A stretch of DNA of 49,280 nucleotides. Origin: Phycisphaerales bacterium. Its GTDB lineage: Bacteria > Planctomycetota > Phycisphaerae > Phycisphaerales > SM1A02. Shown here in pieces: positions 1 through 49,280 of the stretch (position 1 is the first letter of the stretch; each line of letters opens with the position of its first letter). The notes beneath the pieces were generated by a model. That model was not told the DNA's origin. It did not search any database and was given only the letters and a program-made list of their open reading frames with translations. Location of the stretch: assembly GCA_020345805.1 (NCBI GenBank), contig CP070772.1, forward strand, positions 1,745,773 to 1,795,052. Direction: 5' to 3'. The position numbers and the translations under genes are program-made.

Positions 1-15
1 CCTTCCCTTGAGCAT
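1..15 (-). CDS. 5' end of a minus-strand gene cut by the left edge
   Basis: On the minus strand an ATG (15..13) is preceded by a perfect Shine-Dalgarno AAGGAGG (28..22) with 6 bases between them. Only the first five codons (M-L-K-G-R) lie inside the window, so no product can be named. The match of ribosome site and spacing is the only evidence; the same arrangement is used by the next minus-strand gene upstream, which ends in its own terminator at 306-334. It could be a chance SD/ATG pair. Confidence 0.45.
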
Positions 16-29
16 GCGGTTCCTCCTTG

Positions 30-305
30 TCCTCGATTCCAGTCCGGAGGCGACCACCGGCCGCCGACCCCAAGATACTCTCGCCGGCAGGACAAGCCAA
101 CACTCTTTCTGTCAATCTCCCCGGTTTGACGGGATTGGCAAGTGGAGGCCCCGGCCGTCGGCTCTCGATCTGCGGTCGTCGCGCTCCGGCGTCCTGCAGA
201 CTTGCTCTGGTGCGAGGTGGCGTTGAACGGTCAGCGTTCTTCGCGGAGGCAGGTCGCCCGGGCGAGCCTGGGCTCGGTGCGGCGACCGCGAGCTTCAAGA
301 TGTCG
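30..305. other. Intergenic region, no gene seen
   Basis: About 275 bases between a putative minus-strand start at the left edge and the terminator of the PEP-CTERM-like gene. Short open frames here are GC-rich and resemble no known protein. It presumably holds the promoter for the gene leaving the left edge, but I see no clear -35/-10 pair. Confidence 0.4.
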
Positions 306-334
306 AGAAAAAAGGCCCGGCTTGCGGCCGGGCC
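306..334 (-). terminator. Rho-independent terminator of the PEP-CTERM-like gene
   Basis: Read on the minus strand, an 8-bp perfect GC stem (GGCCCGGC / GCCGGGCC, 327-334 and 314-321) with a 5-base loop is followed directly by six T residues (313-308). It lies about 50 bases after the stop codon of the gene at 387-911, in the right orientation. This is the clearest intrinsic terminator in the window. Confidence 0.9.
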
Positions 335-386
335 CTCAGGGATGACTTCGTCAGAGTTCTACAAGAGAAAAAACTGCGTTGCGGCG

Positions 387-911
387 TCAGCGCCGGCGTC
401 GGCGCATCAGCCCCAGGGCCAGCAGCGGCAGGGCGGCCGGCGCGGGAATGTAGTTTGCAATCTCGAACTCCACGACGGGAGCGCCCCCTTGCGTGTAGAT
501 GGAGCTCCAGAGCATTTCACCTTCGTGCAGAAGGACCGTGGAAGTGCCCGAGAAGAACAGCTGCTCACCAACGTCGTTGGGGAACCAGCAGTCCAGCACA
601 TAGTGCAGCGTGGGACCGTTGTGGTAGCCGTATGACCAACCCCAACTGTTCCACGGTCCGACAGGGAAGTCGCCGTAATCGCCCGCCCAGTCGTACAGCG
701 GGCTGTCCGCTTGCTTCGCGTCACCGATTATGATCCAGCCCCACCCCATGCCGGGCACCCAACTGTTGTCGTGGTTGTCCAGCGTGAAGTAGAACTCGTA
801 GTCATACAAGCCCCCGCCAAGGTCGGTGACGGTGTAATCCATCCGCAACGGGTGCGCGTAGGCGACGGAGGTGAGGGCCGCCGCCGCCAGCACAATCAGA
901 GCTTTTTTCAT
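387..911 (-). CDS. Secreted protein with short PEP-CTERM-like anchor
   Basis: A 174-residue exported protein of unknown function. Residues 1-20 form a signal peptide (MKKALIVLAAAALTSVAYA, then HP). The middle is rich in W, G, Y and D with no recognised enzyme motif. The C-terminus reads IPAPAALPLLALGLM followed by five arginines: a proline-containing motif, a short hydrophobic segment and a basic tail, the order of PEP-CTERM sorting signals, here with the Glu of the PEP motif replaced. Such proteins are commonly processed by an exosortase and displayed on the surface or in extracellular matrix. Two ATGs compete (917 and 911); the one at 911 sits 8 bases after GGAGG and begins a better signal peptide, the other only 2 bases. 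The gene stands alone with its own terminator (306-334). An exosortase is not in the window. Confidence 0.75.
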   Translation of the reverse strand: MKKALIVLAAAALTSVAYAHPLRMDYTVTDLGGGLYDYEFYFTLDNHDNSWVPGMGWGWIIIGDAKQADSPLYDWAGDYGDFPVGPWNSWGWSYGYHNGPTLHYVLDCWFPNDVGEQLFFSGTSTVLLHEGEMLWSSIYTQGGAPVVEFEIANYIPAPAALPLLALGLMRRRRR

Positions 912-1491
912 GTTCATTTCCTCCTTGTTGTCCGTGCACAGACTCTGAGAGAGAAAAAGCGTTCCCCGTCGTTCCTGGAGCCGATTGCCTGAATGTGTGC
1001 TTTGTGAGTTCTGACGATAACCCGCTCCACTCACGTTACGGAACGCCAAGTTGTCAGCAGCGCGAGACGGCACTCGCGCCTCTGCCGGTCGCGTCTTCAC
1101 TGGTTGCTTTGTGGTTCAGTCGGAGAGCGCCGACAGAATAAAGATCCTCCGCGTTGCGACACGCGTCCCGCCTCGCTGCGGGACAGCGCTCTCCCTCTTC
1201 GCGGCGCAGCGTCGCACACCGCCCCACCGGTATTCATATGATGAACGCTGGAGGAACTGCGGTCAAGACAGATATGCAGGAATTGCCCCACCCTTGTCAT
1301 AACTTGCTGCCGCACATGACTTTGAGACCGCAGCGAAAGCACGGGGCGACCGGCTGGTACCGTTGCGGCCGGTAACCCTTTACCTGGACGATCTTTACCT
1401 CTCTCCAGCCTCTCGCACCGCTGCTAAACTACCTATACTCCGCCTCTCAGGTACGTCCCGGGACTTACCGTCGAGCCATGCAAATAAGGCG
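912..1491. other. Intergenic region of about 580 bases
   Basis: No convincing gene on either strand. The small open frames lack ribosome sites and resemble no family. It should carry the promoter of the minus-strand gene at 387-911 and the 3' end of the DUF4159 transcript. The only structure I see is a 7-bp perfect stem (1166-1172 / 1179-1185, GTCCCGC / GCGGGAC) without a T run. Base composition is somewhat less GC-rich than the flanking genes. Confidence 0.4.
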
Positions 1492-4002
1492 CTAATCCTG
1501 TTCTGAATCGGATCCTCCGGTTGACGAGACAGCATATCGGACGATGTTGCCCATCAGGCCAACCGCTGCATCTGGCGTGTAACCACTTATTCCCCAAGTA
1601 GTTCGGTCAAGAAGGGCATGCGACAGGTCCTCCCGGCTGAACAGGATCCGCAACTCCCCCCCGATCTCCACGCCCGTCAGGCGAGGCATGATCTCACCGT
1701 CGCCAAAGACCTGGGTGGAATACGGCCGGTATTCGAGTCGCGTCAGCGTCGCCGCTCCATCGATTCCCTCGCCGGTGATAATGGGATGCCGGATCAACGG
1801 GGTCACGGGCCGGTTGAGCAGTCCGCTGATCATCTCCTCGGCCGATTGGGTGAACTCACCCCGGCCGCCGGGAGTCTCGAAGAGGATCGGCCCGCCTCGC
1901 GGCGTCTTCGCCGGAAGTGGCTCGGCATCCTCATTCTCAATGGCGACACCAGCCGGCGCGCCGGCACGTTCCACAAACCGACGGATCGCCTCCTTCTGCG
2001 CTTCGCTGAACCGGTGCTTCTCGATTCCGTTTACCAACACCAGAGACGGGGCCTCGCCGAGCCGGTCGATCATGGACAGCGGCCAATCGATTATTCGCAG
2101 TTGAAGGTCCTGTTCACGGGCCAGGCGGGCAGCCAGGGCCGGCAGCGCCAGCGGCTCCGGCTTCCAGTTTCCTTCGTGCAGAGCGCGGACAATCGTTATC
2201 ACACCCTCCTGCCCCGCGTCCGTTGGAACGTCCGCCGCGGGCCCGGCCAGTCGCGGTCGGGGACGGTTGAGTTCGGAGGCATGGAAGTAGATGTTGGCGG
2301 CGGTCTGGAAGTGTGACGCCTTCGTCTCCTCCCGTCCCTGGTAAGTGCGGGCCAGATCCCCGGCCGGTGCCAGGATGATCAACTCCCTCACCCCGTTGGA
2401 AAGGCCGCGGAGAGCGGGGCGCCGGGCGCGGACCGGGAAGTTCAAGGCATAAGCCCAGTGGCCGCGGGGGAGTGCGCGCCACTCGTATTGCGGGTACATC
2501 ACCTGACCCGCCCGCTCGATTGACTCGGCAAAGGCCCGGCTGGAGCCCTCGTTGACCGCGAAGATAAGCCCGCCCAGGTCCAGGTACCGCTTGAGCTTCA
2601 CCAGTTCGGCCACCTCGGGGCGCAGCGGCGGCTCGGCATCCATGGGGATCTCGCCCGCAGCGCGCTGTTTGAGGAAGCGGCGGGCATCGCGGATGAAGAC
2701 CTTGGCGTCTGCATCAAGATCCTTCATCCAGGCCGGCGCGCGATCCGAGGCGAGGTAAAGCACCGACGCGTCCAGCCACTCCTCCGGCTCGCCCGACATG
2801 TCAACAATCTGCCAGGCCAGATCGGCCTCGCTGTGATCGGATATCCACGCGGTGAGGTTCGCCACGTCGCGGGGGCGATTGTTCCAGGGCATTCCCTCCG
2901 CCTGGAGCTTGTTGAAAGCCACGGGAGCGCGGCCGCGGCTGAGGAACATTAGAGCGAAGGTCAGGTGCCGCACGCGGACCCGCCCCGCGTTGCCGCGACC
3001 TCCGATCCTCTCGTGGACGGTCATGATCCGTTCGGCTTCATCCCAGCGGCAGAGGCGCCCGATCAGTTCCGCTGCCCCTTCCCGGAACCAGTCGTGGGGG
3101 CCGAAGTACTTGCGCCCGCTGGCCAGCCCGACCCGCTCCACGCCGTAGAGGTAGTAGTAGAAGTCGCTGAACCGGCCGGGATTCTCCACGGGCGAGAACC
3201 ACCCGTTCATCCACTCCAGGCCGCGGGCGATCGCCTGCTCGTGGCGGCGATCGCGCGGGGACTCAAGATCGAGTGAATCCTCGGCGTGGACGTAATCCTG
3301 GGTGATGAAGAGTGTGGCGAGGCCGGCCGCGGTCATGGAGCCGGTGGCCGGCCCCTGGCCGATGTAGTTCCACCCCCCGTCGGGAAGCTGCATGACCAGG
3401 AAGCGCTCCTCGAGGGCTTGCCACAGTCGCGGGTCAATCCGGGCTCCGCGTTTTGCCGCCTCCCACAGCGCCAGTGCGGCGAACTGGGTGATGGAGTTGT
3501 CCCGTCGCGTGCTGTTGGGCTTCTGCTCATAAGTCCAACCGCTGGACTTCTGCGAGAAACCCGCCAGAAGCCAGGCGATGTCGGCCTCCAGGTTCTTCCG
3601 AAACTTCGCCGGCAGCTTCGCCCAAACCGCCGCCCGCAGCGAGACCGCGTACGTCCCGCCCATGGGATAGTCGGCCAGATACTCGATCGCATCGCGCAGG
3701 CGGGGATCCTGATACGACTGCCCCGCATACAACAAGGACAGAACGGTCAGGGCGGTGTAGCCGCCGCCCTGGGTGGTGCTTTCGCCCGCCGGGGGCTTGA
3801 TCGGATCCCAGAACCGTTGCGGATCCTTGCGGGCATACAACTCTTCCACAATGGCGTCGATCGCCTTGAGAACGTGTTCATCCGCAAGCTGTTCGGCCGT
3901 CAGTTGATCCTGAGCCTGCGCCGCGGAAGTCAGAAGGGCAGGCGACATCACAACCAGGGCAAGGCAGACGGCGTCCAACCTGATGCGGCCGATGTACCTC
4001 AT
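1492..4002 (-). CDS. Exported alpha-toroid / DUF4159 protein
   Basis: An 836-residue exported protein. A signal peptide covers about residues 1-30. Residues about 35-330 look like an alpha-toroid of the prenyltransferase/squalene-oxidase repeat kind: repeated helical units with GGGYTALTVLSLLYAG, NSITQFAALALWEA and QLPDGGWNYIG. Residues about 370-580 match the style of DUF4159 (NNRPRDVANLTAWISD; GGLIFAVNEG; LRGLSNGVRELIILAP), followed by a glutamine-amidotransferase-like C-terminal part. The repeats lack the acidic motifs of a triterpene cyclase, so cyclase activity is unlikely; a binding or scaffold role in the periplasm is an inference. Known relatives occur widely in planctomycetes without assigned function. 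It starts 21 bases after the sppA stop, with AAGGGG 9 bases before ATG, so it is probably co-transcribed with sppA. Confidence 0.8.
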   Translation of the reverse strand: MRYIGRIRLDAVCLALVVMSPALLTSAAQAQDQLTAEQLADEHVLKAIDAIVEELYARKDPQRFWDPIKPPAGESTTQGGGYTALTVLSLLYAGQSYQDPRLRDAIEYLADYPMGGTYAVSLRAAVWAKLPAKFRKNLEADIAWLLAGFSQKSSGWTYEQKPNSTRRDNSITQFAALALWEAAKRGARIDPRLWQALEERFLVMQLPDGGWNYIGQGPATGSMTAAGLATLFITQDYVHAEDSLDLESPRDRRHEQAIARGLEWMNGWFSPVENPGRFSDFYYYLYGVERVGLASGRKYFGPHDWFREGAAELIGRLCRWDEAERIMTVHERIGGRGNAGRVRVRHLTFALMFLSRGRAPVAFNKLQAEGMPWNNRPRDVANLTAWISDHSEADLAWQIVDMSGEPEEWLDASVLYLASDRAPAWMKDLDADAKVFIRDARRFLKQRAAGEIPMDAEPPLRPEVAELVKLKRYLDLGGLIFAVNEGSSRAFAESIERAGQVMYPQYEWRALPRGHWAYALNFPVRARRPALRGLSNGVRELIILAPAGDLARTYQGREETKASHFQTAANIYFHASELNRPRPRLAGPAADVPTDAGQEGVITIVRALHEGNWKPEPLALPALAARLAREQDLQLRIIDWPLSMIDRLGEAPSLVLVNGIEKHRFSEAQKEAIRRFVERAGAPAGVAIENEDAEPLPAKTPRGGPILFETPGGRGEFTQSAEEMISGLLNRPVTPLIRHPIITGEGIDGAATLTRLEYRPYSTQVFGDGEIMPRLTGVEIGGELRILFSREDLSHALLDRTTWGISGYTPDAAVGLMGNIVRYAVSSTGGSDSEQD

Positions 4003-4023
4003 GCGATTCAGCCCCTTCGTCGA

Positions 4024-5184
4024 TCAGCGCATCAGATAGTTCACGCGCGGAGTGCTCAGATCGTTCACCAACGACCGTATCGCCTCGGCGTCCAGCGGTC
4101 CGGACTTCCCGGACCGGTCGCCGCGCATGAAGAGCAGGTCTGCCGGGGAGAAGTCGGGCGGTTCTGAGATCTGCACGACAGTCGCCTGTCCCACCGCGAG
4201 GGCGGCCAGTTTCTCGGCCTGGGCGATGGCGTCTTCCAGATACCCCACGCCGTCGATCAGACCGTTTCCCGTCGCCTGCTGCGCGGTATAGATCGAACCG
4301 TCCGCCAGCGCGTCGATCATCGCCGGGTCGGAGATCACGTGCCCTCGACCGTCACGGACCCGCCGGTGGAAGATCTCATAGGCCGCGTCAAGCATCTTGA
4401 TCACCTCCGCGCGATCCTCATCCGTCCACTGGCGGTACCGATCGTTGGCCACGTTTTTTCGAGGCGAACCGGAGGCGGCGAGGGTGACCGGCTCGATGCC
4501 CACCTTGTCCATCAGACCGCCAAGGGTGAGGATCTGGGCCTGCACGCCGATCGAGCCGGTGATGCAGGTCTCCTCGGCCATGATGAAATCGGATGCACAT
4601 GAGATGTAGTATCCGCCGGAGGTGGCGATCGAGCCGTAGCTGGCGATCACCGGGATCCCCGCGTCCTTGAGCCGGCTTACCTCGTACCAGACCTGATCCG
4701 AAGCGGTCACTCCGCCGCCGGGCGAATCGACGCGCAACACCACCGCCTCGTAAGGCTCGGCGATGACCCGGTCCACGGCCCGCTGGACGTAGTCGGCCTG
4801 CCGGCTGTCGATCGTGCCCTCCACGGAGATGATCGCGATCGTGCTGCGGCTGCCTTCACGCACGGTGGAAGTGACGAGACCGTTCTCCAGGTCAGCGCCC
4901 ATCATGCCGGCGAAGATCACGAAGCCGCCGAACAGCAGGCCGATGAGGAATACGCATCCCAGCGCGAAGAGACCGGTGATGAACGCCATCACGGTCCGCC
5001 AGAATCCGTTGCCTCGATTCACCACTTGAACCATAGGGGGAGGCGGTGGGCCGGCCGTGTCATGCCGGGGAGTTGCCCCCGGCGGGGGATCCGGAGGAGC
5101 CGGTCGGACCTCGGGGGAGGGCGGCGGTGGAGGTGGGATCGGGGAGCCGGAGTTCTCAGGCGGAATCTGTCCTGTCTGATCCAT
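4024..5184 (-). CDS. sppA: Signal peptide peptidase SppA, short (36K) type
   Basis: A membrane-anchored serine protease of family S49 that degrades cleaved signal peptides. The 386-residue chain has a proline-rich cytoplasmic N-terminus (residues 1-55, including a run of six prolines), one membrane segment (about 63-95), then the ClpP-like catalytic domain: VDSPGGG at about 153-159, the nucleophile in ATSGGYYIS (Ser189) and the likely general base in SGSPRKN (Lys243). The Ser-Lys distance of 54 agrees with the short Bacillus-type enzyme rather than the long E. coli form. The ATG at 5184 is chosen because AAGGAG lies 6 bases upstream; a longer frame to 5259 has no such site. It leads a two-gene unit with the DUF4159 gene and diverges from the methyltransferase gene. 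Confidence 0.92.
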   Translation of the reverse strand: MDQTGQIPPENSGSPIPPPPPPSPEVRPAPPDPPPGATPRHDTAGPPPPPMVQVVNRGNGFWRTVMAFITGLFALGCVFLIGLLFGGFVIFAGMMGADLENGLVTSTVREGSRSTIAIISVEGTIDSRQADYVQRAVDRVIAEPYEAVVLRVDSPGGGVTASDQVWYEVSRLKDAGIPVIASYGSIATSGGYYISCASDFIMAEETCITGSIGVQAQILTLGGLMDKVGIEPVTLAASGSPRKNVANDRYRQWTDEDRAEVIKMLDAAYEIFHRRVRDGRGHVISDPAMIDALADGSIYTAQQATGNGLIDGVGYLEDAIAQAEKLAALAVGQATVVQISEPPDFSPADLLFMRGDRSGKSGPLDAEAIRSLVNDLSTPRVNYLMR

Positions 5185-5308
5185 GATTCGCTCCTTGGTG
5201 TGATGGGCATCGCAGCGCCGGCATGGGGACGCATGAGTCCCCGTCAGCCATCCTATCACGCCATGGGTCCGTCAAAGTGAGATCAAGCCGGATAGACTTA
5301 CCGCCAAC

Positions 5309-5938
5309 ATGGACCAGTCGCCCTCCGAAGAGTTCCTGAAACCGTACCGCGAGGCGGTCCGGCGTCACGGCGCGACCTTCAAGGCCACGCTCTGGAGCAG
5401 CCCGGACGCCCAATGCCTGAGGTTCGACGTGATGATCAACTTGGCGGGTTTCAGCGGCTGCACGATTCTCGACCTGGGGTGCGGCCGGGGCGATTTCGCC
5501 GCCCGCCTCCTGGAGCGGGCCATCCCCTTCACCGGCCTCATCGGGGTGGATGCCATCCCGGAGATGATCGAAGCCGCCCGGGGCCGGCACCTGGATCGCT
5601 GCTGGTTCCACGTGGCGGACGTGCTCTGCCGGCCGCAGACCATGACCGAATGGAACGCCGACTTCATCTGCATCTCCGGCATGCTCAACACCATGGATCA
5701 GCAGACCGCCCAGCGCGTAGTTGAGGATGCCTACGAAGCCGCGGCCCAGGGAGTGATTTTCAACTTCCTCTCCGACCGCCCTCATCCGCGCTGGCGGAAG
5801 CGCGACGTCGGGCCGGCTGCGCGATTCGACACCCTCGACTGGCTGGACTGGGCCACGAAACTCTCCAGCCGCGTCAGCTTCACTCAGGAATACCTCGACG
5901 GCCATGACGCGACCATCCTCATCCGCCACGACGGCTGA
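5309..5938 (+). CDS. Class I SAM-dependent methyltransferase
   Basis: A 209-residue small-molecule-type methyltransferase. The SAM-binding motif I is clear at residues 53-61 (ILDLGCGRG), with the acidic motif II in LIGVDAIPEMIEAARG (about 75-92) and a motif-III-like HVADVLC. No substrate-binding domain identifies its target. The ATG at 5309 has no Shine-Dalgarno; the gene diverges from sppA with 124 bases between start codons. Its stop codon is the first part of an 8-bp tandem repeat array (5937-5964). It is a single-gene unit by spacing. Confidence 0.8.
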   Translation: MDQSPSEEFLKPYREAVRRHGATFKATLWSSPDAQCLRFDVMINLAGFSGCTILDLGCGRGDFAARLLERAIPFTGLIGVDAIPEMIEAARGRHLDRCWFHVADVLCRPQTMTEWNADFICISGMLNTMDQQTAQRVVEDAYEAAAQGVIFNFLSDRPHPRWRKRDVGPAARFDTLDWLDWATKLSSRVSFTQEYLDGHDATILIRHDG

Positions 5939-5964
5939 AACGTCGAAACGTCGAAACGTCGAAA
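5937..5964. repeat. 8-bp tandem repeat GAAACGTC x3.5
   Basis: Three exact copies of GAAACGTC (5937-5944, 5945-5952, 5953-5960) plus GAAA. It begins inside the TGA stop of the methyltransferase gene. Its reverse complement is the same circular unit (GTTTCGAC) that is repeated at 47133-47161 just before polA. Confidence 0.95.
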
Positions 5965-6094
5965 TGGCGGGGCGGCCGGTGCGATGAGGTCGGAGTCGAC
6001 GGCAGCCTTCCCCCGAGCGTCGCGTCGGTGATCGCTTCGGAGGCTGCCGCACTCCCTTGATGCCCGACCGGCTCTGCTCTAATCTGCCGCGATC

Positions 6095-6871
6095 ATGGCA
6101 GTAATAATTCTTGAACACAGTCCGCGGACCGGGGCCCTGCGCCTCGGTGAGACGCTCCGCAATTACGGTCAATCCCTGAGGGTGGTCGCCCTTCATGAAG
6201 GCGATCCGGTACCCGACGATCTGGTGGAAGTGGACGGCATCATCAGCGCCGGCGGCCCGCAGGATCCATCCGATGATTCCCTGCCCTGGCTGGAGGAGGA
6301 AATGGCCCTGCTGCGAGCGGCTCACGAGGCCGAGTTGCCCGTGGTGGGTCTGTGCCTCGGTTGCCAGATCCTCGGCCGCGCTCTGGGCGGCCGGGTCGGG
6401 CGGCTTTCGGCCAGCGAGGACCCGGCCAACACCCCCGCCCGCTACATCGAGCTGGGCTGGCATGAGCTGAAGCTCACTCCAACCGGGCGCGAGGATCCGC
6501 TTCATGCCGGCTTCGCCTGGAACTCCATGCAGCTTCACTGGCACCGGCATCATCTCATCGAGCCGCCCCCCGGCGCGCAAGTCCTTGCTTCATCCGATCT
6601 ATGCAAGGTCCAGACCTGGTCGCTGGGAGTGCGCACCTACGGCTTCCAGTATCACCCGGAGGTCTATCCGCAGACCATCGAGAACTGGGCGGCCGACGAG
6701 CCGCAGGATCTCGAAGAGGCCGGCATCAGCCTGGAGCAGTTGCGCAAGGACACCGAGCAGTACTATCCAAGTTTCGAGCGCCTCTCCGATCGGCTATTCG
6801 AGCGCATCTCGCTGGTGCTGATGGCGCCGGATCGCCGCTGCGCGGGCGTGGCGCGAGATATGCATCATTGA
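6095..6871 (+). CDS. Class I glutamine amidotransferase-like protein
   Basis: A 258-residue stand-alone GATase1 domain, which would hydrolyse glutamine or a gamma-glutamyl compound. The nucleophile elbow is GLCLGCQ with Cys87, and the catalytic pair is in GFQYHPEV (His187, Glu189), so the triad is intact. It resembles the GMP-synthase-type stand-alone amidotransferase family that includes gamma-glutamyl hydrolases for polyamine-type conjugates. No synthetase partner lies beside it, so the substrate is unknown. It converges with the M14 peptidase gene, with 37 bases between stop codons. No Shine-Dalgarno is evident before the ATG. Confidence 0.85.
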   Translation: MAVIILEHSPRTGALRLGETLRNYGQSLRVVALHEGDPVPDDLVEVDGIISAGGPQDPSDDSLPWLEEEMALLRAAHEAELPVVGLCLGCQILGRALGGRVGRLSASEDPANTPARYIELGWHELKLTPTGREDPLHAGFAWNSMQLHWHRHHLIEPPPGAQVLASSDLCKVQTWSLGVRTYGFQYHPEVYPQTIENWAADEPQDLEEAGISLEQLRKDTEQYYPSFERLSDRLFERISLVLMAPDRRCAGVARDMHH

Positions 6872-6908
6872 AATCGTGATCGCGAAGCGGCAAGCTGTGG
6901 GGGCGTGG

Positions 6909-8498
6909 TCAGTTCAGATCCGCAGGTGACTGCACGCGATACACGGGGAACTCTCCGCCCACCTCCAGGTGGTCATCGAGGAGGTTCCAGGTGGTCAGGC
7001 TGTCGGACGATTGCGGCTCCAGCAGATAGACCGCCAGTGTCCCCAGCGGCTGGGCGGTGCGCACGATCATTGCACCGGCCGGCAGCGACACATTCTGATC
7101 GCTCGCCTCCACCTGAAGCGTCACGCAGTTATGTCCCTGGTATGTGCGCTGCGCCCGATCGATCTGCATCACCGTGTATGCCTCGACGCGCGCATCACCT
7201 TCGAACGGCATGACTTCAATGCCGTGCTGGCGCAACTTCTCGACCACGCCGTCCAGACCCGGCTTCAGCAGATAGGCGTAGGGCCTGCGCACACTCAGCG
7301 TCGGCTCGAAACGGCCCAGGTGAATCACCTGGTAATCCTTCTCCACCTCCGTCGGGCGAGGCCTGCGCCGGCGGCCCTCGCCCGGCTCCATCACGTAACC
7401 GGGCACGGTGGCCGGGGAGTTGAACGCGACCAGCCGATGCTGAATCCCCACCACGTCGCCGGGCTGGGGGTTCTCGCCCGCGACGATCGTCTCCGCCCGC
7501 GCCTGCTCGTGCAGCTCGATTACGCGATCCCTGTTCTCGATCGCGTAAGTCATGATCTCCCGCACGAACTCGAGCGTCACCATCACCCGGTCCTTGTACG
7601 AGATGTAGGCGTAGGCTTCGGACAGAATGGCCAGGTGGCCGCGCAAACCGCAGTACGGGCCGCTGAACCGCGGGTCGCATGAATACGTCGCCCAGATCGT
7701 CTGCGCGCGGTTGAAGTTGCCATAGTAGAAGCTCTTGTAACCGGTGCGCTCCTCCAGGCGCTCCGACACCGCCGGCAGCAGCTCGTGGTGCACGAACCGA
7801 AGCGCCGGCTCGTGGCACGAGGGATTCAGCAGGCCGTCGAACGTCAGCGCGTTGCGATGGTGGGAGCCGTTGGTGGTGTGAAGATCGATCGTGATGTGCG
7901 GGTCCCAATCGTTGAACACACCCACCATCGCCTGGGCTTCGGGCGATTCCAGCTTGACCCAGTCGCGGTTGAGATCGAGGTTCTGGGCGTTTCGCCTCTG
8001 CCCCATGCCCTCCTCGGGGCCGACCTGGCCCGGCCGGTTGTTCCTGTCCATCCGGTCGTTGCCGTCGGCGTTGTAGATGGGGGCCAGCAGGATGATCAGA
8101 TCGTCAAGCAGCGGATGATCGGGCGTGGTGACCAGCTCCCGGGCGAGCATGAGCAGCGCTTCCTTGCCGCACACTTCGCCCGCGTGGATGTCACCCCAGG
8201 CATAGACGATCGGCTTGCCGGTTGCCTTCGCTTCTTCGGGCGTGCGAACTGGCGGATCGGCGATGATCGCCAGCGGCAGGGTTCTGCCCTCGAAGCTCCG
8301 GCCGAACTCGGTCAGGTGCATCAGGTTCGTCCGCTCATCGTCGACCGCATCGATGCGCTGCAGGAGTTCCATCACCTCCGCGTGGGTGGCGGTGGCCTTG
8401 AAATCGCTGGCCTCGGCGATCGTGAGAAGATCCGGATCGATATCAGCGCCGGCAGCGGCGATCAGAACAGCGGCGGTCAATGCAGGGCCGATCAGCAT
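6909..8498 (-). CDS. Exported M14-family zinc carboxypeptidase
   Basis: A 529-residue exported metallopeptidase. After a signal peptide (about residues 1-19) comes the M14 domain: the zinc ligands are in GDIHAGEVCGKE (His105 and Glu108) and DLHTTNGS (His207). The neighbourhood includes NADGNDRMDRNNR and QNLDLNRDW, typical of the family. Residues after about 340 form a C-terminal extension of unknown role. M14 enzymes remove C-terminal residues from peptides; here the likely role is degradation of peptides outside the cytoplasm. The ATG at 8498 is preferred over the adjacent GTG because GGAGA is 6 bases upstream of it. It diverges from the zinc-ribbon gene with under 50 bases between starts, so the two promoters must overlap. 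Confidence 0.85.
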   Translation of the reverse strand: MLIGPALTAAVLIAAAGADIDPDLLTIAEASDFKATATHAEVMELLQRIDAVDDERTNLMHLTEFGRSFEGRTLPLAIIADPPVRTPEEAKATGKPIVYAWGDIHAGEVCGKEALLMLARELVTTPDHPLLDDLIILLAPIYNADGNDRMDRNNRPGQVGPEEGMGQRRNAQNLDLNRDWVKLESPEAQAMVGVFNDWDPHITIDLHTTNGSHHRNALTFDGLLNPSCHEPALRFVHHELLPAVSERLEERTGYKSFYYGNFNRAQTIWATYSCDPRFSGPYCGLRGHLAILSEAYAYISYKDRVMVTLEFVREIMTYAIENRDRVIELHEQARAETIVAGENPQPGDVVGIQHRLVAFNSPATVPGYVMEPGEGRRRRPRPTEVEKDYQVIHLGRFEPTLSVRRPYAYLLKPGLDGVVEKLRQHGIEVMPFEGDARVEAYTVMQIDRAQRTYQGHNCVTLQVEASDQNVSLPAGAMIVRTAQPLGTLAVYLLEPQSSDSLTTWNLLDDHLEVGGEFPVYRVQSPADLN

Positions 8499-8546
8499 CA
8501 CTTGTCTCCAGCAGGGGCCTGAACCGTTACTTTACCAGCAGATGAG

Positions 8547-9182
8547 ATGGGGGATTCACCGCCGATGACTGCACGCGGCGTGGAAAAACTCGAAGGGATC
8601 CAGCAGGACCTCGCCTGCCCGGCCTGCGAATACAACCTGCGCGGTTTGCGGGGCGAGGTGGTGGTCTGCCCGGAATGCGGCATGCGGATCGACGCCGCCC
8701 GGCTCATCAGCCGGAAGTGGACCGGACCCTGGCACTCCGCCCCACACTATACATCGCTTTGCCTGCCCACCGTGATTGCCATGGCCTACGCTGTGAGCAT
8801 CGTCGTTGGCTCGGCGTGGCTGGGCTCTGAATTTCCTGACCTCCTGCAGGTGCCGGAATGGTTGCTTGGCACCGTCCTGACGCTGATGATGTGGGGCTCA
8901 CTGCTGACCTGGATGGTTCATCGCTTCGGTGATCGGAAGGGGCTGTGGCTGTCACTGCTGGCTCACGTGATCCTCTTCTGCTATCTCGTGGGCGCTCTGG
9001 GCGGAGTGCTCTTTCTGCTGCTCGAAGCGGATGCCCTCCTGTCCGGCCAGTGGGTGCAGATTCTCCGCTACTGCCTCGGGCTGTGCTTCTTCGCCGCGCT
9101 GGTCCTGGCCGGCCAGTTGGGTGAAAGGTACATCGCCCGCCAGTGCATACGCAGACATCTGCAACGGCAGGCCAGCGTGTGA
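8547..9182 (+). CDS. Zinc-ribbon membrane protein (copy 1)
   Basis: A 211-residue membrane protein of unknown function. Residues 24-44 form a zinc ribbon (CPAC...LRGL...CPECG; Cys24, 27, 41, 44). It is followed by about four hydrophobic segments (roughly residues 72-92, 100-125, 132-160 and 172-193). This ribbon-plus-membrane layout is common in Phycisphaerae-type genomes but has no assigned role. An internal ATG at residue 7 is an alternative start. It is the first of three tightly packed genes: 12 bases to the HD gene, then 6 bases to a second zinc-ribbon membrane gene. Confidence 0.65.
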   Translation: MGDSPPMTARGVEKLEGIQQDLACPACEYNLRGLRGEVVVCPECGMRIDAARLISRKWTGPWHSAPHYTSLCLPTVIAMAYAVSIVVGSAWLGSEFPDLLQVPEWLLGTVLTLMMWGSLLTWMVHRFGDRKGLWLSLLAHVILFCYLVGALGGVLFLLLEADALLSGQWVQILRYCLGLCFFAALVLAGQLGERYIARQCIRRHLQRQASV

Positions 9183-9194
9183 TACGATGCCCGC

Positions 9195-9758
9195 ATGACA
9201 CCTGATGAAGCCAGAGCGTTGATGGAAGAGTGGACGCAGAGCGAGGCCCTGCGGATCCACGCCGAATCCGTGGCCGCGTGCATGGCCGCCTGTGCAGACA
9301 AGCATGCCCCCGGAGACGCGCAGGAGCGCGATCGATGGGTAATCGCGGGTCTATTGCACGACTTCGATTACGAGCGCTACCCCACGATGGAGGACCACCC
9401 CACCAGGGGCGTGGAGTTCCTGCGGGCGAACACCGATCTGGATGAGGGCGTCATCCACACCATCCTCGCCCACGCCCCGCACACCGGCACGACCCGCGAT
9501 TCGATGATGGACAAGTGCATCTTCGCGGTGGATGAGCTGGCCGGGTTCATCGTCGCCTGCTGCAAGGTGCGCCCCAACGGCATCGCGGACCTCGCCCCCA
9601 AGAGCGTCAAGAAGAAGCTCAAGGACAAGGCCTTCGCCGCCGCGGTCAACCGCCAGGACATCGCCCTGGGCATCGAGGAACTGGGCGTCGATCCCACCGA
9701 GCACATCCAACTGTGCATCGACGCGATGCGCGCCGAGAAAGACCGGCTGGGGCTGTGA
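9195..9758 (+). CDS. HD-domain hydrolase (HDIG type)
   Basis: A 187-residue single-domain HD-superfamily metal-dependent phosphohydrolase. The metal ligands are visible: His22 (IHAESVAAC), His55-Asp56 (GLLHDFDYERYP) and Asp113 (FAVDELAGF), plus a histidine in TILAHAPHTG. Length and motifs fit the stand-alone HDIG family that acts on nucleotides or related phosphates; the substrate is not predictable. It lies between two zinc-ribbon membrane genes at 12 and 6 bases, implying one transcript. Confidence 0.85.
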   Translation: MTPDEARALMEEWTQSEALRIHAESVAACMAACADKHAPGDAQERDRWVIAGLLHDFDYERYPTMEDHPTRGVEFLRANTDLDEGVIHTILAHAPHTGTTRDSMMDKCIFAVDELAGFIVACCKVRPNGIADLAPKSVKKKLKDKAFAAAVNRQDIALGIEELGVDPTEHIQLCIDAMRAEKDRLGL

Positions 9759-9764
9759 TGAGAC

Positions 9765-10289
9765 ATGGAGACCGGGAGGATTGCGGAATACTGCATGTTA
9801 AACGTCATGATCGCAGCAGAAGACAGTCCCGAACATAACGGCACCACGAGGGGCGACGACGCGTTACACTGCGTGAAGTGTGCATATTCACTGCGTGGGT
9901 TGCAGCCATCAGGGGTCTGTCCGGAATGTGGCTTGCCGATTCAGCAGAGTGTTCACGCCGCGTCGAGCATGTCGAGATGGAGCATTTGGCGGGCACTGTT
10001 CGCGTCTGCGAACGTAGCGGTGCTACTGGTTCTTGTCGGACTGAATATCTTGTACAATAGCCCTTGGGAGGCGCCAGCATCCGATTGGATGCCCCACGAG
10101 CGGGCGGAGATGTTCATGTGCCTGTGGGCGTATGCGGGTATGCTGTGGTTACTGACGCTTGTGAGTCTGCTCTTTCTGAGGTGGGTTCCGCTAACGCTCT
10201 GGCTCACCCCGGTCGTCGGATTGATTACAGCAATCACTGGATTGGCGTATAACTACGTCTTGTGGGTGTTGATCCTTATGTCGGTCTGA
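9765..10289 (+). CDS. Zinc-ribbon membrane protein (copy 2)
   Basis: A protein of up to 174 residues with the same plan as the gene at 8547: a zinc ribbon (Cys36, Cys39, Cys52, Cys55 with the SLRGL and CPECG signatures) followed by three hydrophobic segments (about residues 70-92, 110-132, 140-170). Function unknown. The start is uncertain: ATG at 9765, 9795 or 9807 are all in frame and none has a well-placed ribosome site. The DNA is visibly less GC-rich than its neighbours and uses more A/T-ending codons, which could mean recent acquisition or relaxed selection. Its last 99 bases overlap the convergent kinase gene. Confidence 0.6.
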   Translation: METGRIAEYCMLNVMIAAEDSPEHNGTTRGDDALHCVKCAYSLRGLQPSGVCPECGLPIQQSVHAASSMSRWSIWRALFASANVAVLLVLVGLNILYNSPWEAPASDWMPHERAEMFMCLWAYAGMLWLLTLVSLLFLRWVPLTLWLTPVVGLITAITGLAYNYVLWVLILMSV

Positions 10290-11000
10290 GCGCGGTGCAC
10301 CGGTCATGCAAGCCGGACAGCACATGTCTTGTCGCTCCGTGGAAGAAGCGAAACGCCCAGTGGCCGCGACGCTGGTCAGCCATCGATCGACATCACGCTG
10401 GTTGCTGAACCGCACGTGCGGCAGATCCTCAAGTTCTTCCGTCAATGTGCGCCGACGCCAGCGGTCCATCTGCAATGTCCACAGCAATATGGAATCGCGG
10501 GTGAAGAAGGCCTTGGCCAATGATTCACGGTTGCCGTTGCAGCTGAGCTCTTTGTGCAGCGCCCGCTTGAAGGTGCGCTTCAACACGCGCGGAAACGTGA
10601 TGCGCAAGGGCAGGTAGAGCCAGACATTCAGTTCGGTGCGATCGATGAACTGTTCGCGCACGGGTGTGTAGTTGCCCTCGATGACCCACCGGTCACGGGC
10701 GACGATCGGCCGGACGATCTCAATCTCCTCTTCCGGCGATCGCTCCTTCCAGCCGGGCAGCCAGTGGATTTCATCGAGGTGGGTCGGTTCGATGCCGAGA
10801 TGCGCTGCGAGGCGATCAGCGACAGCACTCTTGCCCGAGCCGGAGTGGCCGACAATCCAGATGCGTTTGGGTTTGACCGTCGGCGCGATCGCGGCGGAGG
10901 CGGCGGTGGTGGTGGGGGGGCCCTTCAGTGGGAGCCCAGGGCCGGGGTACCCTGGGCTCCAAGGGGTTTGCGATGAGTCTGCCCGGGGCGGGCGACTCAT
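10191..11000 (-). CDS. FlaR-like P-loop kinase with odd ends
   Basis: A 269-residue adenylate-kinase-like P-loop protein resembling the DNA topology modulation (FlaR) family. Walker A is GHSGSGKS at 51-58, then HLDEIHWLPGW and RWVIEGNY, family hallmarks. The family core is about 170 residues and corresponds here to about 45-212. Residues 1-44 are Pro/Thr/Ala-rich and probably disordered; they are encoded by DNA that forms two strong hairpins (10931-11004). The last about 57 residues are unusual, and part of them is antisense to the zinc-ribbon gene. The start is supported by an ATGA overlap with the dxs stop and by the absence of any other start codon before the P-loop. A seven-G run at 10914-10920 could be a frameshift site. 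Substrate unknown. Confidence 0.7.
   Translation of the reverse strand: MSRPPRADSSQTPWSPGYPGPGLPLKGPPTTTAASAAIAPTVKPKRIWIVGHSGSGKSAVADRLAAHLGIEPTHLDEIHWLPGWKERSPEEEIEIVRPIVARDRWVIEGNYTPVREQFIDRTELNVWLYLPLRITFPRVLKRTFKRALHKELSCNGNRESLAKAFFTRDSILLWTLQMDRWRRRTLTEELEDLPHVRFSNQRDVDRWLTSVAATGRFASSTERQDMCCPACMTGAPRSDRHKDQHPQDVVIRQSSDCCNQSDDRGEPER
10931..10960. repeat. 11-bp perfect inverted repeat (hairpin 1)
   Basis: Arms GGAGCCCAGGG (10931-10941) and CCCTGGGCTCC (10950-10960) with an 8-base loop. It falls inside the first 25 codons of the kinase gene, immediately downstream (minus strand) of the second hairpin. No T run follows, so it is not a standard terminator. Confidence 0.9.
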
Positions 11001-11004
11001 CGCA
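10969..11004. repeat. 11-bp inverted repeat over dxs stop / kinase start
   Basis: Arms TGCGATGAGTC (10969-10979) and GACTCATCGCA (10994-11004), with a further GCCCG/CGGGC pairing in the loop (10981-10985 / 10989-10993). The right arm contains the overlapping ATGA that is both the dxs stop and the kinase start, so in mRNA the kinase start would be buried in a strong stem. Translating ribosomes finishing dxs would open it, which would tie kinase translation to dxs. Confidence 0.9.
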
Positions 11005-12970
11005 CCGGGGATCCGGGTTTTTCGGTCGCGGCCCTGACCGTGGCCACCGTCGGCACTGTCTGGTCGCGGTCCAGAACTGCTCTGACGGTGCGCGCGATGC
11101 TGGCCGGATCAAGACCGGCTTCTTCCAGTTGCCCGGCACGCGAACCCTGATAGATCCAGCGGCAGGGAATGCCCATGCGGGTGATGAGCCGCGTGTCCAG
11201 GCCGTGTTCGTTGCAGGCGTCGATAACGCAGGAGCCGAATCCACCTTCGACGCCATGGTCTTCCACGGTGATTATAGGAACGCTGCGCTCGACCAGCGAT
11301 CGAACGAGTGCAAGATCCACCGGTTTGGCGAAGCGAGCGTCATATACATTAATCTTATATTCACCTGCGAGTTGCTTCACCGCCTCCATGGCGCTGATGG
11401 TCATGGTGCCATAGGCTAGGATTGCTGCGTCCGGCAGTTCATGCGTCGTTAACGCCCGCGCCCTGCCCAACTCAAACGGCGGACATTCCGCGTCGGCGAA
11501 CATCTCGCTGACGCTGTCCCGCGGGTAACGCACCGCGCTTAGCCCTTCGTCGTACTGGCGCATGAACTCCAGGGCCGCCCGCAGGCTCGGCTCATCCATG
11601 GCGGCCATGAGCACCGCGTTGGGGAAGATGCGCAGGATGCTTATGTCGCAGAAGCCGTGATGGACCGCGCCGTCGCCACCCACCACGCCGGCCCGATCCA
11701 GACACAGCCTTACCGCCAACCCCTGCAGCGACACCTCCTGGAACGCCTGATCGAAGGCCCGCTGAAGGAACGTGGAATACACGGCAAGGAATGGCTTGAA
11801 ACCGGTTTTGGCCAGGCCCGCCATCATGGTCATGGCGTGCGATTCGCAGATGCCGGTGTCCCAGGTGCGGTTCGGGAACCGATCGATCACCTTCTTCACG
11901 CCGGTGCCGTCGGGCATGGCGGCGGTGCAGGCGACGACTTTCTCATCGCGCTCCATCACCTCCTCCAGCGCGTCGGCAAATGCGCTGGTGAAGCTCCGAC
12001 CGCCGCTCTTGAGAACCGCCCGGCACCCTTCGACCTTGAACGGCTTGGGCGAGTGGAAAGTCGTCGCGTCACCCTCGGCGAACTCGTAGCCCTTGCCCTT
12101 GATGGTGTGCACGTGCAGCACCATCGGGCGGTCGAAATCCTTGACCGCCAGCAACATGTCGATGAGCGTCCTGAGGTCGTGGCCGTCAATGGGGCCGACC
12201 GTGAGCAAGCCGAACTTCTCAAACCAGGCGTCCTCGGAAACCGTGTCTTTGGCAATCTCACCCAGGCGGTGGTACATCTCCTCGACGAACGATGCGCCGG
12301 GAAGCTGCGAAACCACATCCCGGGCCGCCCGCTTCGCCTTGCGGAAGGTCTGGCTGACGCGGACGCGGTCGAGGTAGGCGGCGATGGCGCCCTGGGGCTT
12401 GGCGATGGACATCCCGTTGTCGTTGAGGACAACCAGGAACTGGCGATTGAGCGTGCCGGCGTTGTTCAGCCCCTCCATGGCCAGGCCGTTGACGATGGAG
12501 GCGTCGCCCACCAGGGCCGCGACCCGCCGGCCGCGGGGGTTTTCCTTGGGATCGAAGGCCTCCCCGCTGAGCAGATCGCCGCGGGCCATGCCCACCGCGG
12601 TGGAGATGCTGGTGCCGGCGTGGCCGACGGCGAACAGGTCGTAGTCGCTTTCACGCGGATCGGGAAAGCCCGCCATTCCGTCCCGCTGCCGCAGTCGCGG
12701 CAGCATCGAATACCGTCCCGTGAGTAGCTTGTGCGGGTAGCACTGATGTCCGACATCGAACAGCAGCCGATCGTGGCCGAAATCGAACACGTAGTGCAGG
12801 GCGATGGTCAGGTCCACCACTCCGAGATTCGGGGCCAGATGGCCGCCGGACTTGCTTACCTGCTCGCAGATCGCCTGACGGATTTCCTTCGCCAGCTCGG
12901 GCAACTGGTCGACGGAGAGGGCCTTGAGATCAGCGGGGTTGCTGATGGCGGGCAGGAGCGTCAGTTCCAT
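10997..12970 (-). CDS. dxs: 1-deoxy-D-xylulose-5-phosphate synthase
   Basis: A thiamine-diphosphate enzyme that condenses pyruvate with glyceraldehyde 3-phosphate, the first step of the non-mevalonate isoprenoid pathway. The 657 residues cover the whole family: the substrate/ThDP region GHQCYPHKLLTGR, the metal-binding GDASIVNGLAMEGLNNAG with VLNDNGMSIAKPQG, HTIKGKGYEFAE, and the C-terminal transketolase-type domains (DRAGVVGGDGAVHHG, VEDHGVEGGFGS). The usual GDG at the metal site reads GDA. The ATG at 12970 has GAGGA 8 bases upstream; an upstream in-frame start at 13006 would add 12 residues and lacks a site. It follows ispA by 71 bases and overlaps the kinase gene by 4 bases. Confidence 0.96.
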   Translation of the reverse strand: MELTLLPAISNPADLKALSVDQLPELAKEIRQAICEQVSKSGGHLAPNLGVVDLTIALHYVFDFGHDRLLFDVGHQCYPHKLLTGRYSMLPRLRQRDGMAGFPDPRESDYDLFAVGHAGTSISTAVGMARGDLLSGEAFDPKENPRGRRVAALVGDASIVNGLAMEGLNNAGTLNRQFLVVLNDNGMSIAKPQGAIAAYLDRVRVSQTFRKAKRAARDVVSQLPGASFVEEMYHRLGEIAKDTVSEDAWFEKFGLLTVGPIDGHDLRTLIDMLLAVKDFDRPMVLHVHTIKGKGYEFAEGDATTFHSPKPFKVEGCRAVLKSGGRSFTSAFADALEEVMERDEKVVACTAAMPDGTGVKKVIDRFPNRTWDTGICESHAMTMMAGLAKTGFKPFLAVYSTFLQRAFDQAFQEVSLQGLAVRLCLDRAGVVGGDGAVHHGFCDISILRIFPNAVLMAAMDEPSLRAALEFMRQYDEGLSAVRYPRDSVSEMFADAECPPFELGRARALTTHELPDAAILAYGTMTISAMEAVKQLAGEYKINVYDARFAKPVDLALVRSLVERSVPIITVEDHGVEGGFGSCVIDACNEHGLDTRLITRMGIPCRWIYQGSRAGQLEEAGLDPASIARTVRAVLDRDQTVPTVATVRAATEKPGSPVR

Positions 12971-13041
12971 GGGCGTTTCCTCTGCGGTCGACACACGCGG
13001 CTGCATGATTCAGGGTAGGTGTTGTTGGCGGCCGTCGCCAT

Positions 13042-13938
13042 CTACTTCGTACGGACGGCCAGGTAATTACAAAGATCTCGCAGGGGGCCGGCGGCCTTGC
13101 CCAACGGCTCCAGCGCCATTACCGCCTCATCCCGCAGACGGCGAACCTCCTCCCGGGAGGCGGGGATGCCCAGCAGGCCGGGGAAGGTCAGCTTGCCCGC
13201 CTCACGGTCCTTACCCGCCGCCTTGCCCAGGTGTTCGGTCGATTGGGTCACATCCAGAAGGTCATCGACGACCTGGAACATCAGGCCGACCGCCTCGCCG
13301 TAGCGGGTGATGGCATCCAGCGTTTCTTCGCCCGCCCTGCCGCAGATGGCGCCCATGCGACAGGCGGCCCGCATCAGGGCACCGGTCTTGTTGCGGTGGA
13401 TAAGGTCCAGCCGATCACGGCTGCTCAGGCCTTCGGGAAAACCGCCCAGGGTGTCATAGACCTGCCCGGCGATCATGGCCAGCGTCGCCTCGGCCAGTTC
13501 GCGTATCAGACGGTGGGTGGCTTTCGCGGACAGTCCTTCCGTCCGATAAATGAGCGAGAAGGCCAGGGGCATCATCGCGTCGCCGGCCAGGATTGCCAGC
13601 GCTTCGCCGGCGTGGATGTGCAGCGTCGGTCGGCCACGCCTCAGGTCGTCATCGTCCATGGCGGGCAGGTCATCGTGCACGAGGCTGAAGGCGTGGATGA
13701 GCTCCATCGCCGCCGCCGGGCCCAGCGCCACCTCGCGCCGACCTCCCACCGCTTCACAGCAGAGGATGATCAGGCACGGCCTTAGCCGCTTGCCGCCGCC
13801 CAGAAGCGCGTACTCAATCGACTTACGCAGTTTGTCGGGCAAATCGACCGCCTGGAGGTAGCGGGAAAGGAAACCGTCGACGGATGCGGCGATCTCGTCA
13901 AGGAACGCGGGATATGGATCGCTCACGGCGGGGGCCAC
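13042..13938 (-). CDS. ispA: Polyprenyl (farnesyl) diphosphate synthase
   Basis: Chain-elongating prenyltransferase that builds farnesyl or geranylgeranyl diphosphate from IPP and DMAPP. The two aspartate-rich motifs are intact: HDDLPAMDDDDLRRGRPT (FARM) and QVVDDLLDVTQS (SARM), with LLGGGKRLRPCL upstream. From the GTG at 13938 the protein has 298 residues, the family length; a GTG at 13926 is an alternative, and no ATG is in frame near by. The frame runs open far upstream through the antisense of the channel gene, which is not coding. It heads the ispA-dxs-kinase unit, the same pairing of ispA and dxs known from many bacteria. C15 versus C20 product length cannot be read from sequence with confidence. 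Confidence 0.93.
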   Translation of the reverse strand: MAPAVSDPYPAFLDEIAASVDGFLSRYLQAVDLPDKLRKSIEYALLGGGKRLRPCLIILCCEAVGGRREVALGPAAAMELIHAFSLVHDDLPAMDDDDLRRGRPTLHIHAGEALAILAGDAMMPLAFSLIYRTEGLSAKATHRLIRELAEATLAMIAGQVYDTLGGFPEGLSSRDRLDLIHRNKTGALMRAACRMGAICGRAGEETLDAITRYGEAVGLMFQVVDDLLDVTQSTEHLGKAAGKDREAGKLTFPGLLGIPASREEVRRLRDEAVMALEPLGKAAGPLRDLCNYLAVRTK

Positions 13939-14061
13939 AACCTCATTGTACGGGGAAGGGGCGAATCTCGCGGAGCAAGCCGGCAGGCGGCCGGCGCGAC
14001 CCGTACAACCGCGGTGAACGGCGACCCGCGGAACCCGGCTCTTCCAATCTTCCTTCCCGTT

Positions 14062-14751
14062 ATGATGACTGAGATGTCGAACTTCAGCGAAGACCTGGGA
14101 TTGCTGATCGAACGGGGCGGCTATGTCATGGTCCCGTTGCTGGCGCTGAGCGTCGTCAGCCTGACCCTGATCGTGGAGCGGATCTGGTTCTGGCTCACCA
14201 CCCACGGCCCGGGTCGGGCCGGTAAGCTCGCCCGGCTCAATGACGCCTTTCGCAGGGGCGAGAAGCGGGCGGCCGAGAAGCAGATCGCCGGCGATCGGAC
14301 TCCCTATGCCAGCGTGGCCCGGCGGCTGCTGGAGGACGGGGCGTCCGACGCGGTGGCCGTCGAGGCCGTCGAGGCCCAGCGCCCGCGGTTCGACCGGTTC
14401 ATGGTCACCCTGTCCACCATCATCACCGCCGCTCCGCTTCTGGGAATTCTGGGCACGGTCATCGGGATTATTCAATCGTTCAACCTGCTGGGTGAGCAGA
14501 CCACGCTGACCGATCCGAGGGCGGTCTCGATGGGCATCGCCGAGGCTCTCCTGACCACCGCCCTGGGGCTGATCGTGGCCCTGCTGACGCTTTTTCCGTA
14601 CATGATCTTCCGGGGGCAGGTGGATCGGGCGATGGGGCGGCTGGAATCGGTCATCGCCGCCGCCCAACAAGGTGCCGGCAGCGGGTCCATGGCGGAGGCC
14701 GCTGCCGGCCCCGAAACGCCTCTGAAGCCCGCGGCGGTCACTTCCAAGTGA
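14062..14751 (+). CDS. MotA/TolQ/ExbB proton-channel family protein
   Basis: A 229-residue inner-membrane protein with three hydrophobic segments: about residues 20-45 (VMVPLLALSVVSLTLIVERIWFW), 120-145 (STIITAAPLLGILGTVIGIIQSF) and 165-190 (GIAEALLTTALGLIVALLTLFPYMIF). The APLLGILGTV...G and ALLTTALGL signatures are those of TolQ/ExbB. These proteins form the stator that uses proton flow to energise a TonB- or Tol-type partner. An ExbD/TolR partner normally follows; here the next gene is a TraB-like protein, so the partner is elsewhere or absent. ATGs at 14062, 14065 and 14074 are all possible starts. It diverges from ispA. Confidence 0.85.
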   Translation: MMTEMSNFSEDLGLLIERGGYVMVPLLALSVVSLTLIVERIWFWLTTHGPGRAGKLARLNDAFRRGEKRAAEKQIAGDRTPYASVARRLLEDGASDAVAVEAVEAQRPRFDRFMVTLSTIITAAPLLGILGTVIGIIQSFNLLGEQTTLTDPRAVSMGIAEALLTTALGLIVALLTLFPYMIFRGQVDRAMGRLESVIAAAQQGAGSGSMAEAAAGPETPLKPAAVTSK

Positions 14752-14818
14752 ACTCGGCCGCCATTTGAGCACCAAACCGTACCGGCCACTCCCGCAAGCC
14801 GATCAGGAATCAAGGACC

Positions 14819-16213
14819 ATGATGGATCGACGACTGTCCGCAATCCCGCGCATCGCCCGGTTGGTGGGGTTTGCCTCGGCCCTGAGTGTCGCCCTGACCC
14901 TGCCCGCCGGGAGAGCCCCGGCCGCCGACACCAATCCGGCCGTGGACGAACCGGTCGCGGACAACGCATATCTCCGCTGGCTGAAGATTGCCGAGGAGAA
15001 GGGCCGGTCAATCGGGTTGCAGGTGGCGGTTCGCGATTTCGACCGGCCGGACGAGGCAGGCCCGATGGTGAGTCTGGTGGGTATGGCCCATATCGGCGAG
15101 GCGTCCTTTTTCGCCGCCGCCCAGGAACTGCTTGGTCGCTATGACGTGGTGCTCTACGAATCGGTCAAGCCCCCGGGCGCCGGCGGTGCGGGCGGGGAGA
15201 CGGATGAGGAACGGGTTCGCAGCACGTTGGCCGCCCTCGAATTCACCGCCGGGCTCGTCGAGTTGTTCCACGACCATCGCGGTGACTATCCCGATGATCT
15301 TGACGATCTGCGGTCCTTCGCGGCGAAGGTTGACCCCCGCCTGCCGCAGTTTCTGGAGGCCGCACTGGTGGATGCCTGGGGCCGGGCGCTTCTGTACACG
15401 CCCGATGCGGGAACGCCGCCGGGTGGTTCGAGGGCGGATGAGCATTCCGAACCCGCCGACGCGGGCCGTTCCTATCGCCTGTGGAGCTTCGGCGCCGACG
15501 GTCGGGAAGGCGGTGAGGGGATCGATGCGGATCTTGCCCCCGACCGCGCGATTTCGGCCCTGGAACTGGCGGCCGACGACGGTCTGCAGGGCCAGCTTGC
15601 CACGGCACTCAGACTCAAGTTCCAGCTCGACGCGCTGGACTATGCCAAGCCCAACTGGCGGTGCAGCGACATGTCGATGGATCAGGTGGCGAGCGGGCTG
15701 GCGGAGTACGGCATCGACTTCGGTCCCCTGAGCGGCGCCCTTGCGGGCAGCTCGTTTCCCGCCCAGCTCGTCAAGGCGGTGCTCGGGGTGCTCCGCATCG
15801 CCGACGCCTTCGTGGGCGGGGCGATCGTCGACACCTTCAAGGTCGTGATGATCGAGATGCTCTCCGACGAGGCGGTCATGGAGCAGACCATCGACATCTA
15901 CGGCGAGGGTTTCTCCGAGGTCATCATCAACCGGCGCAACCAGGTGGTGATCGACGATCTGAAGCGGCTCATCACCGACGAGCCGGAAGTGCGGTCCGTG
16001 GCGATCCTATATGGCGCGGCCCACCTGCCGGACCTGGCCCGGAGGCTTCACGATCAACTGGGATACCGGCCGGGCGACGATCGCTGGCTGACCGCCATCG
16101 AGGTCGACCTCACGGAATCCGCCGTCACGCCGGGCGACATCCGGCAGATCCGCGCCATGGTGAAATGGATGATGGCCCAGCAGCTTCCGCGGGAAGAAAA
16201 GAGCAGGGATTGA
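14819..16213 (+). CDS. Exported TraB-like protein with inserted pseudopilin-G-like domain
   Basis: A 464-residue exported protein with a composite architecture. After a signal peptide (about 1-37), residues 83-117 match the N-terminal half of TraB/PrgY-type proteins (VSLVGMAHIGEASFF...GRYDVVLYES), and residues about 365-410 match its C-terminal half (NRRNQVVIDDLKRLI, AILYGAAHLPDLARRL). Between them, residues about 142-240 look like the soluble core of a type II secretion major pseudopilin (GspG): FHDHRGDYPDDLDDL, LVDAWGRALLYTPD, YRLWSFGADGREGGEG and an IDADL end, i.e. the calcium-site loop region. Residues 250-350 are helical and unassigned. The ATG pair at 14819/14822 follows AAGGA. The gene starts 67 bases after the ExbB-like gene, likely one transcript. 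Function unknown. Confidence 0.7.
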   Translation: MMDRRLSAIPRIARLVGFASALSVALTLPAGRAPAADTNPAVDEPVADNAYLRWLKIAEEKGRSIGLQVAVRDFDRPDEAGPMVSLVGMAHIGEASFFAAAQELLGRYDVVLYESVKPPGAGGAGGETDEERVRSTLAALEFTAGLVELFHDHRGDYPDDLDDLRSFAAKVDPRLPQFLEAALVDAWGRALLYTPDAGTPPGGSRADEHSEPADAGRSYRLWSFGADGREGGEGIDADLAPDRAISALELAADDGLQGQLATALRLKFQLDALDYAKPNWRCSDMSMDQVASGLAEYGIDFGPLSGALAGSSFPAQLVKAVLGVLRIADAFVGGAIVDTFKVVMIEMLSDEAVMEQTIDIYGEGFSEVIINRRNQVVIDDLKRLITDEPEVRSVAILYGAAHLPDLARRLHDQLGYRPGDDRWLTAIEVDLTESAVTPGDIRQIRAMVKWMMAQQLPREEKSRD

Positions 16214-16252
16214 GAACCGCATTCGGCGCGGTAGTTCCCCGGCCGGCGGCAG

Positions 16253-17161
16253 TCAGGGCAGGTGGCTGAAATCCGGCGTGTCGGCGACGTTGATCCACAT
16301 CCGGGCGTCATCCAGGCGGCTCGGAGCCTGTGAATCGGCATGGCCGTCTGCGAAGAGGACCGCCACCGCACCTGTATAACGACCGATCGGCGCGTGAGTG
16401 TTCTCAAGTAGGTTCAACGCGTTGACCTCGATGTACCCTTCCCACTGCGGCACATCGGCAAGGGTCGGGGGTACGACGAGGAATGAGCCGGGGGCATTGT
16501 CCCGGGCCTGCTTGTGCAGTCCGGCGATCATCTCACTGGAAGAGCAGAAGGTGATGTAATCCGACTGGCGCTGAATCTGCCCCAGCGATTTCACCACCAC
16601 CGAAATCGGCTTTCCTTCCAGGTCCGTCGCGGCGTAGAAGCGCGGCAGGGGGACCGGGGGATTGGGCGGTTCCAGGACCGTCATGCTCCACCAGCCGCCG
16701 GTGTAATAGCCGTTGTAGCCAAACGCAGGCTCGTTTGCGACCTCGACGGCCTCGAGGATCATGTTGTCCAGGCTCGGATCGTCCTCCTCCCGGTAGCTGT
16801 GGATGATCTCGTGGTTGTAGTCCAGGTACTGCATGAGACGCCAGGTCCACGGGGCCGCCACGTCCTCGGGAATCGTCGCGTGATTGGGGAACTCGTAGAA
16901 CAGGTCCCATCGGTCGAAGACGTTGGGGCTTCCCGCGGGATCCAGGTAGGCGGGCACCGCCGCGCTCTCGTTGGCCGCTGCGTATGCGTTCCACGCGAAG
17001 TTGATCTGCCGGATGTTGTTCAGCTCGTTGGCCTTCCGGCTGCGCTTCTTCACGCCGCCCAGGGCCGGCATCAGGATGGCCATAAGCAGGCCGATGATGC
17101 CGATGACCACCAGCATCTCCACCAGGGTGAAGCCGCACCGGCGCTTGGGGGAACGGAACAT
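16253..17161 (-). CDS. Type IV pilin-like (prepilin N-terminal) protein
   Basis: A 302-residue protein with a class III prepilin signal: a short basic leader, then CGFTLVEMLVVIGIIGLLMAILMPALGGVKKRSR, in which the peptidase would cut after Gly and methylate the Phe, and Glu5 is conserved. A long globular domain follows, ending in AVLFADGHADS, the short ADGH motif common in planctomycete pilin-like families. Such proteins are numerous in these bacteria; whether this one assembles into a filament is unknown. The ATG at 17161 is chosen for AAGGAG 7 bases upstream and because it starts just before the leader. It converges with the TraB-like gene. Confidence 0.85.
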   Translation of the reverse strand: MFRSPKRRCGFTLVEMLVVIGIIGLLMAILMPALGGVKKRSRKANELNNIRQINFAWNAYAAANESAAVPAYLDPAGSPNVFDRWDLFYEFPNHATIPEDVAAPWTWRLMQYLDYNHEIIHSYREEDDPSLDNMILEAVEVANEPAFGYNGYYTGGWWSMTVLEPPNPPVPLPRFYAATDLEGKPISVVVKSLGQIQRQSDYITFCSSSEMIAGLHKQARDNAPGSFLVVPPTLADVPQWEGYIEVNALNLLENTHAPIGRYTGAVAVLFADGHADSQAPSRLDDARMWINVADTPDFSHLP

Positions 17162-17329
17162 GGTTGCTCTCCTTGCTCGCTGCGTCAGAAGATCCCGCAG
17201 CAGGACCGGGCGAAGGGGCGGTAGGGTCCAGAATGCGGCGATGAACAGCGCCGGCCGGCAACGCCCGGAGGCGGGCACCATTACGCCCCACCAGGGGATT
17301 ATACGGCCAGGATCCCCAATGGCCTGCAG

Positions 17330-18169
17330 TTATGGCCGAACTGGCCCGCTTTCGGCCCCTGCCCCCGGCAGCGGGGCCGCCGGGAGCGTCGAAAACGGCT
17401 GCTCGCCCCTCAAGCGGCGGGCGATGTCGGCCACGATCCGCGGATCCTCGCTGGCCTGCACGTGTGACAGGCTCAGGGGCCGGTTCGGCACCCACCAGAC
17501 GAACCCTCCGGGCGGGGCGGTGTTTTCCGGCCCCACGATCGCATCCCCCAGGCGGACATAGGCCAACAGGTCGTAGCCGGCCTCGGCCCGACCCGCCTCC
17601 AGCGCCGCCAGAAACGCCGAGCCCACCCGCATGTCCACCTGGCGCTTGTCGAGCGTGGGCAGCACCGCCAGCCGCGCCCCGCGGTGGGGAGTGGCGATGG
17701 TGAATAGGCGTTTGATGTTCAGACGCCGCCCGTCATCACTGCGCCTCTGGGCGGCGAACCGAGCCACCAGCCCGCCCATCGAAATCGCCACCACATCCAC
17801 CTCCGCCGTCTGAGCACGGACATCGCCCGGCACCGCCTTCTCCACCGCCTCGATCACCCGGTCGCGGCATTCCTCGAAGGTGTCGGCCGCGAAGAACGAC
17901 ACCTCGATGATCGGGCCGCCGGTGACGGTCTTGCCCAGCCGCCTCGCCAGCGCCGAGACGATCAGCCCCGGATCGTGAATCCCCGCCAGAACCACCATCG
18001 GCCTCTCCAGCGGCTTCGGTTCCCCCCGCATCTGGCGCAGGGCATCCTCGGCCTGCCTCACCGTCAGCGGAAACGACGGGTTGAGCTGCTGATTGGACGA
18101 GCACCCGGCGCACGCTGCCGCCGACAGCACCAGGAGCAGCCAGACGAGTCGACCGGTGAGGCAATGCAT
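17330..18169 (-). CDS. Lipase-like alpha/beta-hydrolase lipoprotein
   Basis: A 279-residue probable lipoprotein of the alpha/beta-hydrolase fold. The N-terminus LVWLLLVLSAAACAGC offers two possible lipidated cysteines (Cys20 or Cys23), neither in a perfect lipobox. The nucleophile elbow is VVAISMGGLVARF (Ser130), with the first Gly of GxSxG replaced by Ala. FTIATPHRG follows, as in lipases and palmitoyl-esterase-like enzymes, and the likely catalytic His is in SLSHVQASEDPRI near residue 235. A lipid or ester substrate in the periplasm is an inference. It stands alone on the minus strand between the pilin-like gene and the promoter region at 18.4 kb. Confidence 0.75.
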   Translation of the reverse strand: MHCLTGRLVWLLLVLSAAACAGCSSNQQLNPSFPLTVRQAEDALRQMRGEPKPLERPMVVLAGIHDPGLIVSALARRLGKTVTGGPIIEVSFFAADTFEECRDRVIEAVEKAVPGDVRAQTAEVDVVAISMGGLVARFAAQRRSDDGRRLNIKRLFTIATPHRGARLAVLPTLDKRQVDMRVGSAFLAALEAGRAEAGYDLLAYVRLGDAIVGPENTAPPGGFVWWVPNRPLSLSHVQASEDPRIVADIARRLRGEQPFSTLPAAPLPGAGAESGPVRP

Positions 18170-18397
18170 GTGCCCATGATACGGGCGTCGCCGCCGGTCG
18201 GCCTCCGCGGCGTTCTTGCGGCGGCGGCCATGAGCGATCCCGCGTTGGCCCCGACCACCGGCGAAGACTGATCGGCAGCGAGGCGCCGTCGCGTGCGAGC
18301 GGTCCCGATTGAGGTAAGTATAAGATGAACGATCTGTCCCAGACCGTGCGAAGCAGACGTGTCGGCTCCGATTCTTATGATGCGCATCACGCTTAAG

Positions 18398-18426
18398 TTG
18401 ACACCGCGCGGCACGCGGTCGACAAT
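18398..18426 (+). promoter_or_regulatory. Promoter with palindrome in its spacer
   Basis: A perfect -35 TTGACA (18398-18403), 17-base spacer and -10 GACAAT (18421-18426, four of six matches). The spacer holds a 6-5-6 inverted repeat, ACCGCG (18403-18408) and CGCGGT (18414-18419), placed where a repressor would block RNA polymerase. The leader also carries CAGGGGTC twice (18439-18446 and 18458-18465); the second copy serves as ribosome site for the ATG at 18472. This should drive the membrane-protein/nuclease operon. Confidence 0.6.
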
Positions 18427-18471
18427 CTGCCCAACATTCAGGGGTCGATTCAGTTAACAGGGGTCACGACG

Positions 18472-19272
18472 ATGGCAGACAAAGAGGACACGAAAATCCA
18501 CGTCGGGTACTTTATTCTGATCCTGATCGCGATCGCAGTGGGGGGGCTGCTTCTGGTGTGGTGGGAGCCGGTGGTGGCTTGGCTGGTGGTGGCGCTGCTC
18601 ATGACGCTGTTCATCGCGATGTCCGGCTTCAATATTAAAGGCCTGGGAAGCGGCTGCCTCATCGACGAGCGCGACCGCATCAGCCTCTCGCGCCTCCAGC
18701 TCATCGCCTGGACGTTGCTGGTTCTGTCGGCCTACTACACCGCGGTGATGGTGAACATCCGCAACGGCGTGCCGGACCCGCTGGCGGTGGCGATCCCGGC
18801 CGAGCTGTGGGTGCTCATGGGGATCTCCGCGACCTCGCTGGTCGGCTCGCCGTTGCTGGTCCGCGGACAAGGCCAGCATCGCGTCAACGTCATCGGTGAG
18901 GACGGTATCGCCCGCGGTGATGCGCCTTCCGACGCCTCGTGGCAGAACCTCTTCTGCGGCGAGACCAACTCCAACGACAAATACCAGGACATCAGCCGCG
19001 TGCAGATGTTCTACTTCACCTTCATACTGGTGCTGGCTTATGGGTTCTTCCTCGGTCGGATGTTCGTGGATGCCGGTCGGGCGGCGGCGGGCGAGGCGCA
19101 GATCGTCGAGTTGCCCGCGGTGTCCGCCGGCATGCTCGCCCTGTTGGGCATCAGTCACACCGCCTACCTCGGTAAGAAGGGGCTGCGCACCGATATTGAG
19201 CGCAAGATCCCGAAGACCAAGGTCGCTCGCGGCAAGACCGCGACCGCAGGGAACAAAGGGGACCAGTCATGA
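18472..19272 (+). CDS. Internally duplicated membrane protein
   Basis: A 266-residue membrane protein of unknown function with about six hydrophobic segments. It seems to be an internal duplication: SLSRLQLIAWTLLVLSAYY (about residues 63-82) and DISRVQMFYFTFILVLAYG (about 176-195) share an SRxQ...T...AY pattern, and each is followed by a segment ending in GISATSL or GISHTAY after a proline. The cytoplasmic tail is basic. It shares an ATGA stop/start overlap with the nuclease gene, so the two are translated together. No transporter or enzyme family is recognised. Confidence 0.65.
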   Translation: MADKEDTKIHVGYFILILIAIAVGGLLLVWWEPVVAWLVVALLMTLFIAMSGFNIKGLGSGCLIDERDRISLSRLQLIAWTLLVLSAYYTAVMVNIRNGVPDPLAVAIPAELWVLMGISATSLVGSPLLVRGQGQHRVNVIGEDGIARGDAPSDASWQNLFCGETNSNDKYQDISRVQMFYFTFILVLAYGFFLGRMFVDAGRAAAGEAQIVELPAVSAGMLALLGISHTAYLGKKGLRTDIERKIPKTKVARGKTATAGNKGDQS

Positions 19273-20183
19273 GCCGCATGTTCATCGCCGTTCCCGCGCT
19301 CGTCGGCATCCTCAGTGCCGGCGCGCTGCGGCCACAGACCGACAACCCCCGCATTCAGGTGCATCGCCGGCCCGCCGTCATTACCGCCATGGAATCATGG
19401 ACCGACGATGACCTCACCAATGAGCAGCTGCGACTGCTCCAGACGCACTGTCCGCTCGGCCGGCCGCGACTGACCACCGATCTTTACGGCACGACATGGC
19501 TGGTGGTCCATGAGGGTTATGTTCTCGAGCTTTCCGCGATCGACAAGATCCCTCTGTGGGTGGGCGAGGAGGTTACGTCCGATCAGCTTGGCGACGCCGC
19601 GGAGCGCGCCGGTCGCTTCAAGCTCGACCCGATCGTTCCCCGGCACGTCCAGGCCCGGCATGAGGATTACACGAATACCGGCTACGACCGGGGCCACCAG
19701 GCCGCCGCCGCCGACTTCAGCGCCGATCAGGAACTGATGGACGAGACGTTCCGCGTGACGAACATTGCCCCGCAGGAGCCGGACCTCAACCAGCAGGCGT
19801 GGAAGGCGCTGGAGATGCGGATCCGCGACTGGATCGGCCCAAATCAGCCCGCGTATATCATCACCGGCCCCATATTCCATGATCCCCGCGAGGAAGGCGA
19901 CGGCGAGCGCGCCGACGGGCTCGTCGAGTATTACACCGTCGGTCCCGGCGGGGTCAGCGTACCCACTCACTTCTACAAGATCGTCCTGCAATGGCGCGAC
20001 GAGGCCTGGAACGCCATCGGATTCGTCATGGAGAACGCCGATCCCGGACCCGTGGTCGATCTCAGCGATTACCGCAGGTCCATCCGATGGATCGAGGAGC
20101 ACACGGGCCTGGACTTCTTCGATCAGCTCGACCAGGACGAGCAGGATGACCTGGAGATCCCGGTCGCCGCAATGTGGCAGTAG
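19269..20183 (+). CDS. DNA/RNA non-specific endonuclease (NUC family)
   Basis: A 304-residue exported nuclease of the beta-beta-alpha-metal type (endonuclease G / Serratia nuclease family). A hydrophobic N-terminus (about residues 4-20) suggests export or a membrane anchor. The catalytic motif is complete: GYDRGHQAAAADF (DRGH at 140-143) followed by TNIAPQEPDLNQQAWKALE, which supplies the metal-binding Asn and the conserved Gln/Trp. It would cut both DNA and RNA non-specifically. It is translationally coupled to the membrane-protein gene by a 4-base overlap and ends 34 bases from the convergent ispG stop. Possible roles are nutrient scavenging, interbacterial killing or phage restriction; no immunity protein is recognised unless the membrane protein serves as one. 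Confidence 0.88.
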   Translation: MSRMFIAVPALVGILSAGALRPQTDNPRIQVHRRPAVITAMESWTDDDLTNEQLRLLQTHCPLGRPRLTTDLYGTTWLVVHEGYVLELSAIDKIPLWVGEEVTSDQLGDAAERAGRFKLDPIVPRHVQARHEDYTNTGYDRGHQAAAADFSADQELMDETFRVTNIAPQEPDLNQQAWKALEMRIRDWIGPNQPAYIITGPIFHDPREEGDGERADGLVEYYTVGPGGVSVPTHFYKIVLQWRDEAWNAIGFVMENADPGPVVDLSDYRRSIRWIEEHTGLDFFDQLDQDEQDDLEIPVAAMWQ

Positions 20184-20217
20184 AAGTCACCGACCTCGCA
20201 TCTCAAGCGTTGGGCTC

Positions 20218-21474
20218 TTACCTCGGGTCTTGCGCGTGCTGACCCGGATTGCCCTTCACCTCCGCGATCCTCACCGCGCCGGCGGGCTCGCCCTCCGGAT
20301 CCGGGCGGGCGATGTGGACGGCCTTCTCCCCCAGCTTCGCCTCGCCTCGCCTGACCTTCGCCTGGAAGCTGCGACACTCGTCAAGCAGCCGATCGAGGAT
20401 CTCTTCTTCCGGGACGTTGGCGACGCGTTCGCCCTGAACGTAGACGATGCCGCGCCGATCGCCGGCGAAGACGGCCACATCCGCGCCCTCGGCCTCGCCC
20501 GGGCCGTTCACCACGCAGCCCATGACCGCCACCTTCATGGGCAGGTCGATTTCATCCTTCAGTTTGCTCCGCACCTCCTGGACCAACGTGAGCAGATCGA
20601 CCTGGATGCGCCCGCAGGTGGGACAGGCGATAAGCTCAGCGCCCAGGCGCTGGCGCAGCCCCAGGCAATAGAGCATTTCCAAAGCGTCTTCGACTTCAAG
20701 CACCGGATCCGAGGCGTAGCTGATGCGCACGGTGTCGCCGATGCCGCCCGCCAGCAACGTGCCCAGGGCCACCACGGAGCGGATGGTGCCCGTTTCCTTC
20801 GGACCGGCGTGCGTCACGCCCAGGTGCAGCGGGTAATCGAAGCGCTTGGAGATCTCGGTATAGACATCGATGGTCAAGGCCGGATCCATGGACTTGGCGC
20901 TGATGCACAGGTCGTGAAAGTCGCGGGCCTCGAAGATGTCCAGGTATTCTTCGAGCTTGGCGATCATCAGGGCCATGACCTGGCCGTGGCGGTGCTCGGA
21001 GAAGACTTTCACCAGTTCTTCCCTGCGCTTCCGCTTGTCCCTGCGCTCGACGATGGAGCCCTCGTTGACGCCGATGCGGATGGGGAGGGAGCGCTCCTTG
21101 CAGGCGTCGATGACGGCGTTGACCTGCCCGCGGTCGGAGATGTTGCCGGGGTTGAGCCGGATCTTGTGTACGCCGGCCTCCACCGCCTCCAGAGCCCTCT
21201 GGTAATGGAAGTGGACGTCGGCGACGATGGGCACGTGGGTCTGAGAGAGGACCTGAGGCAAGGCCTCGGTGTCTCGGCGCTGGGGCACCGCGACGCGGAC
21301 GATATCGGCCCCCGCGGCGGCGAGGCGGTTGATCTCCGCCACGCAGTCGTCGATGTCGCAGGTCCGCCCGGAGGTCATCGTCTGCACCGAGATCGGCGCC
21401 GAGGAGCCGATGGCAACGATGCCGCTCCGCTCATCGCCCACCAGAATCTGCCTGGTTTCTCGCCCGATCGGCAT
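20218..21474 (-). CDS. ispG: HMBDP synthase (GcpE)
   Basis: (E)-4-hydroxy-3-methylbut-2-enyl diphosphate synthase, the [4Fe-4S] enzyme of the non-mevalonate pathway that reduces and opens methylerythritol cyclodiphosphate. In 418 residues, the TIM-barrel half has VADVHFHYQRALEA, KIRLNPGNI and RIGVNEGS; the cluster half has ACPTCGR and GCVVNGPGEA. About 40 residues extend the C-terminus beyond the usual end. The ATG at 21474 is chosen by family start; the frame runs on upstream without homology. A -10-like TACAAT (21489..21484) lies so close that the mRNA would be nearly leaderless. dxs and ispA are in a separate unit 7 kb away. Confidence 0.96.
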   Translation of the reverse strand: MPIGRETRQILVGDERSGIVAIGSSAPISVQTMTSGRTCDIDDCVAEINRLAAAGADIVRVAVPQRRDTEALPQVLSQTHVPIVADVHFHYQRALEAVEAGVHKIRLNPGNISDRGQVNAVIDACKERSLPIRIGVNEGSIVERRDKRKRREELVKVFSEHRHGQVMALMIAKLEEYLDIFEARDFHDLCISAKSMDPALTIDVYTEISKRFDYPLHLGVTHAGPKETGTIRSVVALGTLLAGGIGDTVRISYASDPVLEVEDALEMLYCLGLRQRLGAELIACPTCGRIQVDLLTLVQEVRSKLKDEIDLPMKVAVMGCVVNGPGEAEGADVAVFAGDRRGIVYVQGERVANVPEEEILDRLLDECRSFQAKVRRGEAKLGEKAVHIARPDPEGEPAGAVRIAEVKGNPGQHAQDPR

Positions 21475-21483
21475 TATTGGAAC

Positions 21484-21489
21484 ATTGTA
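21484..21489 (-). promoter_or_regulatory. Likely -10 element of ispG
   Basis: On the minus strand TACAAT matches the -10 consensus at five of six bases and ends 9 bases before the ispG ATG (21474), which implies a leader of only a few bases. No good -35 is visible 17 bases upstream, so the call rests on the -10 alone. Confidence 0.35.
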
Positions 21490-21706
21490 AGTGTGGTCGT
21501 GTCGCCCGGCCACGGCCCGGGGAGTTCGGTTTGCGGCATCTGTAGGAAACCTGCGGCCTGACCAAGCTCCGCCGTCTGTCGAAGCATGCGGGCGAGAACC
21601 GTCTGATTTCGGCCGTGGCACTTCACCATTCGAGACGTTGGGCCGATTCCATCGGTTGAGGTTGCGACGGTGACAAGCTGGATGAACGGGGGAGGAGGAT
21701 AACCGT

Positions 21707-22879
21707 TTGGCCGAATCGTTCACCGACTACCTGAAGCTGAACTCCTCCGAGCGCAATCGGCTTCTGGCGCGACTTGCCCGCGATCCCGCGCGAAAGTTGG
21801 GCAAGTGCAAGCGGAAGCACCGGAGGTACAGCTACCGCACTCTGGACGTGGCCATGAGCATCGTTCATCCGGGCGGCGGCCAAAGCCGGCTCCTGGTCAC
21901 TTCGCGCAACCTCTCCGCCGGCGGAATCGCCTTCCTGCACGGCGGGTATCTGCACGCCGGTTCGGAATGCACCCTGGCCCTCATGCGCCGCGACGGTACT
22001 CCGATATGCCTGGCGGGGACCGTTCGGCACTGCCGGCATCTGCAGGGGGCATGTCACGAAGTCGGCGTCCAGTTCTCCCACGAGATCGACCCGGAGGTCA
22101 TCCTGCTGCCGGAGGATCTCGACGACGCGGACGGGGGTCCGGAATGCGGTCGTTCCCTTCGAATCCCCTCGCTGCGCGGACGGGTGCTCATCGCGGACGA
22201 GAATGAGCCCGACCGTCGGTTGTTGTCGCACCAGTTGTCCGCGACCGGCCTGGAGGTCACGCCGATCGCCACCGCGGGAGCCACGCTTGATGCGGTGAAA
22301 AAAGGCAAGTTCGACGCGGTGATCTGCGGTCTGGATCTGTATCGGGCTCATGGGATTCACGCGGTGAAATCCCTGCGAGAGATCGGATATCGACAGCCGG
22401 TGCTGGTGCTTACCGCCGAGATTGACAATCGGGCCCTGGCTGCGGTGACGGAGGCGGGCGCGACGGAGGTGGCGGGAAAGCCCTACGACCCCTATTACCT
22501 CATGTACCTGCTGGCCGAAGCCCTGAACCAGCCGGTGCCGGAGGGAACGGTTGTCAGTCGCTTCGACGGCGAACCGGGCATCGGCGATCTGCTGGAGGAT
22601 TTCGTGAAGGAGGCGAGGGATCTCGCCGGCCGCCTCGCCGCAGCGCTGGAAGAAACGGACCTCGCCGGAGCGCGCGATTTGTGTGTCCGCATGGCCGGTT
22701 CGGGCGCGAATCACGGCTTCGACCAGCTCAGCATGGCGGCCCGCGATGCACTCCACAACCTTGACGCGGCCGGGAGCCTCGATGCGGCGATCGGGCCGCT
22801 GGGCAGGCTGATCTCGATGTGCCAGCGTCTGGACCGGCACGACTCTGACCCGACCCCGTCCCCCGGGCTCGGGAGCTAG
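21707..22879 (+). CDS. PilZ / pseudo-receiver / pseudo-Hpt protein (copy 1)
   Basis: A 390-residue three-domain protein. The PilZ domain (about 36-130) keeps both c-di-GMP motifs: R40-x3-R44 and NLSAGG (N68, S70, G73). The receiver-like domain (about 157-275) keeps Asp164, Thr236 and Lys258, but the phosphoacceptor position is Gly208. The C-terminal Hpt-like domain (about 293-375) has Val327 where the phosphorylated His should be. So the chain looks like a c-di-GMP sensor built on a phosphorelay frame that can no longer carry phosphate. The TTG start at 21707 is supported by GGAGG 8 bases upstream. It precedes a paralogue at 23048 and an EAL-HDOD gene, and diverges from ispG. Output unknown. 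Confidence 0.8.
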   Translation: MAESFTDYLKLNSSERNRLLARLARDPARKLGKCKRKHRRYSYRTLDVAMSIVHPGGGQSRLLVTSRNLSAGGIAFLHGGYLHAGSECTLALMRRDGTPICLAGTVRHCRHLQGACHEVGVQFSHEIDPEVILLPEDLDDADGGPECGRSLRIPSLRGRVLIADENEPDRRLLSHQLSATGLEVTPIATAGATLDAVKKGKFDAVICGLDLYRAHGIHAVKSLREIGYRQPVLVLTAEIDNRALAAVTEAGATEVAGKPYDPYYLMYLLAEALNQPVPEGTVVSRFDGEPGIGDLLEDFVKEARDLAGRLAAALEETDLAGARDLCVRMAGSGANHGFDQLSMAARDALHNLDAAGSLDAAIGPLGRLISMCQRLDRHDSDPTPSPGLGS

Positions 22880-23047
22880 AAGAGGCCGGGCCGGGGGAGC
22901 GGACCCGCCGGCGACCTCTGCCGGCCGCCGGCGTGCCCGGACGCGTGTCGGGTCCGATTGGGCAACCGGCCGTAAAGCCGGTCTTGCGGCTGGTCGATAC
23001 GCCACAGTCGGACGTGTATAGATGCCTGCGGACCCGGGAGCGCCCCA

Positions 23048-24214
23048 GTGGACACCGGTGGAGACACCTCACCCATCAACGCGCTTCGCCTGAGTGACTC
23101 GGAGCGCCGGAAGCTGCTCGAAAGGCTGGATCGTCAGCGCACCGCCTTCCGGGGGCGGGAATCCCGTCTCGAGGACCGGCTGCCGTACAAGACAGCCGCA
23201 GACGTGATTGTCACTCTCCGCCATCCCGGCGGTTCGGTTGTCGACTATCTGGTGCGCCCCCGGAATCTCAGCCCTCAGGGCATAGGTTTTCTGCACGGCA
23301 ACTTCGTGCACCCGGGCAGTGAATGCCAGGTCCACCTGGTTAATCTGGACCGGCAACCTGAACTCGTCGAAGGCACCGTGGTCCGTTGCCGCCACGTCGA
23401 GGGGCTGGTCCACGAGGTAGGCGTCCGGTTCGAACAGCCGATTGCGCTGGAGAAGTTCGTCCCGGAACACCGGCAGTCGGCGAACCTGCCGGAGCCCAAC
23501 ATCGAACTGCCCAGGTTGTCCGGCAGGGTCGTCTTTGTGGAGAACTCGGACACCGACCGGGAGCTGCTTGGCTCCCATCTGGGCAAGCTGGGCGTCGAAA
23601 TGGTCTCGATCGCCAGCCCGCTGGAGGCGCTGGCTTTGCTCGAACGAGAGAAGTTCGAGCTGATCATAACGGGGGCTTCGCTGCCGGGGCTCACCGGGCC
23701 GGAGCTGGCCGAAGCGCTGAGGGCCGACGGCCACGAGGAGCCCATTCTCGCCCTGGCCGACGATGACAACGCCGAGACTCGCGACGAGGCGCTGGCTTGC
23801 GGGTGCACGGCCGTCCATGCCAAGCCCTTCACTCTGGAGCAGCTGGCCCGGTGGCTGAGCGAGTACTTGCCGCGAGCCGCGGACTCCGGCCCGGACCGCG
23901 AGTGCCTGAAGAGCACCGAATGGGCCAAGCCGCACATGCGACCGCTGATCCTCGGGTTTCTCGAGAAGATGGAGGTCCAGGTGGGGCAACTGGCCGGTCT
24001 TCTGGCCGCCGATGCGGATCGCCGGGCCATCGAGAAGCTGAGTGTGGAACTCAAAGGGGCCGCGGGCGGACATGGCTATCCGGACGTAAGCCGGACCGCG
24101 GCGGAACTGCACACGCTGTCGGCCCGGGGGGCATCACCGGAGGAGCTGGCGGCGAAGTGTCGCGATCTGGAGGAGCTCTGCCGGCGGGCCGGTCAGATCC
24201 GCCACGAGACGTGA
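23048..24214 (+). CDS. PilZ / pseudo-receiver / pseudo-Hpt protein (copy 2)
   Basis: A 388-residue paralogue of the protein at 21707 with the same order. The PilZ domain (about 38-132) has R40-x3-R44 and NLSPQG (N73, S75, G78). In the receiver-like domain (about 159-275) the acidic pocket is worn (VENSD where DD is usual), the phosphoacceptor is Gly209 and the Thr is Ala237, while Lys259 stays. The Hpt-like domain (about 295-375) keeps LKGAAGGHGYPDV but has Val333 instead of His. Both copies lost the same two residues to the same replacements, Gly and Val. The start is a GTG at 23048 with only a weak ribosome site; 168 bases separate it from copy 1. Confidence 0.8.
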   Translation: MDTGGDTSPINALRLSDSERRKLLERLDRQRTAFRGRESRLEDRLPYKTAADVIVTLRHPGGSVVDYLVRPRNLSPQGIGFLHGNFVHPGSECQVHLVNLDRQPELVEGTVVRCRHVEGLVHEVGVRFEQPIALEKFVPEHRQSANLPEPNIELPRLSGRVVFVENSDTDRELLGSHLGKLGVEMVSIASPLEALALLEREKFELIITGASLPGLTGPELAEALRADGHEEPILALADDDNAETRDEALACGCTAVHAKPFTLEQLARWLSEYLPRAADSGPDRECLKSTEWAKPHMRPLILGFLEKMEVQVGQLAGLLAADADRRAIEKLSVELKGAAGGHGYPDVSRTAAELHTLSARGASPEELAAKCRDLEELCRRAGQIRHET

Positions 24215-24313
24215 CAGATCCAATAACCGCTACAGCCCAGACTTCGACCGCCATGGCCTCCGGCTGTCCGCTCGCCGGAGTGGGCGGGACGGTGTCCATC
24301 GCCGAAGAATCTA

Positions 24314-24336
24314 GATCAACGTTGCGACCGTTGATC
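24314..24336. promoter_or_regulatory. 8-7-8 inverted repeat before the EAL-HDOD gene
   Basis: Perfect arms GATCAACG (24314-24321) and CGTTGATC (24329-24336), typical of a dimeric repressor or activator site. Just downstream TCATTCCG occurs twice as a direct repeat (24339-24346 and 24352-24359). Both lie in the 200-base gap before the gene at 24416, so they may regulate it. No clear promoter hexamers are seen. Confidence 0.45.
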
Positions 24337-24415
24337 AGTCATTCCGGGGTCTCATTCCGAACGGTACCGGCCTCCAGGTCTGCGGCCGGGTGCCGACACA
24401 CCAGGGAATGCCCGA

Positions 24416-25726
24416 ATGACCATCGCCAGGCGGCCGGAGAATCCGGAACCGGACCTTGATCTTCAATCCCGTGCTGTCGCCGGAGGGATGACCGCCGATG
24501 ACGGGCTGCCCGAGCGGACCGTTTTCGTCGCCCGCCAGCCGATTCTCGATCGCCATCTGGAGGTGTTCGGATACGAACTTCTGTTCAGGTCCGGGCGGCA
24601 GAACTTCCATTGTTTCCACGACGGGGACCAGGCGACCCGCCTGACCGTCAGCAATGCCCTCAACGTCATGGGGCTGAATGATCTGGTCTCCGGCAAGAAG
24701 GCATTCGTCAACATCACCCGCAATCTGCTTCTGCAGGAGTTCCACGCCGTGCTGCCGCTGAAACAGGGGGTGGTGGAATTGCTGGAGACGGTGGAGCCGG
24801 ACGAAGAGGTGATCGCGGCCTGCCGGGCGATGAAAGAGGAAGGCTACCTGCTGGCCCTTGACGATTTCGTGTTCAGCCCGCGATACCAACCATTGCTGGA
24901 CATCGCCGACATCGTGAAGGTCGACTTCCTGGCCACAGACCGCCGGGAGCGCCGCGCGCTTATCGAAAACTCGAGGCGCCCCGGCCTGGTGTTCCTGGCG
25001 GAGAAAGTCGAGGGGCACCAAGAGTTCGAGGAAGGCCTCGCCCTGGGTTATGCCCTCTTTCAGGGGTACTTCTTCAGCAAGCCGAAAATCGTCGAGAGCC
25101 GCGACTTCGTCGGGGCCAAGCACAAGTACATGCTGTTCCTTCAGGAAGTTCACTCACCGGAACTCGATTTCGATCGTCTGGAGAAGGTCGTCAAGTCCGA
25201 CGCATCGTTGTCCGTAAAGCTCCTGCGCTATCTGAACTCCGCCGGTATGGGCGTCCGCGAGAGAATCACCTCGATCAAGCAGGCCCTGATCCTGCTGGGC
25301 GAGAAGCCCCTGCGCAAATGGGCCTCGCTGGTGGCCCTCACCTGCATCGGGGAGGACAAACCGAGCGAGCTGATCCGGCTGAGCCTCGCCCGCGCCCACT
25401 TCTGTGAATCGCTGTGCAGTGACCTGAAAATGACCGGCCGGGAACTGGACCTGTTCCTGCTCGGCCTCCTCTCGGCCCTGGATGCCATGCTGGACTGTTC
25501 ACCTGAAGATCTCGTGGAGCAACTGCCGCTTGCAACCGACGTCAAGACCACCCTCCTGGGCGGCTCCGGCACGCTGGGCAAGGTCTATATGCTGGTCCAG
25601 GCCTGCGAGCACGCCGACTGGAAGACCGCCTGCCTGCTCGGCCGCCTTCTAGAGATCGAGGTCGCGCGCATCAACGAGACCTACTCCCACTCGCTCCGCT
25701 GGGCCGACGAAGTGATGCGAATCTGA
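24416..25726 (+). CDS. EAL-HDOD signalling protein (YuxH/CdgJ type)
   Basis: A 436-residue protein joining a c-di-GMP phosphodiesterase-like EAL domain (about 28-235) to an HDOD domain (about 240-430). FVARQPILDRHLEVFGYELLFRS opens the family. The EAL motif reads ELL; VNIT, LLETVEP, LALDDF, VKVDF, EKVEG and QGYFFSKP follow, so several metal ligands survive, but family members are often inactive or only bind. The HDOD part (SLSVKLLRYLNSAG, SIKQALILLGEKPLRKW) is an adaptor domain without the HD catalytic pair. It closes a cluster with two PilZ proteins, and together they are probably a c-di-GMP-linked control module, perhaps for motility, pili or attachment. Confidence 0.88.
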   Translation: MTIARRPENPEPDLDLQSRAVAGGMTADDGLPERTVFVARQPILDRHLEVFGYELLFRSGRQNFHCFHDGDQATRLTVSNALNVMGLNDLVSGKKAFVNITRNLLLQEFHAVLPLKQGVVELLETVEPDEEVIAACRAMKEEGYLLALDDFVFSPRYQPLLDIADIVKVDFLATDRRERRALIENSRRPGLVFLAEKVEGHQEFEEGLALGYALFQGYFFSKPKIVESRDFVGAKHKYMLFLQEVHSPELDFDRLEKVVKSDASLSVKLLRYLNSAGMGVRERITSIKQALILLGEKPLRKWASLVALTCIGEDKPSELIRLSLARAHFCESLCSDLKMTGRELDLFLLGLLSALDAMLDCSPEDLVEQLPLATDVKTTLLGGSGTLGKVYMLVQACEHADWKTACLLGRLLEIEVARINETYSHSLRWADEVMRI

Positions 25727-25846
25727 CGGAGCGCCCTTGCCTCCATCGCGCAACAGCGCGTTCGTGGTACGACTCGGCGAGCGCCTGGTCATGCGTGGCC
25801 GACCCGTGACTCCGGCACTTTTGCGAGAACGCCGGCGATCCTGATG

Positions 25847-26443
25847 TCACACCGGGGCGAGCAGGTCGTTTATCAACCGCTCGATGCCCGCGGCGCGGGC
25901 GGTGCTGGTCTGCCCGGGCACGCCCAGGGGGGCGAGGATGCCGTAGCCGACGGCCACGTCGATCAGCACCCAGGCCAGAGCCGCGGGCGGCTCGTCATCC
26001 CGCACCACCCCCGCCTTCTGCAACCTCACGATTTCCGTTCTGACAAACGCGTGCAGCTTCGTGGTGTGCTGCCGCAGCGCTTCAGCGATTTCTTTGTCGC
26101 CTTCGATCTCTGTCATGGCCTGGAAGATGACGCGGTACACGCCCCGGCCGCGCTCGTGAGTGGCGGGATTGGCGGCCAGTAAAGTGTGGAGGCGCTTCTG
26201 CGGATCGGTGATCCCTTCCAGGGCCTGCTTCCAGGCGGCGATGACTTCCCTGCCTACCTCGTCAATGAGTGTTACGAACAGATCGAGCTTGTTCTCGAAG
26301 TGGCGATAGAGGATCGGTTCGGTGATGCCCGCGGCCCGGGCGAGCTCGGCGGTGGTGGCCCCCCGGTAACCGCGCTGGGCGAACAACTCCGCCGCGACCT
26401 CCAGAAGCTGACGGCGGCGCTCCGTTGCCCGCATTCGAGCCAT
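25847..26443 (-). CDS. TetR/AcrR-family transcriptional regulator
   Basis: A 198-residue repressor. The N-terminal helix-turn-helix is typical (LLEVAAELFAQRGYRGATTAELARAAGITEPILYRHFENKLDLF, residues about 13-56); the C-terminal ligand and dimer domain is helical with no recognised ligand. The ATG at 26443 has AAGGAG 7 bases upstream. A 6-5-6 palindrome (26457-26473) in its leader is a likely autoregulatory operator. topA ends 160 bases upstream and the EAL-HDOD gene converges, so the regulator controls itself and presumably distant genes; no efflux pump is near by. Confidence 0.88.
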   Translation of the reverse strand: MARMRATERRRQLLEVAAELFAQRGYRGATTAELARAAGITEPILYRHFENKLDLFVTLIDEVGREVIAAWKQALEGITDPQKRLHTLLAANPATHERGRGVYRVIFQAMTEIEGDKEIAEALRQHTTKLHAFVRTEIVRLQKAGVVRDDEPPAALAWVLIDVAVGYGILAPLGVPGQTSTARAAGIERLINDLLAPV

Positions 26444-26456
26444 GTCGACGCTCCTT

Positions 26457-26473
26457 CTGACCGGACGGGTCAG
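26457..26473. promoter_or_regulatory. Probable TetR operator
   Basis: CTGACC (26457-26462), five bases GGACG, then GGTCAG (26468-26473), an exact inverted repeat. Its form resembles known TetR/AcrR operators. It lies between a likely -10 TACAAT (minus strand, 26501..26496) and the tetR start codon, so bound repressor would block its own transcription. Confidence 0.6.
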
Positions 26474-26525
26474 TTAGTGATCGGGTACTTGCCGCATTGT
26501 AACCCATCCCGCTCGCGCCGGTGAT

Positions 26526-26556
26526 AAAAACCTGGAAGCGTGGTCCTCCGCCACGC
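26526..26556 (-). terminator. Possible terminator of topA
   Basis: On the minus strand a 6-bp stem (GCGTGG / CCACGC, 26551-26556 and 26538-26543) with a 7-base loop is followed after seven bases by five T residues (26530-26526). It lies about 50 bases after the topA stop. The gap between stem and T run makes it weak. Confidence 0.35.
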
Positions 26557-26604
26557 CTGGAGCGAGGCGGATGACGATGTCCATAATGAGGGCGTCGTCC
26601 GATG

Positions 26605-29247
26605 TCACGCCGCCGCGGTCGATTGGGCCGCGGCCTCGGGGTGGATCTCCAGTTCGTCCACGCCTCCCGGCATGATGAGGTCGGCGACCGGCGTGCCTTC
26701 GGGAATCACCTTCCCGTCCAGGGTCCGGACCACGATCTGGGGATGGGCCCGCTCGTGGTCTTCCAGCTGCTGGAGCCAGTGAGCCTTGACCGCCTCTTCA
26801 AGTTTGCTCCATGCGGCCCGCCCCTTGCATTTGGGGAACGTCGAGCAGCTCAGCCACGGCCCGCGCTTGCCCCGCCGCAGGTTCAGAGGCGATTCGCACT
26901 TGGGGCAGGGCAGATCGGTCAGCACCGGCGGCTGGGCCGGGTACTTGATCTTCCCGTTCTTGTCCAGATTGATCACGTACTTGACCTGGGGGTAGTTCAC
27001 CGAGGCGAGGAACCTGCCGAACCGCCCGGACCGCAGTTCCATCGCCGAGCCGTCCTCCGGGCAGGCCACGTTCACCCGCTCGGCGCTCATCGGCCGGCCT
27101 TCCCGGTCGATCGGGGCGGCGAAGTCGCACTTGGGGTAGCGGCTGCAGGACAGGAACCGCCCGTTCTTGCCGAACCGATAGCACGTCTGTCCGCCGCATT
27201 GCGGGCAGCGGTAGGGCGCCGACCGGCTCTCGGCCTTGGCGTGCACCATGTTGTCGTGCGCCCGATCCAGCGATTTGCTGAACCGCGCGTAGAACTTCTC
27301 CAGCATCGCGGTCCAGTCGTGATGCTGCTCGGCGACCTTGTCCAGCTCCGCTTCCATCTGGCGGGTGTAACCCAGGTCCATCAGCCGGGGGAACGCCTCC
27401 ACCAGCTTCTCGGTCACCACCTCGCCCAGATCGGTCGCATAAAACCGGCGATCGATCTGCTCGACGTACTTGCGCTCCTGGATCACGTTGATGATCTGGG
27501 CGTAGGTGGAGGGCCGGCCAATCCCTTCGGATTCCAGCGTCTTGACCAGCGAGGCCTCGGTGTAGCGGGGCGGGGGGCTGGTAAACAACTGCTCCGGCTC
27601 CAGCGAGAACGGGGCGGTCTCCCGGCCCTCGGCCAGCTCGGGCAGGATCTGTTCCTCACCGTTGGTGGGCAGGCCCGCCACGCGATAGAAACCATCAAAA
27701 ACCAGAACGCGGCCCGTCGCCTTGAGTACCGCGCCCGTCTCCCGGTCGCTTCGCTCCAGCATTACGTTCGTGGCATCCCACTGCGCCGGAGTCATCTGGC
27801 AGGCCACGAACCGGTTCCAGATGAGTCGATAGAGCTTGCGCTGGGGCTCGGTCAGCGCCGCAGCGATCTCCTCCGGATGGCGGTTGACGTCCGTGGGTCG
27901 AATGGCCTCGTGCGCCTCCTGGGCCGCCTTGTTTGACGAGCCGAAGAAGTTGGGCTTCTCGGGCAGATAGGAGTCGCCGAACTTGTCCTTGATAAACGTG
28001 CGGGCCTGCGCGAGGGCATCACCGGAAAGATGGGTGGAGTCAGTTCGCATGTAAGTGATGAGACCCACCTGACCCTCGCCGGGGACGTTGACTCCCTCAT
28101 ACAGCTCCTGGGCGGTGCGCATGGTGCGGGAGGCGCCGAAGCCCAGGGCGCCGGATGCGGCCATCTGCAACGTCGAAGTGATGAACGGGGCCGGCGGGCG
28201 CGAGGTCGTGCGCTTCGTCTCCACCGATCGCACGCGATAGCGTGTCGCCGGGTCAATCCGACCCTCGATGGTCTTCACCGTCGCCGCGGGCCCGCGCCCC
28301 TTGGGATTCTCTTCCTCACGCGCCTTGGTGTCGATCAGTCCGATGGCGTCGCACACCGCCGCCACTTCCTCGGAAAGGTCCTTCGTGTCCTCGGCCCGGC
28401 TGCGCAACTCGAACTTCCCGCCCTGCAGTTCCGCCAGCTCGGCACGGATCGATCCGTGCTCGGCCAGCCAGGCGTTGCACTCCTTGACCGTCGGCGACCT
28501 GCCTTTGCCGTTGAGAGTGCTGATGAACTTCTTCCACGGTTCGGCCAGCCCGGGCGCGGCGTCCGGATCGATGCTGAGGCGGGCGGTGAACCGCCAGTAT
28601 TCATCGGGGATGAACTGGCGGATCTCGTCCTCCCGTTCGACGATCAATCTCACCGCGACGGACTGGACCCGCCCGGCGCTGAGGCCTCGGGCCACCTTCT
28701 TCCAGAGCAGTGGCGACACCTGGTAACCGACGATGCGATCGAGAATGCGCCTTGCCTGCTGGGCGTTCACCTTGTCCAGGTCCAGGACGTGCGGATTGGC
28801 GAAGGCGTGCTCGATCTCGGACCGGGTGATTGCGTTGAAAACCACCCGCCTGACCTGCTCGGGCGGGATGTCCAGCTCCTGGGCGATGTGCCAGGCAATG
28901 GCCTCGCCCTCGCGGTCCAAGTCGGTGGCGAACCAGACATCTCTGGCCTGCCGGGCCGCCTTCTTCAGCTCCGTCACCACCTTCTTCTTGCCCGGCAGCA
29001 CGTCGTAGGTCGGCTGGAAATGGTTCTCCAGATCGACCCCGGGCACCGGCTGCTTCGAGCCTTTGGGGGCTCGAGCCGGCAGATCCCGCACGTGTCCGAC
29101 CGACGCCTGAACCACATAATCGCGCCCCAGGTATTTATTGATGGTCTTGGCCTTGGCCGGGGACTCCACGATCACCAGATGCTTGCCCGCCGCGCTGGCG
29201 GTGCGGCGTGCGGTCTTCTTGCGGGTTGTGGTCTTCTTCCGGGCCAT
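26605..29247 (-). CDS. topA: DNA topoisomerase I
   Basis: Type IA topoisomerase that relaxes negative supercoils through a phosphotyrosine link to one strand. In 880 residues: a Lys/Arg-rich N-terminal tail (1-20), the Toprim domain with HLVIVESPAKAKTI and the acidic triad in TDLDREGEA (Asp109, Asp111, Glu113), then the catalytic domains with GLITYMRTDST (Tyr399) and RSVETKRTTSRPPAPF. The C-terminus carries two clear four-cysteine zinc fingers (YRCPQCGG...CSRYPKC and LPCPKCES...CSTFPKC) with a degenerate unit between (SVNYPQV). It follows miaA by 104 bases on the same strand and is likely in its transcript or has its own promoter in that gap. Essential in most bacteria. Confidence 0.97.
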   Translation of the reverse strand: MARKKTTTRKKTARRTASAAGKHLVIVESPAKAKTINKYLGRDYVVQASVGHVRDLPARAPKGSKQPVPGVDLENHFQPTYDVLPGKKKVVTELKKAARQARDVWFATDLDREGEAIAWHIAQELDIPPEQVRRVVFNAITRSEIEHAFANPHVLDLDKVNAQQARRILDRIVGYQVSPLLWKKVARGLSAGRVQSVAVRLIVEREDEIRQFIPDEYWRFTARLSIDPDAAPGLAEPWKKFISTLNGKGRSPTVKECNAWLAEHGSIRAELAELQGGKFELRSRAEDTKDLSEEVAAVCDAIGLIDTKAREEENPKGRGPAATVKTIEGRIDPATRYRVRSVETKRTTSRPPAPFITSTLQMAASGALGFGASRTMRTAQELYEGVNVPGEGQVGLITYMRTDSTHLSGDALAQARTFIKDKFGDSYLPEKPNFFGSSNKAAQEAHEAIRPTDVNRHPEEIAAALTEPQRKLYRLIWNRFVACQMTPAQWDATNVMLERSDRETGAVLKATGRVLVFDGFYRVAGLPTNGEEQILPELAEGRETAPFSLEPEQLFTSPPPRYTEASLVKTLESEGIGRPSTYAQIINVIQERKYVEQIDRRFYATDLGEVVTEKLVEAFPRLMDLGYTRQMEAELDKVAEQHHDWTAMLEKFYARFSKSLDRAHDNMVHAKAESRSAPYRCPQCGGQTCYRFGKNGRFLSCSRYPKCDFAAPIDREGRPMSAERVNVACPEDGSAMELRSGRFGRFLASVNYPQVKYVINLDKNGKIKYPAQPPVLTDLPCPKCESPLNLRRGKRGPWLSCSTFPKCKGRAAWSKLEEAVKAHWLQQLEDHERAHPQIVVRTLDGKVIPEGTPVADLIMPGGVDELEIHPEAAAQSTAAA

Positions 29248-29379
29248 CAGCGCCTTGGCCTATCGGTCAGAATCGGGCGACGGATGAAAAGGAAAGCCCG
29301 CCTCGCCGACGACGCGCGGGGCGGAATTGAATCACTCAACCGGTTTCTGTCAAGGTATATTCGCAGGTTCACCGGATGA

Positions 29380-30351
29380 TCAGCCCCCACCGGATGCCGA
29401 ACGGGGGTGCGGCGACAGCTGGCTGTCGATGAACGTAACTGCCTGTTGAACAAGATCTTGCGGCGATTCCTGCCCCGCCTCCAGCCAGATCGAGTTTCCT
29501 TTTGCCTTGAAACGCCTAAGCCACGTCCGCTGTTGCTTGGCGTACCTCCGGGTGCGGATCTTGACCTGCTCCACCGCCTCCGCCAGCGGGCAGCGGCCCT
29601 CCAGGTGCTCGATGATCTGCTTGTAGCCCAACGCTTCGCGGGCCTGCACGCCCAGCAAGCCGTCCTCCCACAGCCCCCGGACCTCCTCGACCAGTCCCCG
29701 CTCGATCATCTCCCTGACTCGGGCGTTGATCCGCCGGTTGATCTCCTCCGCCGGCCAGTCCAGGCCCACAATGAGGATGTCATCCCGCGCCGAGCCCGCC
29801 TGCCACTGCTGCTGAAGCTCGCTGATGGGTCGCCCCGTCTGTTCGAAAACCTCGATCGCCCGGATCGTCCGCTTGCGGTCGTTGGGGTGGATTCGCTCGG
29901 CCGAAGCCGAGTCGACTCGCATCAGCCATTGGCGCAGCTCCTGCCCGTCCATGGCCCCGAGCCGCTCGCGGAGATCCTGATCGGGCTGGGGCCCTTCAAA
30001 GAGCCCCTCCAGCAGAGCCTGGATATAAAGGTTGGTGCCGCCGACCACGATCGGGAAGCGCCCGCGGCTTCGGACCTGCTCGATGGCCTTCTCCACCAGA
30101 TCCAGCCAGCGATCGACGCTGAAACCATCGTCGGCGGGGTCGGCGATGTCGATGAGATGGTGCGGTGCTTCAGCCTGCTCCTGCTCAGTCGGCTTGGCGG
30201 TCCCGATGTTCATCCCGCGATAGACCTGCATCGAGTCGGCGCAGACGCATTCGCCGCCTCCGGGCAGGGTGCGGGCCAGATCGATCGCCAGCCGCGTCTT
30301 GCCACCCGCGGTCGGACCGAGTATCAGAATGATCGGCCTGGCGCGATCCAT
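29380..30351 (-). CDS. miaA: tRNA dimethylallyltransferase
   Basis: Adds a dimethylallyl group from DMAPP to A37 of tRNAs that read UNN codons. The 323-residue protein has the P-loop GPTAGGKT (about 12-19), ADSMQVYRGMNIGTAKPT, HHLIDIADP, FPIVVGGTNLYIQALLEG and KRTIRAIEVFEQTGRPIS, all hallmarks. The ATG at 30351 is preferred over an in-frame GTG two codons upstream because AGGTGGG lies just before it. It uses the DMAPP made by the isoprenoid enzymes encoded elsewhere in the window. topA lies downstream on the same strand; the Na/Pi symporter gene diverges. Confidence 0.96.
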   Translation of the reverse strand: MDRARPIILILGPTAGGKTRLAIDLARTLPGGGECVCADSMQVYRGMNIGTAKPTEQEQAEAPHHLIDIADPADDGFSVDRWLDLVEKAIEQVRSRGRFPIVVGGTNLYIQALLEGLFEGPQPDQDLRERLGAMDGQELRQWLMRVDSASAERIHPNDRKRTIRAIEVFEQTGRPISELQQQWQAGSARDDILIVGLDWPAEEINRRINARVREMIERGLVEEVRGLWEDGLLGVQAREALGYKQIIEHLEGRCPLAEAVEQVKIRTRRYAKQQRTWLRRFKAKGNSIWLEAGQESPQDLVQQAVTFIDSQLSPHPRSASGGG

Positions 30352-30470
30352 ACCCACCTATCGTACGTTCCAAACGGCCCCGGACATCGCCGCTCATGCC
30401 CCGGTGACGGATCGCCGACGGAGTAGGCGGGCGGACGCGGGCGAGCGTTCGGCCCGAAAAAGGGTGAAAC

Positions 30471-32132
30471 ATGCACCTGATGGCACAGACCACCGCCGAC
30501 CTGTCAACCACCGAGATCATAATCGGTCTGGTGGGCGGTCTGGCCCTGTTCCTCTTCGGTTTGGAGCAGATGGCCTCGGGCCTGAAGATCGCCGCCGGCG
30601 AAGGGATGAAGACCATCCTGGCCCGGCTCACCTCCAATCGCTTCAGTGGGCTGCTGACCGGCACGCTGGTCACGGGCGTGGTGCAGTCCTCGTCGGTGAC
30701 CACCGTTCTGCTGGTGGGTTTCATCAGCGCGGGGCTCATGACCATGAAGCAATCCATCGGGGTGATTCTGGGGGCGGACATCGGGTCCACCTTCACCGCC
30801 CAGATCATTGCATTCAAGGTCCACAACGCGGCGCTGGTCATGATCGCGGGCGGCTTCGCCGTCTCCTACCTGCCGCGATGGGAGCGCGTCCGACCCTACG
30901 GGCGGGTGGTGATGGCCCTGGGGTTGGTGTTCTTCGGGATGAACGTGATGGGCGACTCCGCCTCGCCGCTGAGAAAGCATCAGGCGTTCATAGACTTGAT
31001 GATGTCGATGGAGCACCCGGTTTTGGGCATCATCATCGGCGCCCTGTTCACCGCCATTGTGCAGTCGTCGGCGGCGACGATGGGAATCGTGATCATGCTT
31101 GCCGGGCAGGGCTTCATCTCGCTGCCCGCGGGCATCGCCCTGGCCCTGGGTGCCAACATCGGCACCTGCGCCACCGCGATCCTCGCCTCCATCGGCAAAC
31201 CTCGCGAGGCGGTGAGAGCCGCGATCGCCCACATCCTTTTCAAGATCGTTGGCGTGTTGTTGTGGCTGCCGCTCATCGATCAACTTGCGTCGCTGGTCGA
31301 GTGGATCACTCCCGACGAGTCGGGGATGCCCCGCCAGATCGCCAACGCCCACACGGTTTTCAACGTGATCAACGCGCTGGTCTTTGTCTGGTTCGCCGGC
31401 GTGTTTGCCTGGATTGTGTGCAGGCTGGTGCCGGACAGGCCCGAGCCGGAAGACCGGGTCATCAAGCCCAAGTACCTCGATCATGCCCTGCTGAAGACCC
31501 CGGCCCTGGCCATCGAGACGGTGAGGCCGGAGATCCGCCGCATGGGCAAGCGGGTGGAGCGGATGCTCGTCGATGCGCCTTCTGCGGTGTTGGCGGGCAG
31601 CAGTGAGGATCTGTCCCGCATCGCGGCCATGGACGACGACGTGGACCGCATCCACGGCTACATCATCACCTACCTGGGTGAGATCTCCCAGCATTCGCCC
31701 TCGGACCGACAGCGCGAGGAGATCATGAATCTCATGGCCGCCGCCAACCACCTCGAACACATCGGCGACACCATCGAGACCAATCTTGTCGCGCTCGGCC
31801 GGCAGCGCGTGGAGCGGCAAGTCACCATCAGTGAAGAAACCGCCGGGCGGATCCATCGTGTGGCGGAGGCGGTAATCGGTTCGGTACGGTCGGCCGTGCA
31901 GGCCGTCTCCGCGATGGACCTCGAGGCCGCCCGCGTGGTCACGGGCATGAAGGACCAGATCGGCTCCCTGGTCGACGAGGCATACTCCCATCAGGCTCAG
32001 CGCCTCGTCGCCCCCGAGCCGGACCGGCTGGCGTTGTATACCGTGGAGGCCGATATGATTGAAAACCTCAAACGGGTCTATTACTTCGCCAAGCGCATGG
32101 CCAAGACCGTCCGGGGGTGGGACAAGGAATGA
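30471..32132 (+). CDS. Na/Pi cotransporter with C-terminal PhoU domain
   Basis: A 553-residue sodium-phosphate symporter of the NptA/YjbB type. Two inverted-repeat halves each carry the QSS signature (VVQSSSVTTVLLVGFIS at about 75-90 and IVQSSAATMGIVIM at about 198-212), with eight or so membrane segments up to residue 320. The rest (about 345-550) is a cytoplasmic PhoU-like helical domain (MAAANHLEHIGDTIETNL), which regulates flux in such proteins. It would move phosphate at the inner membrane. The downstream gene, 36 bases away, encodes a polyphosphate phosphotransferase, so uptake and polyphosphate metabolism are probably co-expressed. Confidence 0.92.
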   Translation: MHLMAQTTADLSTTEIIIGLVGGLALFLFGLEQMASGLKIAAGEGMKTILARLTSNRFSGLLTGTLVTGVVQSSSVTTVLLVGFISAGLMTMKQSIGVILGADIGSTFTAQIIAFKVHNAALVMIAGGFAVSYLPRWERVRPYGRVVMALGLVFFGMNVMGDSASPLRKHQAFIDLMMSMEHPVLGIIIGALFTAIVQSSAATMGIVIMLAGQGFISLPAGIALALGANIGTCATAILASIGKPREAVRAAIAHILFKIVGVLLWLPLIDQLASLVEWITPDESGMPRQIANAHTVFNVINALVFVWFAGVFAWIVCRLVPDRPEPEDRVIKPKYLDHALLKTPALAIETVRPEIRRMGKRVERMLVDAPSAVLAGSSEDLSRIAAMDDDVDRIHGYIITYLGEISQHSPSDRQREEIMNLMAAANHLEHIGDTIETNLVALGRQRVERQVTISEETAGRIHRVAEAVIGSVRSAVQAVSAMDLEAARVVTGMKDQIGSLVDEAYSHQAQRLVAPEPDRLALYTVEADMIENLKRVYYFAKRMAKTVRGWDKE

Positions 32133-32168
32133 GCCGCAGGTAATGAGGTGGGGGGGCGGAGATCGATC

Positions 32169-33686
32169 GTGTTCAAGACCGCGGAACTGGGACAGAAGAT
32201 CGCCAAGGCCGAGTATCACGCCCTGCTGCCGGACCTCCGCGCCCGACTCGTCCAGGCCCAGTACCGCATGAGAAAGGCGGACTTTTCCGTCATCATCGTC
32301 ATCTCCGGCAACGACAGCGTGGGGCGCGAGCAGGCCCTGCACACGCTTGCCGAGTGGATGGATCCGCGGTTCCTGGAAATCAACGCCTTCGGCCATCGCA
32401 GCGATGAGGAGCGCGAGCGTCCCCGCTACTGGCGCTACTGGCGGCAACTGCCCGCCGACGGGCGCAGCAGCATCTTCTACGGATCCTGGGTCCGCCGGCC
32501 GCTCATGGATCGCCTCGACGACCTCATCGATGACGAGCAGCTCGATGACGCCATCCATCACGTCAACAACTTCGAGCGGATGCTCGTCGATGACGGCACC
32601 ATCCTGCTGAAGTTCTGGCTTCACCTTGGCCGCGACGGGCTGAAGAAGCGCATCAAGGCCGCGGACAAGGACCCGGATTCCAGATGGAAGATCAACCAGC
32701 GCGACCGGATGTTCGCGGCCAACTACGAGCGATGCGAGAACATCTGCAAGCGGTTCGTGCGCAAGACCTCCACCGCCGAGGCGCCTTGGCAGATCGTCGA
32801 GAGCACCGATCACCGGTTCCGGAACGTCACCATCGGCCGGGCCGTGCTCGACGCGATGACCCGCGGTATGGCTGCATGGGGGGCGAAATGCGCCGAACAA
32901 GAGACGGCCACGTCAAAGATCGCCGCCGCCGAAGGTGCCGACCAGCCGATCAACGACACCCGCAGCATTCTGGACACTCTGGATCTGTCAAGGTCGCTGG
33001 ACAGGCGCCAATACCAGAAGAACCTCGAAAGCTGCCAGAGCCGGCTGTACGACCTGGGCCAGAAAGCGTTCGCCGAAGGCGTGAGCAGCGTGCTGGTCTT
33101 TGAGGGCTGGGATGCATCGGGCAAAGGCGGGGCAATCCGCCGCCTGCTCGCGGGACTGGATCCCCGCGATTACCGCGTGGTCTCCGTCACCGCCCCCAGC
33201 GATGAGGAGCTGGCCCGGCACTATCTCTGGCGGTTCTGGCGGCACCTGCCCCGGGCCGGCAAGGTCGTGGTCTTCGATCGAAGCTGGTACGGAAGAGTCC
33301 TCGTGGAGCGGGTGGAAGGTTTAGCCACCGAAGAGCAGTGGCGGCGGGCCTACAAGGAGATCAACGACTTCGAGGAGGAGCTGGTCAACCACGGCACGGT
33401 CCTGCTCAAGTTCTGGATGCACGTGGACCGCGATGAGCAACTGGCCCGCTTCAAAGCGAGGGAGGCCACGCCCTTCAAGCAGCACAAGATCACCGAAGAG
33501 GACTTCCGCAACCGCGAGAAGTGGGACCTCTACGAGGCCGCGGTCAACGAGATGGTCCAGCGCACCAGCACCGAGTACGCGCCGTGGCAACTCATCGAAG
33601 GCAACGACAAGCGCTACGCACGCGTGGAGGTGATCAGGACGTATGTGGAAGCGCTGGAGAAGAGGCTTGAAGACCTGAAGACTTGA
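32169..33686 (+). CDS. Polyphosphate:AMP phosphotransferase (two-domain PPK2, class II)
   Basis: A 505-residue protein made of two fused PPK2 domains. The N-terminal domain (about 1-235) keeps the fold but has a worn Walker A (GNDSVGREQAL, Lys replaced by Arg). The C-terminal domain (about 265-500) is complete: FEGWDASGKGGAIRRL, DRSWYGRVLVERVEG, LKFWMHVDRDEQLARF and YAPWQLIEGNDKRYARV. This matches class II PPK2, which typically phosphorylate AMP to ADP with polyphosphate. The GTG at 32169 has GGAG 7 bases upstream; an earlier GTG (32148) lacks one. It follows the Na/Pi symporter gene closely. An 8-bp-period repeat crosses its stop codon. Confidence 0.92.
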   Translation: MFKTAELGQKIAKAEYHALLPDLRARLVQAQYRMRKADFSVIIVISGNDSVGREQALHTLAEWMDPRFLEINAFGHRSDEERERPRYWRYWRQLPADGRSSIFYGSWVRRPLMDRLDDLIDDEQLDDAIHHVNNFERMLVDDGTILLKFWLHLGRDGLKKRIKAADKDPDSRWKINQRDRMFAANYERCENICKRFVRKTSTAEAPWQIVESTDHRFRNVTIGRAVLDAMTRGMAAWGAKCAEQETATSKIAAAEGADQPINDTRSILDTLDLSRSLDRRQYQKNLESCQSRLYDLGQKAFAEGVSSVLVFEGWDASGKGGAIRRLLAGLDPRDYRVVSVTAPSDEELARHYLWRFWRHLPRAGKVVVFDRSWYGRVLVERVEGLATEEQWRRAYKEINDFEEELVNHGTVLLKFWMHVDRDEQLARFKAREATPFKQHKITEEDFRNREKWDLYEAAVNEMVQRTSTEYAPWQLIEGNDKRYARVEVIRTYVEALEKRLEDLKT

Positions 33687-33691
33687 AGGCC
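33668..33691. repeat. 8-bp-period tandem repeat over the PPK2 stop codon
   Basis: TGAAGACC (33668-33675), TGAAGACT (33676-33683) and TGAAGGCC (33684-33691): three units with two changes. The stop codon TGA of the PPK2 gene is the first three bases of the third unit. It has the same period and gene-edge position as the GAAACGTC arrays but a different unit. Confidence 0.75.
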
Positions 33692-33772
33692 TGGAATCTG
33701 TGGGCGATGTGTCAATCCGCGGATATCATCCGGCTTTCTTCAGACCGCGATTCCCCTGCGGAGCACACCGCC

Positions 33773-34981
33773 ATGGCCAAGAAGACGATTGAGCAGGTCG
33801 AGGTCGCCTCAAAACGCGTGCTTATGCGCGTGGACTTCAACGTCCCGCTCGATGACGCCGGCTACATCACCGACGACCGGCGCATCCGCATGGCCCTGCC
33901 GTCGATCACATCGGTGATCGAACGCGGCGGGAGACTCGTGCTGGTCAGCCATCTTGGCCGGCCCAAGGGCGAAGAGTATGAGCCTGCGTTCAGCCTTAAA
34001 CCCGCCGCCGACCGTCTCGCGGAACTCCTGCCGGGCGTGAAGGTCAGTTTCGTCGGGGAGGACTGCGTGGGGCAGGCGGCGTCCGAGGCCGTAAGTGCCC
34101 TCGGCGACGGCGAAGTCGTCGTGCTGGAGAATCTCAGGTTCCACAAGGCCGAGAAGAAAGGTGAGGCGGAATTCGCCGCCCGGCTCGCCGCCTTCGGCGA
34201 CATCTACTGCAACAACGCCTTCGGCACCGCCCACCGCAACGACGCTTCCATGCTGGCCGTCCCCCAGGCGATGGCGGGTAAGCCGCGGGTGGCCGGGCAT
34301 CTGCTCGAGACCGAATTGAAATACCTCTTCGAGGCAATCGAGCAGGCGAGAAAACCGTTCATGGCGGTTCTCGGCGGAGCCAAGGTCTCCGACAAGCTGG
34401 GGGCGATCCGCAACCTGACCGGCAAGGTCGATGCCATCCTGGTCGGCGGTGCGATGGCCTACACCTTCCTCAAGGCAAAGGGCGTGGAGGTCGGATCCAG
34501 TCTCGTGCAGGAGGACATGCTCCAGGAGGCGGAGGCCATGGCCAGGGACGCCGAGGGCGGCCCCACCCAGTTGCTGCTTCCGGTCGATCACGCCTGCGGC
34601 CGGGAAGTCTCCTCTACCACGCCGTTCGCGGAGTATGTGGGTGCGATCGCCGACGGCTGGATGGGGCTGGACATCGGTACACGAACCGCCGCCGCCTATG
34701 CCAACCTGATCGCCACCGCCCAGACGATCGTCTGGAACGGGCCGATGGGGGTTTTTGAAACCCCGCCGTTCGATGTCGGCACGCGGGTCGTGGCCGAGGC
34801 GATCGTGGAGGCGACCGGGCACGGGGCGGTGAGCATCATCGGCGGGGGTGACAGTGCCGCGGCGATCGAGGCCTTCGGCCTCAACGAGAGGGTATCCCAC
34901 GTCTCCACCGGGGGCGGGGCCAGCCTGGAGATGCTGGAAGGCGGGCACTTCGACAGCGTCGCGGTCCTCGATGAGCGGTGA
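33773..34981 (+). CDS. pgk: Phosphoglycerate kinase
   Basis: Glycolytic enzyme transferring phosphate between 1,3-bisphosphoglycerate and ADP. The 402 residues show [31 protein letters not shown]-like [33 protein letters not shown] and the nucleotide loop [14 protein letters not shown]. The ATG at 33773 begins MAKKTIEQ and agrees with the family N-terminus; GGAG lies 10 bases before. It sits alone 86 bases after the PPK2 gene. Two genes on is rpe, so some central carbon genes are grouped here. Confidence 0.97.
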
Positions 34982-35158
34982 TGATAGGGATTTGTTCAGG
35001 CGGGATTCTCACCTGCGACCGAATGATTGCGGCCAGTCGCGACGCGCAGACGGAACTTTCCCGTGGCTAAGATCGTCAGACAGGAATAGGCTGAAACACC
35101 ACGGGTCCATCCCGTGGCGGTCGTCATGAGCACCAACCCTTATCCCGGAGGCAGCGAA

Positions 35159-36211
35159 ATGCATCTGCGAATCTTGGTTTCCGTCCTCTTGTGCCTGGCG
35201 GTGGTCGGTACGGCCTACGGGCAGAGGCAGAATCGCCTGGGCGTGGGCGACACCGCGCCGGGCCTGGACATCGAGAAATGGCTCAACGGCAGTGAGGTGG
35301 CGATCCAGGAAGGCAAAGTCTATGTAATCGACTTCTGGGCCACCTGGTGCAAGCCGTGCCGAGCGACTATTCCTCACTTCAACGAGCTCCACGAGCAGTA
35401 TGGAGATGAGGGGCTGGTCATCATCGGGGTAAGTAAGGAAGAAAGTGCAACGGTCGAGCGATTCGTCCGCAAGCAGGGCAGCAAGATGTCCTACCTCGTG
35501 GCGATCGATCGCCGCGAATCCACCTGGCGGGCGTGGATGGACGCCGCGGGCCGCGACACCATTCCCACGGTCTTCGTCATCGATCGCAGCGGCAAGATCC
35601 AGTTTGTCGGCAATCCACATGAAGATCGTTTTGACCCCGTTCTGCGGACGGTTCTTGACGGCCGGTTCAACGCCGAACTCGCCCGGCAAGTGAGGCCGAT
35701 GGCGGATGCCGCGGCCAATGCCCGGAAAATGCGCAACTGGCGGATGTGCTTCAAGCTGCTCGACGACATCATCCAGACTGATCCGCACGTCTTTGCCTTC
35801 ACCACTCTGGAGAAGTTCGAGGTGATGATGGTGGATCAGAACGATGCCGGAGGTGCCTACGAGTACGCCCGGAAGCTGCTGGAAGACTACGCCGACGATC
35901 CCGGGCTGCTTGAGGGCCTGGCCCGCAAGATCGCCACCGATCCCAAGATCAAGGCCGAGCAGCGCGATCTGGAGATCGCCATGCAGGCCGCAAACCAGAT
36001 GGGCACCGCCTCCGGCAAGGAGAGTCCGAAGGTGTGTGCGGTGCAGGCCCTGATCCACTATCACGCCGGTCGCCTGGACGAAGCCATCAGCCTCCAGAAA
36101 AAGGCGTACTTCATGGCCCGGCCCAAGCAGAAGCCCGGCTTCAAGAGGGTTTTGCGGGACTACCAGGAAGCCGCCCAACGCGAGCAGATCAAGGCGGAAA
36201 CCGGCGGCTGA
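35159..36211 (+). CDS. Exported TlpA-like thioredoxin with helical C-domain
   Basis: A 350-residue exported protein. A signal peptide (about 1-21, ending in AYGQ) is followed by a TlpA/AhpC-type thioredoxin domain (about 25-160) with the active-site WATWCKPCRATIP (CxxC) and the cis-Pro loop DTIPTVFVID. Residues 170-350 are helical and TPR-like (CFKLLDDIIQTDP, ALIHYHAGRLDEAISLQKKAY). It is likely a periplasmic thiol-disulfide oxidoreductase coupled to a protein-binding scaffold; a role in cytochrome maturation cannot be shown. The ATG at 35159 has GGAGG 7 bases upstream; a longer frame from 35114 would place the signal peptide internally. Confidence 0.87.
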   Translation: MHLRILVSVLLCLAVVGTAYGQRQNRLGVGDTAPGLDIEKWLNGSEVAIQEGKVYVIDFWATWCKPCRATIPHFNELHEQYGDEGLVIIGVSKEESATVERFVRKQGSKMSYLVAIDRRESTWRAWMDAAGRDTIPTVFVIDRSGKIQFVGNPHEDRFDPVLRTVLDGRFNAELARQVRPMADAAANARKMRNWRMCFKLLDDIIQTDPHVFAFTTLEKFEVMMVDQNDAGGAYEYARKLLEDYADDPGLLEGLARKIATDPKIKAEQRDLEIAMQAANQMGTASGKESPKVCAVQALIHYHAGRLDEAISLQKKAYFMARPKQKPGFKRVLRDYQEAAQREQIKAETGG

Positions 36212-36319
36212 GCTGCCGCCGTCGCCCTCCGGCCCGACCACGAGTCAATGCACGGCGTCCATCCCGGGCGCCGTGCCCACTTTTGTCCCGCCGCCCGCTC
36301 CCCCCGCTATCCTGATGCA

Positions 36320-37054
36320 ATGTCCATGAACGATCTTCTGAAGAATCCTCCCCGTCTGCCCCTGATCGCTCCCTCGATTCTGTCGGCCGATTTCGCGGCC
36401 ATGGGCGCGGAGTGCCGGGCCGCTCTGGACGCGGGGGCCGACCTGCTTCACCTGGACGTGATGGACGGCCACTTCGTGCCCAACCTCACCATGGGCCCGG
36501 CCCTCTGCCGGAGCTTGCGCGAAGCGCTGCCGGAGGTCTTCCTCGACGTTCATCTGATGGTCACCGATCCGGCGGGTTTCGTCGGTCCGTTCGCCGAGGC
36601 CGGCGCGGATCTTTTCGTCTTTCATATCGAGGTGGAAAGTGAGCCGGAAGGGCTGGCCGAGAAGATTCACTCCGCGGGCATGGCCGCCGGGCTGGCCATC
36701 AACCCACCCACGGATGTCGAGGCGATTCTGCCTCATCTGGATCCCTTCGACCTGATCCTGCTCATGAGCGTCAACCCCGGATTTTCCGGGCAGCAGTTCA
36801 TCGGAGAAGTGCTGGACAAGGCCCGGCGGGTGAAGCCTCTGCTCCGCGCCGACCAGCGCCTTCAGATTGATGGTGGCGTGAACGGCCGGACGGCTCAGGG
36901 TTGCCGGGACGCCGGCTGCGACGTGCTGGTGGCGGCCTCGGCGGTCTTCAAATCACCGGATTACGCGGCGGCCATCGCCGAATTGCGCGGGGCGGCGGCC
37001 GGAGTGGCCTCCGCGAGGGAGCCGGGTCCCTCCCGCGGAGGAAGGAGCGGCTGA
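36320..37054 (+). CDS. rpe: Ribulose-phosphate 3-epimerase
   Basis: Converts ribulose 5-phosphate and xylulose 5-phosphate (pentose-phosphate pathway). In 244 residues the TIM barrel has IAPSILSADFAAMG, LLHLDVMDGHFVPNLTMGP, LDVHLMV, FHIEVE, LLMSVNPGFSGQQF and QIDGGVN; metal and catalytic residues are intact. The last about 20 residues (AAAGVASAREPG...) extend past the barrel. ATG at 36320 or 36326 both fit. The stop codon directly abuts the TTG start of the next gene, so the pair is translated as a unit. Confidence 0.95.
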   Translation: MSMNDLLKNPPRLPLIAPSILSADFAAMGAECRAALDAGADLLHLDVMDGHFVPNLTMGPALCRSLREALPEVFLDVHLMVTDPAGFVGPFAEAGADLFVFHIEVESEPEGLAEKIHSAGMAAGLAINPPTDVEAILPHLDPFDLILLMSVNPGFSGQQFIGEVLDKARRVKPLLRADQRLQIDGGVNGRTAQGCRDAGCDVLVAASAVFKSPDYAAAIAELRGAAAGVASAREPGPSRGGRSG

Positions 37055-37687
37055 TTGGCCAGAAGGCAGCAAAGGAACATCCAGTTATGCCTGATCCGCT
37101 GCGGTCAGACCACCTGGAGCGCCGAGCAGCGGCTGCACGGCGCGGTGGACCTGCCCCTCAGCCCTGAGGGCCGGGAAGCGGTGGCCAACGCGGCGGAGGG
37201 TGTCCGCACGAGCCGCATCGCCACCGTCTATCACCCGGATACCGAGGCGGCCGCGGAAACCGCCCGGGCCTTCGCCCGGACCGTGGGAGCCAAGAACCAC
37301 GCGGTTGCGGAGTTGATCGATCCCGATCTCGGGCTCCTGGAAGGGCTGGAAAAACAGGTCTTCGCCGAGCGCTTTCAGAAGCGCTTCCGACAGTGGGAAC
37401 TGGACCTGCTGCGACTGGCGCCGCCGGAGGGTGAGCCGGTCCTGGAGGCCCGGGCGAGGGTGTTCGCGGCCATCGCCCGGATCATCAGGCGCTCCCGCAG
37501 CGAGGAGGTGGCGGTCGTGCTTGGCTCCCTGACCCTGGGACTGCTGCGGTGCCGGCTCGCGGATCGGCCCGCGTCCGATGTCTGGGAACTGCTCCGAAAC
37601 CGGCCCGACGTGGAGCGCTACTGTCTCACGGCTGAGCAGGTGAAGGAGTTGGAGACCGAAGCAAGGGCGGAGGCGGTTACCGCCTGA
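37055..37687 (+). CDS. Histidine-phosphatase homologue without catalytic residues
   Basis: A 210-residue protein with the outline of the phosphoglycerate-mutase/histidine-phosphatase family. The nucleophile motif, normally LxRHGxT, reads LIRCGQTTW (Cys16 for His); the second arginine in the YSSPLxRAxxTA region is replaced (YHPDTEAAAETA); the second histidine, normally VSHG, reads VVLGS. LPLSPEGRE and LLEGL remain. Three of four catalytic residues are therefore gone, so it is almost certainly not a phosphatase and may be a binding or regulatory protein. The TTG start, directly after the rpe TGA, is backed by GGAG 7 bases upstream. accD follows 50 bases on. Confidence 0.75.
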   Translation: MARRQQRNIQLCLIRCGQTTWSAEQRLHGAVDLPLSPEGREAVANAAEGVRTSRIATVYHPDTEAAAETARAFARTVGAKNHAVAELIDPDLGLLEGLEKQVFAERFQKRFRQWELDLLRLAPPEGEPVLEARARVFAAIARIIRRSRSEEVAVVLGSLTLGLLRCRLADRPASDVWELLRNRPDVERYCLTAEQVKELETEARAEAVTA

Positions 37688-37737
37688 GCGGGAGGGGAGG
37701 GGGCACGTGCTTTACCCGCGGCCGGTTATCGGGGACG

Positions 37738-38619
37738 ATGACCGGCCGATCCAATCTGGACCGTGAGATGACCAGAACCAAGAGTCGAAGTTGGGCCGAG
37801 ACTCCCAAGCCGGGTGGCGCGGCCAAGAAGGCCGTGCCGGAGGGCTTGTGGCTGCGTTGCCCGGCCTGCGAGGCAATCCTCTTCCGCCGATCCGTGGAGA
37901 GCAACCTCTGGGTCTGCCCCGAGTGCCAGCACCATTTCCGCATCTCCGCCGACGAGCGGATCCGGCAACTCACCGACCCGGAGAGCTTCGAGCCCTTCAA
38001 CGAGGACATCGCCCCCACCGACCCTCTGAAATTCGTGGATCTGAAGCCGTACACCAAACGGCTGGTCGAGGCTCAGAAGAAGACCGGTCACAAGGAGGCG
38101 GTGATAACCGGTACCGGCTTCATCAAGGGGCGCAAGGCGGTTATCGCCGCGATGGACTTCAATTTCCTGGGCGGATCGATGGGTTCGGTGGTGGGCGAGA
38201 AGATTGCCCTGGCAACCGAGGTTGCCGCCGAGAACGACTGGCCACTCATCATCGTCTCCTCCTCCGGAGGGGCGCGGATGATGGAATCGGGCCTCTCGCT
38301 GATGCAGATGGCCAAAACCTCCGCCGCCCTGGCGAGATTCGACGACATGGGCGGCCTGTTCATCAGCGTGCTCACCGATCCCACCACCGGAGGCGTCAGC
38401 GCCAGCTTCGCCATGCTCGGCGACGTGATTCTCGCGGAGCCCAAGGCCCTGATCGGCTTCGCCGGTCCACGCGTGATCAAGCAGACCATCAAGCAGGATC
38501 TGCCCGAAGGTTTCCAGCGGGCCGAGTTCCTGCAGGACTGCGGATTCGTCGACCGGGTCGTGCCCCGCAGCGAGCTGCGCAGCGAGATCGGCAGCGTTAT
38601 CGACTATGCCGGCAAGTGA
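37738..38619 (+). CDS. accD: Acetyl-CoA carboxylase carboxyltransferase subunit beta
   Basis: Beta subunit of the carboxyltransferase that makes malonyl-CoA for fatty acid synthesis. Residues 41-63 form the zinc ribbon (RCPAC...VCPEC); the crotonase-like domain follows with DFNFLGGSMGSVVGEKI, IIVSSSGGARMMESGLSLMQMAK, LTDPTTGGVSASFAMLGD and GFAGPRVIKQTI. The 293 residues are the family length; an ATG at 37768 is an alternative start. The alpha subunit accA is not in the window. Its last codons overlap the first 14 bases of the lnt frame. Confidence 0.96.
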   Translation: MTGRSNLDREMTRTKSRSWAETPKPGGAAKKAVPEGLWLRCPACEAILFRRSVESNLWVCPECQHHFRISADERIRQLTDPESFEPFNEDIAPTDPLKFVDLKPYTKRLVEAQKKTGHKEAVITGTGFIKGRKAVIAAMDFNFLGGSMGSVVGEKIALATEVAAENDWPLIIVSSSGGARMMESGLSLMQMAKTSAALARFDDMGGLFISVLTDPTTGGVSASFAMLGDVILAEPKALIGFAGPRVIKQTIKQDLPEGFQRAEFLQDCGFVDRVVPRSELRSEIGSVIDYAGK

Positions 38620-40330
38620 CAGACACGATGGCGGTTCGCTTCCGGCCCGCAAGGCGCACCGCGCCGCCTCCGGGCATCCGATGTGGAAAACGGTCTGCCT
38701 GGCGCTGGCGCACGCCGTGCTGTTCGTCTGCGCGTTCCCGCCGATAGGCTTCGCACAACTGGCGCCCTTCGCCCTGGCTCCGCTGGCCTGGCTGGCGATC
38801 AACGCCCGATCGACACGCCGGGCACTGCCGGCCGTCTTTCTCACTCAACTGGCGATGTGGCTCTGGGTCAGCCGCTGGCTCATTGATATCAGCGTGCCTG
38901 GCTATCCGGTTCTGGCCGCCTACATGTCGGTGTACCCGTTGCTGTTCGCCTGGATCGTGCGCCGCGCGGCGGTGGGTCGGGTGACAGCGCTCTGGCCGAT
39001 GACCGCGGTCGTCCCGGTCTGCTGGGTGGCCATGGAGTTCCTTCGCGGTTCCGTGGTGGCGCACGGCTATCCGTGGTTCCTTCTCGCCCACCCCATGATC
39101 GAGATGCCCCCGCTGGTGCAGTCTGCGGATCTTGGAGGCGCCTACCTGGTATCGCTGCTGGTGGCGACGGTCTCCGGATTGCTGGTGGACCTTGGACGCA
39201 TGCGGGTCGGCCGGTTCGGGGCCCTGCCGCTGAGGATCTGCGGGATTGCCGTGGTGGCGGTCCACGCGGCGAATCTGGCCTACGGGCTCTGGCGGACCAA
39301 TCAGGACCACGCCTCCTCCTCCGGCCCGGCCATGCTCGTGATCCAGACCAACCTCCCCCAAAGCAACAAGATCAAGTGGGGCTTTGAGCAGCAGGTCGAG
39401 GACTGCAAGGTCTTCTTCGATCAGACCGTCGAGGCCGTCGAGTCCGAGCGGAGCGCCGGCCGCCAGCCGGACCTTGTCATCTGGCCCGAGACAATGTTGC
39501 CCGGCCTCGGTCTGGAGCCCGACTCCATCGCATACCTGGTGGCGAACGATCTCGTGCCGGGCGCGCTGTTTTCCGATTCGATTGCCGGGCTGGCCGAACA
39601 TCTCCAGACGCCGCTTCTCGCAGGCAGTCCGGCATTCCTCGGTCTGCGGGTTGAGGACGAGGAGTTCCGCTGGGACCACCAGTACAACTCGGCCTATCTG
39701 GTCACCGGCGATCCTCCCTATCAGCGCTATGACAAGATGTTCCTCACCCCGTTCGGCGAGACGATGCCCTACATCTCCGCCTGGCCCTGGCTGGAGCAGC
39801 GCCTCCTGGCCCTGGGGGCGGCGGGAATGTCATTCGACCTGGATTCCAATCCCGATCCGCACCTGATCGAGATTCCCTGGGAGGGCGGGCAGCTGACGAT
39901 TCCAACCCCCATCTGCTTCGAGGACACGGTTGCGGAGGTTTGCCGATCCATGATTCATCGCGACGGCGGCAAGCGCAGCGCGGTGTTTGTCAATCTCAGC
40001 AACGACGGATGGTTCGGATCCCATGACGCCGGTCGAGAGCAACATGCCCAGATTGCCCGTTTTCGCTGCATCGAGAACCGCGTGCCCATGATCCGCGCCG
40101 CCAACACCGGCCTGAGCGTGGCCATCGACTCCAATGGACGCGTGGTTGGCAGCGTCGGGCGGGGGCGGTACGGTGAGGGGCGCAAACCCGGTCATCTGGC
40201 AGCCTCGCTCCGGCTCGACCAACGGCGTACGCTCTACGGCCGCATCGGAGACTCCTGGGTGTGGATCTGTCCGGTCCTGACGGCGGTGATCCTCACGGCC
40301 ACGTTCACCACCACCAAAGCAAAGGGGTAG
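38606..40330 (+). CDS. lnt: Apolipoprotein N-acyltransferase
   Basis: Integral inner-membrane enzyme that adds the third acyl chain to lipoproteins. The N-terminal half has about six membrane segments (residues 28-230); the periplasmic nitrilase-like domain holds the Glu-Lys-Cys triad: WPETMLPG (Glu295), KMFLTPFGE (Lys377) and TPICFEDT (Cys437). SNDGWFG and RENRVPMIRAANTG-like FRCIENRVPMIRAANT follow, as expected. The ATG at 38606 overlaps accD by 14 bases; a second ATG at 38681 would give 549 residues and starts just before the first membrane segment. Neither has a clear ribosome site. The HEAT-repeat lipoprotein gene follows immediately. Confidence 0.94.
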   Translation: MPASDRHDGGSLPARKAHRAASGHPMWKTVCLALAHAVLFVCAFPPIGFAQLAPFALAPLAWLAINARSTRRALPAVFLTQLAMWLWVSRWLIDISVPGYPVLAAYMSVYPLLFAWIVRRAAVGRVTALWPMTAVVPVCWVAMEFLRGSVVAHGYPWFLLAHPMIEMPPLVQSADLGGAYLVSLLVATVSGLLVDLGRMRVGRFGALPLRICGIAVVAVHAANLAYGLWRTNQDHASSSGPAMLVIQTNLPQSNKIKWGFEQQVEDCKVFFDQTVEAVESERSAGRQPDLVIWPETMLPGLGLEPDSIAYLVANDLVPGALFSDSIAGLAEHLQTPLLAGSPAFLGLRVEDEEFRWDHQYNSAYLVTGDPPYQRYDKMFLTPFGETMPYISAWPWLEQRLLALGAAGMSFDLDSNPDPHLIEIPWEGGQLTIPTPICFEDTVAEVCRSMIHRDGGKRSAVFVNLSNDGWFGSHDAGREQHAQIARFRCIENRVPMIRAANTGLSVAIDSNGRVVGSVGRGRYGEGRKPGHLAASLRLDQRRTLYGRIGDSWVWICPVLTAVILTATFTTTKAKG

Positions 40331-40335
40331 GTTCG

Positions 40336-41418
40336 ATGAAAAGTCCAATGGCGGCGGGATGGATGGCCGCGGCAGTGCTTCTTCTGGCCGGCGGCTGCAC
40401 CAATCCAGAACAGGTGGACCGGTGGGGTACCAAGGAGCAGTCCTACTACGACCCGGCAATGCCCGAGGCTTCACTTAACCTCGCCGCACCGATCCGGCCG
40501 CAGGCCCCTCCGGCGGAGATTCGGGAGAACGCGATCTCGATTCTCCTCCAGGCCGTGGAGTCGAAGAACCCGCTGCTGCGGGCCAACGCCATCGAGGCGC
40601 TGACCCTCGCTCCGGAGCACCTGGAACCGGCGGTCCGGAAGGGCCTGGCGGACGAGAACCGCGGGGTGCGGTTCGTGGCGGCCATGAGTGTCGGAAGACA
40701 ACGGTTGATCTCCTCGGCCCACCTCCTCAAACCTCTGCTCGTTGATGAGTCCCGATCCGTGCGGGCGGCGGCGATCTTCGGCACGCACGCCTGCGGCCGG
40801 CCCGTGGATCTCAACCCCCTAGCCGCGATGCTCGGCAGCGCGGATCCCGAGGTGAAGGCCAACGCCGCAATGGCCCTGGGCGAATTGGGCAATCCCACGG
40901 CCATCCCCATGCTCCGGCAGGCGGTGGGGCAAAACACCTCGCAGATGACCCCCGCCAAGGCCAAGATGGTCGACCTTCAACTCGCCGAGGCGATGGTGAT
41001 GCTGGGCGCCGAGCAGCAGATCGAGCCGATTCGTGCGGCCCTGTTCAACCGGGCCGAGGAGGCGGAGTTATCGGTTCTGGCCTGCCAGATCTGCGGCCGG
41101 CTCAGGGACCGCCACGCGGTCCCCGACCTCAACAACATCCTCGCCTACGAGGGGCGGTTCAGACGGCCGGCGGAGCTTCGCATGGCCGCCATCGCCGCTT
41201 TGGCCCAGATCGATCCGTCCTGGGCGGTGACGGATGTTCCCATGGCCTACGCGTCCCACAAGCAGTACACGCTGAGAGCCCAGGCCGCCCTGACTCTGGG
41301 AACGCTGGCCGATCCCGTCTCTCTGCCCGTACTTGCCACAATGCTCTCGGACCCTCACCCCGTGGTCCAGGTATCGGCGGCGGGGGCGATCCTGAGGATC
41401 TGTTCCTCCCTCCCATAG
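40336..41418 (+). CDS. HEAT-repeat lipoprotein
   Basis: A 360-residue lipoprotein. The signal ends in a classic lipobox, LLLAGGC, with Cys21 lipidated. From about residue 55 to the end the chain is a solenoid of HEAT-like repeats (NPLLRANAIEAL; NRGVRFVAAMSVG; SRSVRAAAIFG; DPEVKANAAMALGELGN; HPVVQVSAAGAIL), a protein-protein interaction surface. It has no catalytic motif. The ATG at 40336 is preceded by AGGGGTAGG and begins just 6 bases after lnt, whose product would mature it. Likely periplasmic scaffold; partner unknown. Confidence 0.85.
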   Translation: MKSPMAAGWMAAAVLLLAGGCTNPEQVDRWGTKEQSYYDPAMPEASLNLAAPIRPQAPPAEIRENAISILLQAVESKNPLLRANAIEALTLAPEHLEPAVRKGLADENRGVRFVAAMSVGRQRLISSAHLLKPLLVDESRSVRAAAIFGTHACGRPVDLNPLAAMLGSADPEVKANAAMALGELGNPTAIPMLRQAVGQNTSQMTPAKAKMVDLQLAEAMVMLGAEQQIEPIRAALFNRAEEAELSVLACQICGRLRDRHAVPDLNNILAYEGRFRRPAELRMAAIAALAQIDPSWAVTDVPMAYASHKQYTLRAQAALTLGTLADPVSLPVLATMLSDPHPVVQVSAAGAILRICSSLP

Positions 41419-41445
41419 GCGGGTGAAAGGGAACCTTCGGCCTTA

Positions 41446-41474
41446 TTGACACGAATGTTGGCTCAGGGTAGAAA
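41446..41474 (+). promoter_or_regulatory. Promoter of the coiled-coil / mre region
   Basis: Perfect -35 TTGACA (41446-41451), a 17-base spacer, then TAGAAA (41469-41474, four of six bases of the -10 consensus). It lies 28 bases after the HEAT-lipoprotein stop and gives a leader of about 170 bases before the GTG at 41650. The leader has two short stems (CCGGC...GCCGG near 41505 and GGCGGC/GCCGCC near 41607). Confidence 0.6.
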
Positions 41475-41649
41475 GAGGGTCTATATTTGTTGGCTGCGGA
41501 GTGACCGGCAACGTCGCCGGAAACGCCCGCGGACAGGTGGCTTAGCGTTTCCTCAAGATCTGATCCGGAGCCCTGTCGGGATCGCAGAAGGAAGTTCGAT
41601 TCCCTTGGCGGCAAGCCGCCGCAAGGCCTGAAGACGCGAGGGTTTTATT

Positions 41650-42549
41650 GTGCATGTCCTGACCAAGATCTTCATCGTGCTGGTATCGCTCCTGGCGGTG
41701 CTTCTCGTGCCGCTGGTGGTGGTCTACGCTCAGAACGAAGACACCTTCAAGAGCAAGTACGCCGACGCAGTGGCGCAGAAGACCAGCGCACAGGGGATGG
41801 CCAAGGCGGCCATCGCCAGCCACGCCGCGGCCGAAGTGAGGCTTCAGGCCCAGATTGACGCCGCGGCCGCCGCCAACCGTGATCTGGCCGAGCAACTGGC
41901 GGCGAAGGTGGCTGAAATCCGACGCCTGGAGAGCGAGCTTGCAGCCGCCAAGGCCATGCAGGCCGAGATCCGCAAAGAGCTGGCCATCCTCGCCAGCGCA
42001 GGCAAGGCCAATCAGGAGCTCGCCGTCAGCCTGGTCGATGAGCTTCGCACCTTGCGGGACAGCGCCCTGCAGGGTGAGCGCCAGATCGTGGAGCTGGACG
42101 AGGCCAATCGCGAGCTCAGCGGTCAGCTCTCGGTGGCCGTCGCCGCCCGTCGCGCCTTGGAGGAGGAACTTCAGCAAGTACGGGACGAGAACGCCCAGGC
42201 CCTGAACACGATCGGGATTTACCACAACATTCACGGTCCGCTTTCCACCGACCGCATGGTGGCCACCGCCGAGGGCATCCGTCCCACGCAGGATCTGGAC
42301 GCCACGATCATCAGCGTCCGCCGAGGAGCCGACAACCAGGTGCTGGCGGAGATCGACGCCGGCTCTCGCGACGGCGTGAAAGTGGGATGGAAAATGACCA
42401 TCGGCAAGGGCGGCACGTTCATCGGGAACCTGCGGATCATCTCCGTGGACATCAACCGTTCCACCGGCATCGTGACCCTGGAGAACGAGCTGGAGCGAGG
42501 CCCCGTGGAGGTCGGCCAGCGGGTCATCGCCCGCAAGGGCCGCGATTGA
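41650..42549 (+). CDS. Membrane-anchored coiled-coil protein
   Basis: A 299-residue protein with an N-terminal membrane anchor or signal (KIFIVLVSLLAVLLVPLVVVYA, about 6-27), a long Ala/Glu/Leu-rich coiled coil (about 35-185) and a compact C-terminal domain (about 195-298; DATIISVRRGADNQVLAEIDAGSRDGVKVGW and TGIVTLENELERGPVEVGQRV) of beta-rich type. The C-domain resembles the beta-barrel style seen in MreC-like proteins, which is suggestive because mreBCD follow. No named family is recognised. The GTG start at 41650 is the only plausible one before the anchor. Confidence 0.65.
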   Translation: MHVLTKIFIVLVSLLAVLLVPLVVVYAQNEDTFKSKYADAVAQKTSAQGMAKAAIASHAAAEVRLQAQIDAAAAANRDLAEQLAAKVAEIRRLESELAAAKAMQAEIRKELAILASAGKANQELAVSLVDELRTLRDSALQGERQIVELDEANRELSGQLSVAVAARRALEEELQQVRDENAQALNTIGIYHNIHGPLSTDRMVATAEGIRPTQDLDATIISVRRGADNQVLAEIDAGSRDGVKVGWKMTIGKGGTFIGNLRIISVDINRSTGIVTLENELERGPVEVGQRVIARKGRD

Positions 42550-42598
42550 CCGTTGATGCCCGGTTAAGCCACCTTCACGGCTGGCAAGGAGAGGTTTA

Positions 42599-42781
42599 AT
42601 GACTCAGTTTAATGCTCCAGTGCGACGGGCCGGCGGCAGCCTCGACGTCTATGCCGGTCTGCTGTTCGCGGCCCTGCTCGCCTTGGCCGTGGGCGTCTTC
42701 GTGATGGTCACCACCAATATCGAGCACTCCGCCGAAGGCCCCAACAACCCCGGAGGCGTGCTGAAGCTGGTCCAGAACTAA
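42599..42781 (+). CDS. Small single-pass membrane protein, 60 residues
   Basis: A 60-residue protein with one hydrophobic segment (about 18-41, VYAGLLFAALLALAVGVFVMVTT) and short polar ends. AAGGAGAGG lies 4 bases before the ATG, a very strong site, which supports a real gene. It sits 49 bases after the coiled-coil gene and is followed by a strong terminator (42844-42876) before mreB, so it closes that transcript. Similar short proteins with this layout accompany the coiled-coil gene in related bacteria as far as I recall, but I cannot verify it. Confidence 0.65.
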   Translation: MTQFNAPVRRAGGSLDVYAGLLFAALLALAVGVFVMVTTNIEHSAEGPNNPGGVLKLVQN

Positions 42782-42843
42782 AACACCGCGGCCGCCGCCG
42801 GCCCTGACCCCGGCGACCGGACAACTCCCCAACACTTGCTTCC

Positions 42844-42876
42844 AGCGCCGACCCGTGCACGGTCGGCGCTGTTTTC
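42844..42876 (+). terminator. Strong terminator/attenuator before mreB
   Basis: A 10-bp perfect stem, AGCGCCGACC (42844-42853) and GGTCGGCGCT (42861-42870), a 7-base loop, then GTTTTCGT. It ends the transcript of the coiled-coil and small membrane genes, or attenuates reading into mreB. It also makes the long N-terminal extension of the mreB frame (from 42836) implausible. Confidence 0.8.
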
Positions 42877-42976
42877 GTATCATTCACGCGCTCCTCCCGT
42901 CCCGGACGATGGGATCGATGCGATCGCTTCCCCACCTCCGGGCGATCGGAGCGGTTTGCAGACGGAGACTCCCCCG

Positions 42977-44029
42977 GTGTTCCTCGATAAGCTGCTGGGC
43001 TGGTTCGGCGTCGACATGGGTATCGACCTGGGCACCTGCAACACCCTGGTTTGTGTCAGAGGTGAGGGCATCGTGCTTAACGAGCCGTCCGTAGTCGCCG
43101 TGAAGCGCGGCACCAACCAGGTGCTCAACAACGGCAACGCCGTCGGATGGTCGGCCAAGGAGATGCTCGGAAAAACGCCCGGCTCCATCAGCGCCATCCG
43201 TCCCCTCAAGGACGGGGTGATCAGCGACTTCGAGATCACCGAGGCGATGCTCAGTTACTTCATTCGAAAGGTGAACGGGCGCAGCCGCGTCTTCGGCCCG
43301 CGGGTGGTCATCGCCGTCCCCTCCGGCATCACCGCAGTCGAGAAGCGAGCGGTGCTCGATTCGGCCGTGCGGGCCGGAGCGCGGCGGGTGTTCCTGGTGG
43401 AGGAGCCCATGGCCGCGGGCATCGGGGCCGGGCTGCCCATCGTCGAGCCCACCGCGTCGATGATCGTGGACATCGGGGGCGGGACCACGGAAGTCGCGAT
43501 CATGTCCCTGGCCGACGTCGCCACCTGCGAATCCATGCGCGTCGCCGGCGACGACATGGACGAGGCGATCATCAACCACATGAAGAAAAACTACAACCTC
43601 ACCGTGGGTGAGCAGACTTCCGAGCGCATCAAGATCGAGATCGGCTCGGCCGCGGAAGTCGAGGAGCCGCGAACCATGGACGTGCGGGGACGGGACAACA
43701 TCTCGGGACTTCCCCGCAAGACCACGGTGACCAGCGAGGAGATCCGCGAAGCGCTCGAAGAGCCGATCTCGGCGATCATCGACACCGTCACCCGCACCTT
43801 GGAGCGGGCCGAGCCGGAGTTGGCGGCCGACCTCATCGACAACGGCATCACCCTCGCCGGCGGCGGAGCCCTTCTGCGAGGCATCGACGTGGTGCTTTCC
43901 AACGCCACCGGACTGGATGTTCGCATCGCCGATGAGCCCATCACCTGCGTGGCCCGCGGAACCAGCATCTACCTGGAGAATCTCGAGGAATGGAAATCCA
44001 CCATGGAGTCGGATATGGATGACCTTTAG
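42977..44029 (+). CDS. mreB: Rod shape-determining protein MreB
   Basis: Bacterial actin homologue that assembles in filaments under the inner membrane and steers cell-wall synthesis. The 350 residues show GVDMGIDLGTCNTLV (phosphate 1), PRVVIAVPSGIT, FLVEEPMAAGIGAGLPI, MIVDIGGGTTEVAIMSL (phosphate 2), NYNLTVGEQTSERIKIEIGSA and LAGGGALLRGID (adenosine loop). The N-terminal VFLDKLLGWFG provides the membrane-binding hydrophobic stretch. The GTG at 42977 is chosen by homology and by the terminator upstream, with GGAG 9 bases before; the frame is open further upstream but not coding. mreC and mreD follow. Confidence 0.95.
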   Translation: MFLDKLLGWFGVDMGIDLGTCNTLVCVRGEGIVLNEPSVVAVKRGTNQVLNNGNAVGWSAKEMLGKTPGSISAIRPLKDGVISDFEITEAMLSYFIRKVNGRSRVFGPRVVIAVPSGITAVEKRAVLDSAVRAGARRVFLVEEPMAAGIGAGLPIVEPTASMIVDIGGGTTEVAIMSLADVATCESMRVAGDDMDEAIINHMKKNYNLTVGEQTSERIKIEIGSAAEVEEPRTMDVRGRDNISGLPRKTTVTSEEIREALEEPISAIIDTVTRTLERAEPELAADLIDNGITLAGGGALLRGIDVVLSNATGLDVRIADEPITCVARGTSIYLENLEEWKSTMESDMDDL

Positions 44030-44141
44030 CCCCCGGGATCTGCCCGGCCCGGTTCGTTCGGTCGGGATGGGCCGAAGTCGGTTCGGCCTCTTCACCTTGT
44101 TCTCTCCGCACGTGCGCACGCTTTGACACCGCAAGGCCGGG

Positions 44142-45065
44142 ATGGAACGCATGGGTGTGTTTCGGTCTTTCGCCCGATCACAGATAGCCTTCCCCGTAGC
44201 GCTGGCGGTGACGCTCGTGCTGGCGCTGCTGCCCACCTCCTGGCTTGGGTGGACTTCCGCCCCGGCCGAGCTTCTCGGCTTCATCGTTCAGCCGCTCTCT
44301 GCCATCGGCGATACCGCCGGAACCTGGATCCGCCGGGGCACGCTCAGCCGCACCGTGCCGGAGGAGACGCCCGAGGCAAGCCGGTGGCGGGAGGAGGCCC
44401 AGCGATTCCAGCAGCTTTATCGCGCCGAGCAGCTCAGGGTGCAGGAGCTGGAAGAGCAGCTCGAACAGCTCCAGCTCATTCCCATCGAGCAACTCAACGT
44501 TCAGGTCAATCGCTTCCACGCCCGGGTGGTGGCGAGCCATCCCACCTCGCCCGGCGGCACCGTCACCCTGCGCGGCGGCGAACGCGTAGGTGTCACCCCC
44601 GGGGCGATCGCGGTTTACGGAGGTGTTCATCTACTGGGGCGGGTCATCGAAGTATCGGCCTTCTCCTGTCGCCTGCGACCGATCACCAGCCGGGCCACCC
44701 GCGCCATTCGCGCGGTGGTGTTGCCGGCGGATCAGCCGGGCGGTTCGATGAGCGATGCTCCGGCGATCTCCCTTCAACCCCGCGGCGACGGCGCGTTCAT
44801 CGCCGACGCCGAGACCATCTGGGCCCTGGCCGAAGGTGACATCGTCTGCCTTGCCGATCCCGCCTGGCCGCAATCGGCCCAGGGCATGCTGATCGGCCTC
44901 GTCGAGTCGCTGAAGGTCAAGGACAGCGAACCTTTGCGCAACGAGATCGTGATCCGGCCCCGCCATCTGCTTTCGAACCTCAACTCCGTGGTGTTGATCG
45001 TCGAGCAGGAGTCGGACACCGGCCGGGTGGCGTCGGGGTCGGACCCCGAGGGGGGCGGATCATGA
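44142..45065 (+). CDS. mreC: Rod shape-determining protein MreC
   Basis: A 307-residue bitopic membrane protein: a short cytoplasmic part, one membrane segment (about 14-35), a coiled coil (about 78-110, EASRWREEAQRFQQLYRAEQ region) and the periplasmic double beta-barrel (about 120-285). RITSRATRAIRAVV-type and LIGLVESLKVKDSEPLRNEIVIRPRHLLSNLNSVVLI are characteristic of the C-terminal barrel. It links MreB filaments to the wall-synthesis machinery. It starts 112 bases after mreB and overlaps mreD by 4 bases (ATGA). The C-terminal tail is Gly/Asp-rich and short. Confidence 0.88.
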   Translation: MERMGVFRSFARSQIAFPVALAVTLVLALLPTSWLGWTSAPAELLGFIVQPLSAIGDTAGTWIRRGTLSRTVPEETPEASRWREEAQRFQQLYRAEQLRVQELEEQLEQLQLIPIEQLNVQVNRFHARVVASHPTSPGGTVTLRGGERVGVTPGAIAVYGGVHLLGRVIEVSAFSCRLRPITSRATRAIRAVVLPADQPGGSMSDAPAISLQPRGDGAFIADAETIWALAEGDIVCLADPAWPQSAQGMLIGLVESLKVKDSEPLRNEIVIRPRHLLSNLNSVVLIVEQESDTGRVASGSDPEGGGS

Positions 45066-45637
45066 GATGGCCGGTGTTTCTGATCTCCACCTACATCGCT
45101 CTGGCCCTGGAGACGGGCCTGAGCAGCCGCCTCGGGCCGCAGACCCTGGGGGGCGTCAGCCCCAGCTTCGTGGCTCTGCTGGTGGTGTTCCTCTCTTTGT
45201 TCGCCACCCGTGCCGCGGCCCTCTGGGCCTGCTGGCTGCTGGGGGTGTTGATGGACCTGTCGGCTCCCTCTTCCCAGGCCGGGGCCGGCGCGGTGTTCAT
45301 CATCGGCCCGTACGCATTGGGGTATGTCTTCGGATGCGTGCTTATTCTCCAGCTTCGGGCCCTGGTGTTCCGCAAGCGGGTCCTGACCTTCGCGCTGCTC
45401 ACCTTCGTGTGCATGCTCGCGATCAGCGTGGTGGTGGTGGGGGTGTACGTGATTCGATCGTGGTATCCGGAAGATCCCCAGACGATCTACTTCGAAGGTT
45501 CGGCGCTGGGCGAACTGATGCACCGGGTGGGAATGGCGGCTTATACCGCGGTGCTGGCCGTCCCCCTGGGCTGGCTGCTCGTGCGCTCGCTTCCCCTGTG
45601 GGGTTTCTACAGCCCGCATCAGCACCGAACCTGGTAG
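45062..45637 (+). CDS. mreD: Rod shape-determining protein MreD-like
   Basis: A 191-residue polytopic membrane protein with about five hydrophobic segments (about 2-22, 33-58, 75-95, 105-135, 160-182). Sequence conservation in MreD is low; the call rests on length, the hydrophobic profile, the N-terminal MRWPVFLISTYIALALE, and position directly after mreC with an ATGA overlap. It would help position MreC and MreB in the elongation complex. The downstream gene starts after 71 bases and belongs to another function. Confidence 0.75.
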   Translation: MRWPVFLISTYIALALETGLSSRLGPQTLGGVSPSFVALLVVFLSLFATRAAALWACWLLGVLMDLSAPSSQAGAGAVFIIGPYALGYVFGCVLILQLRALVFRKRVLTFALLTFVCMLAISVVVVGVYVIRSWYPEDPQTIYFEGSALGELMHRVGMAAYTAVLAVPLGWLLVRSLPLWGFYSPHQHRTW

Positions 45638-45708
45638 ATCCGCAATCGCCCCCGCCCGTCATTCCTCCTTCCTTGCTCCCTTGCCTTGATCGCGTGTAAC
45701 CTGCCCCC

Positions 45709-46920
45709 ATGGCCGGCGCGATGATCATCTTTGATGATGACCGGGGTGAACTGGGGCCGATGACCGATCTGCGCGCTTCCTTCGAAGTACGCACGGGCAT
45801 GCATAGCACCGCGGCCCGGCTGGCCGCCCTTCATCCCCGGATGCTGGCCGGCTTCTGGGTACCGGATCGGCTGAAGGCGGCGGTGGCCGAGCGGGCCGAT
45901 GCCCCGGTCAACGAGCTGCCCCGAGGCAAGCCGCTCTACTGCGCCAACGGGCGCTGGGCCCTGCCGGATCGCGAACTCAAGCTCCGCGCCGGCGAAGCGG
46001 TCATCGAGGCGGAGACCGGCGATGTCGTCGCCGCCATGCTCGAATATGCCGATGCCGTCTCGTTCCTTCAGAGCGGCGAGCTGCATGGCCAGATGCACGC
46101 GCAGGAAGTGCCCGTTGGTGCGCTGTACCGCTATCCCTGGCAGGTGATCGACCGCCTCAAGGAGACCATCCCCCGCGACATCGAGACGCTGCTCGTTCTC
46201 GACGCTCTCATCCCCCCCAACGAATCACAGGTTGTGGGCCATCATCCGGTAAAGGTGCACGAGTCGGCCCGCGTCTATCCGGATGTGGTCTTCGACGCAG
46301 AGAACGGACCGATCGTGGTGCGCGAGGGTGCGACCGTCCGTCCCGGCGCGGTGCTATGCGGCCCCTGCTCGATCGGCTGCGGCGCGACCGTGGTCGATCG
46401 CACGCTCATCAAGGCCAACACCGCCATCGGCCCGATGTGCAAGGTGGGCGGCGAGATCGGGGCGACCATCTTCCAGGGTTATTCCAACAAGGCCCACGAC
46501 GGCCACCTCGGCGATTCGTGGGTCGGCAAGTGGGTCAACCTCGGGGCCGGCACCACCAACTCCAACCTGCTCAACACCTACGGCGAAGTGTCCATGCTCA
46601 CCGAACTCGGCGGGCAGCGCCACCGCACCGGCCTCACCTTCCTCGGTTCAGTAATCGGCGATCACGTCAAGACCGCCATCTGCACCCGCCTCATGACCGG
46701 CAGCGTTCTCGGCACCGGGGCGATGATCGCCACCACCGCCGCCCCCCCCACAACGGTCAAACGCTTCGCCTGGCTGACCGACTCCGGCGAACGCACGTAT
46801 CGCTTCAGCAAGTTCATCGAGGTGATGAAGGCGATGATGCAGCGCCGCGATACCGAGCCGAGCGATGCGTACATGACATTGCTCAAAGCGCTGTACGACA
46901 AGCACGCTGCGTCAACTTAG
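45709..46920 (+). CDS. GlmU-like sugar nucleotidyltransferase family protein
   Basis: A 403-residue protein of the GlmU-related group. The N-terminal part (about 1-180; MIIFDDDRGELGPMTDLRASFEVRTG) corresponds to a divergent nucleotidyltransferase-like domain without the usual GxGTRM signature. Residues about 190-365 form a left-handed beta-helix of hexapeptide repeats (VREGATVRPGAVLCGPCSIGCGATV; GDHVKTAICTRLMTGSVLG), as in acyltransferases. Relatives are annotated as putative sugar nucleotidyltransferases; the reaction here is not established. ATG at 45709 or 45721 are both possible. The gene is followed by a pair of related hairpins and polA. Confidence 0.78.
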   Translation: MAGAMIIFDDDRGELGPMTDLRASFEVRTGMHSTAARLAALHPRMLAGFWVPDRLKAAVAERADAPVNELPRGKPLYCANGRWALPDRELKLRAGEAVIEAETGDVVAAMLEYADAVSFLQSGELHGQMHAQEVPVGALYRYPWQVIDRLKETIPRDIETLLVLDALIPPNESQVVGHHPVKVHESARVYPDVVFDAENGPIVVREGATVRPGAVLCGPCSIGCGATVVDRTLIKANTAIGPMCKVGGEIGATIFQGYSNKAHDGHLGDSWVGKWVNLGAGTTNSNLLNTYGEVSMLTELGGQRHRTGLTFLGSVIGDHVKTAICTRLMTGSVLGTGAMIATTAAPPTTVKRFAWLTDSGERTYRFSKFIEVMKAMMQRRDTEPSDAYMTLLKALYDKHAAST

Positions 46921-46962
46921 GCGAGCGAACGACCCCTCATACTCTTTCACATGCGCCTTCAT

Positions 46963-46986
46963 AGCCGCGGATGCATATCCGCGGTT
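46963..46986 (+). repeat. REP-like hairpin, unit a
   Basis: AGCCGCGGATGCATATCCGCGG with an 8-bp stem (46965-46972 / 46977-46984), loop GCAT. It lies 43 bases after the stop of the GlmU-like gene. It matches unit b (47039-47059) read on the opposite strand, with changes that preserve pairing. Confidence 0.7.
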
Positions 46987-47038
46987 CGAACGTGACGAGT
47001 GCCATAGCGCTGCTGCCTTCCATTCCGGGGGCCGGGGG

Positions 47039-47059
47039 CGCGGGTATTCACCCGCGGCT
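47039..47059 (-). repeat. REP-like hairpin, unit b
   Basis: On the minus strand AGCCGCGGGTGAATACCCGC G, with a 7-bp stem (47050-47056 / 47039-47045) and a 4-base loop. It is the inverted partner of unit a, with the A-T pair next to the loop swapped to G-C. The two units lie 52 bases apart, in opposite orientation. Confidence 0.7.
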
Positions 47060-47132
47060 ATCGCGGCCTCGCCGACTGCCACGCCGACGCAAAACGGGTA
47101 CGATGCCCCGCAACTCACTCGTCCCTTTCGCC

Positions 47133-47161
47133 GTTTCGACATTTCGACATTTCGACGTTTC
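47133..47161. repeat. 8-bp tandem repeat (G/A)TTTCGAC x3.6
   Basis: GTTTCGAC (47133-47140), ATTTCGAC twice (47141-47156) and GTTTC (47157-47161). It ends on the base before the polA ATG at 47162, taking the place of a ribosome site. The unit is the reverse complement of the GAAACGTC repeat at 5937-5964. Confidence 0.95.
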
Positions 47162-49280
47162 ATGCCAACCCTCTACCTCATCGACGGCCACGCCCAGTTC
47201 TTCCGGGCCTACTACGCCATCCGCGGCGGGATGACCAGCCCCGTCACCGGCGAGCCGACCCACCTCACCTTTGGCTTCGTGGGCATGCTCCTCAAGCTCC
47301 TGCGCGATGATAAGCCCGACTACCTCGCCGTCGCCATCGACGTCAGCGGCGATCGCGGCACTTTCCGCTCGGAAATGTACCCCGAGTACAAGGCCAACCG
47401 CGATGAACCCCCGGAAGATTTCCGGCCGCAGGTCGAACGATGTCTTTCTCTGTTGGAGCAGATGCAGATTCCCGTCATCGGTGTGGAGGGCGTCGAAGCC
47501 GATGATGTGATCGCTTCACTCGTCAGGCGCCTCCGCGCCGAGCGGCCCGATCTCAACATCCGCATCGTCTCCCGTGACAAGGACCTCACGCAGCTTCTCG
47601 CCGAAGGCGTCGAGATGTTCGACGCGCACAAGGATGAGATCGTCGATCCCGCGGATATCTTCAAGACCGAAGGCGTCAGGCCCGAGCACGTCGTGGACAT
47701 TCTGGCCCTGATGGGCGACACCGTCGACAACATTCCGGGGGTGCCCGGCATCGGACCCAAGACCGCCGCCAGCCTGATCCTCCAGTACGGCTCGATCGAC
47801 AACCTCCTTGCCCATCTCGATGAGATCAAGGGCAAGCGCCGCGAGAATCTCGAAGCATCGAAGGATGCCATCGATCTCGCCCGGCGACTGGTGGTGCTGA
47901 AGGATGATGTCGAGTGCGGTTTTGACCTGGCGGGCGCGGAAACCGATCTGACGAGACTACCCGTTGCCGATCTGCTGCAGACGTTCAGCGAACTCGGCTT
48001 CAATATTCACAAGCAGACGTTGAAAACGCTGACAGGGGTTGAGGAGGATGCAAGGGCGCCCGCGGCGGCGGCGCCTGCGAAAGCTGCGGCACCGCCGGAG
48101 AAGATCGGAGACTCGCTTTTCGCAGCCGAAGATCGCGAAGCCGCAAGCGGGCAGGCAGCGGCGCGGCCTGTCACCGCGGACTATCAGGCGGTCACCAACA
48201 AAACCGCGCTGAACAAGCTCGTCAGACGTTTGAAAAAGGCGAGCGCATTCGCCGTCGACACCGAGACCGATTCCCTTTCGCCCGTGCGGGCGAATCTCTG
48301 CGGCGTGTCCATCGCCCTCAAGCCCGCCGAGGCGTTCTACATTCCAACCCGCTCGCCCGAGCCGTCGAGGCATCTCGATACCGACACCGTTCTCGATCTG
48401 CTCCGCCCGGTTCTCGAAGACGAATCGATCACCAAGATCGGCCACAACCTCAAGTTCGATCTCAACGTCTTCCGCCATCACGGCGTGCGCGTGCGCGGGG
48501 AGATGTTCGACACCATGGTGGCCAGCTACGTTATCGACGCCACCCGCACCAGCCACAAGATGGATGTGCTCGCCCTGGCCGTCCTCCATCACCACTGCAT
48601 CCCCATCGTCGATCTCATCGGCAAGGGCAAGAGCCAGATCACTTTCGATCAGGTGCCGCTGAGTGAAGCGGCGCCGTACGCCGCCGAAGATGCGGACATC
48701 ACCCTGCAACTGCACAACGCGTTTGCAACTCAGCTCAGCGCAATGGGGTTAGTGGATCTGTTCCGGGAGGTGGAGATGCCCCTGGTCGAGGTGCTGGCGG
48801 AGCTGGAATACAACGGCATACGCGTCGACCCCGACGAGCTCGACCGCCAGCGCGAAAAGCTCACGAAGCGCATCGACGAGCTGCGCAGGCAGATAATCGA
48901 CGCCTCGCCGCACCCGTTCAATCCCGATTCGCCCAAGCAGTTGGCGGTTGTGCTTTTCAATGCCGAAGATCAGGACCCGCCCGGCCTGGGGTTGAAAGTC
49001 ATCAAGCGCGGCAAGACCGGCCCGTCCACCGATCAGGAAGTGCTCGACAAGCTCGCCGACGATCCGAGCGTCGAGTCAAACGTGCCCGGCCTGGTCATCG
49101 AGTACCGCCAGCTCACCAAGCTGATCAACACGTATCTGGCCGCACTGAAGGACGAGATCAACCCCGAGACCGGCCGCGTTCACGCCTCCTTCAACCAGAC
49201 CGTCACCGCCACCGGCCGGCTCAGCTCCTCCGACCCCAACCTCCAGAACATCCCCATCCGCACCGCGGTGGGCCGAGAGA
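47162..49280 (+). CDS. polA: DNA polymerase I, 3' end beyond the window
   Basis: Repair and Okazaki-fragment polymerase; 706 codons are inside the window without a stop. The 5' nuclease domain (about 1-290) has LYLIDGHAQFFRAYYAIRGG, VEADDVIASL, SRDKDLTQLL and GDTVDNIPGVPGIGPKTA. An Ala/Pro-rich linker (about 298-340) follows. The 3'-5' exonuclease domain is intact: FAVDTETDSL (motif I, about 361-370), HNLKFDLNVFR (motif II) and YAAEDADITLQL (motif III), so it should proofread. The polymerase domain starts about 535 and reaches TGRLSSSDPNLQNIPIR; the catalytic motifs A and C lie beyond the edge. The ATG at 47162 gives the family N-terminus but is preceded by the TTTCGAC repeat array rather than a Shine-Dalgarno. 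Confidence 0.95.
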   Translation, partial: MPTLYLIDGHAQFFRAYYAIRGGMTSPVTGEPTHLTFGFVGMLLKLLRDDKPDYLAVAIDVSGDRGTFRSEMYPEYKANRDEPPEDFRPQVERCLSLLEQMQIPVIGVEGVEADDVIASLVRRLRAERPDLNIRIVSRDKDLTQLLAEGVEMFDAHKDEIVDPADIFKTEGVRPEHVVDILALMGDTVDNIPGVPGIGPKTAASLILQYGSIDNLLAHLDEIKGKRRENLEASKDAIDLARRLVVLKDDVECGFDLAGAETDLTRLPVADLLQTFSELGFNIHKQTLKTLTGVEEDARAPAAAAPAKAAAPPEKIGDSLFAAEDREAASGQAAARPVTADYQAVTNKTALNKLVRRLKKASAFAVDTETDSLSPVRANLCGVSIALKPAEAFYIPTRSPEPSRHLDTDTVLDLLRPVLEDESITKIGHNLKFDLNVFRHHGVRVRGEMFDTMVASYVIDATRTSHKMDVLALAVLHHHCIPIVDLIGKGKSQITFDQVPLSEAAPYAAEDADITLQLHNAFATQLSAMGLVDLFREVEMPLVEVLAELEYNGIRVDPDELDRQREKLTKRIDELRRQIIDASPHPFNPDSPKQLAVVLFNAEDQDPPGLGLKVIKRGKTGPSTDQEVLDKLADDPSVESNVPGLVIEYRQLTKLINTYLAALKDEINPETGRVHASFNQTVTATGRLSSSDPNLQNIPIRTAVGRE

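Follow-up and report, generated by a model that had tools for sequence, protein, structure and literature searches.

How can a protein built from phosphorelay domains act in signalling when the residues that would carry the phosphate are missing? The question is raised by two consecutive genes in a stretch of 49,280 nucleotides from a Phycisphaerales bacterium (contig CP070772.1, here termed the window), each of which encodes a PilZ domain, a receiver (REC) domain and an Hpt-like domain in a single chain. The first gene (21707..22879, + strand) encodes protein 1 with 390 amino acids and begins with TTG, in accord with the starts of its orthologs; the second (23048..24214, + strand) encodes protein 2 with 388 amino acids and begins with GTG. 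Downstream of the latter lies a gene for an EAL-HDOD protein of 436 amino acids (24416..25726, + strand), and protein 1's gene is adjoined by the divergent ispG (20218..21723, - strand, from ORF end to end), whose true start is probably located near 21474. An earlier note, made from the sequence alone, had described both reading frames with these domains and the EAL-HDOD gene that follows the pair, and Pfam bears out this description. Promoter and terminator scans of the locus gave results at chance level.

In the Pfam scan all three domains of protein 1 are above the cut-off (Response_reg 51.4 bits, PilZ 37.5, Hpt 26.3), as are two domains of protein 2 (Response_reg 49.8, PilZ 32.9). The Hpt domain of protein 2 scores 21.8 with a cut-off of 24.6, and 24.2 in the genome scan. 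A profile match combined with a predicted four-helix bundle is found for protein 1 by itself, and for protein 2 together with its neighbours in frame (28.1). The PilZ domains (protein 1: residues 34-130, 21806..22096; protein 2: residues 40-132, 23165..23443; both + strand; Pfam, motifs and AF2 models) carry RxxxR at residues 36-40 and 40-44 and NxSxxG at residues 68-73 and 73-78, respectively. The residue check thus confirms that both proteins possess the pair of motifs, RxxxR and [D/N]xSxxG, by which PilZ receptors of c-di-GMP are recognised. The pseudo-receivers span residues 157-275 of protein 1 (22175..22531, + strand; Pfam, AF2 model and ortholog alignment) and residues 158-276 of protein 2 (23519..23875, + strand; Pfam and AF2 model). 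The pseudo-Hpt domains, each with four predicted helices, span residues 293-374 (22583..22828, + strand; Pfam and AF2 model) and residues 295-387 (23930..24208, + strand; Pfam, AF2 model and ortholog alignment), the latter with the LKG core kept. For both proteins the AF2 models (mean pLDDT 81.3 and 87.0) comprise the strands of a PilZ barrel, a complete (beta-alpha)5 receiver and a C-terminal four-helix bundle, which is consistent with the expectation that the folds are kept; given pTM values of 0.58 and 0.41, the models do not fix the relative placement of the domains. The 50 matches listed in fold searches are receivers, response regulators and their complexes, and no solved Hpt structure is among the matches listed in the fold and PDB searches. 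Strong matches in a viral library are mostly receivers and histidine kinases, and no significant match came from searching the PDB with the Hpt and PilZ pieces as single sequences.

Both phosphorylation sites are absent in both proteins. At the end of beta3, where the phosphoacceptor Asp would sit, protein 1 has Gly208 (codon 22328..22330) and protein 2 has Gly209 (codon 23672-23674), and the phospho-His is replaced by Val327 (codon 22685-22687) and Val333 (codon 24044-24046), all on the + strand; in the AF2 models the two Val residues sit in the second of the four C-terminal helices. The residue check agrees with the earlier note on all four positions, and likewise on the receiver Lys: K258-P259 (protein 1 numbering) is invariant in 10/10 and 9/9 members of the two ortholog groups. 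The Hpt domain of protein 1 additionally lacks the conserved Lys (A330). In protein 2's group, 3 of 9 members have Glu instead of Gly at the acceptor site, which may mimic the phosphate. A relocated phospho-His at H336 (in the motif NHGF of the Hpt domain) was considered and rejected: the position is His in 9/10 members of protein 1's group and Tyr in 8/9 of protein 2's, and there is therefore no replacement common to both groups.

The two proteins belong to a family that extends across the class. Among 112 full-length genomic chains (114 alignment rows with the two window proteins), the Hpt phospho-His is present in only two and missing in 110; Arg occupies the site in 47 chains and Gln in 14. 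The receiver Asp is present in 84 chains, and 28 lack both residues. Judged from these sequences, the missing His is the rule in PilZ-REC-pseudo-Hpt chains. The earlier note had asked whether Gly and Val are fixed in relatives; in these chains the loss of His is near-general and the loss of Asp is not. Its condition for viewing the two proteins as mere decayed copies, that close relatives keep Asp and His, is borne out by half, because Asp is common and His is rare; the double-dead form is therefore derived, within a PilZ-REC-pseudo-Hpt family that is older. The form is real in both genes, though it does not make them a unique system. Both PilZ motifs are complete in 90 of the 114 rows, with one or both missing in strict columns in the other 24, and in all 30 rows of a database set that cover this part (28 database proteins and the two window proteins). 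We note that, among the papers listed in a literature search with few subscription journals covered, no title or abstract opening describes PilZ-REC-Hpt chains.

The two genes had also been described as twin paralogues. They are not recent twins: the proteins are 34% identical and, according to the tree, belong to two old subfamilies. A recent tandem duplication is rejected, since forcing the two ortholog groups (20 rows, picked after the tree had been seen) into a single clade costs 179 log units (p-AU 8e-38). Most simply, the two subfamilies would have lost the receiver Asp separately. For His, the minimum number of changes on the 114-row tree is one, yet a single early loss is not supported by a tree of the REC-Hpt columns alone that includes 12 kinase-type chains: here 51 PilZ chains, mostly with Arg, separate from the other 61, whose residues are mixed, and the latter set takes in three of the kinase-type chains (SH-aLRT 96). 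The loss of His and the fusion to PilZ may therefore each have happened twice. Of the 47 Arg chains, 45 carry Asp or Glu at the acceptor position, but the idea that this Arg latches onto the receiver Asp was not supported by independent pairs on the tree and was set aside.

Absent phosphosites could indicate that both genes are relics, decaying after the loss of their phosphorelay. The Asp still present in many relatives and the sub-threshold Hpt score of protein 2 alone would fit, but we consider decay very unlikely. Both frames are full-length, with orthologs of 52-74% identity on other contigs, and the near-complete absence of His in the chains sampled across the class means that its loss is not recent. 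The mean pairwise identity of PilZ, REC and Hpt is 0.71, 0.62 and 0.58 in protein 1's group (10 orthologs) and 0.74, 0.61 and 0.60 in protein 2's group (9 orthologs), not below the 0.65, 0.59 and 0.49 of four relatives, three of which keep Asp. Within the receivers, conservation in the two groups is 0.79 and 0.76 for alpha1 and 0.81 and 0.78 for beta5-alpha5, with lower values (0.60-0.74) for alpha2-alpha4, a pattern not seen in the 84 Asp-keepers; this comparison was made without a significance test, takes in the active-site loops (D164; K258-P259), and puts alpha1 (0.76) scarcely above alpha3 (0.74) for the group of protein 2. With K258, the alpha1/alpha5 docking face and the Hpt core conserved in both subfamilies, the proteins do not look decayed at the level of sequence. 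The pocket of protein 1 might even be alive, binding metal or taking phosphate through an acceptor shifted by two residues (Gly208-x-Asp210; Asp210 codon 22334-22336, + strand). D164, T236, A237, E238, K258 and P259 are invariant in 10/10 orthologs and Asp is found at position 210 in 9/10, the Asp-keeping loci L064-L067 having D-L-N or D-I-N. We nevertheless regard such a shift as improbable: protein 2's group has S, S, R, T, E, W, W, D and W there, with no common Asp, the residue in the sister Gly clade is N, S or R, and the position two past the acceptor is known mainly as a tuning site.

The reading that we favour, and hold to be about evenly balanced between right and wrong, is that both proteins are c-di-GMP-gated docking adaptors, or decoys, for phosphorelay proteins that pass no phosphate. 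Binding of c-di-GMP to the PilZ domain would alter the ability of the pseudo-receiver (via its alpha1/alpha5 face) and of the pseudo-Hpt (via helices A-B) to dock on genuine phosphorelay proteins (Hpt, kinase or receiver). The earlier note had proposed c-di-GMP sensing and docking without transfer; the loss of both phosphosites and the conserved docking face fit this proposal, while binding and docking themselves are inferred. Alternatively, the proteins could be ordinary PilZ effectors whose target lies outside any phosphorelay (such as the machinery of motility, pili or polysaccharides) and whose receiver and Hpt serve only as a structural or dimerising scaffold. The alpha1/alpha5 face of receivers may also serve in dimerisation. 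PilZ is the most identical domain in all three groups measured, and PilZ-only genes are present as paralogues in the same genome and next to a full-length gene in L065-L067 (checked by Pfam for L066), hence PilZ can work without the receiver-Hpt frame. In both groups the face for Hpt and kinases is more conserved than the remaining helices; this and the retained Hpt core speak against a mere scaffold, which we deem possible but unlikely.

If the proteins are docking adaptors, the favoured candidate target, proposed from sequence and gene order, is a stand-alone Hpt protein. The genome scan reveals four Hpt places: the two dead ones described here, one in a hybrid kinase, and a single stand-alone Hpt with a canonical His-containing site, whose gene is located just upstream of a gene for a REC-GGDEF diguanylate cyclase. 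This Hpt and REC-GGDEF pair occurs in 23 of the best 30 matching loci (own locus included), and both pseudo-Hpts match the stand-alone Hpt (E 9e-8 and 9e-9, searched against three proteins). Docking on it would close a feedback loop on c-di-GMP. A wider version, which we regard as speculative and rather doubtful, would see class-wide PilZ-receiver-pseudo-Hpt switches in which c-di-GMP turns the dead relay copy into a decoy titrating the living Hpt-to-REC-GGDEF relay, such that the messenger limits its own synthesis while no phosphate flows through the sensor; the receivers of the window proteins would also have been silenced, twice separately, leaving pure c-di-GMP control. Co-occurrence of the PilZ chains with the stand-alone Hpt is weak overall: 33 of the 43 genomes that contain the PilZ chains have a match to this Hpt (E <= 1e-8), as do 45 of the 78 that lack them (p 0.047), a count that includes some matches in family members and kinases themselves and is hence biased towards association. 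Inside the source genome's own family (taken as genome handles up to G071) it is absent: 7 of 14 holders have a match, and so do about 30 of the 58 other genomes.

Pseudo-receivers have been described before, and so have isolated pseudo-Hpt proteins. Here, a predicted c-di-GMP sensor is combined with dead copies of both phosphorelay partners in one chain, and the His is missing from almost every chain sampled across an entire bacterial class. Should docking be demonstrated, the family would plainly illustrate how a second messenger can control a phosphorelay via molecular mimicry, and the chains missing His alone and those missing both residues offer a natural series for comparison. FimL of Pseudomonas aeruginosa, whose type of pseudo-Hpt protein is described as homologous to the N-terminus of ChpA, has Hpt-like domains thought to bind partners instead of engaging in canonical phosphotransfer, and is tied to the second messenger cAMP (PMC3019171). 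It shares with the window proteins an Hpt-like domain without phospho-His and the link to a second messenger; it differs in having Gln instead of Val, and the description of FimL in that source names no PilZ or receiver domain. HapZ (PA2799) is described as a PilZ domain protein that inhibits the phosphotransfer from SagS to HptB, more strongly with c-di-GMP (PMC10333796), and thus resembles the working model proposed here of a PilZ protein controlling a phosphorelay, whereas each window chain itself includes a receiver and an Hpt copy. ShkA and Cle, according to the same source, have pseudo-receivers that bind c-di-GMP (PMC10333796); they likewise place a receiver-type domain in c-di-GMP signalling outside its usual phosphorylation role, but the window proteins have a separate PilZ domain with both motifs. 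In the searches made, the nearest relatives of the REC-Hpt half outside PilZ chains are the REC-Hpt tails of hybrid histidine kinases from the same phylum, which have kinase domains instead of PilZ and keep Asp in 12/12 and His in 11/12 of the kinase-type chains examined, whose domain content was checked.

Regarding genomic context, 14 of the 45 order-level loci that were fetched have an adjacent divergent ispG. Apart from the window, an EAL-HDOD gene lies directly downstream in only three of the 45 (L097, L098 and L099), and all three belong to protein 2's part of the tree.

The gene for protein 1 (21707-22879, + strand, 390 aa) and that for protein 2 (23048-24214, + strand, 388 aa) each specify a single chain in which a PilZ domain is followed by a receiver and then by an Hpt-like domain. 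A divergent ispG precedes the two genes and an EAL-HDOD gene (24416-25726, + strand) follows them. Domain composition and EAL-HDOD neighbour are as the earlier note had described, and the residues it cited are correct for both proteins: Gly208 and Gly209 at the receiver phospho-Asp position, Val327 and Val333 at the Hpt phospho-His position. Judged by residue, the receiver is not a functional one, and the same holds for the Hpt. The receiver and four-helix Hpt folds, for which the note had proposed structure prediction, are both predicted by AF2 models built from 31 (protein 1) and 30 (protein 2) sequences (mean pLDDT 81.3 and 87.0). Each model consists of PilZ strands, a receiver with five strands and five helices, and four C-terminal helices; the Gly residues lie at the end of receiver beta3, the Val residues in the second C-terminal helix. 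At their low pTM (0.58 and 0.41, respectively) the models do not fix how the domains are placed relative to one another.

Database searches gave 25 (protein 1) and 19 (protein 2) matches, window proteins counted in. An 84-row alignment combines 31 database and window proteins with 53 rows from genomes; its acceptor column contains Asp 34, Gly 25, Glu 11, Asn 5, Ala 4, Ser 1, Lys 1 and gap 3 times; the His column contains His twice. In genome searches at E <= 1e-60, family members turn up in 43 of the 121 genomes, among them the one holding the window. At E <= 1e-40, a cut-off that admits kinase tails as well, matches occur in 136 of 298 genomes at class level and in 33 of 392 at phylum level; for the 10 genomes outside the class (4 candidates scored per genome), they are limited to the REC-Hpt half and lie in frames of 646-1343 aa. 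We note that a whole-genome Pfam PilZ search overlooks members: both window PilZ domains (within 21707-24214) are unlisted despite hmmscan scores above the cut-off.

The set of full-length genomic chains comprises 112 distinct ones: 46 come from the order-level loci and 66 from the class search. Of the two phosphosites that the earlier note considered relatives might retain, Asp is kept in 84 of these chains, but His in only 2, both from one genus (g60); 28 chains have neither, and Arg occupies the His site in 47. Kinase-type REC-Hpt homologs (9 HisKA-HATPase-REC-Hpt, 3 HATPase-REC-Hpt) have Asp in 12 of 12 and, in contrast to the PilZ chains, His in 11 of 12. PilZ chains therefore carry a pseudo-Hpt as a rule. 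Within the family, the dead receiver is a step taken repeatedly, since Asp and non-Asp interchange at least 13 times on a 76-row tree, and changes that involve Gly number at least 5; His loss may reflect one event or two. The g60 chains (L083:8362-9609 and L084:7992-9215) carry canonical Hpt His and receiver Asp and are nested among His-less relatives; they may be an active form that was regained or is the only survivor. In the PilZ part of these chains Pfam gives no match at E 0.1, yet both PilZ motifs are visible in the alignment.

The two proteins are not twins, as the earlier note had called them: a one-clade tree is rejected, their identity is 34%, and they fall in different subfamilies, both of which have orthologs of their own on other contigs. 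The database orthologs P0009 (protein 1) and P0034 (protein 2) each lie on a contig of 5710 bases, and this shared size suggests that the pair is possibly linked elsewhere too. D164, T236 and K258 are invariant in the protein-1 group (10/10; Asp210 in 9/10), K258 and the Hpt LKG core in the protein-2 group (9/9), whose acceptor site is Gly in 6 and Glu in 3. Per-domain identity in both groups is not below that of four related chains (three Asp-keeping), and neither protein appears to show any sign of decay. The best-conserved receiver helices in both groups are alpha1 and beta5-alpha5, which is not so in the 84 Asp-keeping chains; the stretches compared take in active-site loops, the comparison is a descriptive one, and the margin in the protein-2 group is small (alpha1 0.76 versus alpha3 0.74). 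In receivers, alpha1 and beta5-alpha5 form the face that contacts Hpt and kinase helices.

In a putative mode of action, PilZ would bind c-di-GMP, dead receiver and pseudo-Hpt would act by docking, and an Hpt/REC-GGDEF relay would be the docking target. Readable from sequence are the domains, the missing residues, the kept motifs and the conserved face. The relay is the weakest step, because within the window's own bacterial family the chains and Hpt co-occur no more than expected. The genome holding the window (one contig, completeness given as 79.88) has 8 GGDEF, 8 HDOD and 4 Hpt places. One Hpt is stand-alone with a canonical site (LAHQLKG), 58 bases before a REC-GGDEF gene; this site lies at C1:2445321-2446659 (fetched as L107:5322-6660). 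Among 78 genomes with an Hpt match, the 30 best-matching loci include 23 with this pair, the window's own genome being one of them. Both window pseudo-Hpts match this Hpt (30% and 32% identity). In their proposed working the window proteins resemble FimL (a pseudo-Hpt), HapZ (a PilZ protein that targets an Hpt relay) and two pseudo-receivers of c-di-GMP signalling, ShkA and Cle; a pathway that connects Hpt with a diguanylate cyclase is described in PMC5085249. The likeness is one of working and not of shown membership in any of these systems. Literature searches made for PilZ-receiver-Hpt chains found no description.

Among 45 fetched order-level loci, 15 have a strong ispG match on the same stretch, adjacent and divergent in 14. 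EAL-HDOD lies directly downstream in 3 of the 45 (L097, L098, L099), window aside, all in protein 2's part of the tree. In two of these adjoining genes (L097:6961-8226, L098:9659-11146) the EAL signature, scored at what we take to be its motif positions, is largely eroded, and the partner therefore seems to be dying as well. Tandem family genes occur in several genomes, with three in a row in L069 and pairs or triples in L071, L089 and L104. In L065, L066 and L067 a full-length gene is adjoined by a PilZ-only gene (frames 162-189 aa), and these stretches also carry ispG and topA.
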